From a virus: a stretch of DNA of 39,778 bases. The stretch covers positions 1 to 39,778 of IMG/VR virus record IMGVR_UViG_3300038701_001232; one strand, written 5' to 3'. Each line of letters opens with the position of its first letter. Position 1 is the first letter of the stretch. The translations under genes were made by a program, and so were the position numbers. Below the pieces are notes generated by a model that saw only the letters and a list, made by a program, of their open reading frames with translations, ran no database searches and was not told where the DNA came from. Below, in pieces: positions 1 to 39,778 of this stretch.

Positions 1-2
1 AG

Positions 3-109
3 GCTGGCACAATGCGGCGGCAAAGCGCGGCACAACTGCAAGCGCGTATGTGCGGGCGGTGTTGGATCGGCTGGCAAAGCGCACGGAAAAGCAGGATGCG
101 GGGGAATGA
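3..109 (+). CDS. RHH regulator, 3' part (second copy through terminal repeat)
   Basis: This is the C-terminal part of the 52-residue ribbon-helix-helix protein whose full copy lies at 39600-39758. The reading frame enters from the left edge and stops at TGA 107-109. It is cut only by the contig edge. On the closed genome the gene continues directly into the two small ORFs that follow here, so the three form one rightward operon driven by the promoter at 39553-39581. Confidence 0.85.
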   Translation, partial: WHNAAAKRGTTASAYVRAVLDRLAKRTEKQDAGE

Positions 110-128
110 CCGTCGCCCCGCCAGAACC
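3..128. repeat. Terminal direct repeat, left copy
   Basis: Bases 3-128 are identical to 39652-39777 (126 bp). The match breaks at base 2 versus 39651 and at base 129 versus 39778. The repeat carries the 3' part of the RHH regulator gene. Such a repeat arises when a circular or circularly permuted genome is assembled as a linear contig, or it could be a real short direct terminal repeat. The sequence alone cannot separate the two. Confidence 0.95.
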
Positions 129-183
129 AAACGCCCCGCTGGTCGCGGCGCTGATGGCCGCGAAGGACCGGCGCAATGCGTGA
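106..183 (+). CDS. Tiny ORF (25 aa) following the RHH gene
   Basis: This short ORF begins MTVAPPEPNAPLVAALMAAK. Its ATG at 106 overlaps the TGA stop of the RHH gene as ATGA, and its own stop overlaps the start of the next ORF at 176. That tight coupling is the usual arrangement of genes in this phage and is the main reason to believe it. I recognise no domain. The sequence is Ala/Pro-rich with a basic end (KDRRNA). It could be a real micro-protein or merely a translational bridge. Confidence 0.4.
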   Translation: MTVAPPEPNAPLVAALMAAKDRRNA

Positions 184-355
184 CCTGTGGCATCCTGACA
201 TTGTTCCAGGCGCACCAAACTCCGGCGACGAAGCGAACCTTACGAAATGGGGCTGGCCATCGCCTGCGCTATTGCAGCGCCACAACCGCGACAAGCCTGC
301 GACCGGTGACCTGTGGACCGGCCCGACTAAGGAACAGCCCGACCCGCCATTCTAA
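176..355 (+). CDS. Small protein of unknown function (59 aa)
   Basis: ATG at 176 opens a 59-residue frame beginning MRDLWHPDIVPGAPNSGDEA and ending at TAA 353-355. It is rich in Trp, Pro and Asp, and the motif DLW occurs twice (residues 3-5 and 45-47). It overlaps the preceding tiny ORF by 8 bp and is followed by a hairpin-plus-T-run terminator at 391-416. That fits the last gene of a short operon headed by the RHH regulator. No family is recognised. The coding call rests on context and the absence of a better frame. Confidence 0.55.
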   Translation: MRDLWHPDIVPGAPNSGDEANLTKWGWPSPALLQRHNRDKPATGDLWTGPTKEQPDPPF

Positions 356-390
356 CGACCCGCGTTTTCTTCCCTTGCGCGGAAAACTTT

Positions 391-416
391 CCGGGGCCTA
401 GTGTCCCGGTTTTTTT
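391..416 (+). terminator. Rho-independent terminator of the RHH operon
   Basis: CCGGG (391-395) pairs with CCCGG (405-409) across a 9-nt loop and is followed by seven T residues (410-416). It reads rightward and ends the short early operon. The convergent HNH gene ends inside its loop, so the leftward and rightward transcripts meet here. Confidence 0.8.
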
Positions 417-745
417 ATGTCCAGCATCTTGGCGACGACCGGCAGCAATTCAAAGTCCGGGCCATGCCGCGCAACCCATGAGCGTTTGGCGGCGTGGTAG
501 CCGTGCTGCCCCTGGTGACACTCATAGCATAGCGGGATAACGCGCCAGTCAGATCGTGGCTGCTTATCGCCGGTTACGTGGTGCGCTTGTGAGGGCGGCG
601 GCGCACCGCAAGCAACACACGGCAGGGCCTTGACCCGCGCCATGTGTTCCCATGCCCCCTGCGCCTTCTCTGCGGCCTTGTGCGACCGCTTCTTGGCGCT
701 GACAGGTTGTAGGCGCGTCTTGCGCTTGAGCGGGCTGCGCTTCAC
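398..745 (-). CDS. Ref/HNH-type endonuclease (phage recombination accessory)
   Basis: This 115-residue basic protein has an HNH/Ref-like core: CVACGAPPPSQAHHV (Cys pair, then His-His), then IPLCYECHQGQHGYH with a second Cys pair and His residues. That arrangement is a zinc-stabilised beta-beta-alpha-metal nuclease fold as in P1 Ref and related Nin-region proteins. The N-terminus is Lys/Arg-rich (KRSPLKRKTRL), suited to DNA binding. It starts at GTG, coupled to the NinB-like stop (GTGA), with AGGAGG upstream. It is the last gene of the leftward recombination operon, so a role in processing recombination intermediates is likely. The fold is seen; the substrate is inferred. Confidence 0.8.
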   Translation of the reverse strand: MKRSPLKRKTRLQPVSAKKRSHKAAEKAQGAWEHMARVKALPCVACGAPPPSQAHHVTGDKQPRSDWRVIPLCYECHQGQHGYHAAKRSWVARHGPDFELLPVVAKMLDIKKPGH

Positions 746-1197
746 TGAAATTCCTCCTGGTATTTCAGATCATCGGGGTGGGTTAGTCGAACGCCCTGCG
801 GCGTCCAGTGGCGCGTTACCTCGTCCATGAAAGCGGTCATCTGCTTCACGGTCATCAACCGGGTCACTGGCAGATCAAACGCCTTCACGGCTTCCAGCTT
901 TTCCTCGTATGGCAGGTGTTTCATCACCCGGTCATAGGACAGCCGGAATGCCTCGTTTTCAGCGCGTAGGATCGGAACACCGAAAACCATCTTGCAGTAT
1001 GCGCGCACATCCTCGTGTGTCTGGTCGCCAAGCTGCACAGCGATATCTGTGAACCACCTTTGACAAAGCCGGTTCTGCCGTGATCGGCGGGGTTCGCCCT
1101 TGGTCACGGTCACAGTGCAAGGGAACTGGCCGCGCGCCTTGATCATCGCGGCCAGCTTGTCGGCGTCTTCCGGCGTTCTTATGACGCGGGTAGTCAT
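742..1197 (-). CDS. NinB-like recombination protein (probable)
   Basis: The 151-residue product carries VTVTKGEPRRSRQNRLCQRW near residues 28-48. The R-S-x-x-Q-N-R element resembles that of lambda NinB/Orf, which loads recombinase onto SSB-coated DNA. The middle (HEDVRAYCKMVFGVPIL) and C-terminal helical segment (LMTVKQMTAFMDEVTRHW) also fit that family's layout. The similarity is judged by eye and is modest. The neighbours support it: a Rad52-like annealing protein, a DEDD exonuclease and an HNH nuclease are in the same operon. The start is ATG directly after the exonuclease gene with no gap. Confidence 0.5.
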   Translation of the reverse strand: MTTRVIRTPEDADKLAAMIKARGQFPCTVTVTKGEPRRSRQNRLCQRWFTDIAVQLGDQTHEDVRAYCKMVFGVPILRAENEAFRLSYDRVMKHLPYEEKLEAVKAFDLPVTRLMTVKQMTAFMDEVTRHWTPQGVRLTHPDDLKYQEEFQ

Positions 1198-1857
1198 TTA
1201 CCAGCCCACGGCATTAAACCGACGCCAGATTTCACGGGTGCGGGTTGTGTCGCTGGCGCAATATGCGGCAATCTTTTCGTGTTCGCCGTTCGCCCATGCC
1301 TCGGCAACCTGACTTCCGTCAAAGTCGCCTTTCCCTTCGATGCCAAGAGCAGCGCAGAGATTGTCCATGCTGATGGTTCCGCGCGCCCCTGCCCATGCTG
1401 TCATTGTGTCAAAAACCGTTTTATCCCATGGCTTCGGATCGCGGGGCAGGCATTGCGGGATTTTCACGCCAAGCACGACCGCGCGGCAAAGGATGAACCG
1501 CAGATCGAACCCGCCAACATAGTGGCCAACAAAGCTGTAGCGGTGGTTTTCCCGCAGTGAACCAAAGAAAGCGCGCAAAACGGCCGCCTCCTGTTCCAGC
1601 GTCGTGGCGTGGGCTGTCATCGGGTCTTCATCGTCAATGGCCCATGAGATTGTGCAGATATGCCCTAGCGCAGGGTCAAAGCTGGTCTTGGCTACCTTTT
1701 CCGCCGTTGCCTTGTCCGCGTTTTCCTCAAGCCACTTTTCAATACTCTCGGGCTTCTTAATGTTGTCGGGCGGGGAAATGTCCGCCTTGATTTCAAGGAT
1801 TTTCCCTTGATCTTGCAGCGGGATCGTTTCGATATCGAGAAAGCAGGTATAGTCCAT
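1198..1857 (-). CDS. 3'-5' exonuclease, DEDDy/DnaQ-like
   Basis: This 219-residue exonuclease shows the complete DEDDy set. FLDIETIP gives D8 and E10 (Exo I), GGFDLRFI gives D118 (Exo II), and YCASDTTRTREIW gives Y199 and D203 (Exo III). These residues bind the two metal ions that hydrolyse DNA from the 3' end. The length and motif spacing match the PolB-like predicted 3'-5' exonuclease group found in phages. It lies directly downstream of the annealing protein, so exposure of single strands for annealing, or trimming of recombination flaps, is its likely job. The upstream GAGGTG ribosome site supports the ATG at 1857. Confidence 0.85.
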   Translation of the reverse strand: MDYTCFLDIETIPLQDQGKILEIKADISPPDNIKKPESIEKWLEENADKATAEKVAKTSFDPALGHICTISWAIDDEDPMTAHATTLEQEAAVLRAFFGSLRENHRYSFVGHYVGGFDLRFILCRAVVLGVKIPQCLPRDPKPWDKTVFDTMTAWAGARGTISMDNLCAALGIEGKGDFDGSQVAEAWANGEHEKIAAYCASDTTRTREIWRRFNAVGW

Positions 1858-1866
1858 TTGATCACC

Positions 1867-2604
1867 TCAATAGTTGATGCCATCGCCGCCAAAGTCACCC
1901 TTGACAGCATTGTCGTGCTCGGCTTCGACTTGCAGTTCGGTTTTGCGCGCGTCCTTGGACTGGATCACGTCAGGCACAATCTGCACTTGCTTGGGAAGGT
2001 CGGACCATATCGCCTTGAGTTGATCCAGGCTATCGGCCCCGGCCAAGCTGGTCTTGGCAGTGTCAATGGCTTCCTGCGGCAGCCTGTACGGTTCTTGCTG
2101 CGCCCGCCGCTGTTCGCGCTTGGGTTCCTGCTGCTCTGGGCCATCATCAACGTGCAAATCGCCCTTGTGCCAAAGATCAAGCGCCGCGCCAAACCGCATC
2201 GCTGCATTGCGCAAGGCATCCCCGATGACTTCCTTGATCGCATCGCCGCCCTTCTTTCCGGGCGCGTCGCCATAGCCAAAACGGGTGACGCCGCACACCG
2301 TAAGCTTGATCCACATGCCCTCGCCTTGGAAAGCTGGCAACCCGTTCTCGCCGTATGCCATGGGTTCCCAGTTCCATTCTGGGTCGCAGTCGAGCAGCCT
2401 GTCGGTCAGAGCGGCGTGGCCTACATAATCAAGGTGCGCCACGTCAGGGTGGTGCCATTGGCCGCACAACTTGCAGCGAATGCCTTTTTTGAAATCGGCC
2501 CGCACGTCATCTGTCTGGCGCTTTGTCGGTTTCGGTAGCTTGCTGATCTGGTTCGACGGGAACGGCTCTCGAAGAAGGGCAAGCCCTGTTTTCTTGTCGG
2601 TCAT
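1867..2604 (-). CDS. Rad52/Sak-family single-strand annealing protein
   Basis: A 245-residue protein. Its core, roughly residues 45-155, reads YVGHAALTDRLLDCDPEWNW, then GMWIKLTVCGVTRFGYGDAP and GDALRNAAMRFGAALDLW. I recognise this pattern from Rad52-type phage annealing proteins, where the conserved GDAxxxAxxR helix lines the ssDNA groove. A CxxC...H cluster (CKLCGQWHH) precedes the core. The C-terminal third is Gln/Glu-rich and variable, as usual. I chose ATG 2604 rather than the upstream in-frame TTG because GGAAGA sits 5-6 nt before it and the previous ORF overlaps as ATGA. Exonuclease and HNH neighbours complete a recombination set. Confidence 0.75.
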   Translation of the reverse strand: MTDKKTGLALLREPFPSNQISKLPKPTKRQTDDVRADFKKGIRCKLCGQWHHPDVAHLDYVGHAALTDRLLDCDPEWNWEPMAYGENGLPAFQGEGMWIKLTVCGVTRFGYGDAPGKKGGDAIKEVIGDALRNAAMRFGAALDLWHKGDLHVDDGPEQQEPKREQRRAQQEPYRLPQEAIDTAKTSLAGADSLDQLKAIWSDLPKQVQIVPDVIQSKDARKTELQVEAEHDNAVKGDFGGDGINY

Positions 2605-2747
2605 GGGTTCTTCCAATCGTTAGCAGGCACACCCCGCAACATGGCGAGGTAGATTTTTGCGGTTCTGGTCAGATACTGCCATTCAAGTGATTTGCGCGGC
2701 CACTGGCGGCGTTCTGCCATCACGTCGCGGAATTGCTGTCGCGTCAT
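2601..2747 (-). CDS. Small basic protein (48 aa), first gene of recombination operon
   Basis: This 48-residue ORF (MTRQQFRDVMAERRQWPRKS at its start, NDWKNP at its end) begins at ATG 2747 with GGAGG about 7 nt upstream. It ends in an ATGA overlap with the annealing-protein gene. It is the first gene after the leftward promoter at 2775-2803. It is Arg- and Trp-rich with no recognised domain. The strong ribosome site and coupling make it a likely real gene. Confidence 0.65.
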   Translation of the reverse strand: MTRQQFRDVMAERRQWPRKSLEWQYLTRTAKIYLAMLRGVPANDWKNP

Positions 2748-2774
2748 TCGCTTTCCTCCATATATCACACCGTC

Positions 2775-2803
2775 ACCATACGCGCCGCGTGGCCACTATG
2801 CAA
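2775..2803 (-). promoter_or_regulatory. Leftward promoter of the recombination operon
   Basis: On the minus strand, TTGCAT (2798-2803) and TATGGT (2775-2780) are separated by exactly 17 bp, a fair sigma70-type promoter. One GTGGCCAC palindrome (2789-2796) lies in the spacer, so a bound protein would block polymerase. The arrangement mirrors the leftward promoter at 39510-39538. Confidence 0.6.
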
Positions 2804-2830
2804 GCGCAAATATCGCCTTGACGTGGCCAC
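2789..2830. promoter_or_regulatory. Operator pair GTGGCCAC, site 1
   Basis: Two copies of the palindrome GTGGCCAC (2789-2796 and 2823-2830) start 34 bp apart in the gap between divergent genes. Each sits on one of the two opposed promoters. The same 34-bp spacing and the same TTGACGTGGCCAC junction recur at 39524-39565. The candidate binding protein is the RHH protein encoded at 39600. Confidence 0.7.
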
Positions 2831-2846
2831 TGGTAGCGGGCAATAT
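2818..2846 (+). promoter_or_regulatory. Rightward early promoter
   Basis: TTGACG (2818-2823) and CAATAT (2841-2846) are 17 bp apart. The operator half at 2823-2830 overlaps the end of the -35. The predicted start of transcription, about 2853, coincides with an ATG, which would make the first ORF leaderless. The -10 is imperfect. Confidence 0.5.
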
Positions 2847-2852
2847 GCGGCC

Positions 2853-3038
2853 ATGTATAAGCGCGCCGACGAGATCAAGGAACAATTCCGCGCCTGAACC
2901 ACAGTTGCGCAGGTAAACGCGCTGGCCAAGTCGCTAGGCCCGGAAGTCGCGGAAATGGCGGAACACCCGTCGCGCGGTGTCTATGCGATACACATTCGAA
3001 ACCTTGCCGCTTACATGCGGCTGACATTGGAGGAATGA
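2853..3038 (+). pseudogene. Small ORF interrupted by one in-frame UGA (61 codons)
   Basis: Reading from ATG 2853 gives MYKRADEIKEQFRA, a TGA at codon 15 (2895-2897), then TTVAQVNALAKSLGPEVAEM and more, to a second TGA at 3036-3038. Both halves are in the same frame and look like one helical protein, so a single nonsense codon splits a normal-looking gene. It may be a decayed gene, a sequencing error (TGG or CGA would restore it) or a readthrough site. No ribosome site precedes the ATG, which lies at the predicted transcription start. I recognise no family. Confidence 0.5.
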
Positions 3039-3039
3039 C

Positions 3040-3171
3040 ATGAAAAAGGCCCCCCGAAAGAGGCCCTGTCTTCATGCGGGTGCGCCTTACCGTGATATGC
3101 CGACCCTTGCGGGTGCGCGTGTAGCAGCGTTCCAAGGAAAGCCCCGCTGTCTGCTACTGCGGCAAGCGTAG
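3040..3171 (+). CDS. Possible small basic ORF (43 aa)
   Basis: ATG 3040 has GGAGG at 3029-3033 and opens a 43-codon basic frame (MKKAPRKRPCLHAGAPYRDM at its start). An 11-bp direct repeat TGCGGGTGCGC lies inside it (3075-3085 and 3108-3118). The GGCC-loop-GGCC hairpin near its start resembles part of a terminator, so the stretch could be untranslated leader. The evidence for translation is the ribosome site only. Confidence 0.35.
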   Translation: MKKAPRKRPCLHAGAPYRDMPTLAGARVAAFQGKPRCLLLRQA

Positions 3172-3211
3172 GTTTCAGCGCAGCAATTGTCAAAGCAAAA
3201 GGAGAAGTGAC

Positions 3212-3745
3212 ATGACCGAAGAAACAGGAACACTTGCCGAACTCGACGTGAAGCCGGGTGACGTGGTGGAGTGCGTCGAGCATGATTGTCCAAGCTATAT
3301 CGGCCTTGAACTTATCATTAGAGATGACGGGATGGCAGTCATCCAGTCAGAAAGGTATAATGGTGGTTTTTTCGACCCTCACTTTGATGTCAAATATCGC
3401 AGAAAATACCGCATCGTTTCCCGCGCTTCCGCCACCCCCAAGACATGGGGCGAGATGACGGACGAGGAACAGGGCGCGCTGTTGCTGAAACATCATCGTG
3501 GAGAGGTGATTGAGAGCAGCAGCAACGGAACAGGATGGGCACTGGATGATAATGTTGGGTATTCCAACACACTTTATTACCGCGTCCGCCCGCCAGAACC
3601 CAAGCGGGAGACTGTAGAGTTGCGCGCTGGTGGCTTACTTAAAGCTTGGGAAGCGTGGTCAGACGACGACGACACCCACCGCATCACCTTTGACGTGATC
3701 GACGGGACGCCCGATTGCGCGTCTATCCGCATGGAGGAACTGTGA
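3212..3745 (+). CDS. Phage protein of unknown function (177 aa)
   Basis: An acidic 177-residue soluble protein with a good AGGAG ribosome site. The N-terminal half (VKPGDVVECVEHD) looks like a small beta-barrel with a GDxV turn. The second half carries TWGEMTDEEQGALLLKHHRG and then YYRVRPPEPKRETVEL. This is a pattern I recognise from hypothetical proteins of many phages, usually in early accessory regions. No catalytic motif is visible. It opens a coupled series 3212-4696 that ends in RusA, so it is expressed with recombination genes. The function cannot be stated. Confidence 0.75.
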   Translation: MTEETGTLAELDVKPGDVVECVEHDCPSYIGLELIIRDDGMAVIQSERYNGGFFDPHFDVKYRRKYRIVSRASATPKTWGEMTDEEQGALLLKHHRGEVIESSSNGTGWALDDNVGYSNTLYYRVRPPEPKRETVELRAGGLLKAWEAWSDDDDTHRITFDVIDGTPDCASIRMEEL

Positions 3746-3939
3746 TGCTTAACCCATTTCGCCGCAAGGCCCGCCTTGACCGCCTGTTGCGTCATGTCGG
3801 CGCTGAAACGGCCCGTCAGGAGGCGCTAGACCGTCTGGCGGATGCTGAGGCCCGCCGGGATACCCGCGCCATTCACGCGGCAACTGACGCGGTGCGGGAT
3901 GCAACGCACGATCTTATGCGGGTGGAGTTGGGGAAATGA
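3745..3939 (+). CDS. Small basic helical protein (64 aa)
   Basis: A 64-residue protein starting MLNPFRRKARLDRLLRHVGA. It is rich in Arg, Ala and Asp with heptad-like spacing, so mainly alpha-helical and possibly coiled coil. I chose ATG 3745 because it overlaps the previous stop (TGATG) and follows GGAGG; an upstream in-frame TTG would run deep into the previous gene. Its stop overlaps the next ATG as ATGA. No domain is recognised. Confidence 0.6.
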   Translation: MLNPFRRKARLDRLLRHVGAETARQEALDRLADAEARRDTRAIHAATDAVRDATHDLMRVELGK

Positions 3940-4334
3940 ACAACGATAACATTACAAGCATTGGTGATATGCGAGAACATAGAGACGACTCATATCAAGT
4001 GGATGAGCTAATGGTCCGCATTGAAACTATGATGCAATTTTGCCCAATTGATTGGAAACTTGACGGCTTGACAATATCCGCCAAAGACAAGGGAACCAGT
4101 CAGTTTTTTGTAACCTTTGCAGATGTCCATAGCCTTGAAAGGCACTTGGCTTTTGATTGGTGTAAAAAAATGCTAATCCTGTTTTTTGGAGGCTTCAATT
4201 TTCTGTCTGCTACTGATGATGATAACATTGATTTTCATTCTGACCCTGAATGGGCAAGTGTTCCGTATATTCCAGAAGTTTGCATAAATTTAGGAATTGC
4301 GCGTCATCTCATTGGATTGGAGGTAAAGCGGTGA
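3936..4334 (+). CDS. AT-richer early protein of unknown function (132 aa)
   Basis: A 132-residue acidic protein beginning MNNDNITSIGDMREHRDDSY. A hydrophobic aromatic stretch (KKMLILFFGGFNFLS, about residues 77-91) could be a buried core or weak membrane contact. Its codons are visibly A/T-rich (AAT, GAT, TTT, runs of A) in contrast to the GC-rich genes on both sides, which suggests recent acquisition. It is nevertheless translationally coupled at both ends (ATGA in front, GTGA behind). No family is recognised. Confidence 0.7.
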   Translation: MNNDNITSIGDMREHRDDSYQVDELMVRIETMMQFCPIDWKLDGLTISAKDKGTSQFFVTFADVHSLERHLAFDWCKKMLILFFGGFNFLSATDDDNIDFHSDPEWASVPYIPEVCINLGIARHLIGLEVKR

Positions 4335-4696
4335 CTGAATACCTGATCCGCCTTCCATGGCCACCGGGAAAGACAAGCCCAAACGCGGGGCGGCAAGGTG
4401 ATTGGCGAAAGAAGGCTAGCGCCGCGAAGGCATACAAGACCGCCTGCGCTTGGGAATGCAAGGCCCGCAACGTCCGGCCCATGGGCTGCGATGCTGTTGA
4501 CGTGGAAATCACGTTCTGCCCGCCTTCTCTGCGTCGCTACGATCTCGACAACATGCTGGCGCGCTGCAAGCAGGGGCTGGACGCCGTGGCAGAGGCTATC
4601 GCGGTGGATGATGCGCAATGGCGTTCAATGCTTCTGCAGCGTGGCGACAAGACGCCTGGCGGCTGCGTCTTGGTGCATATCAAGCCGGTGGGGTGA
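4331..4696 (+). CDS. rusA: RusA-like Holliday junction resolvase
   Basis: A 121-residue protein with the RusA layout. The N-terminal strand is LIRLPWPPGKTSPNAGRQ, followed by a basic helix, and the metal-binding core RRYDLDNMLARCKQGLDAVA supplies D71 and D73, with another Asp pair at 93-94 (AVDDAQW). RusA dimers cut four-way junctions symmetrically, preferring CC dinucleotides. GTG 4331 is the start because it overlaps the preceding stop (GTGA), has GGAGG upstream and places the conserved PWPPGK motif at the expected distance from the N-terminus. It closes this transcription unit and probably resolves junctions made by the annealing system. Confidence 0.9.
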   Translation: MTEYLIRLPWPPGKTSPNAGRQGDWRKKASAAKAYKTACAWECKARNVRPMGCDAVDVEITFCPPSLRRYDLDNMLARCKQGLDAVAEAIAVDDAQWRSMLLQRGDKTPGGCVLVHIKPVG

Positions 4697-4702
4697 AACG
4701 CG

Positions 4703-4741
4703 AAGCCCGCCCGATCGAGATGACAGGGCGGGCTTGCTTTT
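4703..4741 (+). terminator. Strong rho-independent terminator after rusA
   Basis: AAGCCCGCCC (4703-4712) pairs perfectly over 10 bp with GGGCGGGCTT (4726-4735), loop of 13 nt, followed by GCTTTT. It separates the early rusA unit from the replication module. Confidence 0.9.
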
Positions 4742-4839
4742 GTCGGCTGGTTAGGCCAAGATGCGATCACTACCCGCTGAGGAAAACTTAGCGCATTGTG
4801 GTGATGCGCGCAAGACCTCAGCCCAACACAAGGGCCAAA

Positions 4840-5568
4840 ATGGGACTTCCATATTTTCCAATGTATCCGACCGACTTTGAGGCTGACACGTCTCATTTGT
4901 CGATGGCGGAGGATGGCGCATATAACCGCCTTCTGCGCATCTGCTGGATGACGCCGGGCTGTTCGATGCCAGCCGACGAGGCTTGGATAATGCGACGGGT
5001 CAGGGCGCATTCCGACGAGGACAAGCAAGCGGTTAAGGCTGTCTTGGGCGAGTTTTTCACCATCATCAAGGGGCGCTATAGCAATGCTAGGCTTGCTAGG
5101 GAATTTGCGGCTGCAAGCGAAGCGCACGAAAAGCGGAAAAAGGCTGGATCAAAGGGTGGGCGAGCTAAGGCTGCGAAAGTAAACGATTTTACATCTAGCA
5201 ATGCTAAAGCAATGCCCAAGCAACCAGAACCAGAACCAGAACCAGAGATAGATACTAACGTATCTATTGGGGCGGCTTCGCCTTCCAAGCCAAAAAGGCG
5301 AAAGCCTTCTAAGCAAATGCCAGACGACTGGACACCAGATCAGGCAACAGCTTTGAGGCTTAGGGATCAGCACGATCTGACGAACGATGACCTGCAATTC
5401 TGCTATGAGCAATTTAGGGATGACGCACATGCAAAAGATAAGCGCTTCGCTGACTGGAACCGGGCTTTCGCAACGTGGGTCCGAAACTCCGTCAACTGGG
5501 GGCAGATCGGGCCGGGATCAAAGCGCCGTGGCAATCAGGTCAACGGAACCGGCTCTGCCTTCTACTAG
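4840..5568 (+). CDS. DUF1376 replication initiator-like protein
   Basis: A 242-residue protein. Residues 3-80 (LPYFPMYPTDFEADTSHLSM and on through YNRLLRICWMTPG) match the DUF1376/YdaU domain found at the N-terminus of phage and prophage replication proteins. A low-complexity linker follows with four PE repeats and many Lys residues, then a C-terminal helical domain (WTPDQATALRLRDQHDLTND). This head-linker-tail plan is that of lambda O-type initiators. ATG 4840 is preferred over the upstream GTG (4798) because the domain starts immediately after it. The gene carries internal repeats at 5224-5306 that could be the origin. It is first in the replication module. Confidence 0.75.
   Translation: MGLPYFPMYPTDFEADTSHLSMAEDGAYNRLLRICWMTPGCSMPADEAWIMRRVRAHSDEDKQAVKAVLGEFFTIIKGRYSNARLAREFAAASEAHEKRKKAGSKGGRAKAAKVNDFTSSNAKAMPKQPEPEPEPEIDTNVSIGAASPSKPKRRKPSKQMPDDWTPDQATALRLRDQHDLTNDDLQFCYEQFRDDAHAKDKRFADWNRAFATWVRNSVNWGQIGPGSKRRGNQVNGTGSAFY
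5224..5306. repeat. Repeat cluster inside the initiator gene (candidate origin)
   Basis: There are three elements in 83 bp: tandem CCAGAA units (from 5224), a perfect 8-bp inverted repeat ATAGATAC-TAAC-GTATCTAT (5248-5267), and a near-perfect stem GGCTTCGCCTT / AAGGCGAAAGCC (5274-5306). The middle element is A/T-rich in a GC-rich genome. Lambda-type phages keep their origin iterons inside the initiator gene, so the position is suggestive. The repeats also encode a Pro-Glu linker, which could explain the first element. Confidence 0.4.
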
Positions 5569-5812
5569 CGCTGCCCGCGATCCTGACATTCGACGCGCGA
5601 TAGAGGGGCCTGTGGCCGCGATGACGGGGATGCAGCACATGCCGGTTGAAACGAGGCGCGCGGCGTTTCAGTTTTGGGTGGAGGCTTTGCGGCCTTATCC
5701 TGTTGAGTGGATTTCCGACGCCTTCGCGTACTTCGCGCGGAACGGAGAAGGGCAGTATCCAAACCCGCAGCGCATCATAGCAATCATCAACAAGCGTAGA
5801 GGTGGAAAATGA
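5528..5812 (+). CDS. Replication-module protein of unknown function (94 aa)
   Basis: About 94 residues, starting at GTG 5528 inside the end of the DUF1376 gene. The body reads ARDPDIRRAIEGPVAAMTGM, then AFQFWVEALRPYPVEWISDA and YFARNGEGQYPNPQRIIAII. It is a helical protein with conserved-looking Trp and Tyr residues and no enzyme motif. Its place directly after the initiator is where helicase loaders or primosome partners usually sit, but I see no AAA+ motifs, so that role is only a guess. The start is uncertain. The stop overlaps the next ATG (ATGA). Confidence 0.6.
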   Translation: MAIRSTEPALPSTSAARDPDIRRAIEGPVAAMTGMQHMPVETRRAAFQFWVEALRPYPVEWISDAFAYFARNGEGQYPNPQRIIAIINKRRGGK

Positions 5813-6045
5813 ACGGTCATCGGTTGAGCCTGGATGAACAGCACTTGCTGGATAACGTTGTCATCGAGAACGCGAAGCGTTGGGTTAACAGCTTTGCGCC
5901 GGGAAGCTCACTTTTCGAGCATGGCCGCAACACGCTGGAGCATTGGGGCGCTGACACGGATCATGACGTGTCTAGCGCGCTGTCCAAAGCAAAGGCGGCA
6001 AGCGAAGCGCGAGAGGCGCAGCGCCGTGAACGTGCAGATTGGTGA
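5809..6045 (+). CDS. Small replication-module protein (78 aa)
   Basis: A 78-residue, mostly helical protein (MNGHRLSLDEQHLLDNVVIE at its start) with an Arg/Glu-rich C-terminal helix (SEAREAQRRERADW). It is coupled to the preceding gene through ATGA and is the last gene before the operator gap at 6046-6199. No domain is recognised. Confidence 0.6.
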   Translation: MNGHRLSLDEQHLLDNVVIENAKRWVNSFAPGSSLFEHGRNTLEHWGADTDHDVSSALSKAKAASEAREAQRRERADW

Positions 6046-6054
6046 CAAACAGGC

Positions 6055-6096
6055 TTGACGAGGTGGCCACGTCATGCAACAGTGGCCACGTTGACG
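6055..6096. promoter_or_regulatory. Operator pair GTGGCCAC, site 2, upstream of the helicase operon
   Basis: Palindromes at 6063-6070 and 6082-6089 start 19 bp apart, flanked by two TTGACG hexamers (6055-6060 and 6091-6096). The sequence shares the TTGACG plus GTGGCCAC vocabulary of the sites at 2789 and 39524. No convincing -10 box is visible at the usual distance from either hexamer, so the promoter itself is uncertain. The gap precedes the helicase gene and probably controls it. Confidence 0.55.
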
Positions 6097-6199
6097 CTGC
6101 GGGTAATTGCAACAGCGCAAGTGTTTTGGAAAGCCGGATAGACCCGTTCAATGTCCGGCCAGCGTCAACGATAGCACAGGCGGTGCGCAAGGAGGGAAT

Positions 6200-7564
6200 A
6201 TGAGCCTAGAAGAATACAAGGTTTTTGTTGAAGCCAAGACGCACCTGTCTGGCGAGTTCGGGTTCAAGCCTGTCTATGAAAATCCGAACGCCTTTGACTT
6301 TCAAAATCACTTGATCGACTGGGCATTGTCCAAGGGTCGCGCGGCAACATTTGCAGATTGCGGGCTTGGTAAAACTCTCATGCAGCTTGTTTGGGCTGAG
6401 AACGTTCACCGCAAAACCAATCGCCCCGTTTTGATATTGGCCCCGCTTTCTGTTTCTTCGCAAACGGTGGATGAGGCAAACAAGTTTGACATTGAGGCTT
6501 ATCGGTCATCTGATGGGACTTGGCCTAGCGGTAAGGGCATCATCACCACAAACTATGAGAGGCTACATCATTTCGACCTTTCAGACTTTTCAGGCATTGT
6601 CTGCGATGAAAGCAGCATTTTGAAAAACTTTGATGGTGCAATCAAGGCGTCGATAACCAAGGCGATGCGCAAGGTTGAATATCGCGCAATGTATACGGCT
6701 ACCCCAAGCCCAAACGATTACACCGAACTTGGGACATCATCCGAGGCGCTGGGAGACATGGCCTATATGGACATGCTTTCAACTTTCTTCAAAAGCAATG
6801 ACGACACGTTGCACCCTGCACACATCGGCCAAAACTGGCGGTTTAAGGGACATGCAGAGCCGCATTTTTGGCGGTGGGTCGCGTCATGGGCGCGGGCTAT
6901 TCGCCGCCCGTCAGACCTTGGGTTTTCCGATGACGGGTGGACGTTGCCAGAACTACGGGAAATTCACCACGAGATTGAAAGCAAGCCGCTTGACGGTCAG
7001 TTGTTTGCAATGCCGGTCAAGGGCCTTCCGATGGAACGGGAAGAAAAAAAGGCCACGATCAAAGAGCGGTGTGAGTTGGCTGGCGAGTTGATCCAGCAAC
7101 ATGATAGCGGCGTCATGTGGTGCCAGTTCAATGCAGAAGCCGACTTGCTGGCGGAGATCGTTTCAGGCGCAGTTAACTTGCAGGGAAGCGACAAGGACGA
7201 GGCCAAAGAGGAAAAGTTTCGCGCCTTCAAGGATGGTGAAATCAAGTATCTCGTGACCAAGCCGAAGATTGCCGCTTTGGGCGTCAACTGGCAACAATGT
7301 GCAGCTTGCACCTACTTTGACGACTACAGCTATGAGCAATACTATCAGGCGGTTCGTAGGTTCTGGCGTTTTGGTCAAAAGCGGCCTGTTACCGTTCACC
7401 AGATCGGAACCACAAGCCTCAGCAACGTTGCCAAGTCGCGCAAGCGCAAGGCTGAAGCCGCTGACAAGATGTTTGGCGAGATGATGCGCCACATGATCGA
7501 CGCACAGCGTCACCGCAAGATTTTTGGGGATGGCGACAAGCCGAAATTCCCCGCTTGGATGTAA
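6200..7564 (+). CDS. SNF2/DEAD-like helicase
   Basis: A 454-residue superfamily 2 ATPase. Walker A is DCGLGKT (residues 53-59), motif II is DESS (136-139, in IVCDESSIL), and motif III is YTATPS (165-170). The C-terminal lobe carries ALGVNWQQCAACTYFDDY and QAVRRFWRFGQKRPVTVHQI, the latter being the motif VI arginine region typical of SNF2-type phage helicases. It would use ATP to translocate on or remodel DNA during replication or recombination. ATG 6200 has an ideal AAGGAGGG site, which excludes the upstream in-frame ATG. It is immediately followed by a DNA methyltransferase gene, a recurrent pairing. Confidence 0.9.
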   Translation: MSLEEYKVFVEAKTHLSGEFGFKPVYENPNAFDFQNHLIDWALSKGRAATFADCGLGKTLMQLVWAENVHRKTNRPVLILAPLSVSSQTVDEANKFDIEAYRSSDGTWPSGKGIITTNYERLHHFDLSDFSGIVCDESSILKNFDGAIKASITKAMRKVEYRAMYTATPSPNDYTELGTSSEALGDMAYMDMLSTFFKSNDDTLHPAHIGQNWRFKGHAEPHFWRWVASWARAIRRPSDLGFSDDGWTLPELREIHHEIESKPLDGQLFAMPVKGLPMEREEKKATIKERCELAGELIQQHDSGVMWCQFNAEADLLAEIVSGAVNLQGSDKDEAKEEKFRAFKDGEIKYLVTKPKIAALGVNWQQCAACTYFDDYSYEQYYQAVRRFWRFGQKRPVTVHQIGTTSLSNVAKSRKRKAEAADKMFGEMMRHMIDAQRHRKIFGDGDKPKFPAWM

Positions 7565-7574
7565 GGAGGAACCC

Positions 7575-8579
7575 ATGACCGTAAAGAACCAGATCATCAC
7601 CGACGACTATGCGATTTACAACGCGGATTGCGTTGAGGTTGTGTCAGACATGCCGGACAAGTCTGTTGACATGTCGGTATATTCGCCGCCCTTTGCTGGC
7701 CTGTTTCAGTATTCCGGCGATGAACGGGACATGTCGAATTGCTACAACTACGACGAGTTTTACGACCAATATCGGTTTCTTGTGAAGCAAATGGCGCGCG
7801 TCACGAAACCGGGCAGGATCAACTGCGTTCACTGCATGGACATTGGAGAGGACGCGATTGGCACTGTTCACGACCTGCCAGGAAACATCATCCGACTTCA
7901 CGAGGAAGCCGGGTTTCAGTTCATGGGCAGGCGTTTGAAGTGGAACGAACCGCTCGCCGTCAGGCTTCGCACCATGGTCCGTGGACTTGCTCACCAAACC
8001 ATTTGTGAGGACAGCGCAAAGTCCAGCATCGCAAACGCAGACTATGTGCTGTTTTTCCGCAAGCGCGGCGAGAACCGTGTTCCGGTTACCCATGAGCGCG
8101 GGTTTACGAGATATTTTGGTGCGGAACACATGCCCGATGACGTTCGCCAATATCGAGGCTTTGACGGCGACCAGAAGGAAAACAAGTTTTCGCATTTCGT
8201 TTGGCGTCGATACGCATCAAGCGCATGGATGGATATTCGTGCAAGCAACAAACAGAAAACCGGATGCGGGCTGACCGCGCGGGCAGTTGTAGACGATGGT
8301 GAAGCGCGAGAACCAGATGATGTAAAGCACGTCCACCCTCTTATGCTGGACATCATTCATCGGTGCGTTGAACTTTACACAAACCCAGGCGAGACAGTTT
8401 TCACGCCATTTATGGGTGTGGGTTCTGAGGTTTACAGCCCGGTTTACCTTGGTCGGCGCGGGATCGGTGTTGAGTTGAAAACATCATACTTCAATCAGGC
8501 CGCAAAAAACATTGCGAAGGCGAAGGACGATTACGTCAAGGACGGTGCCGGGGATCTGCTTTCAATGGTGGCGTCATGA
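7575..8579 (+). CDS. DNA methyltransferase, N4/N6 beta-class
   Basis: This 334-residue DNA methylase has catalytic motif IV SPPF (residues 37-40) near the N-terminus. The SAM-binding motif I lies near the C-terminus (VFTPFMGVGSEVYSPVYLG, then RRGIGVEL). The order IV then I defines the beta class of amino-methyltransferases, and SPP(F/W/Y) is common among N4-cytosine and some N6-adenine enzymes. The base cannot be assigned from sequence. ATG 7575 follows AAGGAGG closely. No restriction endonuclease lies nearby, so it is an orphan enzyme, plausibly protecting phage DNA from host restriction or marking replication state. It is coupled to the DnaA-like gene by ATGA. Confidence 0.88.
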   Translation: MTVKNQIITDDYAIYNADCVEVVSDMPDKSVDMSVYSPPFAGLFQYSGDERDMSNCYNYDEFYDQYRFLVKQMARVTKPGRINCVHCMDIGEDAIGTVHDLPGNIIRLHEEAGFQFMGRRLKWNEPLAVRLRTMVRGLAHQTICEDSAKSSIANADYVLFFRKRGENRVPVTHERGFTRYFGAEHMPDDVRQYRGFDGDQKENKFSHFVWRRYASSAWMDIRASNKQKTGCGLTARAVVDDGEAREPDDVKHVHPLMLDIIHRCVELYTNPGETVFTPFMGVGSEVYSPVYLGRRGIGVELKTSYFNQAAKNIAKAKDDYVKDGAGDLLSMVAS

Positions 8580-8803
8580 CCATCACCGAAGCCATGCGCG
8601 CCTCTGCCAAGCGTCACGGGGTTTCAGAGGGTGACGTGCTAGGCCACACCCGCAAGCCGCATATTGTCAAAGCGCGCTGGGCCGGTTGGGCCAAGGCTGT
8701 TGAGGCTGGCCACACCCGCGCGGATATTGCTCGGGCTGTTGGCAAGGATTGGACCAGCGTCATGCACGGGTTGCGGCGCTACAACGAAGGGAAAGACACA
8801 TGA
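8576..8803 (+). CDS. Stand-alone DnaA domain-IV-like DNA-binding protein
   Basis: A 75-residue protein consisting almost entirely of a helix-turn-helix like the C-terminal domain of DnaA. RKPHIVKARWAGWAKAVEAG is followed by TRADIARAVGKDWTSVMHGL. DnaA domain IV has the equivalent R(K/R)xxIVxARxxA helix and the DHTTVLHAxRK signature; here it is DWTSVMHGLRR. There is no AAA+ domain. The family resemblance is by eye but covers both halves of the motif. It could bind DnaA boxes to compete with host DnaA or to recruit replication proteins. It is coupled on both sides to replication genes. Confidence 0.65.
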   Translation: MTITEAMRASAKRHGVSEGDVLGHTRKPHIVKARWAGWAKAVEAGHTRADIARAVGKDWTSVMHGLRRYNEGKDT

Positions 8804-9105
8804 CCGACACCAGCAAGGAAGCGATTGCCGAGATACTCGATGCGCTGGACCGGATACTTGGCGAGGAAATTGACGTTGAGGTAAGTGCGGCGCGAAAGAT
8901 GATTGCCGCGATGGAGGCCGAGCGTGACGAAATCGAAGGCGAAAACGAAGCATTGAAAAGCAAGGTAAAGGCGCTTCGTGAAGAAAACTATCAGTTATGG
9001 CAGGCTCGTTTGAGATCAGAAACGCCAAATGTCGCCACACTCTTTGGAGTTGAACTAGGCGAAGTGCTTGACATGGTGATCACACAACAGGAGCAACAGA
9101 CATGA
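8800..9105 (+). CDS. Coiled-coil protein of unknown function (101 aa)
   Basis: A 101-residue acidic protein starting MTDTSKEAIAEILDALDRIL. Residues about 30-67 form a strong predicted coiled coil (AMEAERDEIEGENEALKSKV, then KALREENYQLWQ), so it probably dimerises. It is coupled through ATGA on both sides between the DnaA-like protein and GapR. No domain is recognised. An accessory or bridging role in the replication module is inference only. Confidence 0.65.
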   Translation: MTDTSKEAIAEILDALDRILGEEIDVEVSAARKMIAAMEAERDEIEGENEALKSKVKALREENYQLWQARLRSETPNVATLFGVELGEVLDMVITQQEQQT

Positions 9106-9344
9106 CCGACACGCAACGCGCCGAGGGTGCAGAACTGCGCCAGATCATCGAGCGGATCGAACGCTTGAACGAGGAAAAGCAGCAAGCCGCTGACTTGGCA
9201 AAGGATGTCTACGCGGAGGCGAGGGCTAGAGGCTATGACCCGGCAATTCTGCGCAAGGTGATCGCCCGCCGAAAGCGCGACCGCGACGACTTGGCCGAAG
9301 AGGCCGCAATTCTCGAAATGTACGAAACCGCGTTGGAGGGGTGA
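9102..9344 (+). CDS. gapR: GapR/DUF2312-family nucleoid protein
   Basis: An 80-residue protein matching the GapR (DUF2312) family along its length. ELRQIIERIERLNEEKQQAA leads into DLAKDVYAEARARGYDPAIL and then RKVIARRKRDRDDLAEE, ending ILEMYETALEG. GapR clamps around overtwisted, A/T-rich DNA as a dimer of dimers and supports chromosome replication in alphaproteobacteria. The family is almost confined to that class and its phages, which is the best host clue in the window. Here it lies between replication proteins and SSB, so it probably handles supercoils ahead of the phage fork or competes with host GapR. Confidence 0.9.
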   Translation: MTDTQRAEGAELRQIIERIERLNEEKQQAADLAKDVYAEARARGYDPAILRKVIARRKRDRDDLAEEAAILEMYETALEG

Positions 9345-9347
9345 GAG

Positions 9348-9830
9348 ATGCTAAACCAGTGCACATTCATAGGCAACCTTGGGGCCGATCCTGAAACGCG
9401 GAACTTTAGCAACGGAGGGAAAGTCTGCAACCTGCGCCTTGCCGTGTCTGAAAAGTGGAAGACCAAGGACGGGGAGCGCAAGGAAAAGACAGAATGGATT
9501 AGCGTCGCCATTTTCAGCGAGGGGCTTGTCAGGGTTGCGGAACAATATCTCCGCAAGGGGTCAAAGGTCATGATCCAAGGCAAATTCACAACCCGGAAAT
9601 GGCAGGACCAGTCAGGGCAGGACCGCTACAGCACGGAGATCGTGTTGCAGGGCTTTGACGCCAAGCTGGTGATGCTGGACGGGCCAAGCGGTGAAGGCCA
9701 ACGCGACACCGGCGGCGGATACGACCGCGACCCGGCGCGGCAGGCCCCTAGCGGCTACGGCGCGGGCGGTTCGCCAATGGGCGGCAACATGGACGACGAG
9801 ATCCCATTTCAGCGGGAGGCGCGAGCATGA
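9348..9830 (+). CDS. ssb: Single-stranded DNA-binding protein
   Basis: A 160-residue SSB. The OB-fold covers about residues 1-110 (MLNQCTFIGNLGADPETRNF; LRLAVSEKWKTKDG; EWISVAIFSEGLVRVAEQYL; GSKVMIQGKFTTRKW). A Gly/Asp-rich linker and the tip DDEIPFQREARA follow. Bacterial SSB normally ends in DDDIPF, which binds partner proteins. Here six residues follow the DDEIPF motif, so the terminal carboxylate used by many partners is displaced. It coats ssDNA during phage replication and works with the annealing system. The GGAGGGG site before ATG 9348 is strong. Confidence 0.95.
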   Translation: MLNQCTFIGNLGADPETRNFSNGGKVCNLRLAVSEKWKTKDGERKEKTEWISVAIFSEGLVRVAEQYLRKGSKVMIQGKFTTRKWQDQSGQDRYSTEIVLQGFDAKLVMLDGPSGEGQRDTGGGYDRDPARQAPSGYGAGGSPMGGNMDDEIPFQREARA

Positions 9831-10078
9831 CATACGGTTGGGAAGAAAAGGCGAGAGAGGCAATTTGTCCGCTACTTGATGAAGTAATTGATGACATGCC
9901 TGGGAACTTTGAACTTGTCGGCATAGCCGTTTCCAATGCCGACACAGGCGAGGCCGCGTTCTGGAACATATACAGCAATACCGGCGTTTATATGGCCGAT
10001 GTTGCCGGAGACGTGATGGGCGACGCGATTGCCAATTATCAAGACGCGGTGAAGAACATTCATAGGGGTGGTGCCTGA
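9827..10078 (+). CDS. Small acidic protein of unknown function (83 aa)
   Basis: An 83-residue acidic protein (MTYGWEEKAREAICPLLDEV at its start) coupled to ssb by ATGA and to the next ORF by TGATG. It alternates helical and strand-like segments (FELVGIAVSNADTGEAAFWN), suggesting a small alpha/beta fold. No family is recognised. The position suggests co-expression with SSB. Confidence 0.65.
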   Translation: MTYGWEEKAREAICPLLDEVIDDMPGNFELVGIAVSNADTGEAAFWNIYSNTGVYMADVAGDVMGDAIANYQDAVKNIHRGGA

Positions 10079-10257
10079 TGCTGAAACATGATGGTAGTTT
10101 TATGCCGGTTGCCCCCGATCAGGTTGTGACTGTTTTGCAAAGAAACGGTGAACAAGATAAAGGCAAGGCCAGCGAATTTGGTTGGAAGCATCGCCTAGAT
10201 CATAACGGAAAACCGTGGGGTGGAGATATTATTGCATATATGGAGGCGCGCGTCTGA
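10078..10257 (+). CDS. Small protein of unknown function (59 aa)
   Basis: ATG 10078 overlaps the previous stop (TGATG), and its own stop overlaps the following ATG in the same way. The 59-residue product (MLKHDGSFMPVAPDQVVTVL; WGGDIIAYMEARV at the end) is mixed in charge with no motif I can name. The tight two-sided coupling supports translation. Confidence 0.6.
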   Translation: MLKHDGSFMPVAPDQVVTVLQRNGEQDKGKASEFGWKHRLDHNGKPWGGDIIAYMEARV

Positions 10258-11138
10258 TGCTGGTTTCTCATATGACCGTATCCGCCCGCAGCACACCGCC
10301 AATTGTGCCGGAAAAAATATGCCGATCCGAAAACCTTGGGCCGTGCCGTTTTGAGAGGTGGGGCGAGGACGCAGTGCGCCGGTTTTACGAGATTGTCGCC
10401 AACCGAGAAAACAGATCAATGCAGGGCGGCGGCGCATGGGATAACATGCAAAAAAACGAAGCGGTTGGCCGATCAATGGGCTACCGTCAGGCTGTGCTGG
10501 ACTATCTCAAGGACAATCCGGGTTGGAAGGATCGGCGCACCATCGCCGCTAATGTAGAGATGCCGGATGACGGGCTATCAAACGCGCTGCATGGCCTTGT
10601 GACAAGCAAAGCGCTGGTGAAGCGGATCGTCCCAGGCGGGGCGGGGACAAGCGGGCGTCTAGGGCAGTGGCGCATTGCCAAGGGTGCTGACATATCGCCA
10701 AAGGCGTTGCGCCGCACCAACCGCCAGCGGCTGCAACTCGCCCTGACAGACCAGTGGCAGACTACGACGCAGCTTGCCGCCAAGACTGGCCTAAACACGG
10801 AACAGGCCCGCCGCGCGCTTTCGTCTATCACAAGCTGCGGGGACGCATCCCGCGATTACATCGATCAAAAGCAAGGCGGCAAAAAGGCAATCTGGCGCAA
10901 GGCCGGTGCGGAAAAGCGCAGGGAGATGAAAACGGCGGTCGAGCAGCTTCTAAGCATCCTGGACGGCGGCGAATGGTTGACGCTCCGCCAGATCGCGGAC
11001 AAGATCGAGACGTGGAGCGACAAGCGCCTGCAATCGCAGCTATCAACGCAGGTTTCTATCGGTGTGCTTGAAAAGCGCCTTGAGGTGATCAGTGGTCGAA
11101 AAAAGACACAGTGGCGGCGCAAGGAGGGCGTGGAATGA
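10257..11138 (+). CDS. Multi-winged-helix DNA-binding protein (293 aa)
   Basis: This 293-residue basic protein appears to hold three winged-helix units in tandem. They are about residues 75-125 (YRQAVLDYLKDNPGWKDRRT, then LSNALHGLVTSKALVKR), about 160-205 (NRQRLQLALTDQWQTTTQLA, then GLNTEQARRALSSI) and about 235-285 (VEQLLSILDGGEWLTLRQIA, then LQSQLSTQVSIGVLEKRL). Each ends in a turn that can form a wing. There is no enzymatic motif. It may be a replication-origin or transcription factor. It starts at ATG 10257 after GGAGG, overlapping the previous stop, and it is followed by a coiled-coil ORF. The exact role is unknown. Confidence 0.7.
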   Translation: MLVSHMTVSARSTPPIVPEKICRSENLGPCRFERWGEDAVRRFYEIVANRENRSMQGGGAWDNMQKNEAVGRSMGYRQAVLDYLKDNPGWKDRRTIAANVEMPDDGLSNALHGLVTSKALVKRIVPGGAGTSGRLGQWRIAKGADISPKALRRTNRQRLQLALTDQWQTTTQLAAKTGLNTEQARRALSSITSCGDASRDYIDQKQGGKKAIWRKAGAEKRREMKTAVEQLLSILDGGEWLTLRQIADKIETWSDKRLQSQLSTQVSIGVLEKRLEVISGRKKTQWRRKEGVE

Positions 11139-11317
11139 GCGCCCGCGAGACCATCGACCGTATGCAGGCCACCATTGACGCACAGCGCGCCAAGATCGCC
11201 CGCATGGAAGCCGGACGCCACAAGCAGGACAAGCGCGAAAACGCGGCGCTAGGCCGGATCGTGGAGTTGGAACAGGAGCTTGCCGCGCTGAAAAAAATGC
11301 AAGCGCTGCAAGATTAG
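11135..11317 (+). CDS. Coiled-coil protein (60 aa)
   Basis: A 60-residue protein from ATG 11135 (MSARETIDRMQATIDAQRAK), coupled to the winged-helix gene by ATGA and preceded by AAGGAGGG. Almost the whole length is a predicted coiled coil ending LEQELAALKKMQALQD. It is probably a dimerising partner. No domain is recognised. It is the last gene before the promoter at 11321. Confidence 0.65.
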   Translation: MSARETIDRMQATIDAQRAKIARMEAGRHKQDKRENAALGRIVELEQELAALKKMQALQD

Positions 11318-11320
11318 CCC

Positions 11321-11361
11321 TTGCAATACCGGGCCGGTGGCCCTATATTGAGTGCATAGGG
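11321..11361 (+). promoter_or_regulatory. Middle promoter with two palindromic operators
   Basis: TTGCAA (11321-11326), a 17-bp spacer and TATATT (11344-11349) make one of the best sigma70-like promoters in the window. The spacer contains GGGCC-GGT-GGCCC (11331-11343). A second inverted repeat, CCCTAT...ATAGGG (11341-11346 and 11356-11361), spans the -10 and start site. These are natural repressor sites, possibly for the XRE protein encoded three genes downstream. Confidence 0.7.
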
Positions 11362-11393
11362 CAATGAAGCCCGCCAGTCAGGAGATAGACAAA

Positions 11394-11528
11394 ATGTTTA
11401 CAGTTGGTCAGAATGTCAAATGCTCGGGTTTCACTTTCTGGGTCGTGTCGGTCAACGGCGATGAATACATTATCCGATCAGATCGCGGCACCCGCATCGC
11501 CTACCTTGACGAACTGGAGGCGGTATGA
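11394..11528 (+). CDS. Small beta-rich protein (44 aa)
   Basis: This 44-residue ORF, MFTVGQNVKCSGFTFWVVSV at its start and AYLDELEAV at its end, has AGGAG about 9 nt before its ATG. It is the first gene behind the promoter at 11321. Alternating hydrophobic residues suggest a small beta-barrel. Its stop overlaps the next start as ATGA. No family is recognised. Confidence 0.6.
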   Translation: MFTVGQNVKCSGFTFWVVSVNGDEYIIRSDRGTRIAYLDELEAV

Positions 11529-11710
11529 ACCCGCGCCGCAGGGAGTTAATCATCAAGAAGCTGGCGCAAATGAACTGCGCCAGTCTTGAGGCGGGCGAGA
11601 TAACGCGTTGCCTGTCCGGTTGCTGCACTGGCTCGAAACTAATCCGCGCGGCAATCGAAATGTCAGGAACGGGCGAGTTGACCATGCAAGATATTTGGAG
11701 TGTGCCATGA
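11525..11710 (+). CDS. Small Cys-containing regulatory-region protein (61 aa)
   Basis: A 61-residue protein beginning MNPRRRELIIKKLAQMNCAS with Cys at 18, 29, 33 and 34 (RCLSGCCTG). The CxxxCC cluster could bind metal but is not a standard zinc finger. The helical first half is basic. It is coupled to both neighbours by ATGA and is encoded just before the XRE regulator, so a regulatory role is possible. Confidence 0.6.
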   Translation: MNPRRRELIIKKLAQMNCASLEAGEITRCLSGCCTGSKLIRAAIEMSGTGELTMQDIWSVP

Positions 11711-12039
11711 GTGACTCGGAAATGACCCCACTCCAATTCCTCGCAGCCCGCAAGACCTTGGGCCTCAGTCAGAACGATCTGGCTGGGGTCTGGGGTATGG
11801 GTGACAACGGTGGCCGCACAATCCGCCGTTGGGAAAACGGTGAACGCCCGCTAAACCCGGTCGCGGCGTTTGCTATTCAAGGCATGATCGACGCGCAGAA
11901 GCTGGAAGCCGCGCTTGACCGCAAGGTAGCCGAGTGCCTACGCTGGCAACAGCAGGCCCGCCCGCTTCTGACGGAAGCCGAGGACGACGCCGGGACGAGC
12001 GCAATGGTGGAGCTAGAGCTAAGGGGTGATGTGTGGTGA
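11707..12039 (+). CDS. XRE/Cro-type helix-turn-helix regulator
   Basis: A 110-residue regulator. The HTH occupies about residues 8-50: LQFLAARKTLGLSQNDLAGV, GDNGGRTIRRWENGERP. The LGLSQ-x-x-LA helix-turn and the (T/I)RRWENG recognition segment are the signature of the Cro/C1 family. An alpha-helical C-terminal part follows. It would bind DNA as a dimer, and the palindromes at 11331-11361 upstream of its own operon are obvious candidate sites. No LexA-type cleavable domain is present, so it is more Cro-like than CI-like. ATG 11707 overlaps the preceding stop. Confidence 0.85.
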   Translation: MSDSEMTPLQFLAARKTLGLSQNDLAGVWGMGDNGGRTIRRWENGERPLNPVAAFAIQGMIDAQKLEAALDRKVAECLRWQQQARPLLTEAEDDAGTSAMVELELRGDVW

Positions 12040-12629
12040 ACAAGCGGGCAAGCTACACCATCGGGCAGGTGGTGCCGTATCACAAGCCTCGCGGCGTCGT
12101 ATCTGACAGCCCATGTGCGCCCCGCTGGAACGCGTTAAGGGTTCCTCCGGGGCAAGAGGCCGCAAAGACAGCCATGCTGCGCAGCGCGGGCGTTTTTGCC
12201 ATGTTCCCCAAGGAACAGCGAACGCGGTTCAAGAACGGCAAGAAGATCGTGACGGAACACGCCACAGTCACGCAATTGATCTATGCCCGCTTCACACATG
12301 AGCCGCAATGGGACGTGATGAAGGATCGGCGCATCATCACCGGCGTGATCTGCCACAACGCCCGCCCGGTCAGCATCCACCCGGATATCATCCGCCAGGT
12401 GCAGGGCCTGCCAACGGAGGCCGAACGCATAGCAGAGGCAAAGCGGCAAATGCAGGAGGCGCTGTATCGCGTCGAACCGGGCGACAAGGCGGAAATCCTA
12501 GATGGCCCGCTTGCCGGTCTGGTGGTCGAGATATCAGCCGTGCAGGGCAAGCGCATCTGGTGGATGCCGGTAGGCGGCGGGATCAAGGGCGAGGCCAGCC
12601 ATGGCAGTCTGAGGCGAGTTGAACCCTAG
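12033..12629 (+). CDS. NusG-like transcription processivity factor
   Basis: A 198-residue NusG homologue. The NGN domain spans about residues 31-125: RWNALRVPPGQEAAKTAMLR, then YARFTHEPQWDVMKDRRIIT and VICHNARPVSIHPDI. The first block is the NGN opening strand and helix (WxALRVxPxxE). The C-terminal KOW motif is at about 148-170: PGDKAEILDGPLAGLVVEIS. NusG-type proteins bind the RNA polymerase clamp and suppress pausing or termination; phage and RfaH-like members do so on selected operons. Two GTG codons (12033 and 12036) can serve as start after AAGGGG. Its place directly before the late promoter suggests a late antiterminator. Confidence 0.85.
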   Translation: MVNKRASYTIGQVVPYHKPRGVVSDSPCAPRWNALRVPPGQEAAKTAMLRSAGVFAMFPKEQRTRFKNGKKIVTEHATVTQLIYARFTHEPQWDVMKDRRIITGVICHNARPVSIHPDIIRQVQGLPTEAERIAEAKRQMQEALYRVEPGDKAEILDGPLAGLVVEISAVQGKRIWWMPVGGGIKGEASHGSLRRVEP

Positions 12630-12632
12630 CAC

Positions 12633-12660
12633 TTGCGCGGCATACAAAATCTGGTATCAT
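12633..12660 (+). promoter_or_regulatory. Late promoter
   Basis: TTGCGC (12633-12638), a 16-bp spacer and TATCAT (12655-12660). CATAGGG follows the -10 closely, as it does at the 11321 promoter, hinting at shared start-site control. It is the only promoter-like sequence I find ahead of the morphogenesis genes. Confidence 0.55.
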
Positions 12661-12666
12661 GCGCCA

Positions 12667-12805
12667 TAGGGTGAGGGACAGCCGACACAATAGCGGATCG
12701 CCCCGTAATTCCCAAGCCACGCGCCCCCGGTAACGGAACTGAGGATCGGGCGCGGAAGAATGCTATTCAGCAACAGCACAGGAACGCCAGAGGGCGTTAA
12801 GCGTC
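12667..12805 (+). promoter_or_regulatory. Late leader with GC-rich stem
   Basis: A 139-nt untranslated leader between the late promoter and the first late gene. CGCGCCC (12720-12726) can pair with GGGCGCG (12748-12754), enclosing CCGGTAACGG. There is no T-run, so it is not a terminator. In a genome with its own NusG homologue it is a candidate recruitment or antitermination element. Small ATG frames inside it do not look like genes. Confidence 0.4.
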
Positions 12806-13366
12806 ATGCCAGCAGGACGGCCAAGCGATTGCACGCAGGAACAGGAATTTCCCGTGTATAAAACCGTTTCCGTTGGGGATTTGATCCCATACGCAAGGAA
12901 CAGCAGGACGCACAGCGATGCACAAGTCGCCAAGATAGCGGCCAGCATCAGGGAGTTCGGGTTTCTTAATCCGATCATCGCAGACGGGGAAAACGGCATC
13001 ATCGCAGGGCATGGCCGCGTCCTTGCAGCGCAAAAGATGGGGCTGAGCAAGCTTCCGGTGATCGAGGCGGGGCACCTGACGGAAGCGCAGAAGCGGGCAT
13101 ATGTAATCGCAGACAACCGGCTGGCGCTGGACGCAGGTTGGGACAACGACCTGCTAAAGATCGAACTGCAAGACCTGGAGGCGGATGGCTTTGACCTATC
13201 GCTGACGGGTTTTGATGTTGACGAAGTGACTGCGTTGTTTGATGAGCCAAATTTTGCGCCCGGAACTGAGGATGATCAAGGCAAGCTAGACGAACTTGCG
13301 CCGAAGATGGTTACATGCCCACATTGCCAGATTGAATGGGATTTGCGAGAACATGGGCAAGGCTGA
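12806..13366 (+). CDS. ParB/Srx-fold protein with C-terminal CxxC tail
   Basis: A 186-residue protein. The ParB-like nuclease domain spans residues 18-105: VSVGDLIPYARNSRTHSDAQ, then IIAGHGRVLAAQKMG and AYVIADNRLAL. GHGR is the phosphate-binding box of this fold. Phage homologues are often fused to methyltransferases; this one is not. The C-terminus carries a single zinc-ribbon-like knuckle, TCPHCQIEW, encoded next to the mom start. The N-terminal MPAGRPSDCTQEQE looks like the start of small terminases. GTG 12854 has a better ribosome site (AGGA, 7 nt), so the true start may be there. It is coupled to Mom and probably acts with it. Confidence 0.75.
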   Translation: MPAGRPSDCTQEQEFPVYKTVSVGDLIPYARNSRTHSDAQVAKIAASIREFGFLNPIIADGENGIIAGHGRVLAAQKMGLSKLPVIEAGHLTEAQKRAYVIADNRLALDAGWDNDLLKIELQDLEADGFDLSLTGFDVDEVTALFDEPNFAPGTEDDQGKLDELAPKMVTCPHCQIEWDLREHGQG

Positions 13367-14051
13367 CCTGCGCATAGACTGGGCCACGCATGAAGCGGCA
13401 AAGTATGCCTGCGTTAACTGGCATTACAGTGGATGTTTGCCAGCTGGTAAGTTGGTTAAGGTAGGCGCTTGGGAAAGCGGCAAGTTCATCGGCGTTGTGT
13501 TGTTCGGGCGTGGGGCTAACAACAGAATGGCAAGCGCCTATCAGTTAGGGCAGGATGAAGCCTGTGAACTTGTTAGAATTGCGCTGACAGGTCATCAAGC
13601 CCCTGTGAGTAGGATTGCAGCGCAGGCAATCCGCTTTCTGAAAAAGCAAAGTGACGGTTTGCGCCTTGTTGTGTCATATGCTGACCCAAAGCAAGGCCAT
13701 CATGGCGGCATTTATCAAGCTGGCAACTGGACTTATCAGGGCAAATCACAGGCTCAGCGAGAATTGCTAATCAATGGAGTTTTCACACACAAGCGCAGCG
13801 CATATACGAAATATGGCACCGCTTCGCCTGAAAAAATAACGGCAATGTCAGGCAAGAGAGTTGAATGGGCACCTATTGAATGGAAGCACGTTTACCTCAT
13901 GCCCCTAGACGCAGAAATGCGAGAGCGCATCTTGCCACTTGCAAAGCCATACCCAAAGCGTGTGAAGCAGGCGACCACCGACGACCAGTCGGCAGGGCGG
14001 CAGGGCAGCACTGACCCACACGCTCCAAATCCTGAGGCGCATAATGCCTAA
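13353..14051 (+). CDS. mom: Mom-family DNA hypermodification protein
   Basis: A 232-residue Mom homologue with the family core: GKLVKVGAWESGKFIGVVLF, ACELVRIALTGHQAPVSRIA, GLRLVVSYADPKQGHHGGIY and QAGNWTYQG. Phage Mu Mom is a GNAT-fold protein that converts adenines in phage DNA to N6-carbamoylmethyladenine and so protects against many restriction enzymes. The late position fits modification just before packaging. It begins at ATG 13353, overlapping the ParB-like gene by 14 bp, and has a poor ribosome site. That recalls Mu, where mom translation needs an activator. It ends inside the small-terminase start. Confidence 0.9.
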   Translation: MGKADLRIDWATHEAAKYACVNWHYSGCLPAGKLVKVGAWESGKFIGVVLFGRGANNRMASAYQLGQDEACELVRIALTGHQAPVSRIAAQAIRFLKKQSDGLRLVVSYADPKQGHHGGIYQAGNWTYQGKSQAQRELLINGVFTHKRSAYTKYGTASPEKITAMSGKRVEWAPIEWKHVYLMPLDAEMRERILPLAKPYPKRVKQATTDDQSAGRQGSTDPHAPNPEAHNA

Positions 14052-14415
14052 ACGCACCAAGCCGCCACATGAACCGACAGCAGAAACCAAGCAGCTTGTT
14101 CAGCTTCATGCGACCATAGGCACACCGCAAGAAGACATAGCCAGGGTGTTGGGTATCGACCCAAAGACGCTGCGCAAGTATTACCGGGATGAATTGGACC
14201 TAGCCAGCGCCAAGGCGAACGCCACCATCGGCGGGGCGCTGTTCAACAAGGCCAAGGGCGGCGACACTGCGGCAATGATCTTTTGGATGAAGACACGGGC
14301 AGGCTGGCGCGAAAAGCAGGAGATTGACCACACGTCCAGCGACGGCAGCATGACGCCGAAAGACAGCGGGGCCGCAATCCTAGAGGCGCTCAACCGGAAA
14401 CATGCTGACACCTGA
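14044..14415 (+). CDS. terS: Terminase small subunit (probable)
   Basis: A 123-residue protein. An N-terminal helix-turn-helix (ETKQLVQLHATIGTPQEDIA, then RVLGIDPKTLRKYYRDELD) is followed by a helical segment with GDTAAMIFWMKTRAGWREKQ. That is the phage HTH/TerS-like protein typically encoded just before TerL. It would recognise the packaging site and regulate the large subunit. It overlaps mom by 8 bp and terL by 14 bp. The assignment rests on the HTH, the family pattern and position. Confidence 0.75.
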   Translation: MPKRTKPPHEPTAETKQLVQLHATIGTPQEDIARVLGIDPKTLRKYYRDELDLASAKANATIGGALFNKAKGGDTAAMIFWMKTRAGWREKQEIDHTSSDGSMTPKDSGAAILEALNRKHADT

Positions 14416-15787
14416 TGAGATTGCCACCCTACGCACTGACCTTCTGGCATTCACATGCCATATGCACCAAGCGCGCAAGGGATCGGCTTTCAAGCGTAAT
14501 CGCCACCAAGACGAGATCGCCACGGCGCTGGAACGGGTGGTCATAGGAAAAACAAAGCGGCTGATTATCAATGTTCCGCCCCGATCCGGGAAAACGGAAC
14601 TGGCGGTCAAGAACTTCATAGCATGGTGCATGGGCAACTTCCCGGATTGTGAGTTCATCCATGCCAGCTATTCAAAGCGGCTGGCGACCACAAACACATG
14701 GGAAACGCGGGCTATCATGCAGCATGAGGCTTTCGCGGAAATCTTTGGCCCGGTGCAGTTTCGCCAGGACAGCAACGCCAAGGACGAATTCAGGACCGCA
14801 ACGGGCGGGATTGTTTATTCTACCGGGGCAGACGGTACGATCACCGGCTACGGGGCCGGGAAGATGCGGGACACGTTTGGCGGCGCTATCGTGATCGACG
14901 ATCCGCATAAGGCGGGTGAGGCGACAAGTGACACGATGCGCGAGAATGTGATTGATTGGTTTTCCACCACTATGGAAAGCCGGTTGAACACGCGGGACAC
15001 GCCGATCATTGTCATTATGCAGCGGCTGCATGAGCGCGACCTAAGCGGGTGGCTTCTGGACGGCGGCAATGGCGAGGAATGGGAACACCTGAACATTCCG
15101 GCGGTTGACGCTGACGACTTGTCATTCTGGCCTGACCAATTCAGCCGGGATGATCTGCGCCGGATGGAAGCGGCCAACGCCTATGTCTATGCAGGCCAAT
15201 ACATGCAACGCCCTGCCCCTATTGGCGGCGGGCTGTTCAAGGATGAATGGTGGCGAACCTATGTGGAGCCTCCGCGCATTGTCTGGCGCGCTATCTACGT
15301 GGACACGGCGCAGAAAACCAAGGAAGCGAACGACTACACAGTTTTGCAATGCTGGGGCCGGTCTGAGGACGGGCAGGCGGTCTTGCTCGACCAGCTTCGC
15401 GGCAAATGGGAAGCGCCTGACCTGCTAACGCAAGCGCGGGCCTTCTGGAACAAGCACAAGGCCATGACCGGGCGCGGGACGCTGCGCAAGATGGAAGTGG
15501 AAGACAAGGTTAGCGGAACGGGGCTAATCCAGACGCTCAAGCGCGAGGGCATCCCGGTCATTGCCCTTCAGCGCAACATTGACAAGGTGACGAGGGCAAT
15601 GGACGCCGCGCCCATGATCGAAAGCGGCAACGTGCTTATCCCGCGTGACGCGCCGTGGCTGTCTTCATACCTCTCAGAATTCACGCAGTTTCCGAACGCT
15701 GCACATGATGACCAAGTAGACCCGACGATTGACGCGATATGCGACATTCTCGGGCCAGCAGCCGCCCCGCGACTTCGGGCGCTGTAA
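14402..15787 (+). CDS. terL: Terminase large subunit
   Basis: A 461-residue packaging motor. The ATPase domain has Walker A PPRSGKTE (59-66), Walker B AIVIDDP (162-168) and coupling motif IIVIMQRLHERD (202-213). The nuclease domain begins at YVDTAQKTKEANDY with D301 and ends with the acidic motif HDDQVDPTIDAI near residue 440. It pumps DNA into the prohead and cuts the concatemer. The length and motif order are normal. The compact sequence with VPPRSGKTE resembles enzymes of phages that use headful or cos packaging; the type cannot be assigned here. Confidence 0.95.
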   Translation: MLTPDEIATLRTDLLAFTCHMHQARKGSAFKRNRHQDEIATALERVVIGKTKRLIINVPPRSGKTELAVKNFIAWCMGNFPDCEFIHASYSKRLATTNTWETRAIMQHEAFAEIFGPVQFRQDSNAKDEFRTATGGIVYSTGADGTITGYGAGKMRDTFGGAIVIDDPHKAGEATSDTMRENVIDWFSTTMESRLNTRDTPIIVIMQRLHERDLSGWLLDGGNGEEWEHLNIPAVDADDLSFWPDQFSRDDLRRMEAANAYVYAGQYMQRPAPIGGGLFKDEWWRTYVEPPRIVWRAIYVDTAQKTKEANDYTVLQCWGRSEDGQAVLLDQLRGKWEAPDLLTQARAFWNKHKAMTGRGTLRKMEVEDKVSGTGLIQTLKREGIPVIALQRNIDKVTRAMDAAPMIESGNVLIPRDAPWLSSYLSEFTQFPNAAHDDQVDPTIDAICDILGPAAAPRLRAL

Positions 15788-15797
15788 GGGGCCGCTT

Positions 15798-17018
15798 ATG
15801 AAGCTATTTGACGCATTCCGCCGCGCGGAAACAAAGGAAAGCGCTGTCGCGGCAACGATGGTTCTCTCGCCGGGGCAAGCCGTCTGGACGCCGCGCGATT
15901 ACACCAGCTTCGCCAAGGAGGCATATGTCCGCAATGTCGTAGCCTATCAGTGCATCAATAAGATTGGTGAGGCAGTCGGATCGGTAAAGTGGTCCGCATG
16001 GCGCGGGGAAACGGAAGTGACGGAAACGCCGTTGCTGGACCTGATCGCCCGCCCAAACCCAAAGCAGACAACCGCATCCTACCTTATGGAGCGGGTCGGC
16101 TATGAAATGATCTCTGGCAATGCGTATCAAGAGCGCGTGACGGTTGGGCAGGAGCCAAGGGAGATATACAACCTGCGCCCGGATCGCATGAAAGTCATTC
16201 CAGACGCGAACGGCCATGTGAGGCAATACGAATACGCTGTTGGTAGTCGCAAGGTAAGGTTTGACGTTGACGAGGCTGGCGATGCTGACATTTGGCATTC
16301 TAAGCTATTCAACCCTGTCAATGACTGGTACGGGCTTTCGCCGGTTGAGGCTGGTGCGTATGGCGTTGATCAGCACAATGAAGCAATGGCTTGGGTGCAG
16401 GCTCTATTGCAGAACAGCGCGCGGCCAAGTGGTGCACTGAAATCAGAGGATGAACTGTCAGACGACCAATTCGCCCGCCTGAAAGCGCAGATCGAAGAAC
16501 AATATACGGGGGCCAAAAACGGCGGTCGCCCGATGCTTCTGGAAAGCGGGCTTGATTGGGTTGGCATGGGGTTTTCCCCGGCTGACATGGAAATCATCGA
16601 AACGAAGAACAGCGCGGCGCGTGATATTGCTCTGGCGTTTGGCGTTCCGCCGATGATGCTCGGAATTCCGGGCGATAACACCTACTCGAACTATCAGGAG
16701 GCCCGCCTTGCCTTCTGGGAAGATACGGTTATCCCGCTGACCACGCGGGTTGCTGATGAATGGACAATCTGGCTTGGCCCTAAGTTTGGTGATCTGGAAG
16801 TAAGGCCGGAGCTCGATCAAATCCCGGCCATTGCGGACAAAAAGCAAACGCTATTCGAGATCGCCGGAAAGGCAATGTTCCTGACGGTTGATGAACAGCG
16901 TGAGCTTGTTGGGTATGGCCCGCTTGAGGGCGGGCAGGGCAATCAACTGCCGCAACGTGCCCCTGTGCAGCCGGAACCGGACGCCAAGACCATTGCGGCT
17001 GTGTTGGGCTACAAATGA
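15798..17018 (+). CDS. Portal protein, HK97 type
   Basis: A 406-residue portal. Family features are YQCINKIGEAVGSVKWSAWR near residue 55, ISGNAYQERV, and the C-terminal core NSAARDIALAFGVPPMMLGI followed by NTYSNYQEARLAFWEDTVIP. It forms the dodecameric DNA gate at one capsid vertex, contacts terminase during packaging and later holds the connector. ATG 15798 follows AAGGGGCC. It lies in the canonical order terminase, portal, head proteins. Its stop overlaps the next start (ATGA). Confidence 0.95.
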   Translation: MKLFDAFRRAETKESAVAATMVLSPGQAVWTPRDYTSFAKEAYVRNVVAYQCINKIGEAVGSVKWSAWRGETEVTETPLLDLIARPNPKQTTASYLMERVGYEMISGNAYQERVTVGQEPREIYNLRPDRMKVIPDANGHVRQYEYAVGSRKVRFDVDEAGDADIWHSKLFNPVNDWYGLSPVEAGAYGVDQHNEAMAWVQALLQNSARPSGALKSEDELSDDQFARLKAQIEEQYTGAKNGGRPMLLESGLDWVGMGFSPADMEIIETKNSAARDIALAFGVPPMMLGIPGDNTYSNYQEARLAFWEDTVIPLTTRVADEWTIWLGPKFGDLEVRPELDQIPAIADKKQTLFEIAGKAMFLTVDEQRELVGYGPLEGGQGNQLPQRAPVQPEPDAKTIAAVLGYK

Positions 17019-17791
17019 CACCGCAGGACGAGCGGGACCGTCAGAACCGCATTCTGGACGCGGCAGAACGGAAATACGCGGCGCGCTACAGGTCTGTCAT
17101 GGACGGCGCGTCGCAAAGGATGATTGCGGAATACATGCGGACGGGTTCCGCTCCACAAATGCCGGATGACTTTGAGCGTAGGCTTGCCGATGCGTTCCTA
17201 GCCGTCGCGGGGGACATGATGGGCGCTTTTGGCGTTCATGAAATGAAGTCGGCACTGCCGCTTGAGAAAAAGAGTTGGGCCGAGTTCTTTCAGCAACTGG
17301 CGATTGAGTATCTGCAAGAGGAAGCCATCAGGCGGCGGATCGTGGGCATCACAGAAACCACGCGGCGCTTGATCATCAACCTGATCGTAATAGGGCAGGA
17401 CCAAGGCGAGGGCGTTGACCAGATCGGGCGGCGGTTGACGGATGTTATGCCAGCCATGACCCGCTATCGCGCTAACCTGATCGCTAGGACGGAAACGCAC
17501 GGCGCGGCGAACTACGGCGCATGGCGCACGTCGCAGGCAATCGGAACGCGACGAACGCGCGAATGGATTTCGACAGAGGACGCAAGGACGCGAGATTTTG
17601 GCGAGGCAGACGCCGAAGTTGATGATTTCAATCATCGCGTGATGAACGGGCGACGGGAAGACGGTAACGGTCTGTTTCAAGTCCCCCATAAAAACGGCGG
17701 CACAGAAGCGTTGCGCTTTCCAGGCGATCCAAACGCCAGCCCCGGCAATACAATCAACTGCCGTTGCGCAGTTGCATACGTGAGGCGGTAA
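17015..17791 (+). CDS. Minor head protein, Mu gpF-like
   Basis: A 258-residue protein with the Mu F-like (SPP1 gp7-like) C-terminal domain. LIARTETHGAANYGAWRTSQ, then WISTEDARTRDF, and finally RFPGDPNASPGNTINCRCAV. The NCRC end is characteristic. The helical N-terminal half probably docks on portal. Such proteins are minor virion components linked to portal and DNA exit. It is encoded between portal and protease as usual and is coupled to portal by ATGA. Confidence 0.9.
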   Translation: MTPQDERDRQNRILDAAERKYAARYRSVMDGASQRMIAEYMRTGSAPQMPDDFERRLADAFLAVAGDMMGAFGVHEMKSALPLEKKSWAEFFQQLAIEYLQEEAIRRRIVGITETTRRLIINLIVIGQDQGEGVDQIGRRLTDVMPAMTRYRANLIARTETHGAANYGAWRTSQAIGTRRTREWISTEDARTRDFGEADAEVDDFNHRVMNGRREDGNGLFQVPHKNGGTEALRFPGDPNASPGNTINCRCAVAYVRR

Positions 17792-17792
17792 T

Positions 17793-18440
17793 ATGGAACA
17801 CAAGGCAATCTCATTCGAGATCAAGAAAGAGCCGGATGCGGATGGCGTGTTTGAGGGCTATGCCAGCACGTTCGGCAACATTGACAACGGCATGGATATC
17901 GTGGCGCGCGGTGCGTTCCAGAAATCGCTTGGGGGCCGCAAAGTTCGGATGCTTTGGCAGCACGACATGACCCAACCGATTGGGGTATGGGACAGCATTG
18001 AGGAAACCGAGCGCGGGCTTTACGTCAAGGGCCGGATTTCCAAGGAAGTGCAGAAGGGCCGCGAAGCCATGGCGCTCATGCGCATGGGCGCGCTGGACAG
18101 CATGTCTATCGGGTTTGTTACCAAGCAGGCCAGTCAGGAAGGCAATGGAAGTGTTCGCCGTCTTGACGAGGTGGACCTGTACGAGATTTCGCTTGTCACG
18201 TTCCCGATGAACGAGAAAGCGACCGTCACGGACGTAAAGTCCCTGACCACCGAAAGAGAATTCGAGCGGTTCCTGCGGGATGCAGGATACAGCCGGAAGG
18301 AAGCCACGGCCATTGCGCTGCACGGCTTCAAGGGCCTAACCGACACGCGGGATGCTGTGGCGGATGAGGCGGCAAGCGAGGGCGTCAAAACCCTCATGAC
18401 CCAAATCAATCAGCTACAGGAGACACTGAAAAATGGCTGA
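17793..18440 (+). CDS. Prohead protease, HK97 gp4/S78-like
   Basis: A 215-residue serine protease. EGYASTFGNIDNGMDIVARG opens the domain. The catalytic His is probably H57 (LWQHDMTQPIG) and the catalytic Ser S105 (LDSMSIGF), with LYEISLVTFPMNE as the closing strand motif. It cleaves the delta domain from the capsid protein and then itself inside the prohead. The C-terminal helical tail probably targets it to the interior. The gene ends in an overlap with the capsid gene. Confidence 0.92.
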   Translation: MEHKAISFEIKKEPDADGVFEGYASTFGNIDNGMDIVARGAFQKSLGGRKVRMLWQHDMTQPIGVWDSIEETERGLYVKGRISKEVQKGREAMALMRMGALDSMSIGFVTKQASQEGNGSVRRLDEVDLYEISLVTFPMNEKATVTDVKSLTTEREFERFLRDAGYSRKEATAIALHGFKGLTDTRDAVADEAASEGVKTLMTQINQLQETLKNG

Positions 18441-19743
18441 GATTGAAATCAAGCAGGTGAACGATGCTATCGGGAACCTGAATTCTGCGTTCGAGGAATT
18501 CAAGCGCACGAATGACGAACGCCTCAAGGAGATCGAGGCAAAGGGCGCGGCTGACCCCGTGACCGAGGAAAAGCTGTCCAAGATCGACGCGGACATCGCC
18601 AAGGCCAATGAGATTGCCGAACAGGCTGTTCTTGCGGTCAAGCGGTCTCAGCGTGTCATCACCGACGAGAAGGGCGAGAAGATCGACCTTGACGCCAAAG
18701 CGTTCAACTGGGCGGCAACGCTAGGCAAGCGGCGCGGCTCGATGGTGCAGGACTACAGTGCTTCCAATATGGACGAATACAAGTCCGCGTTTGGCAAGTA
18801 TCTGCGCCACGATGACAAGATGCTGGACGGTGCCGAAGTCAAGGCGCTTTCGGTTGGTTCCGACCCCGATGGCGGCTACGTCGTTCACCCGGACATGAAT
18901 GGCCGTGTGGTCCAACGTATCTTCGACACCTCGCCCATGCGCGCCTATGCGTCTGTGCAGGTGATTTCGACCGATGCGCTTGAAGGGCTGCACGATGTTG
19001 ACGAGGCGGCGGCTTCGTGGGTTGAGGAAACCGGCTCTCGTGCCGAAACCAATACCCCGGAACTCAAGCGCTGGCGCATCCCGACCCATGAGATGTATGC
19101 CAACCCGGCGGCAACTCAGAAGATCCTGGATGATGCCGAAATCAACATGGAGCAATGGCTTGCTGACAAGGTTGGCGACAAGTTCGCCCGCACCGAGGCA
19201 ACTGCCTTTGTGACTGGCGGCGGCGTCGGTCGCCCGCGTGGTTTCCTTGACTACGGCGACTGGACCACGGCAGGCACCTACCAGCTTGGCGCAATCGAGC
19301 AATTCGACACCGGCGTCAACGGCGGCTTTACTGCTGCCCCGGCGGGTGGTGACACCCTGCTTGACGCGCTGTATGCGCTGAAACAGCAGTATCGGAACAA
19401 TGCAACGTGGTTCATGAACCGCAGCACCATGTCCGAAGTGCGGCAACTGAAAGACAGCGACGGGGCCTATATCTGGTCGCCCGGTATCGCTGCCGGTCAG
19501 CCTGCATCGCTGCTGGGCTATCCGGTTGCCACCTTCGAGGACATGCCCGATCTTGCGACCGGTTCCCTGTCCATTGCTGTGGGCGACATGCGCGCGGCTT
19601 ACCAGATCGTTGATCGCATGGGCATTCGCGTTCTGCGCGACCCCTACTCGAACAAGCCTTACGTTCACTTCTATTCGACCAAGCGTGTCGGTGGTGACGT
19701 GGTGGACTTCGACGCGCTCAAGATCATCAACTTCAAAGCGTAA
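18433..19743 (+). CDS. Major capsid protein, HK97 fold
   Basis: A 436-residue capsid precursor. Residues 1 to about 80 form a charged coiled coil, the scaffold-like delta domain. The mature part starts near the junction KALSVGSDPDGGYVVHPDM (about 137), where the prohead protease is expected to cut. Family motifs include RIPTHEMYANPAATQKILDD and WFMNRSTMSEVRQLKDSDGA, and the C-terminal DPYSNKPYVHFYSTKRVGGD. It forms the icosahedral shell. ATG 18433 follows AGGAGA. The fusion of delta domain and capsid fits the HK97 pathway with no separate scaffold gene. Confidence 0.95.
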   Translation: MAEIEIKQVNDAIGNLNSAFEEFKRTNDERLKEIEAKGAADPVTEEKLSKIDADIAKANEIAEQAVLAVKRSQRVITDEKGEKIDLDAKAFNWAATLGKRRGSMVQDYSASNMDEYKSAFGKYLRHDDKMLDGAEVKALSVGSDPDGGYVVHPDMNGRVVQRIFDTSPMRAYASVQVISTDALEGLHDVDEAAASWVEETGSRAETNTPELKRWRIPTHEMYANPAATQKILDDAEINMEQWLADKVGDKFARTEATAFVTGGGVGRPRGFLDYGDWTTAGTYQLGAIEQFDTGVNGGFTAAPAGGDTLLDALYALKQQYRNNATWFMNRSTMSEVRQLKDSDGAYIWSPGIAAGQPASLLGYPVATFEDMPDLATGSLSIAVGDMRAAYQIVDRMGIRVLRDPYSNKPYVHFYSTKRVGGDVVDFDALKIINFKA

Positions 19744-19754
19744 GGGGCTGACCA

Positions 19755-20180
19755 ATGCGTGATCTTCACAACAACATCAACGTTGTCACCTGCATCGCAC
19801 CTGTTGCGGTTGGCACGACCGGCACCGGCCAGACCGGTTCCATCATCGACCGCAAGGGATATGACAGCGTGGAATTCGTGCTGCACTACGGGGCCATCAC
19901 GGCCACGGCGGCAACCTTCACGCCGACCATCCTGCACGGTGATGCGACCGGTTCCATGGCATCTGCTGCGGCTGCTGATCTTCTCGGCACCGAAGCGGCT
20001 GCGGGACTTGCGGCTGCTACCCGCGTTGACGGCTCGACCGAAAAGGTAGCCAAGCGGATCGGCTACATTGGCGGCAAGCGCTACGTGCAAGCCAAGATCG
20101 TTTCGACGGCAACGGCTGGCACCCCGGTTTCGGCTGCTGCCGTTCTGGGCAATGCGCACCGCGCACCTGTAGCGACCTAA
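19755..20180 (+). CDS. Probable head decoration or accessory protein
   Basis: A 141-residue protein rich in Ala, Thr and Gly with beta-strand periodicity (GYDSVEFVLHYGAITATAAT; RIGYIGGKRYVQAKIVSTAT). It directly follows the capsid gene with a strong AAGGGG site, the usual position of capsid cement or decoration proteins. The VEFV...GxRYVQAKI pattern is common in such small phage head proteins. No enzyme features are seen. The decoration role is inferred from position and composition. Confidence 0.6.
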   Translation: MRDLHNNINVVTCIAPVAVGTTGTGQTGSIIDRKGYDSVEFVLHYGAITATAATFTPTILHGDATGSMASAAAADLLGTEAAAGLAAATRVDGSTEKVAKRIGYIGGKRYVQAKIVSTATAGTPVSAAAVLGNAHRAPVAT

Positions 20181-20188
20181 GACAATTC

Positions 20189-20211
20189 GGGCGGGCTGTC
20201 ATGGCCCGCCC
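20189..20211 (+). promoter_or_regulatory. GC hairpin after the decoration gene
   Basis: GGGCGGGC (20189-20196) pairs perfectly with GCCCGCCC (20204-20211) around a 7-nt loop. No T-run follows. It lies 9 bp after the decoration stop codon and could stabilise the upstream mRNA or act as a weak terminator that lowers expression of the next gene. Confidence 0.55.
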
Positions 20212-20236
20212 TTCACCTGCTGCCTTGGGAGTCGGC

Positions 20237-21532
20237 ATGTATCATCCAGATTTATTGAGCGGTGAGCGGCAAGTTGCCCCGACCCGCGACGGCATCCGTG
20301 CCGATCACGTTGCCCGTTATGAATGGGCGGCAAAACACATTGCCAAAGGGGCAAGGGTTCTAGACGCCGCGTGTGGCGTTGGATATGGGGCCGCATTGCT
20401 GGCAGAGGGCCGCGACGTTGTGGCGGTAGACGTGAATGACGAGGCGCTGAAATACGCGCGCCAATACTATCCCGGCCCGTCCTACTCCCAAACCGATCTA
20501 TCGGAGGGCGCGCCGGGGGGCGAGTTTGACGCGGCGGTGTGCTTTGAGACAATCGAACACATTGCCGATCCTCGCCCACTACTGACGGGCATTGATGCAC
20601 AGGAGCTTTATGCCAGCGTCCCGAACGAAACGCATTTTCCATACGAAGACAGGATTGCGTTTCATCATCGGCACTACACGGAAAGCGATTTCCGCAAGCT
20701 GCTGACCGATTGCGGCTGGAAAGTGCGCGATATGGCGCACCAAGAAGGGCCGGAAAGCGGCGTTGGTGACAAGCCGGGTCGAACATTGGTCGCACGGTGT
20801 GAGCGTGACCCGCTCCACAAGTTGCGCGGCAAGCATGTGTCGATCCTTGGTATGGGGCCTAGCATTGACGACTTCACCGACTTCGCCAAGCGGTTTGGCG
20901 GGTCGCATTCGTTCTGTGACGAGGTTTGGGGCATCAATAACGTGGGCGGTGTGTTTCAGTGCGACCGCGTGTTTCATATGGATGATGTTCGGGTGCAAGA
21001 GCGCAGGGCAGAGGCGCAACCCAAAAGCAACATTGCCAATATGCTAAAATGGATGCGGGGGCATTCGGGGCCGATCTACACCAGCCACATTGAACCGGGA
21101 TATCCGGGCCTTGTGCCGTATCCGGTGCAGGACGTGGTGCAAGACCTTGGCATGGTGTATTTCAACAGCACGGTTGCTTGGGCTGTTGCCTTTGCCATCC
21201 ATGCGCGTGTCGGCGTCATAAGCCTGTTCGGTTTGGATTTCAGCTACCAGCACAGCCACAAGGCAGAACGCGGGCGGGCGTGTGTGGAGTTCTGGCTGGC
21301 GGCGGCACGGGCGCGGGGCATCAAGATTAACGTATCCGCAAACACAAGCCTGCTGGACGCTTGTGAAGACCCTGACAGCAAGCTCTACGGCTTTGACGGG
21401 TACAAGGTGAATGTTGCGGACAATGGGGAAGTGACGTTTGAGCCGCGCGACCTGCCGACAGCGCAGGAAGTTGAGGCGCGGTATAACCACGACCAGCCGT
21501 CCAGCTATCACGTAAGAGAGGGCATCACATGA
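20237..21532 (+). CDS. SAM methyltransferase fused to DUF115/MptE-like domain
   Basis: A 431-residue two-domain protein. Residues about 15-195 are a class I SAM methyltransferase: VLDAACGVGYGAALLAEGRD is motif I, VVAVDVNDEALKYAR the acidic loop, and FDAAVCFETIEHIADP motif IV. Residues about 200-390 resemble DUF115/MptE-like proteins: VSILGMGPSIDDFTDFAKRF (GxGPS box), VWGINNVGG, and VISLFGLDFSYQHSHKAERG. DUF115 members include flagellin glycan-transfer (Maf) proteins and archaeal pterin diphosphokinase. Such an enzyme between head genes is unexpected. It may modify a virion glycan or a nucleotide-linked substrate. ATG 20237 follows GGGAG. Confidence 0.75.
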   Translation: MYHPDLLSGERQVAPTRDGIRADHVARYEWAAKHIAKGARVLDAACGVGYGAALLAEGRDVVAVDVNDEALKYARQYYPGPSYSQTDLSEGAPGGEFDAAVCFETIEHIADPRPLLTGIDAQELYASVPNETHFPYEDRIAFHHRHYTESDFRKLLTDCGWKVRDMAHQEGPESGVGDKPGRTLVARCERDPLHKLRGKHVSILGMGPSIDDFTDFAKRFGGSHSFCDEVWGINNVGGVFQCDRVFHMDDVRVQERRAEAQPKSNIANMLKWMRGHSGPIYTSHIEPGYPGLVPYPVQDVVQDLGMVYFNSTVAWAVAFAIHARVGVISLFGLDFSYQHSHKAERGRACVEFWLAAARARGIKINVSANTSLLDACEDPDSKLYGFDGYKVNVADNGEVTFEPRDLPTAQEVEARYNHDQPSSYHVREGIT

Positions 21533-21762
21533 CACGAGCCAAAATCACAAAGCGAGAGGGCTACAAGTGCGCGCCGAAAGGTGCCATTGTTGAGACCTTT
21601 TCATTCGGCACCATTGTCACGGGGCAGGTTGCGGAGTGGGCGCTTGCAGATCGCGCGGCGTCGGCAATGTTCGACCCACGCGAGGAAACGAAGATCGTGA
21701 CCCCGACTGAAACCAAGGCCGCACCGAAAAAGCGCGGTCGCCCAAAGAAGGCTGACCAGTAA
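21529..21762 (+). CDS. Small head-region protein with AT-hook-like tail (77 aa)
   Basis: A 77-residue protein coupled to the fusion gene (ATGA) and to the connector gene (shared A at 21762). The first 50 residues look like a small beta domain (GYKCAPKGAIVETFSFGTIV). The end, KAAPKKRGRPKKADQ, contains the RGRP core of an AT-hook flanked by Lys, which can bind the minor groove of A/T-rich DNA. It may be a minor head or DNA-contact protein. No family is firmly recognised. Confidence 0.6.
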   Translation: MTRAKITKREGYKCAPKGAIVETFSFGTIVTGQVAEWALADRAASAMFDPREETKIVTPTETKAAPKKRGRPKKADQ

Positions 21763-22445
21763 TGGCACTTTCCGCGCCCATCATGCTGCATCAATACCGT
21801 GGGCATGTGCAAACCGCTGCCCCGGCTGCGGAACCGGTCACGGCGGCTGAATTGCGCGATTACTTGCGCGAGGATGCGACAGCTTTGCCCGATGCCGATG
21901 CGAATGAGCTTGTGGCAGAAGCGCGCGAGGCCATTGAAAACACCTATGCCGTTGCGATGATCGACCAGTCCTGGCGCATGGCGATTGATCGCTGGCCTAG
22001 CGGGCGTGAGGAATGGTGGGATGGCATCCGAGACGGGTCCATTGCCGACCTCTATGGCCCCGCGTCCTATACCGACCTGCGCTTGCCACGCTGGCCTTTG
22101 TCAACGGTGGATAGCGTGACCGTATACGACGAGGACGGGACCAGCACGGCAGTCACAATTGCCAGCACGTTTGACGTTGACACGTACCAGACGCCGGGGC
22201 GGATCACGTTGCAGCGCGGGGCAACATGGCCGGTTGCGCTGCGGGCAAACAATGCCATCGAGATCGTCTATACGGCGGGATATGGGGCTGATGCGTCAAG
22301 CGTTCCTGCGCCGCTCAAGCGGGCCGTGAAGCAGCTTGCGGCGTATCTCTACAGTCATCGCGGCGATATGTGCGATATGGGTGACGCCATGCACGATAGC
22401 GGGGCGGGTTCGATCATGGGCCAATACAAGATCAAGCGGGTCTAA
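21762..22445 (+). CDS. Head-tail connector protein (gp6-like)
   Basis: A 227-residue protein of the phage gp6/phiE125 gp8-like connector group. PVTAAELRDYLREDATALPD, LVAEAREAIENTYAVAMIDQ and later LRLPRWPLSTVDSVTVYDED, GRITLQRGATWPV, and IEIVYTAGYGADASSVPAPL. This set (helical bundle, then beta insertion, then the PxPLKxA helix) is diagnostic. It forms the ring beneath portal to which the tail attaches. It lies in the standard place after the capsid genes. Confidence 0.85.
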   Translation: MALSAPIMLHQYRGHVQTAAPAAEPVTAAELRDYLREDATALPDADANELVAEAREAIENTYAVAMIDQSWRMAIDRWPSGREEWWDGIRDGSIADLYGPASYTDLRLPRWPLSTVDSVTVYDEDGTSTAVTIASTFDVDTYQTPGRITLQRGATWPVALRANNAIEIVYTAGYGADASSVPAPLKRAVKQLAAYLYSHRGDMCDMGDAMHDSGAGSIMGQYKIKRV

Positions 22446-22720
22446 TGCAGACGCTGGCCTTTGCCCTGTCTTCTGGCGCATGGACGGAAATTCTTGGCGG
22501 CAACAATGCGTTGTCCTTGCAGGTCAGCACGGCAAGAAACGTCAGGCTGCATTTCAATGCCAGCGCGACCGCCCCGGCCCTAACGGCTGCATCCATTCTT
22601 GTCGAAAGCTTTCCGCCAAAGTGGGATTTCGACTGCCAGCAGCAAACGGGGCAATCCCGTGTGTGGGCGCGGGCTGACAGCGGATCGGCAAGCGTTGTCG
22701 TGGTGAGGCGAACGATATGA
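22445..22720 (+). CDS. Small structural protein of unknown function (91 aa)
   Basis: A 91-residue beta-rich protein (MQTLAFALSSGAWTEILGGN; RLHFNASATAPALTAASILV) overlapping the connector stop by one base and the head-tail adaptor start by four. The composition (Ala, Ser, Thr; few charges) fits a virion component. Phages of this type often have one extra small gene in this position. No family is recognised. Confidence 0.6.
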   Translation: MQTLAFALSSGAWTEILGGNNALSLQVSTARNVRLHFNASATAPALTAASILVESFPPKWDFDCQQQTGQSRVWARADSGSASVVVVRRTI

Positions 22721-23061
22721 AATGCTGCGATTACCATTCTGGGCTTCTAAAGCACGTTGTGACGTTCCAGCGAAAGGCGCGTGTGCGCAAGGCAACCGGC
22801 GGATTTACTGAAAGCTGGTCCACGCTGTCTGGCGCACCGACACGCGGCTTTATGAAGCCCCTGAGCGGGTCTGAGGCATATCAGGCCGACCGGGTGGAAG
22901 CCAAGACGCGCAACCGTCTTGTGGTGCGGTATTTCTCGGGCCTGACGGAAGAGGACCGGGTGTCGTTCAATAGCCGCGTCTACAATATCCGGTACATCCA
23001 GAACCCGGAATTCGCAGATCGGTGGCTTGTGATCGACCTTGACGGCGGGGCGGCAACATGA
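22717..23061 (+). CDS. Head-tail adaptor (SPP1 gp16-like)
   Basis: A 114-residue protein with the head-tail joining pattern: LLKHVVTFQRKARVRKATGG, then RGFMKPLSGSEAYQADRVEA and RVYNIRYIQNPEFADRWLVI. It is a small beta-barrel that closes the connector channel and binds the tail completion protein. The gene is coupled to both neighbours by ATGA overlaps, in the conserved order connector, adaptor, gp10-like, DUF3168-like. Confidence 0.85.
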   Translation: MKCCDYHSGLLKHVVTFQRKARVRKATGGFTESWSTLSGAPTRGFMKPLSGSEAYQADRVEAKTRNRLVVRYFSGLTEEDRVSFNSRVYNIRYIQNPEFADRWLVIDLDGGAAT

Positions 23062-23507
23062 CCATTCGGATTGAGATTGCCGGGATGGAAGAACTGCGCA
23101 GGGCGTTTAGCAACTTGGATGAGGTGTTTGACGCCGCTGTTGCCGATGCGGTGGAAGATACCGTTTACGAAATTGACGAGCAAGTGAAGAACCGGATTGC
23201 GCGCGGGCCTGCAACGGGGCGCGTGTATGAGAAATACAACCCGCGCCGGACGCACCAAGCATCTGCGCCGGGTGAAGCTCCTTCTCAGGATACCGGCGGG
23301 CTTGTTAATTCGATCAAGGTAAATCCAGGGCGATTGTCTGGATCGGTTTATTCAAAATTGGCTTACGCCTTTTATCTTGAATACGGCGCGAAATTGAAAA
23401 ACGGTAAGAGATTGGCCCCCCGCCCGGTTTGGCGTCCGGTTGCGGAAAAGGAAGCCAAGGAATTCCGCAAGCGCATCATTGAAAACCTGAAAAGGGCCGC
23501 ACGATGA
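23058..23507 (+). CDS. HK97 gp10-like tail component
   Basis: A 149-residue protein of the HK97 gp10/tail-component family: IRIEIAGMEELRRAFSNLDE, a basic central loop, then DTGGLVNSIKVNPGRLSGSV, LAYAFYLEYGAKLKNGKRLA and PRPVWRPVAEK. The Y-A-x-x-x-E-Y-G-T/A and RPF/RPV motifs are typical. It takes part in tail completion and head-tail joining. It lies directly before the DUF3168-like gene. Confidence 0.88.
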   Translation: MTIRIEIAGMEELRRAFSNLDEVFDAAVADAVEDTVYEIDEQVKNRIARGPATGRVYEKYNPRRTHQASAPGEAPSQDTGGLVNSIKVNPGRLSGSVYSKLAYAFYLEYGAKLKNGKRLAPRPVWRPVAEKEAKEFRKRIIENLKRAAR

Positions 23508-23935
23508 AGCAGACCGCAGTTCAAACGGCGCTCTATAGCGTTCTAAGCGGTGACGCGACCTTGACGGGCTACCTATCGACCGCATGGGCTGACACGCCCG
23601 CAATCTATCCAGACGTTCCGCAGGAAGATGCCGACGACAATTCGTTTTTTCCTTATATGACGTTCTTCCCGGTGGCGGCGACGCCATGGGATACGAAAAG
23701 CATCATCGGCGGTGATGAGCTTTACCAGATCGACGTTTGGTCGCGGGCTGGTGATTTTGACGAAGGCGCGCAAATCTCTGACCGCATCACGGCTATTCTG
23801 CATCGGCAGGATTTGTCGATAGCGGGCGCGACTCATGTTCTTACGCAATTCGAGGGCGTCGATCCGGCCCTTGATGCTGACGGCGAAACCCGGCGGCACA
23901 TTCTCACTTTTCGGATCATCTATCAGGAGGCCTAA
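23504..23935 (+). CDS. Tail terminator/completion protein (DUF3168)
   Basis: A 143-residue DUF3168 protein: MKQTAVQTALYSVLSGDATL at the N-terminus, PYMTFFPVAATPWDTKSI in the middle, DELYQIDVWSRAGDFDEGAQ and later HILTFRIIY. Members form the ring at the head-proximal end of the tail tube and stop tube growth. The order in front of the major tail protein is conserved. The N-terminal helix and the YQIDVWS strand are the clearest matches. Confidence 0.85.
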   Translation: MKQTAVQTALYSVLSGDATLTGYLSTAWADTPAIYPDVPQEDADDNSFFPYMTFFPVAATPWDTKSIIGGDELYQIDVWSRAGDFDEGAQISDRITAILHRQDLSIAGATHVLTQFEGVDPALDADGETRRHILTFRIIYQEA

Positions 23936-23937
23936 CC

Positions 23938-24348
23938 ATGGCATATGCAGGCCGCAAACTGCGGATCAAATACAAAACGGTCGCCAGCGGAACCGCAACG
24001 GCCATTGCTGGCGCTCGGACTGACAGTCTGACAATCAACCGCGAACCAATCGACGTTACCGACAAGGATGATGCTGGTGTTCGCACCCTTATGCCTGATA
24101 TCGGCGTGTGGTCGATGGATGCGAATGTCGAGGGCGTCTTGACCAATGGAACGCTTGTCGCGCTTGCGGCAGATGACAGCCCCACGGCTGCGCACCTGTT
24201 CGATATTGCCATGCCTGGTATCGGCACTTGGGCCGGATCGTGGTTCCTTGGCAACTTCGAGTTGACCGGTGAAGAGGGAAGCAACCCGACAACCTTCACC
24301 TGCAATATCATGTCCGCCGGTTCCATCACCTTCACCGCGACAGCTTAA
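23938..24348 (+). CDS. Major tail tube protein
   Basis: A 136-residue tube protein of the TP901-1-like group: GRKLRIKYKTVASGTATAIA, INREPIDVTDKDDAGVRTLM and FELTGEEGSNPTTFTCNIMS. The INREPIDVTDKD segment is a family hallmark. Subunits stack as hexameric rings to build the long flexible tail, which marks this as a siphovirus. A near-perfect AGGAGG site suits a highly expressed protein. Confidence 0.9.
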   Translation: MAYAGRKLRIKYKTVASGTATAIAGARTDSLTINREPIDVTDKDDAGVRTLMPDIGVWSMDANVEGVLTNGTLVALAADDSPTAAHLFDIAMPGIGTWAGSWFLGNFELTGEEGSNPTTFTCNIMSAGSITFTATA

Positions 24349-24356
24349 GGGGCATC

Positions 24357-24725
24357 ATGTCAGTTTTTCGGGAAGTCGAAATCAAATGGGGCGGCAAGGC
24401 ATACAATGTCACGCCGTCCAACAAATTGCTTCGCCGCATTGAACGCGAGGTTCCGCTTGTGTCCTATCTGGGCAGGGCAAGCACGGACGTTCTTGCGTCT
24501 GAAACGGCGTTCATCCTTTGCGAATTCATCCGGTCTGCGGGTGGGGTGGCAAGCGAGGATGAGATTTACAGCGAGTTGATGGCTGACTTCTACGAAAATC
24601 AGGGCAAGGGCTACTTTGCCATTGCGGGGCAAGTTTGTGATGCAATCGTGCCCCCGAGTGCGCTAAAAAACCTGCCAGCCCCGGAGGAAAAGCCGGGGCA
24701 GGAGAAGAAAGCAGCGACGGAATAA
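24357..24725 (+). CDS. Tail assembly chaperone, zero-frame product (G-like)
   Basis: A 122-residue protein between the tube and tape-measure genes, the fixed position of lambda G-type chaperones. It is helical (LLRRIEREVPLVSYLGRAST; ETAFILCEFIRSAGGVASED) and ends in a charged tail past the frameshift site at 24665-24671. It coats the tape measure during tail assembly and is not in the virion. Ribosomes that slip -1 at that site make the longer GT product instead, and the ratio sets assembly stoichiometry. Confidence 0.8.
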   Translation: MSVFREVEIKWGGKAYNVTPSNKLLRRIEREVPLVSYLGRASTDVLASETAFILCEFIRSAGGVASEDEIYSELMADFYENQGKGYFAIAGQVCDAIVPPSALKNLPAPEEKPGQEKKAATE

Positions 24726-24910
24726 ACTGGGATAACCTGTATTTATCCGCCCGCGCTCTTGAAATACAGCCTTCCGAGTTCTGGGAAATGACCTTGGGTG
24801 AAGTCTTGTTGGAGATCGGCCATCGCGCGGCGTCTATGCCACGTAAAAAGGGCCATTTCACGCAGGATGAGGCCGACGAATTGCTGAGGTTTGCTAATGG
24901 CACTTCCTGA
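24357..24910 (+). CDS. Tail assembly chaperone, -1 frameshift product (GT-like)
   Basis: If ribosomes read to AAC 24669-24671, slip back one base and continue, the product is 105 residues of G plus 79 new residues, 184 in all. The new part begins PASPGGKAGAGEESSDGINW and carries a T-like domain (LYLSARALEIQPSEFWEMTL; PRKKGHFTQDEADELLRFAN). The frame is open from 24641 to TGA 24908-24910, and the new end overlaps the tape-measure start. T-like domains bind tail tube subunits. The slippery site and downstream stem make this nearly certain. Confidence 0.8.
24665..24702 (+). promoter_or_regulatory. Programmed -1 ribosomal frameshift signal
   Basis: A-AAA-AAC (24665-24671) is in the correct phase (cta aaa aac) and is the canonical X-XXY-YYZ slippery heptamer. 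Directly downstream, CCCCGG (24679-24684) pairs with CCGGGG (24693-24698), and CCTG (24671-24674) can pair with CAGG (24699-24702). This gives a stem-loop that would pause the ribosome. Confidence 0.85.
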
Positions 24911-26636
24911 AATCGAGGTTAGAGTTAGCGCGGACACCCGGCAGGCTGAGGCTGGCCTAGGGCGCGTCAATGAACGGCTTGGGCAGGTTGCGGGTTCGGC
25001 CCCGACTGCCCAACGCGCCGCAACCGGCTTTGGTGGGTCGCTGCGCAACCTTGGCAACGTGTCGAACCAGACGCGCGGGCGCATTCAGCAAGTCAGCTTT
25101 CAGTTGCAGGATATTGCGGTGCAGATGCAGGCTGGAACGCGAACCAGCACTGTAATGGCGCAGCAGTTGCCGCAATTGGCTGGCGCGTTTGGTGCCGTTG
25201 GTGCTGTGATCGGTACGCTTGCCGCTGTTGGCATCCCCGCCGTTGCCTTCGCCATGCAACAAACGACGCGCCGGACGCAAGACTTTCAACAGGCGCTTGA
25301 GGCTTTGGAAGCGGTGCAGGGCCGCGTTGAACGCGCAACCCGCATTCTGCATATGTCAACGTCCGAACTTGGCGCGGAATATGGCCGGTTTTCGCAGCGG
25401 ATCAGGGAACTTGCCCTTGAGGAATTGAGGCTTGCCCAAGCGCGGGCTGAAACGCTTTTCGCAGCATCGGTTACAGAAGGTTCCTTGCAGACGCTGACGA
25501 ACCGGATTGTCAGGAATATCCGGGTTGTGCAGGAGTTGGGCGATACCGGCACAAACGAGATGTATGATATGTCTCGGGCGGCAAGGGAAGTCACGCGACA
25601 ATTCGGGCTGTCTGGTAATGCCGCCGTTGAAATGGCCGGTGCATTCCAGTCGCTTGGCCGCGCGAATACCCTGCCAGAACAACGCCGTGCGCTTGCACGT
25701 ATCCGTGAGCTGCTTGTTGCCAACAATATCGAGCTTGGGCGAATACCGGAGCCGTTGCAGGAAGCCCTTGCGCAGATGAATGCGCTGGAAACGGCGACGA
25801 TCAACGTTGGCGTTGCGCTTTCGCGGGCCGGGGATGAAGCGGCGGGACTGGCAAACGCGATTTTCCCTGTGTTTGCTACCGGCGCTGGTGCGGGCCGTGG
25901 GTCTTTGGGAATGCCCGAAAGGCCAGTTGCGGGCGCAGGTAGTGATATGGGGTTTCCGGCTGCGCCGACCGGTGGAGGGGGCGGCGGAGGTGGCTCTGCC
26001 TTTGGTGGTCGAATTGCCGCCCTTGTCGAAAGTCTGCAAACTGAGCGCGAGACGCTTGAATTGTGGTATGAGGAAAGCCTTGCGCTTCTTGGTCAAGCGA
26101 ACGAAGCGGAACTTGAGGCGATTGGCGGTCACAACGAAGCCCGTTTGCGCCTTGAGGAAGAATATCAATCACGCCTAGCAGCCATTCGCGGGGCGGGCCA
26201 TGGCGACGCCCTGACAAGCGTGTTGCAGTCTGGTCAGAAGATTGCAGCGGCCATCGGCCAAACCAATGAACGGGCCATGCGGGTAGCGCAGGCGTTCGGC
26301 GCGGCAGAGGCCCTTGTCAATGCGTATCGGGCTGCGTCTCAGGTTCTTGCCTCGCCGGAAGTGCCGTGGTTTGCCAAGGTCAGCGCGGCGGCTGGCGTTT
26401 TGGCGGCTGGCATCGGCTTTGCCAATTCCATCAAGTCTATCAGTGCAGGCGGTGGAGGCGGCGGTGCGGCTGGCGGTGGTGCTGTAAGCGGCGGGGCGGC
26501 GCAAAGCCCGCAAGTGTCGCGCAATGTGGCGATCCAGCTAACCGGCGGCAACATGTTCTCGCGGGATCAGGTGATCAACTTGATCAATGGTATAAATGAA
26601 GCGGTCGAGGATGGGGCCATCGTGAGGGTTGTCTGA
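24897..26636 (+). CDS. Tail tape measure protein
   Basis: A 579-residue protein following the chaperones. The N-terminal pattern EIEVRVSADTRQAEAGLGRV and IQQVSFQLQDIAVQMQAGTR with QQLPQLAGAFGAVGAVIGTL is typical of tape measures. It has long helical stretches, two hydrophobic segments (about residues 95-125 and 490-520) and Gly-rich spacers. It sets tail length. At roughly 0.15 nm per helical residue a tail of under 100 nm is expected, which is on the short side. It is assembled with chaperone and ejected with DNA. ATG 24897 lies inside the end of the frameshift product. Confidence 0.92.
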   Translation: MALPEIEVRVSADTRQAEAGLGRVNERLGQVAGSAPTAQRAATGFGGSLRNLGNVSNQTRGRIQQVSFQLQDIAVQMQAGTRTSTVMAQQLPQLAGAFGAVGAVIGTLAAVGIPAVAFAMQQTTRRTQDFQQALEALEAVQGRVERATRILHMSTSELGAEYGRFSQRIRELALEELRLAQARAETLFAASVTEGSLQTLTNRIVRNIRVVQELGDTGTNEMYDMSRAAREVTRQFGLSGNAAVEMAGAFQSLGRANTLPEQRRALARIRELLVANNIELGRIPEPLQEALAQMNALETATINVGVALSRAGDEAAGLANAIFPVFATGAGAGRGSLGMPERPVAGAGSDMGFPAAPTGGGGGGGGSAFGGRIAALVESLQTERETLELWYEESLALLGQANEAELEAIGGHNEARLRLEEEYQSRLAAIRGAGHGDALTSVLQSGQKIAAAIGQTNERAMRVAQAFGAAEALVNAYRAASQVLASPEVPWFAKVSAAAGVLAAGIGFANSIKSISAGGGGGGAAGGGAVSGGAAQSPQVSRNVAIQLTGGNMFSRDQVINLINGINEAVEDGAIVRVV

Positions 26637-27439
26637 TGACTGTCATTTTCCAAACCAGCTATAGCCTGCCGGGTTCTGACGAGCCGCTAACACATGCGCG
26701 GATTGCTCATAGCATGAACTGGCTGACCGGCGGCACTGTCACGGCGTCCAACACGGCAACGGGCTATTTCGCGGACGGGCCGGATAACTCGCTGACCTAT
26801 GAGAAGTGGAAGCCGTCCAGCCTTGCCGCGACGTGGGAATATGACCACGGGTCAACCGCAACTTGCGACTATTGCTGCATCGCGGCGCATACCATGGGCA
26901 CCAACGGCAACACGTTGCAGGTGCAGTATTGGAACGGGTCAAGCTGGTCTGGCCTAATCGCAGCCACGGCAATCACGTCAGACGCGCCGATCATGGTGAT
27001 CTTTGGCCAGCAGACGCGGCAGCGGTGGCGCATTCAGGTCAGCAGCGGCACAGCCCCGACAATTGGCGCTGTCAAGTTCGGCCTGTCCATGCAAATGCAG
27101 CGCCCGCTGTTTGGCGGTCACGCGCCAATCAACACGGCACGTCAAACCGTCATGCGGAGCAACTACAGCGAGACAGGCGAGTTTCTGGGCCGGTCCATCC
27201 AGCGCACATATGGCGCAACGGATTACGCATGGCAGCACCTGACCACGACATGGGTGCGCAACAACTGGCGTGATTTCCAGCTTGCGTCTGAGCGTGAGCC
27301 ATTCTGGATTGCATGGCGTCCCGGTGACAACGGCGACGTCGCATATGCCATGCTGGATGAAACGCCGATCCCGAAGAATATGGGCATCAAGGACTTGATG
27401 TCCGTTTCCATGTCGATCCGGTCGCGGGGCTATGACTGA
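26636..27439 (+). CDS. Distal tail-type protein
   Basis: A 267-residue protein just after the tape measure, the place of distal tail proteins that cap the tube and begin the tip. The N-terminal half is beta-rich and resembles a galactose-binding-type domain (WEYDHGSTATCDYCCIAAHT; QVQYWNGSSWSGLIAATAIT). The C-terminal half (QRTYGATDYAWQHLTTTWVR; FWIAWRPGDNGDVAYAMLDE) resembles the belt of tail-tip proteins. The CCIAAH stretch (three Cys within six residues, CDYCC) is odd. The role is inferred from position and fold-like pattern. Confidence 0.65.
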   Translation: MTVIFQTSYSLPGSDEPLTHARIAHSMNWLTGGTVTASNTATGYFADGPDNSLTYEKWKPSSLAATWEYDHGSTATCDYCCIAAHTMGTNGNTLQVQYWNGSSWSGLIAATAITSDAPIMVIFGQQTRQRWRIQVSSGTAPTIGAVKFGLSMQMQRPLFGGHAPINTARQTVMRSNYSETGEFLGRSIQRTYGATDYAWQHLTTTWVRNNWRDFQLASEREPFWIAWRPGDNGDVAYAMLDETPIPKNMGIKDLMSVSMSIRSRGYD

Positions 27440-29340
27440 TGTTTGACGAAACCACACCTGGGCGAGAGCCGATCCAGATCGTCGAAATCCAGCAGCCGTT
27501 TTGCGAAAACACGTATGGCAGCGCGCCTTGCACGGCATCCGGCGGGGCTGATGTTAAATGCTATAACACTCGCTTCACTTGTCAGGACACGGCCAACTTT
27601 GCGCTTGGCACGCCTCTGAGCCTGTATTTCGGCAAAGATGGCATTCTGCCGACCCTCAACAGGTCGCAGGCGCAGCACCAGTATAACGCTTGCTTGGACG
27701 GTGGCGCATGGGATGACGCTTGCTCTTGGGATGACCTCATGTGGTGGGCGGATAGCACGGGCGACGAATTTGACTATGCGACGACTGATGTTGACGCGAC
27801 CATGCCTGTCTATCTTATCCCGTCGCTTGTCAGCGTTTCGACCAGCCCGACAAAGGTAAACCTAGCCGGATCAAATAGCGATGCTCAGGGCATTGGCAAC
27901 CGGGCGCTATGCTCGATCACTATCAAAGATCACCCGCACACTGACCGCGTTGTCGATCCTTACGTTGATGGCCGGTCATGGAACCCGCTGGACAAGTCGC
28001 GCGGGTCATTCTGGACGCGCTGGCTCATTCGCAACAAATACCGCCGCAATATCGTGATCAAGGTCTACGAAGGCTATGAGGGGCAAGCGCTGGACGAAAT
28101 GAACGTCCGCACCTTTTTCATGGATAGCGTGACGTGGCCAGACGCAAGCGGCAATGTCAGGATACAGGCGAAAGACGTTCTGGCACGGCTGGAAGAACGG
28201 AAGGCGCAAGCCCCGCTGGCATCCCCCGGCTTGCTTTACACGGGCATCACGGACAGCGCCACGAGCTTTGAAGTGGCAAACGCGGTCGAAGCGGATTACC
28301 CGGCAACAGGAACGTTGCGCGTGGGTGATGAAATCATGACCTACACCGGTCGCGCGACCAGCACCAACGGCATCACCTTCACCGGCGTAACGCGGGGAAC
28401 GGATAACACCACGGCAAGCGCGCATTCGGTTGATACGGCGGTGCAGGAGTGCCTGCGCTATACCGTGGAGCGGGCCGATGACATTGTGGAAGACCTGATG
28501 ACGACATATGCTGGGGTAGATCCGACTTGGCTGGATACGGCAGGTTGGGCGGCAGAGTTTGACCAATACATGTCATTCTACACCCTCACGGCGTTGATCA
28601 CCGAACCAACCGCCGTTTCAACGCTGATTTCAGAGCTTCAACAGCAGGCTATGTTCTATCTGTGGTGGAATGAGCGCGACAGCTTGGTCAAGTGGAAATC
28701 CATTCGCGGCGTTGATGCGGAACCGCCGACAATCACGGACAGTGCAAACATTATTTCCGGCCAAATGGCTATCACGGAAAAGCCGCGCGAACGTGTGTCG
28801 CAAATCTGGATTTACTACAATCGGCAGGACTTCACCAAGGCTGAGGATGACGGAACCGCCTACAAAAGCTTGTATATCATTGCCGATCTGGAAAGCGAAA
28901 CCGACGAACTTTACGGCGAAAAGTCCATTCGCAAAATGTATGGGCGGTGGCTGGCAACGGACGCCCTAGCGCAGAACACCGCGTCAAAGATCATCACGCG
29001 CTATGTCGATGTTCCGTTTCAGGCGCGGTTCGCGCTGGACGCAAAGGACCGGTCCTATTGGATCGGGGATACGGTCAAGATCAACCACTACCTTGATGTT
29101 GACCAATACGGCAACAGGCAAGAACGCAATTGGACGATCATCAGCGCCGAGGAAAAGGTGCCGGGTGAAATCATCGAGTATCTGGCAGAAGACACAACGC
29201 TCTATGGCCGCATTCATTACATTATGGCAGGCGGGACGGCAGACTATCCGGGATATGATAGCGCGCCGTTCAAAAACTGCTATATTGGTGATGCAAATGG
29301 CCTTCTGAGCGACGGGCAAGAGGCAGGAAAAATATCGTGA
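27439..29340 (+). CDS. Tail tip/baseplate hub protein with four-Cys N-terminus
   Basis: A 633-residue protein. Residues 17-50 hold four Cys (C22, C31, C41, C48: QPFCENTYGSAPC, KCYNTRFTCQD), followed by hub-like beta domains and a middle Ig-like stretch (GITDSATSFEVANAVEADYP). The C-terminal part (RYVDVPFQARFALDAKDRSY; IGDTVKINHYLDVDQYGNRQ) resembles baseplate hub domains. Phage lambda gpL, its positional counterpart, uses four Cys to hold a [4Fe-4S] cluster, and I infer the same here. It builds the central tail tip that contacts the tape measure. Confidence 0.7.
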   Translation: MFDETTPGREPIQIVEIQQPFCENTYGSAPCTASGGADVKCYNTRFTCQDTANFALGTPLSLYFGKDGILPTLNRSQAQHQYNACLDGGAWDDACSWDDLMWWADSTGDEFDYATTDVDATMPVYLIPSLVSVSTSPTKVNLAGSNSDAQGIGNRALCSITIKDHPHTDRVVDPYVDGRSWNPLDKSRGSFWTRWLIRNKYRRNIVIKVYEGYEGQALDEMNVRTFFMDSVTWPDASGNVRIQAKDVLARLEERKAQAPLASPGLLYTGITDSATSFEVANAVEADYPATGTLRVGDEIMTYTGRATSTNGITFTGVTRGTDNTTASAHSVDTAVQECLRYTVERADDIVEDLMTTYAGVDPTWLDTAGWAAEFDQYMSFYTLTALITEPTAVSTLISELQQQAMFYLWWNERDSLVKWKSIRGVDAEPPTITDSANIISGQMAITEKPRERVSQIWIYYNRQDFTKAEDDGTAYKSLYIIADLESETDELYGEKSIRKMYGRWLATDALAQNTASKIITRYVDVPFQARFALDAKDRSYWIGDTVKINHYLDVDQYGNRQERNWTIISAEEKVPGEIIEYLAEDTTLYGRIHYIMAGGTADYPGYDSAPFKNCYIGDANGLLSDGQEAGKIS

Positions 29341-29969
29341 CGACATGGCTTGAAATTGCAAACGGCGACGTTGATCAGGACAGCCCGGTAACGCAGCCGC
29401 TCATGACCGGCTTGCGCGACAACGTGCGGGCGGCGGCAGAAGGGGCAACCGGCGCACCTGTGCTTTCGGCGGGCTGGCACCCATTCGACAAAAGCGACAC
29501 TGACAGCACAGAAGTGGGTGACGTTTATGATTTCTCGGATGACGGGTCTGTAGCGACAATAACCAGCCCGACATTCGAAGACGGTTATGAATATGCGTTT
29601 ATTTTCGATGGCGTTTCGTCAAACAACGCATCCGCAACAACGCTGAACATTGCCCTTTATCGAGATACGTCTGCCGCGTATTCAAGCGCGTTTGCAATCA
29701 TGTCAGGATTGACGGGTGCATCTGAATTGGTTTTTGGCACATTGCAAGTGCAACTGCCGCGTGTAGCGCGATGGATGCACAGCACAAAATGGATTGCTGA
29801 GGGCCATTCAATTGTCGCTACTAGTTTGTCCGTCACGTCTGGCACTGACGCGACTATAGCAGTATCGGCTAAACAAACTGTCTCTGCCGCGCGTTTTTCG
29901 TTTGATTTTGGCAGCTTTGACGCGGGAACCATTCGAATGCTTCGCAGAAGGGAATACGTCAGTGGCTAG
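29337..29969 (+). CDS. Tail tip-associated or fibre-base protein
   Basis: A 210-residue protein starting at GTG 29337, coupled to the hub stop (GTGA). The N-terminus TTWLEIANGDVDQDSPVTQP and LMTGLRDNVRAAAEGATGAP is a pattern common to phage tail-fibre or tip proteins that dock on the hub. The remainder is Ser/Thr-rich beta structure (YDFSDDGSVATITSPTFEDG). It probably links the tip to the receptor-binding spike. The exact role is unknown. Confidence 0.6.
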   Translation: MTTWLEIANGDVDQDSPVTQPLMTGLRDNVRAAAEGATGAPVLSAGWHPFDKSDTDSTEVGDVYDFSDDGSVATITSPTFEDGYEYAFIFDGVSSNNASATTLNIALYRDTSAAYSSAFAIMSGLTGASELVFGTLQVQLPRVARWMHSTKWIAEGHSIVATSLSVTSGTDATIAVSAKQTVSAARFSFDFGSFDAGTIRMLRRREYVSG

Positions 29970-30132
29970 GCACGTTGTTTTTGATCGGATCGAGGACGAG
30001 GTTGAAGAACTTGTTCCCGTTCGCGGCACAATCGTAAACCGGCGCGGGATCAATGCCCCCGGCGTCGTGTTTGAAAAGAAACTTGTGATCAAGGCGCGGC
30101 ATGTGAAACGCATTGTGGAGGATGACGAATGA
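29962..30132 (+). CDS. Small tail-region protein (56 aa)
   Basis: A 56-residue charged protein (VARHVVFDRIEDEVEELVPV; KKLVIKARHVKRIVEDDE at its end) from GTG 29962, with AAGGGA upstream, overlapping both neighbours. I recognise no domain. It sits between the fibre-base gene and the tailspike and may be a small structural adaptor. Confidence 0.55.
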   Translation: MARHVVFDRIEDEVEELVPVRGTIVNRRGINAPGVVFEKKLVIKARHVKRIVEDDE

Positions 30133-32291
30133 CCTTTGCCAATGGCGAAAGCCTCCTGAGCGTTCGGCGCAAAATCAATCTCAGCTTTGCCGGGTCTTAT
30201 ACGGAACTCTTGGCTAATACGGACTACACATACACGGCTGGCAGCGGTTATAGCGTGTCGTCTGGTGACGTGATCGAGACGAATGACGGCGGTTTTTGGG
30301 AAGTCGCTGCATCTGGCGCATCGGATCATCACGCCACCACGGCAGGCGGCGTCAAACTGTACGAAGCAGGCCCGAACTTCTCCACGCGCGCCAGACTAGT
30401 CGCAGCCCATGACCGCAACGTCGCTGCGTCGCGCACGGTTCCCGGAGGCACTGTCTGGACGTGGCCTGACCTCTCAGTTGTGCTAATGCCCGCCGGTCAC
30501 GCGCTGTATGGCACGGACCCGATTGCAGACCTTGCCGGGTGGGTATGGTCAGGGAGTGTTAGCAACCTTCACTTCGCAGATAACACAACCCCCGGCACGA
30601 CTGACATGACGGATGCAATCCAGTCGGCAGTGGCCGCCGGTGGAGATGTCGTCATTGAAGGCGGTGTGCTTCTGGTCACAAAAACGTCGCTTGAGGCACT
30701 GACAGATTACGGCATTAAGCCAGCAGCCGGAGCAAATATCCGCCAAGCAGCAAATACGTGGATCACACTGGAAAGTGGTGTCGATGTTCGGCATGTGGTT
30801 GTCGGAGCTGGTGGTGATGATGATGTCTCGTGGGACGGTTTTAAGTTCGACGGGCAGTCGTCTGAGTGCAACGGTCTTGGCGCTAGTGGGGTGGATGGCT
30901 GGTCGCTTACTGGCGACATTCGTCTGAAAAACATCACCTCTGCGGCGCAATCGACATCCGCAGCATACCCTTACCTTGGGGGAGGACGGGGGATTACGTT
31001 CCAAGGAGGATGCACGAACATCAGCATCGGCGTCATTCGCGCTTATAACTGCTTCCAAGCTCTGGATATGACCGGGAAGCCGTCAAACGACAGCTACACA
31101 AATAGCTGTGTCGGTATCATTGCCGAAGAATGTGACATCGTTTACGCGGCGGTCGGGACTGACACCCAAGGCGAAGTCGGCGGCGATGACAACTCGGGCG
31201 TTCACATAGGCTTTATCCAGTTTTTGAATTGCGGCAAGTCCTCGCAAGACAACCGGCTCAATTTTTCGTTTAAGCGGGTCGAAGCGGCAGGCAACTCGTG
31301 GCCGTGGCAGACGGTGAACAGGCCGACCACGTCCTATACCGGCACAGATTACGTTTGGGAGATCGCAACATATAATGCGTCGCACGCAGAGTGGAGCGCG
31401 GCAACGGGTAGCTATGCGATCAACGATACCGTTAAATTTACGAACAACGGGGAATATTCTTCTGTCATTGCGGTATCACACGCAGGCGGCGTCACCATTG
31501 GCTCCGTCAGTGGTAAAAATGATGGTGCCTACGGAACCATCGGGGCGCTTCTTTGGGGGATGGGCAAAAACGTCCGCATCGGCGGTGGGCAGGTGGATAT
31601 CGACTGCAACCATTTGGTCAGATGCGGCGCAAATCCATACCTTGGTGTTCTCACCCGGCCCTATTCGACTTGCGAGTACATCACTGTCGATAATGTGAGA
31701 AATGTCGGCGTGACCGATACTGTTGTGGATAGCGACGGCCCAACGTCAACAACGTATGCCTATGGTGCGCCCGGCTTGATGATGCGCGGCATCGAGATAT
31801 TTGAAACCGGCAATTCTGCAATCGTTGGCGATAATCTGCGCGACCAGCCGGGATCAAGTTCTGATCGTGGGTATCGCGGTTACGTTGAGGTCTTCAACAT
31901 TGAGAAAGGCGGCAAGATATCTGGCCTACTCGACCAGATTGGATACGCCGCCATTTCAGATGTGAACGGTGCATTCTCGGGTGCGTTCAAGGACATCCAT
32001 CTTGGGCCACTGGTCGTCGCGGCTTATCAATCCTCAAATCAGTTCAGAATACAGCGGCTTGGGTCGTCATCTGGGTACGTTGATCTTTATGTAAATGGCT
32101 CTGATTTCATCCTCAAGAACTCGTCTGGAACCGATCTTTTCAGGTTTGAAACAGACACAGGCGACCTGCGTGTTTTGACTGATGGCGCTGGTTTTTGGCT
32201 CACCCAACCAGACGGAACAGCAGTCGAACTGACTGCGGATAACTCCGGTCGATTGCTTATCGACGGAACAGTAGTGGGTACACAGACATGA
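30129..32291 (+). CDS. Receptor-binding tailspike, right-handed beta-helix
   Basis: A 720-residue protein, the largest in the genome. The N-terminal 160 residues are a head-binding or adaptor region (YTELLANTDYTYTAGSGYSV; FSTRARLVAAHDRN). From about 165 (TDMTDAIQSAVAAGGDVVIE) to 560 it has the repeating turn pattern of pectate-lyase-like beta-helices (FDGQSSECNGLGASGVDGWS; GGCTNISIGVIRAYNCFQAL). The C-terminal part (VDLYVNGSDFILKNSSGTDL) is a beta-rich trimer tip. It probably recognises or degrades a surface polysaccharide. No catalytic residues can be assigned by eye. Confidence 0.8.
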   Translation: MTFANGESLLSVRRKINLSFAGSYTELLANTDYTYTAGSGYSVSSGDVIETNDGGFWEVAASGASDHHATTAGGVKLYEAGPNFSTRARLVAAHDRNVAASRTVPGGTVWTWPDLSVVLMPAGHALYGTDPIADLAGWVWSGSVSNLHFADNTTPGTTDMTDAIQSAVAAGGDVVIEGGVLLVTKTSLEALTDYGIKPAAGANIRQAANTWITLESGVDVRHVVVGAGGDDDVSWDGFKFDGQSSECNGLGASGVDGWSLTGDIRLKNITSAAQSTSAAYPYLGGGRGITFQGGCTNISIGVIRAYNCFQALDMTGKPSNDSYTNSCVGIIAEECDIVYAAVGTDTQGEVGGDDNSGVHIGFIQFLNCGKSSQDNRLNFSFKRVEAAGNSWPWQTVNRPTTSYTGTDYVWEIATYNASHAEWSAATGSYAINDTVKFTNNGEYSSVIAVSHAGGVTIGSVSGKNDGAYGTIGALLWGMGKNVRIGGGQVDIDCNHLVRCGANPYLGVLTRPYSTCEYITVDNVRNVGVTDTVVDSDGPTSTTYAYGAPGLMMRGIEIFETGNSAIVGDNLRDQPGSSSDRGYRGYVEVFNIEKGGKISGLLDQIGYAAISDVNGAFSGAFKDIHLGPLVVAAYQSSNQFRIQRLGSSSGYVDLYVNGSDFILKNSSGTDLFRFETDTGDLRVLTDGAGFWLTQPDGTAVELTADNSGRLLIDGTVVGTQT

Positions 32292-32401
32292 CCAAAGAAG
32301 AAATCATCAGGTTGCGTGGCTACACCCGAGATCACCAATATCCACGCCCCGCAGCTGATCCAAATAGATATCGGGAGATTGATCGTGGCATTCCTGATTG
32401 A
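32288..32401 (+). CDS. Small protein (37 aa)
   Basis: ATG 32288 overlaps the tailspike stop as ATGA and opens a 37-residue frame (MTKEEIIRLRGYTRDHQYPR; EIDRGIPD at its end). It is charged and Pro/Tyr-containing, with no recognised family. It ends inside the start of the next gene. Coupling supports translation. Confidence 0.5.
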   Translation: MTKEEIIRLRGYTRDHQYPRPAADPNRYREIDRGIPD

Positions 32402-32732
32402 CCTTCTCCGCACACCGTCAAGCTTCGAGGGCCAGCCGGTCGCAGCAACCCGGAACCAGGGCGGGCATACCGGCTTGGGGATGCTGGCGGCATGGTATTT
32501 CGGGGCAGGCGCTTTGCCATTTATCGGGCTGGCCTATGCCGTGTGGGAGGCGCTGCAATGGCGCGTCTACGGCGGGCAGGATTGGGATTGCGTGGAAGAC
32601 TGGTGCTTTCTCATGACGGGATCGGTCGGGGCTGCGATGGTTCCGTTTGTGCCGTGGTATGTGACCGTAACGCAATTCGGGGTCATGGCGGCGTGGCTCT
32701 TGGGTGTCTATCTGAGGCGGGTTGATGATTGA
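32385..32732 (+). CDS. Membrane protein in lysis region (115 aa)
   Basis: A 115-residue protein from GTG 32385 with GGGAG 7 nt upstream. At least three hydrophobic segments are present: MLAAWYFGAGALPFIGLAYA, CFLMTGSVGAAMVPFVPWYV and FGVMAAWLLGVYL. The central loop (QWRVYGGQDWDCVEDW) is Trp-rich. Genes between tailspike and endolysin often include holins or antiholins. The type cannot be assigned. Longer upstream in-frame starts would overlap most of the preceding ORF. Confidence 0.6.
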   Translation: MAFLIDLLRTPSSFEGQPVAATRNQGGHTGLGMLAAWYFGAGALPFIGLAYAVWEALQWRVYGGQDWDCVEDWCFLMTGSVGAAMVPFVPWYVTVTQFGVMAAWLLGVYLRRVDD

Positions 32733-33144
32733 CCGGGCGGGGGAACAGGCGCTGCTGGCCTTGGTGCATTTCGTACCGCTGACGCTCATGTGGCTTGCGG
32801 CGGTGGTTATGGACAGCCCGCCGGTCGATGATGGATTTGGGCCGGTGATCCTGGCGCTACGTGCGGAACAATGGGTAGGGCCGCCATGTGTGGGCGCGTT
32901 CCTCGTGCTGCTTGGCGTCTATCAACGGTCATGGCCGGAAGCGCTGCGCGCGGTGTTGCGTTTCGTCGGGTGGGTGACTGTGGCAACGACCGTGTTTGCG
33001 TTCGGCATTGCGGGGCTATGGGCCGACACGATGCAGATGATTTTTGTCTATTCATTGACTACGCCGATTTTCGGTTGTCCGATGGTCGTGCTATCATGGC
33101 GAAACGTCAGAGCGGCTTTGGAGGCGCGGAAATGTTTGAGTTGA
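32725..33144 (+). CDS. Polytopic membrane protein (139 aa)
   Basis: A 139-residue protein with about four hydrophobic segments: ALLALVHFVPLTLMWLAAVV, CVGAFLVLLGVYQ, FVGWVTVATTVFAFGIAGLW and MIFVYSLTTPIFGCPMVVLS. The start is ATG 32725, after GAGGCGGG. It follows another membrane protein and precedes two single-span ones, so it belongs to the lysis or host-membrane module. A holin role is possible, but other functions such as superinfection exclusion are equally open. Confidence 0.6.
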   Translation: MIDRAGEQALLALVHFVPLTLMWLAAVVMDSPPVDDGFGPVILALRAEQWVGPPCVGAFLVLLGVYQRSWPEALRAVLRFVGWVTVATTVFAFGIAGLWADTMQMIFVYSLTTPIFGCPMVVLSWRNVRAALEARKCLS

Positions 33145-33365
33145 CGCAAACCCTCTGGTCCGTGGCGCTGGTGGCTTTCCCGGTCGGACTGTTTATCGGT
33201 GTGGGCCTGATGGTGTGGCGCGCGGGCGGTCTGCCAGTGCCTGAGACGATGGCCCTTTTGGATACGATGGTAGAAAAGCATGAGCATACAAACGACCGAG
33301 TTTCCGCCTTGGAGCGGCGGGTTGAGGCGCTGGATGGCGTATCTGTTCTTCGAGGGCACAGGTAA
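33132..33365 (+). CDS. Single-span membrane protein with coiled coil (77 aa)
   Basis: A 77-residue protein. The N-terminal membrane segment (WSVALVAFPVGLFIGVGLMV) is followed by a periplasmic or cytoplasmic coiled coil (MALLDTMVEKHEHTNDRVSA, then LERRVEALD). GGAGG lies 8 nt before ATG 33132, which excludes the long upstream extension in the same frame. The layout resembles small holins or spanin-like lysis accessories. Confidence 0.6.
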   Translation: MFELTQTLWSVALVAFPVGLFIGVGLMVWRAGGLPVPETMALLDTMVEKHEHTNDRVSALERRVEALDGVSVLRGHR

Positions 33366-33568
33366 TGGACTGGAACCAGGTCATCGAACAAATGGGCGGC
33401 GGGTTATCGGCGGTGGTGATCGCGGCGATGGGCTTCGCGGTGTGGCGTCTCAGCAAGGCGCTGCTGGCCAGCTACGACGCACGGATCACGCGGGAACAGG
33501 AGCACGCCCGCGAATTGATGCAGACCATCGAAACGGTGCGCAGCCTGACGCGGGGAGGCGGGCAATGA
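33365..33568 (+). CDS. Candidate holin (67 aa)
   Basis: A 67-residue protein with one clear membrane segment near the N-terminus (GGGLSAVVIAAMGFAVWRLS) and a charged helical C-terminus (ITREQEHARELMQTIETVRS). It overlaps both neighbours (TAATG in front, ATGA behind). Small size, one span and proximity to the amidase fit a class III holin, but the 77- and 142-residue proteins nearby are alternatives. Confidence 0.5.
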   Translation: MDWNQVIEQMGGGLSAVVIAAMGFAVWRLSKALLASYDARITREQEHARELMQTIETVRSLTRGGGQ

Positions 33569-33717
33569 TCTGGACGCCATGGAAGCGGAAACCGAAAGCG
33601 GACCCCGTAGGCGATGCGGAGCGGGCCACAGACGACATCAAAGAGCAATTGCGCGATCTGCGAGAACGGCTGTTGCGCGAAACCGTAAAAGAGACGGTGG
33701 CGAAAGATGATCGGTGA
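33565..33717 (+). CDS. Small charged protein (50 aa)
   Basis: A 50-residue, strongly charged helical protein (MIWTPWKRKPKADPVGDAER; RETVKETVAKDDR at its end) from ATG 33565, coupled to the candidate holin by ATGA. An amphipathic Trp-containing start could contact the membrane. No family is recognised. It may be a regulator of lysis timing. Confidence 0.55.
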   Translation: MIWTPWKRKPKADPVGDAERATDDIKEQLRDLRERLLRETVKETVAKDDR

Positions 33718-34135
33718 TTGGGTATCGTTTCTTAGCGGTCTGTTCCTGCTGGTCATGGGCGCGCTTGTGATGCTGGCCTATCGACCGGGCCGGGGCTGGT
33801 GGCGCACGGCGCACGGGACGCTAGGCATGGCGATTTTTCTTGGCTTCTTGGCTGCTGTCACAAACACCGCCTATTGGCAGGTGTGGGGGCAATGGGCGGT
33901 TGAGTTTCTGGGCATCATGAGCGTGACGCAGCTTCGCGCGGCGGGCGACTGGATTGATCTGATCGTCAAGGGCGGCGCGGGCGTGGCCGGGGTGCTGCAC
34001 CTGCGGGCGCTTCGGTTGCAGCTATCGGATGACGAACAAGCGCGTTGGCGCGGCATTGAAATGCCATGGTATCCGGCGCGGCGCTGGTGCCTTGTCAAGC
34101 TATGCGCAGGTCTGAAAAAGGAGCGAGAGAAATGA
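33707..34135 (+). CDS. Membrane protein upstream of endolysin (142 aa)
   Basis: A 142-residue protein with at least two membrane segments (WVSFLSGLFLLVMGALVMLA; TLGMAIFLGFLAAVTNTAYW) and a basic C-terminal third (PARRWCLVKLCAGLKKEREK). It overlaps the previous gene by 11 bp and ends in an overlap with the endolysin start. Position alone makes it a holin candidate. Its size is within the range for class II or larger holins. Confidence 0.6.
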   Translation: MIGDWVSFLSGLFLLVMGALVMLAYRPGRGWWRTAHGTLGMAIFLGFLAAVTNTAYWQVWGQWAVEFLGIMSVTQLRAAGDWIDLIVKGGAGVAGVLHLRALRLQLSDDEQARWRGIEMPWYPARRWCLVKLCAGLKKEREK

Positions 34136-34602
34136 TCTACCAAGGCTCGGGCCGTGAACCCGTCACGGAAGTCATCATCCATTGCGCTGCGACGCGGCCA
34201 ACCGGGTGGTTTGCTGAATTGCCGTTCGCAGAACAGGTCGCGGAAATCCGGCGCTGGCACATGGAAGATCGGGGCTGGCGTGATATCGGCTATCACCGGG
34301 TGATCGGGCGCGAAGGGCAGATTGCAATCGGTCGGTCGCTGTATCAGTACGGCGCGCATGTCAAAGGCCACAATCGCGGCACGGTTGGGATTTGCCTGAT
34401 CGGCGGTCACGGTGCGGCCAAAAACGACGACTTCTTTGACCACTTCACCCACAAGCAGGACGCGGCGCTGCGCCAGTATCTCAAAGAGCTTGGCGAGTTG
34501 ACCGAAATCCGCAAGATCACCGGTCACAGTCAATATGCGAACAAGGCTTGCCCCGGCTTCGATGCTCGGGCGCGCTATGGTTCGCTGGTGGGCGGTCTGT
34601 GA
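34132..34602 (+). CDS. Endolysin, N-acetylmuramoyl-L-alanine amidase (T7 lysozyme-like)
   Basis: A 156-residue amidase_2 enzyme. The zinc ligands are H17 (EVIIHCAAT), H132 and C140 (GHSQYANKACPGFD), with catalytic Y54 (DIGYHRVI) and K138. The H17 position and the 8-residue spacing between the last two ligands equal those of T7 lysozyme (H17, H122, C130, with K128). It hydrolyses the bond between muramic acid and the peptide stem. There is no signal peptide, so it needs a holin. ATG 34132 is coupled to the preceding membrane gene. Confidence 0.95.
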   Translation: MIYQGSGREPVTEVIIHCAATRPTGWFAELPFAEQVAEIRRWHMEDRGWRDIGYHRVIGREGQIAIGRSLYQYGAHVKGHNRGTVGICLIGGHGAAKNDDFFDHFTHKQDAALRQYLKELGELTEIRKITGHSQYANKACPGFDARARYGSLVGGL

Positions 34603-34949
34603 TGTTTGGCATTGGCTGGAAGGTCGCGGGCGTCTTGGCCATTGTGGCCGCAGGAGCGGGCGCGTGGGGCGGCTATCAGGGCAAGAAGGCGGAACGGGCC
34701 ACAGAACGCGCTATCGCCGCCGAGCGGGCCGCTGACGCGCTGGAACGGACGCTGGAGGCGGAACGGGCGGCGGCAATCATCCTGGCGGCTGAGAATGAAG
34801 CGAACGCGGCGCGGGCTGCTGAATATGACGACCTGCGCGAAACACTCTTGGAGGGTGGCGATGACCAAGACTTGCCTGACTTTTTGCGCGATTATCTTGA
34901 CCGGCTGTTCGGCACAGACGGAACTGGTGGGGCCGCGCGTCCCGAGTGA
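34602..34949 (+). CDS. Inner-membrane spanin, Rz-like
   Basis: A 115-residue protein with an N-terminal membrane anchor (VAGVLAIVAAGAGAWGGYQG) followed by a long Ala/Glu/Arg coiled coil (ERATERAIAAERAADALERT; EAERAAAIILAAENEANAAR). It directly follows the endolysin and contains the start of an out-of-frame lipoprotein gene, the classic Rz/Rz1 nesting. It spans the periplasm and fuses inner and outer membranes at lysis. Confidence 0.85.
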   Translation: MFGIGWKVAGVLAIVAAGAGAWGGYQGKKAERATERAIAAERAADALERTLEAERAAAIILAAENEANAARAAEYDDLRETLLEGGDDQDLPDFLRDYLDRLFGTDGTGGAARPE

Positions 34950-35115
34950 ATTGCGCCAGCCTTGCACGGTTGAGGCGCGGGCCTATGACAGCTTGCGCGA
35001 CGTGGCGCTGATCCTGACCGATCATGTTGAAGCGGTCGAATGCGCAAACGGGCGGATTGTTGCAATCGACGCGATCCTGATGGAGTATGAGGCTGCGTTG
35101 GAGGCGGACAAGTGA
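34861..35115 (+). CDS. Outer-membrane spanin lipoprotein, Rz1-like
   Basis: An 84-residue protein in the +1 frame relative to Rz, overlapping it by 89 bp. The N-terminus MTKTCLTFCAIILTGCSAQT is a lipoprotein signal with lipobox LTGC (Cys16). The mature part is mixed helical rather than Pro-rich as in lambda Rz1. ATG 34861 follows GGAGGG. After lipidation it would sit in the outer membrane and bind the Rz coiled coil. Confidence 0.8.
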   Translation: MTKTCLTFCAIILTGCSAQTELVGPRVPSELRQPCTVEARAYDSLRDVALILTDHVEAVECANGRIVAIDAILMEYEAALEADK

Positions 35116-35336
35116 TCGGCAATCTAACCATCCTCGTGACCATATGCGCTTCACTGAGCGGCGAAACGGCTTGCAGGGCGGTGGAGTTACCTACGGACCT
35201 ACTTGACCCTGTAGAGTGCGCATCAGAGGCGGAGGAAGAAGCCAACGCGGCGCTGAACCTTGCGGTTCTCTATGCGATTTCTGTCGGGGTTCATATCGAA
35301 AGCGTCGATGCTGTGTGCGCTGGTTCCCCGGCCTGA
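35112..35336 (+). CDS. Small exported protein of unknown function (74 aa)
   Basis: A 74-residue protein from GTG 35112, coupled to the Rz1-like stop (GTGA). The N-terminus (MIGNLTILVTICASLSGETA) is hydrophobic and could be a signal peptide with cleavage near residue 17-20. The rest is acidic with four Cys in all (C12, C21, C36 and one near the end), compatible with disulfides in the periplasm. It is the last late gene before the terminator. No family is recognised. Confidence 0.55.
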   Translation: MIGNLTILVTICASLSGETACRAVELPTDLLDPVECASEAEEEANAALNLAVLYAISVGVHIESVDAVCAGSPA

Positions 35337-35421
35337 CCTGATCCCGGTCGTGGGCGCGGGTCATCTGCCCATATAATCCTGTGCGCGGCGTTCCCGCGTG
35401 TCCCCCGCCCCGCTTGCCTCT

Positions 35422-35444
35422 GCCCCGGTGAGCGGGGCTTTTTT
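35422..35444 (+). terminator. Late operon terminator
   Basis: GCCCCG (35422-35427) pairs with CGGGGC (35433-35438) around a 5-nt loop, followed by six T residues (35439-35444). It ends the roughly 22.5-kb late transcription unit. Confidence 0.88.
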
Positions 35445-35974
35445 GTGGGTCGAACGCGGGCCGGTGTGCTTTATGCGAAGGTGCGGGGTCTAGGCTTCCA
35501 GTTATTCCCCGGCTTGGGAAGCTCCACGCTACGCTTTTGCGTTTCATGGCATCGCAGCCAATCGTCAGGCGCATGGTTGCCGGGCTAGATGTGTCCGTTG
35601 TCACCCCCGCTGGGACACCCACGCATAAAGCACACCGCCGGAAAGCGGCTATGTCGAGCGCGGGCTAGGTCAACGGGCCTTTTCAGGCGTGACGGCCCTT
35701 TGCCGCCACTTCCACCGTCTAGCAGGCTTGCGCTTCGCAGGTTAGCGCCGCCTGTTCTCCCTTACGGGGTGCGAACCCCGCCGCGCTCATGAGGGTGTAT
35801 CGCCTGATAGGTTTATTTAACGACGCTGCCCTAAATACGTCCAAGCTATGTGATACACCCGCATCAATGCGGCTATGGGTCGAGCGCGGCGGTCCCGGTG
35901 GTGGTTAACCTGACAGCGAGCTTCCCGCCATCACCACAACAATACCTTACGTGCCATACCGCGCCGCCCCTACT
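35445..35974. other. Noncoding, repeat- and stem-rich region
   Basis: There is no convincing gene here. A 16-bp perfect inverted repeat, CGGTGTGCTTTATGCG (35462-35477) and its complement (35622-35637), encloses smaller stems: GCTTCC/GGAAGC (35494-35499, 35517-35522) and GTGTCC/GGACAC (35591-35596, 35613-35618). Further on are CGGGGT-GCGA-ACCCCG (a GNRA hairpin near 35765-35780), the inverted repeat GGGTGTATC/GATACACCC (35793-35801, 35852-35860), and a direct repeat of GCGGCTATG..TCGAGCGCGG (about 35645 and 35869). Candidate structured RNA, origin or packaging region. Confidence 0.6.
35462..35637. repeat. 16-bp inverted repeat enclosing a 144-bp stem-rich core
   Basis: The arms 35462-35477 and 35622-35637 are exact reverse complements over 16 bp. 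Transcribed from either strand they form a closing helix around a core that itself contains at least two 6-bp stems. That is the outline of a multi-branched RNA, or of a cruciform at the DNA level. Confidence 0.7.
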
Positions 35975-36142
35975 CTACACCATCGCGCGGCGGGGTGGAA
36001 GGGTGGTCGTCTCGCCGGTTATCCAGTTGCGCCAGAAGGTGATGACACCAAACCGGCCAAACCTCACCTCGTAGGACCACGGAAACATGATGCGCAAAAC
36101 GACATACAAATATGCAGTGCAAGCGATCTCCCAGGTTTCCAT
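35975..36142 (-). CDS. Small Trp-rich protein (55 aa), last gene of leftward operon
   Basis: On the minus strand ATG (36142) overlaps the preceding stop codon (TGATG) and opens a 55-residue frame. METWEIACTAYLYVVLRIMF is at the start, then a Trp/Phe/Arg-rich middle (FGRFGVITFWRNWITG) and PPRRAMV at the end. The first 20 residues could insert in the membrane. No family is recognised. Coupling and composition support it as a real gene, and it is the 3'-most gene of the leftward early operon. Confidence 0.55.
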   Translation of the reverse strand: METWEIACTAYLYVVLRIMFPWSYEVRFGRFGVITFWRNWITGETTTLPPRRAMV

Positions 36143-36540
36143 CACTGCCCCTCCTGTTCTGCGAGGGCGCGGGACAATGCGCTCTCTGCCTTTGATAGTT
36201 CTGTGAATGTCTCGGGTGTCACGTTCTTCATCGCTGCCTCACGAGCAGCCTTCCATGCCCTCGCCGCTTCCTGCACCGTCACCGGGGCAGGGGCCGGGGG
36301 TGTGGGGGATAGGGCGGAAAGATCGTCAGCAATTTGCAGCACGTCTTCACAGGCTAGTATGTCCAGCTTTCCTGACAGCCTGCGCATTTTTTCCACTGCC
36401 GCCTTGATCCCCCGCGCATAGCCCCGCTGTTCGGCGGCTTCGATGGCCTCGGCAATCCGCACGGCGCAATAGGCGGTCCCCCATTCGCTGAGAAACAGCG
36501 CCCATTCGTCGGAGTTCGATCCGGTTGGTGCGTCAGTCAT
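36142..36540 (-). CDS. Early protein of unknown function (132 aa)
   Basis: A 132-residue, mainly helical acidic protein (MTDAPTGSNSDEWALFLSEW at its start). Ala/Arg-rich helices surround a Pro-rich loop (SALSPTPPAPAPVTVQEAAR). I chose ATG 36540, preceded by AAAGGAGA and overlapping the upstream stop. No domain is recognised. It is part of the leftward early operon, where host-takeover or anti-defence proteins are usual, but nothing in the sequence proves such a role. Confidence 0.65.
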   Translation of the reverse strand: MTDAPTGSNSDEWALFLSEWGTAYCAVRIAEAIEAAEQRGYARGIKAAVEKMRRLSGKLDILACEDVLQIADDLSALSPTPPAPAPVTVQEAARAWKAAREAAMKNVTPETFTELSKAESALSRALAEQEGQ

Positions 36541-36872
36541 GTCTTGTCTCCTTTCAGGGCGGCGTCTACAACATCTGCGCAATCATACGCCCCACGAAGA
36601 TGCAACAACGCCTCCCGCAGCCGCTGGTTCTCAGCTTTCAGCGCGTCACGCTCGGCAAGCAGGGCTTCGATGCGGTCGGCATTCAGTTTGGTCAGGCTCT
36701 CGGGGTAATAGGGGCAGTCTCTGTGGTGTTTCTTTTCGCCGCCATAATATGAGATGCACCCTGATTCGCACTTAGGATCGTCCGTCATAATCTCATGTCC
36801 CACCATCCGCGCGTCACGGTCGCGGCTCTCGGGGGTGTGGTGGCTTTCGGTTTCGTAGGTGTCGTCGGTCAT
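36537..36872 (-). CDS. Early protein with Cys/His cluster and coiled coil (111 aa)
   Basis: A 111-residue protein. The middle holds a metal-binding-like cluster (CESGCISYYGGEKKHHRDC: CxxxC then HH and C). The C-terminal part is a coiled coil (ADRIEALLAERDALKAENQR, then LREALLHLRGAY). Such LLAERDALKAE coiled coils are common in small phage proteins. Both ends overlap neighbouring genes by ATGA. The function is unknown; a zinc-stabilised dimer is a reasonable guess. Confidence 0.65.
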   Translation of the reverse strand: MTDDTYETESHHTPESRDRDARMVGHEIMTDDPKCESGCISYYGGEKKHHRDCPYYPESLTKLNADRIEALLAERDALKAENQRLREALLHLRGAYDCADVVDAALKGDKT

Positions 36873-37102
36873 TGGTCAGTCTCCCACCCGCGCGCCATGC
36901 CATAAATCACCCACCGGTCATAACCAGAATGCAGAGCACCTGTCGCGGCGGTCCACATTTGCTGATGACGCGACACGCGCCACGAATGATACATCGCGCG
37001 GATGTGACGAACCACCGGCAGGCGTTTCCATTTGGGGGCTGATGGCATGAGCCACCCGTTGTCCTCTGCATCATCAAGCCAGTTGCGTTCGCTTTCTGTC
37101 AT
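36869..37102 (-). CDS. Early Trp/Arg-rich protein (77 aa)
   Basis: A 77-residue protein (MTESERNWLDDAEDNGWLMP; HIRAMYHSWRVSRHQQMWTA) with seven Trp and many Arg, coupled at both ends by ATGA. It has an acidic start followed by a basic body. No recognised domain. Confidence 0.6.
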   Translation of the reverse strand: MTESERNWLDDAEDNGWLMPSAPKWKRLPVVRHIRAMYHSWRVSRHQQMWTAATGALHSGYDRWVIYGMARGWETDQ

Positions 37103-37662
37103 CGCTCAATCCTCACAAACAGGGTAGCCCATGCCGCCAAGGTCGGCGGCTGGCAGGGTTTCGGCGCGTAGAACGGTGATCTGCCCGCTATGGCGCGCAG
37201 GGCCGGCAGGAACGCGCCAGAATATCCAGCGTCGTGCGCGGCGTCCGAATTACCACCTCCCCGCGCTTCGTGAATGCGGAAGGTCGCGCCAGGATCAATG
37301 CAGGAGCCGTTCATAGCATCCGGCCCCGCGACAAGCGCCACGACCAGAACGCCAGACGAAAACCAATCGCCGGTTACGCGGAACGGCCCGCGATCCGCAA
37401 TGCGCAGGAAATAGCGTGCGGCTGACGCGGTGTTGCCACCTCCAGAATGGTGCGGGGCAGGGCGCGCGGTCACGTCACCATGCAGGACGTACCGTCCTTG
37501 CGCGTCGGTATCTGCCAGCGCCACGCCTGCCCACAAGGTAATCACGGCGGCAATGGCTAGGCCAAGCATGACACGTCCGGTCCAGCTTTTGCGCGGCTTC
37601 TGGTGCTGACGCATGGCTGCGCTTGGGACGTCTTCGGGGTATTGCCATCTGTCGTGTGTCAT
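37099..37662 (-). CDS. Exported ClpP-like protein (tentative)
   Basis: A 187-residue protein with an N-terminal membrane anchor or signal (VMLGLAIAAVITLWAGVALA, about residues 31-51) that places the rest in the periplasm. The body resembles periplasmic ClpP-fold proteins of alphaproteobacteria. A Gly turn (HHSGGGNTASAARYFLRIAD) is followed by FRVTGDWFSSGVLVVALVAG, aligning with the usual GxCaSaCt nucleophile segment, and CIDPGATFRIHEA, aligning with the CxxPGAxxxFH block. The nucleophile would be one of the two Ser in FSSG. The similarity is by eye. If right, it may act on envelope proteins early in infection. Confidence 0.45.
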   Translation of the reverse strand: MTHDRWQYPEDVPSAAMRQHQKPRKSWTGRVMLGLAIAAVITLWAGVALADTDAQGRYVLHGDVTARPAPHHSGGGNTASAARYFLRIADRGPFRVTGDWFSSGVLVVALVAGPDAMNGSCIDPGATFRIHEARGGGNSDAAHDAGYSGAFLPALRAIAGRSPFYAPKPCQPPTLAAWATLFVRIER

Positions 37663-37856
37663 GGCTTCCTCATTTCTGCCAGTGCTCTGGTCAGGTCCAG
37701 TGATGCGCGGCGAACTGCGGCTGTTTCTTTGAAACCTGTAATGCCCTTCATTCGGCGGAAATAATCATCCTGACCCGCGCGAATATTGTGAGCATCGACA
37801 GCATCTATGAACCTGTCAGCAGCTTCTTTTGCCGCGTCGATTGCGTACTGTTTCAT
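37659..37856 (-). CDS. Small early helical protein (65 aa)
   Basis: A 65-residue charged helical protein (MKQYAIDAAKEAADRFIDAV; AVRRASLDLTRALAEMRKP). ATG 37856 is preferred over the upstream in-frame ATG because GGAGACTAACC precedes it directly. It is coupled to the ClpP-like gene. No domain is recognised. Confidence 0.6.
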   Translation of the reverse strand: MKQYAIDAAKEAADRFIDAVDAHNIRAGQDDYFRRMKGITGFKETAAVRRASLDLTRALAEMRKP

Positions 37857-37858
37857 GG

Positions 37859-38074
37859 TTAGTCTCCGCTTTTCATCGCGCCGCACACATCACATGCGAC
37901 AAAGCCACCATCTGTTTCCGCCATGGTTCCGCTGCATTGCCACGGCTTCGGGCAATCTTCGTCAGGCTCGTTCCAGCGCCTGCACGGGTCGCCTATGGCC
38001 GCGCCTTCTTCGTCTAGATCATCGTAATACAGGTCAGCTGCGATGGCGTTGCCGTCTAGTGGGTGTCTGTCCAT
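37859..38074 (-). CDS. Small early Cys-rich, probably zinc-binding protein (71 aa)
   Basis: A 71-residue acidic protein. The C-terminal half has five Cys (DPCRRWNEPDEDCPKPWQCS, then GGFVACDVCGAMKSGD), the pattern of a small zinc ribbon with a final CDVCG knuckle. ATG 38074 follows AGGAGACACAAA, part of the 22-bp leader module repeated at 38546. The N-terminal extension in the same frame is not used on this reading. It could be a nucleic-acid- or protein-binding regulator. Confidence 0.65.
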   Translation of the reverse strand: MDRHPLDGNAIAADLYYDDLDEEGAAIGDPCRRWNEPDEDCPKPWQCSGTMAETDGGFVACDVCGAMKSGD

Positions 38075-38077
38075 TTT

Positions 38078-38099
38078 GTGTCTCCTATGTTTGGTCCCG
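38078..38099 (-). repeat. 22-bp duplicated leader module, copy 1
   Basis: Identical to 38546-38567. On the minus strand it contains CATAGGAGACAC, so it supplies the ribosome site for the gene starting at 38074. Its upstream end merges with the stem CCCGCCGC/GCGGCGGG (38096-38103, 38123-38130). Confidence 0.85.
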
Positions 38100-38159
38100 C
38101 CGCCTTCGTTTCTCGGTGTCAAGCGGCGGGGAACCCGTCCGTCTGGGGGATCGGGCGGG

Positions 38160-38417
38160 CTATCTCGGTTCAATGTCGCGCCACGCCTCGCGGGCCATGC
38201 GCTGAATTGCGTCGTGCTTCTGTTCTGCCGTGGCGTCAGGGCGTCCTAGAATGTGACCGGCGAATGTCTCGCAGACGGCCTCAAAGCCAAGGCCGCGCAT
38301 GGCCTCCAGCATCATTTCCCGGTGTTCCGCGTCTTTGCGGCGGGCTTCCTCGATTGCGCGCTGTTCGACGCCGCGCAGGCCAAGTCGTTCGGGGGATGGG
38401 TTGCGGCGGTGGAACAT
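38160..38417 (-). CDS. Small early charged helical protein (85 aa)
   Basis: An 85-residue protein (MFHRRNPSPERLGLRGVEQR; EEARRKDAEHREMMLEAMRG), highly charged and helical, with a His-containing middle (AVCETFAGHILGRPD). It starts at ATG 38417, overlapping the stop of the 41-residue membrane protein. It is followed by the hairpin and leader module of the next gene. Unknown function. Confidence 0.6.
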   Translation of the reverse strand: MFHRRNPSPERLGLRGVEQRAIEEARRKDAEHREMMLEAMRGLGFEAVCETFAGHILGRPDATAEQKHDAIQRMAREAWRDIEPR

Positions 38418-38542
38418 CAAATCACTCCATAGCTTGCGGCCAACAAGGCCAGCGTTACGACAATGCAGATCACGGCAACGCCAATGTCATCGCGGCTGGC
38501 GCGGATCGGGGCGGGGCGGATGTGGCGTAGAAGGGGGTTCAT
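38417..38542 (-). CDS. Small single-span membrane protein (41 aa)
   Basis: A 41-residue protein (MNPLLRHIRPAPIRASRDDI), then one membrane segment IGVAVICIVVTLALLAASYG. The Arg-rich N-terminus should stay in the cytoplasm by the positive-inside rule. ATG 38542 is preceded by the second 22-bp leader module with AGGAGA, and the stop overlaps the next start. Tiny early membrane proteins of phages often affect superinfection or host membrane functions; here that is only inference. Confidence 0.6.
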   Translation of the reverse strand: MNPLLRHIRPAPIRASRDDIGVAVICIVVTLALLAASYGVI

Positions 38543-38545
38543 TCG

Positions 38546-38567
38546 GTGTCTCCTATGTTTGGTCCCG
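38546..38567 (-). repeat. 22-bp duplicated leader module, copy 2
   Basis: Identical over 22 bp to 38078-38099 and, like it, placed 3-4 bp before a minus-strand start codon. The adjoining upstream sequence forms an imperfect GC hairpin (CCCG 38564-38567 with CGGG 38596-38599; CGGGG 38575-38579 with CCCCG 38590-38594). Confidence 0.85.
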
Positions 38568-38632
38568 ACGAGGACGGGGAGGAAGTCGCCCCCGCCGGGT
38601 AGCCGCGCGAAACGGGCGCGCAGGCTATGCTG

Positions 38633-38809
38633 TCAGTCCCCGCGCGCCTTTTCCCATGCCCGTCCGGGTTTCATGGTGGCTGTCGGGTCAATCGGTTCAT
38701 CGCGGGCGTCGGGCGGGATCGGCTTTTCCGTGCCGTTGAACCAGCCCTGCGCGGTTCCGCCCCGGCGGCAATGACGCTCCAAGGCGTTCATGTCGTCAAG
38801 CAGGCTCAT
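38633..38809 (-). CDS. Small early protein (58 aa)
   Basis: A 58-residue protein from ATG 38809 (MSLLDDMNALERHCRRGGTA; KPIPPDARDEPIDPTATMKP), overlapping the upstream gene by 14 bp. It has a charged helix followed by a Pro/Asp-rich extended part. No domain is recognised. The hairpin and leader module of the next gene start 34-66 bp downstream. Confidence 0.55.
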   Translation of the reverse strand: MSLLDDMNALERHCRRGGTAQGWFNGTEKPIPPDARDEPIDPTATMKPGRAWEKARGD

Positions 38810-39011
38810 GATCGGCCTCGTCTTTCGCGCCACTGTAGGCCATGGCGTCATTGAATGCGTCGGCGGTTGCCTTGGCGACTTCGAAGTTGTCGCAGAAGAT
38901 GATGGCGCGGTTGTCCTTCGCCTCGTCTTCAAACGAAATCCAATAAGTCCCCTGCCCCGCTGATTTTGCTTCAACCTTCGTGGCGCGGTGGATGTGGGCT
39001 GTCATACTCAT
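38796..39011 (-). CDS. Small early alpha/beta protein (71 aa)
   Basis: A 71-residue protein (MSMTAHIHRATKVEAKSAGQ; WISFEDEAKDNRAIIFCDNF; EVAKATADAFNDAMAY). The strand-strand-helix arrangement resembles small phage proteins that bind protein partners, but no named family is evident. AAAAGGAGA before ATG 39011 is a strong ribosome site, and the start overlaps the preceding stop. Confidence 0.65.
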   Translation of the reverse strand: MSMTAHIHRATKVEAKSAGQGTYWISFEDEAKDNRAIIFCDNFEVAKATADAFNDAMAYSGAKDEADHEPA

Positions 39012-39208
39012 GCTTCGTCTCCTTTTGAAAATTCCATCTGGATTTTGGGCGCACCGTCGATCTGGCTCAGAAAGTAGCGCCAGCGGAACCCATCACGCGC
39101 TTCCCAGATTTTATGCGCGCGGGCTTGCAGGTCTGGCAAAGGCGCGCCGGTCAGCGTCACGATTTCCGCGTGATGCGTGGTCTGCGTGGTTTCGGTGATC
39201 TGGGTCAT
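39008..39208 (-). CDS. Small early protein (66 aa)
   Basis: A 66-residue protein (MTQITETTQTTHHAEIVTLT; RWRYFLSQIDGAPKIQMEFS). It has a Thr-rich start and a Trp/Arg-containing middle. The ribosome site GTAGGA is modest. It is coupled to the next gene by ATGA. No recognised family. Confidence 0.6.
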   Translation of the reverse strand: MTQITETTQTTHHAEIVTLTGAPLPDLQARAHKIWEARDGFRWRYFLSQIDGAPKIQMEFSKGDEA

Positions 39209-39240
39209 ATCGTATTCCTACTCAATTGCGCTGGTGTGGA

Positions 39241-39489
39241 TCACACTACTTCCACGGTTGAAACGCCATGTCCGGCCATTTCGGCGCAAATCTCAATCTT
39301 GCCAAACCCGAGGTTCTCATGCCCGATGGCGGTGGTGATTGCGTCATACGCCCTGTCGTCGTGCCGGTCGGTGTAGCCGATGCAGATCGTGTAACCATTG
39401 ACCCCATCAACACTCTTGATCACTATGGAACGCTTCAGAACTTTTTTGGCAGCGTCGGCGGCTTTGCGGGCAGTTGTGATCATTATCAT
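39241..39489 (-). CDS. First gene of leftward early operon (82 aa)
   Basis: An 82-residue protein (MIMITTARKAADAAKKVLKR; SIVIKSVDGVNGYTICIGYT; AYDAITTAIGHENLGFGKIE). It has a basic N-terminal helix followed by an alpha/beta region. It is the first gene behind the leftward promoter at 39510-39538, with GAGAGGA just before ATG 39489, so it should be among the earliest and strongest expressed products. No family is recognised. Confidence 0.65.
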   Translation of the reverse strand: MIMITTARKAADAAKKVLKRSIVIKSVDGVNGYTICIGYTDRHDDRAYDAITTAIGHENLGFGKIEICAEMAGHGVSTVEVV

Positions 39490-39509
39490 GTTCCTCTCTG
39501 GTATGCATC

Positions 39510-39538
39510 AACCTATGCCCATGGTGGCCACGTGTCAA
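39510..39538 (-). promoter_or_regulatory. Leftward early promoter
   Basis: On the minus strand, a perfect -35 TTGACA (39533-39538) is followed after 17 bp by TAGGTT (39510-39515). The GTGGCCAC palindrome at 39524-39531 fills the spacer next to the -35. It drives the thirteen-gene leftward early operon. Confidence 0.6.
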
Positions 39539-39565
39539 GCGGTAAAATGCGGTTGACGTGGCCAC
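39524..39565. promoter_or_regulatory. Operator pair GTGGCCAC, site 3 (beside the RHH gene)
   Basis: Palindromes at 39524-39531 and 39558-39565 start 34 bp apart, one on each of two divergent promoters. The spacing and the TTGACGTGGCCAC junction are the same as at 2818-2830. The adjacent RHH gene makes autoregulation likely. Confidence 0.75.
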
Positions 39566-39581
39566 GCGCCGCAAGTATGCT
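39553..39581 (+). promoter_or_regulatory. Rightward promoter of the RHH operon
   Basis: TTGACG (39553-39558), a 17-bp spacer and TATGCT (39576-39581) lead to a short leader with AGGAG (39590-39594) before ATG 39600. The operator at 39558-39565 overlaps the -35 end, so repressor binding would shut the gene off. Confidence 0.7.
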
Positions 39582-39599
39582 ACCGAAAAAGGAGCGACC

Positions 39600-39758
39600 A
39601 TGGCACGAGACAAGCAATTCAAGATGAAAGCCACGCGCGAGGAACTCGACCGCTGGCACAATGCGGCGGCAAAGCGCGGCACAACTGCAAGCGCGTATGT
39701 GCGGGCGGTGTTGGATCGGCTGGCAAAGCGCACGGAAAAGCAGGATGCGGGGGAATGA
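39600..39758 (+). CDS. Ribbon-helix-helix (Arc/CopG-like) regulator
   Basis: A 52-residue protein. The strand KQFKMKATREELDRWHNAAA and helix GTTASAYVRAVLDRLAKRTE give the beta-helix-helix layout of CopG/Arc repressors, which dimerise and insert a two-stranded ribbon in the major groove. The length is right for a minimal RHH. ATG 39600 is fixed by AGGAG; upstream in-frame codons run through the operator. It lies directly behind a GTGGCCAC operator pair and is therefore the best candidate for the protein that binds all three pairs. Its 3' part is repeated at the left end. Confidence 0.85.
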   Translation: MARDKQFKMKATREELDRWHNAAAKRGTTASAYVRAVLDRLAKRTEKQDAGE

Positions 39759-39777
39759 CCGTCGCCCCGCCAGAACC
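39652..39777. repeat. Terminal direct repeat, right copy
   Basis: Identical to bases 3-128. Together they show that the sequence closes into a circle with a unit length of about 39649 bp, the offset between matching bases. Confidence 0.95.
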
Positions 39778-39778
39778 T

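Follow-up and report, generated by a model that had tools for sequence, protein, structure and literature searches.

The tRNA cluster of phage T4 encodes two small stable RNAs, rnaC and rnaD, whose function is open. The same is said of GOLLD and ROOL in the available text of PMC12286853, which presents them as elaborate, pseudoknotted RNAs encoded by phages and prophages, often near phage tRNA islands. Hammerhead ribozymes of types I, II and III are well known in phages and prophages and have been described there as isolated motifs (PMC3088659), and the HDV-like theta ribozymes self-cleave next to phage tRNA genes, at tRNA 3' ends (PMC10879173).

Here we analyze element X, which lies in a non-coding gap of a 39.8-kb tailed-phage contig (IMG/VR record IMGVR_UViG_3300038701_001232, positions 1 to 39,778; the window). 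X is an RNA new to Rfam 15 and to the open-access literature insofar as we could not find it described, and it occurs in at least 100 phages and prophages. Rfam 15, with GOLLD, ROOL, other ribozymes and riboswitches included, holds no family matching its core. No description was found in open-access papers; one in a subscription journal is possible.

Position, strand and extent in the window

The terminase, portal, major head protein, tape measure and tail fibre genes of the window are located at 14-29 kb, with the terminase genes at about 14-16 kb. The rightward late genes stop at about 35.3 kb and are followed by a strong rightward terminator (35407-35445), while a leftward operon enters the gap from the opposite side and ends at 36142. 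Element X is therefore situated behind the leftward operon and is convergent with the late genes. The gap had been described as free of genes; mechanical open reading frames do occur there, but none of them is supported. We found no sigma-70 promoters in the gap, no tRNA genes and no Rfam match at gathering score in the window, and no Rfam match overlapping element X up to an E-value of 5 in 35300-36050. Two weak Rfam matches, sX13 and Atu_C7, were rejected, as both fall on the late terminator and not on element X.

The gap contains perfect 16-nt reverse complements at 35462-35477 and 35622-35637, as originally reported, which can be lengthened to 22 nt at 91%. By our estimate, chance would produce a perfect 16-bp repeat within 500 nt about 0.005 times per 40 kb. 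Folded as RNA, the DNA inside the repeat gives a z-score of -5.1 for the minus and -3.7 for the plus strand, and 0 of 200 shuffles are as good on either strand. The functional strand is the minus strand, opposite to the one first considered. On the evidence of the inverted repeat and of homologues, the whole element spans 35462-35637, with the RNA 5' end at 35637 and the 3' end at 35462. Its outermost part is the optional closing helix P0, formed by the two arms of the repeat (5' arm, the right arm of the repeat, 35622-35637; 3' arm 35462-35477).

The original prediction of a multi-helix RNA has held in that X is a structured RNA with covarying helices, but its strand, helix plan and extent were wrong, and the hammerhead and the pseudoknots were missed. 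Where internal 6-bp stems nested in order had been proposed, the conserved helices are P1, P3 and two pseudoknots. The region had been drawn as far as 35900, and 35660-35900 lies outside element X. A supposedly GNRA-capped hairpin, GCCGGAAAGCGGC at 35636-35650, has a 5-nt GAAAG loop and belongs to a separate element that is repeated at 35859-35877 and kept in a close relative devoid of X.

This separate, hairpin-like repeat, GCCGGAAAGCGGCTATG, occupies 35636-35654, outside element X, and has a TCGAGCGCGG-like stretch behind it. In the X-free relative, L245, the first copy is conserved at 18/18 positions; the repeat is possibly a phage regulatory site. A second imperfect inverted repeat (22 nt, 82%, 50-nt loop) is found at 35780-35801 and 35852-35873, and its core was not detected in L245 or the other relatives fetched. 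At 35966-36001, 36 nt are identical in L245 within an otherwise diverged non-coding stretch.

Core structure and predicted hammerhead

The core of X comprises about 95 nt in two look-alike halves, each consisting of an NCGYGG motif, a 6-bp hairpin and a tail. Two pseudoknots clamp the halves together: in PK1 the hairpin loop of P1 is paired to the half 2 tail, and in PK2 that of P3, GCCGGGGAAUAACUG, to the half 1 tail. Alignment and pair counts place half 1 of the window copy at 35579-35624, with NCGUGGG, P1 (35618-35613 with 35596-35591) and the tail ACAUCUAGCCCGGC, and half 2 at 35483-35529, with GCGUGGAG and P3 (35522-35517 with 35499-35494). PK1, assigned from two-sided changes, joins 35605-35610 in the half 1 loop to 35488-35483 in the half 2 tail; PK2, which is 99.6% paired in the alignment, joins CCCGGC at 35579-35584 to 35513-35508. 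A model of X matches the window at 35624-35478 on the minus strand with an E-value of 2e-9, the window sequence being part of the training set.

Covariation was assessed in an alignment of 43 non-redundant sequences, from which the hammerhead insert was cut out and in which permuted copies were rotated. Half 1 here reads NCGUGG, P1 and the tail ACAUCUGGCCCGGC, and half 2 reads NCGYGGA, P3 and the tail CYNRGG with 6-8 further nt. Pairing is found in 93.0% of helix cells, versus 67.6±1.0% in shuffled alignments; P1 and P3 reach 99% each and PK1 78%. The covariation score is 0.643 (0.168±0.012 shuffled), 18 of 24 pairs show two-sided changes, and 265 cells are doubly changed against 85±7 in shuffles. 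When the partners are slid by one column, pairing falls to 46-50%. All seven PK1 columns show two-sided changes, and a PK1 of at least 6 bp forms in 99% of a copy's own loop-tail pairs, compared with 23% for loops matched with tails from other copies. In PK2, G-C and C-G exchange at columns 46-65, and Acinetobacter plasmids add a compensatory change from G-C to U-A. The helices hold in all three architectures described below at 97-100%, except for P1 in unpermuted hammerhead copies (95%). Compensatory changes in relatives, whose absence had been named beforehand as a refutation, are thus strongly present. As judged from these sequence comparisons, element X is almost certainly a structured RNA family with the strand and structure given here.

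About 40 positions of X are invariant or nearly so. P0 is more variable: 33 of 82 unpermuted copies have an outer helix of 7 bp or more, against 6% of swapped controls, and copies devoid of it have tRNA neighbours or nothing in its place. The sequence likeness of the two halves is modest, being reached by 9 of 500 column shuffles, and their pseudo-symmetry therefore rests mainly on the reciprocal loop-tail pairing. A mutual-information scan also revealed a covarying pair outside the four helices, at alignment columns 41 and 61 (mostly G-C, U-A in several sequences), which is perhaps a tertiary contact next to PK2.

In 74 of 103 copies (about 70%), including that of the window, a type I hammerhead immediately precedes half 2. 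Its core, defined as C3-U4-G5-A6-N7-G8-A9, G12-A13-A14-A15.1 and U16.1-H17, is complete in all 73 copies that could be parsed, with three stems around it and stem I open-ended. All 73 have a stem III of 2-7 bp beyond A15.1-U16.1 and an NUH cleavage context, and the predicted cleavage site is followed by exactly the NCGYGG of half 2. In the window the predicted ribozyme, recognized from its core residues and stems, spans 35525-35573 on the minus strand. It comprises stem I UGCGC/GCGUG, CUGACGA (35568-35562), stem II (35561-35546), GAAA (35545-35542), stem III CGC-AAAA-GCG (35541-35532) and UA (35531-35530), and cleavage is predicted between 35530 and 35529.

The stem II pair next to the core (10.1-11.1) is G-C in 42 copies, A-A in 24, U-U in four and another combination in three. 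The window copy is one of the four with U·U in place of a pair, and Perreault et al. rejected hammerhead candidates mispaired at this position (PMC3088659). The isolated 49-mer of the window hammerhead prefers another fold. Among the loci tested none reaches the RF00163 gathering score of 34; the window gives no match and another locus, L006, scores 28.7 bits. An Rfam search over six homologous loci matched the hammerhead alone and nothing for the X core. We consider the hammerhead very likely to be active in most copies. The window copy may well be active too, although the U-U mismatch beside the core makes this less certain. In the remaining 29 copies a short linker or plain insert sits where the hammerhead would be, which indicates that cleavage is not essential to the X core.

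Distribution and genomic context

Megablast and blastn against annotated phages returned six related records only. A sensitive BLAST search with the gap matched the Arthrobacter phages Karkharias and Constance, the Dickeya phage Setonix, the Pectobacterium phages Pappous and Taid, and the Enterobacter phage SDFMU_EhYP; the motif order is swapped in the Enterobacter and Pectobacterium/Dickeya phages. Copies were then gathered by pattern scans of IMG/VR and of 84,980 species genomes, the latter giving eight matches only, and by profile searches with both halves. A pattern for half 1 produced 78 matches, mostly due to chance, among which no more than three proved to be new copies of X. The resulting 129 loci represent 103 distinct copies, in phages and prophages of Actinobacteria and Proteobacteria. 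The half order is normal in 83 and circularly permuted in 20. By architecture, 54 copies are unpermuted with a hammerhead, which is located between the halves, 29 are unpermuted without one, and 20 are permuted with the hammerhead, always on the 5' side.

By DNA similarity X is present in 15 of 5,426 complete E. coli genomes and in ten Acinetobacter plasmids, with no annotation under the match in either set. One such plasmid (NZ_CP077239, 3380-3640) carries a permuted copy directly behind a tRNA-Asn-like gene; its hammerhead has AAAA in place of GAAA and is therefore probably inactive. Another locus (L219) holds two copies in tandem on the minus strand, the second with a divergent half 1, and a 141.8-kb viral contig with X (L082) contains a tmRNA gene at 10261-10608 on the plus strand (Rfam RF00023, 89 bits). 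In L245, flanking pieces are 89-94% identical to the window, yet X is absent and the conserved flanks are 326 nt apart instead of 851 nt. X is thus a dispensable cassette that can be gained or lost.

Of the 103 loci, 29 have a tRNA gene within 1 kb of X, in every case on the same strand as X. In many of these X is tightly packed, with tRNAs on both sides at distances of 1-20 nt. The shared strand is the one on which X reads NCGUGGG...GGGGAAUAACUG, which is the minus strand in the window. Outside tRNA arrays, X is often found at the head of late operons. The only recurrent partner genes are those for terminase, portal, head-tail adaptor, holin, endolysin and Q, which reflects the late-operon position. 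Compared with E. coli rRNA for mimicry or antisense pairing, the halves of X score no better than shuffles.

Proposed role and relation to known RNAs

X must do something specific, as it is conserved from phages of Actinobacteria to E. coli prophages with its many nearly invariant positions. We propose that it is probably a self-processing, stand-alone minus-strand phage RNA, composed of clamped halves and a hammerhead and acting in trans. The hammerhead would make a single cut, either co-transcriptionally or later, and half 2 would then begin with a 5'-hydroxyl. In permuted copies this would trim off the RNA upstream of X. In unpermuted copies the cut would fall between the halves, which should remain attached to each other by about 13 pseudoknot pairs, and the freed NCGYGG end could enter the mature fold. 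The RNA would then most likely act in trans as a folded molecule, bound by a protein, the ribosome or a ligand, late in infection. A stand-alone role is favoured because neither the half order nor an unbroken backbone matters, and because of the terminators and the tight packing among tRNAs; taken by itself, the trans-acting role is to us an evenly balanced matter. More tentatively, X can be seen as a new class of phage RNA, a fused homodimer in which two copies of one hairpin-plus-tail unit form a reciprocal clamp and, in most phages, the internal hammerhead serves as a one-time switch for maturation. Such an RNA, produced together with phage tRNAs or at the start of late transcripts, would tolerate permutation and a cut backbone and would act in trans on a host or phage target.

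The main alternative is that X is a cis-acting leader of late transcripts, in which the hammerhead cuts off upstream RNA and the knotted 5'-hydroxyl end shields the late mRNA behind it against decay or insulates it. This would suit lambdoid prophages, where X lies between the antiterminator Q and the holin gene, just behind Q and a terminator-like hairpin, 350 nt ahead of the holin and on the same strand as all eight holin genes found. It would also suit ten phages in which a same-strand gene for the terminase large subunit, always from one family, is close to X, with X on its upstream side in nine, and the 5' location of the hammerhead in every permuted copy. However, by simple ORF calling the next gene behind X is oppositely directed in 34 of 94 loci, about a third, and the window is among such cases: here X cannot be the leader of a downstream gene, because the late terminator behind it points the other way. 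A terminator stands right behind X in 15 of 98 loci (15%), versus 0-5% elsewhere, there is no mRNA to shield where X sits within a tRNA array, and 29 copies are free of the hammerhead. We therefore regard a leader function as unlikely, and the stand-alone RNA remains our preferred interpretation.

A further observation concerns the nucleotide N with which both NCGYGG motifs begin. It is identical in both motifs of 100 of 103 copies although it varies between copies (G 53, C 41, U 5, A 1), and the N-N column pair is among the most strongly covarying with no Watson-Crick relation. The complement of N ends the hammerhead arm, as the stem I nucleotide next to the core, in 72 of 74 copies, and in 15 of 18 hammerhead-free copies with a short linker it is the second linker nucleotide, two nucleotides behind PK2. 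These regularities could mean that the arm CGN' pairs alternately with the NCG of half 2 for cleavage and the identical NCG of half 1 for ligation, circularizing half 1 or exchanging ends. A circular RNA is nevertheless improbable, as the same-N rule also holds in hammerhead-free copies, a second NUH cleavage site is generally missing before half 1, and no ligase or second ribozyme was found nearby. The rule could instead stem from a shared partner or from a palindromic contact across the pseudo-dyad; of the pairing models we tried, neither a palindromic helix nor a shared arm accounts for all copies.

The view of X as a plain type I hammerhead located between phage genes, with unimportant flanks, would fit the known occurrence of hammerheads in phages and the subthreshold RF00163 match of L006. 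It is already refuted by flank covariation and is very improbable, as the flanks hold four covarying helices and most invariant nucleotides and are present in the 29 copies devoid of a ribozyme. X was found neither in PaP3, which has a published phage hammerhead, nor in Bcep176, both named in PMC3088659. Equally hard to sustain is the suggestion of a replication origin or packaging site: the size of the inverted repeat, its place in the one sizeable gap that follows the late genes and a cumulative GC-skew peak near 36 kb would agree with it, but the peak coincides with the switch of gene direction and is not independent evidence, the pairs covary as RNA, pseudoknots, G-U pairs and a hammerhead core make sense only as RNA, and X is absent from L245 and varies in location among phages (tRNA arrays, between Q and holin, ahead of terminase), with no fixed position relative to replication or terminase genes.

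If our interpretation is correct, X, which lacks annotation even in complete E. coli genomes, would be a natural structural RNA that comes in circularly permuted forms and is processed by a ribozyme of its own. The question of what phage hammerheads do dates from 2011; they would gain a concrete substrate and a directly testable function.

The hammerhead of X resembles the described type I motif (RF00163; PMC3088659) in its CUGANGA/GAAA/NUH core, its loop-closed stems II and III with stem I open, and its GUC or GUA cleavage context, but in X it occurs optionally, inserted at one set place within a larger conserved RNA. In natural permuted hammerheads the ribozyme itself is permuted (PMC10085705), whereas in X it is the host RNA around the ribozyme. 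Like theta ribozymes, the hammerhead of X is a predicted self-cleaving motif that can adjoin phage tRNA genes; it differs in fold and is predicted to cut before its own half 2 (PMC10879173). In sequence, X is unrelated to what the models for theta ribozymes, GOLLD and ROOL detect. With its same-strand phage tRNA neighbours, X joins a descriptive group with GOLLD, ROOL and T4 rnaC/D. It shares with rnaC and rnaD a place among small RNAs of phage tRNA clusters; no feature of X is recognizable in their sequence and neither half model matches the T4 stretch. With GOLLD and ROOL it shares the phage or prophage origin, the elaborate pseudoknotted fold and the frequent proximity to tRNA islands. These RNAs are several times larger than X and match it neither in sequence nor in Rfam, and the available text of PMC12286853 describes for them neither the nested hammerhead nor the circular permutation that characterize X.
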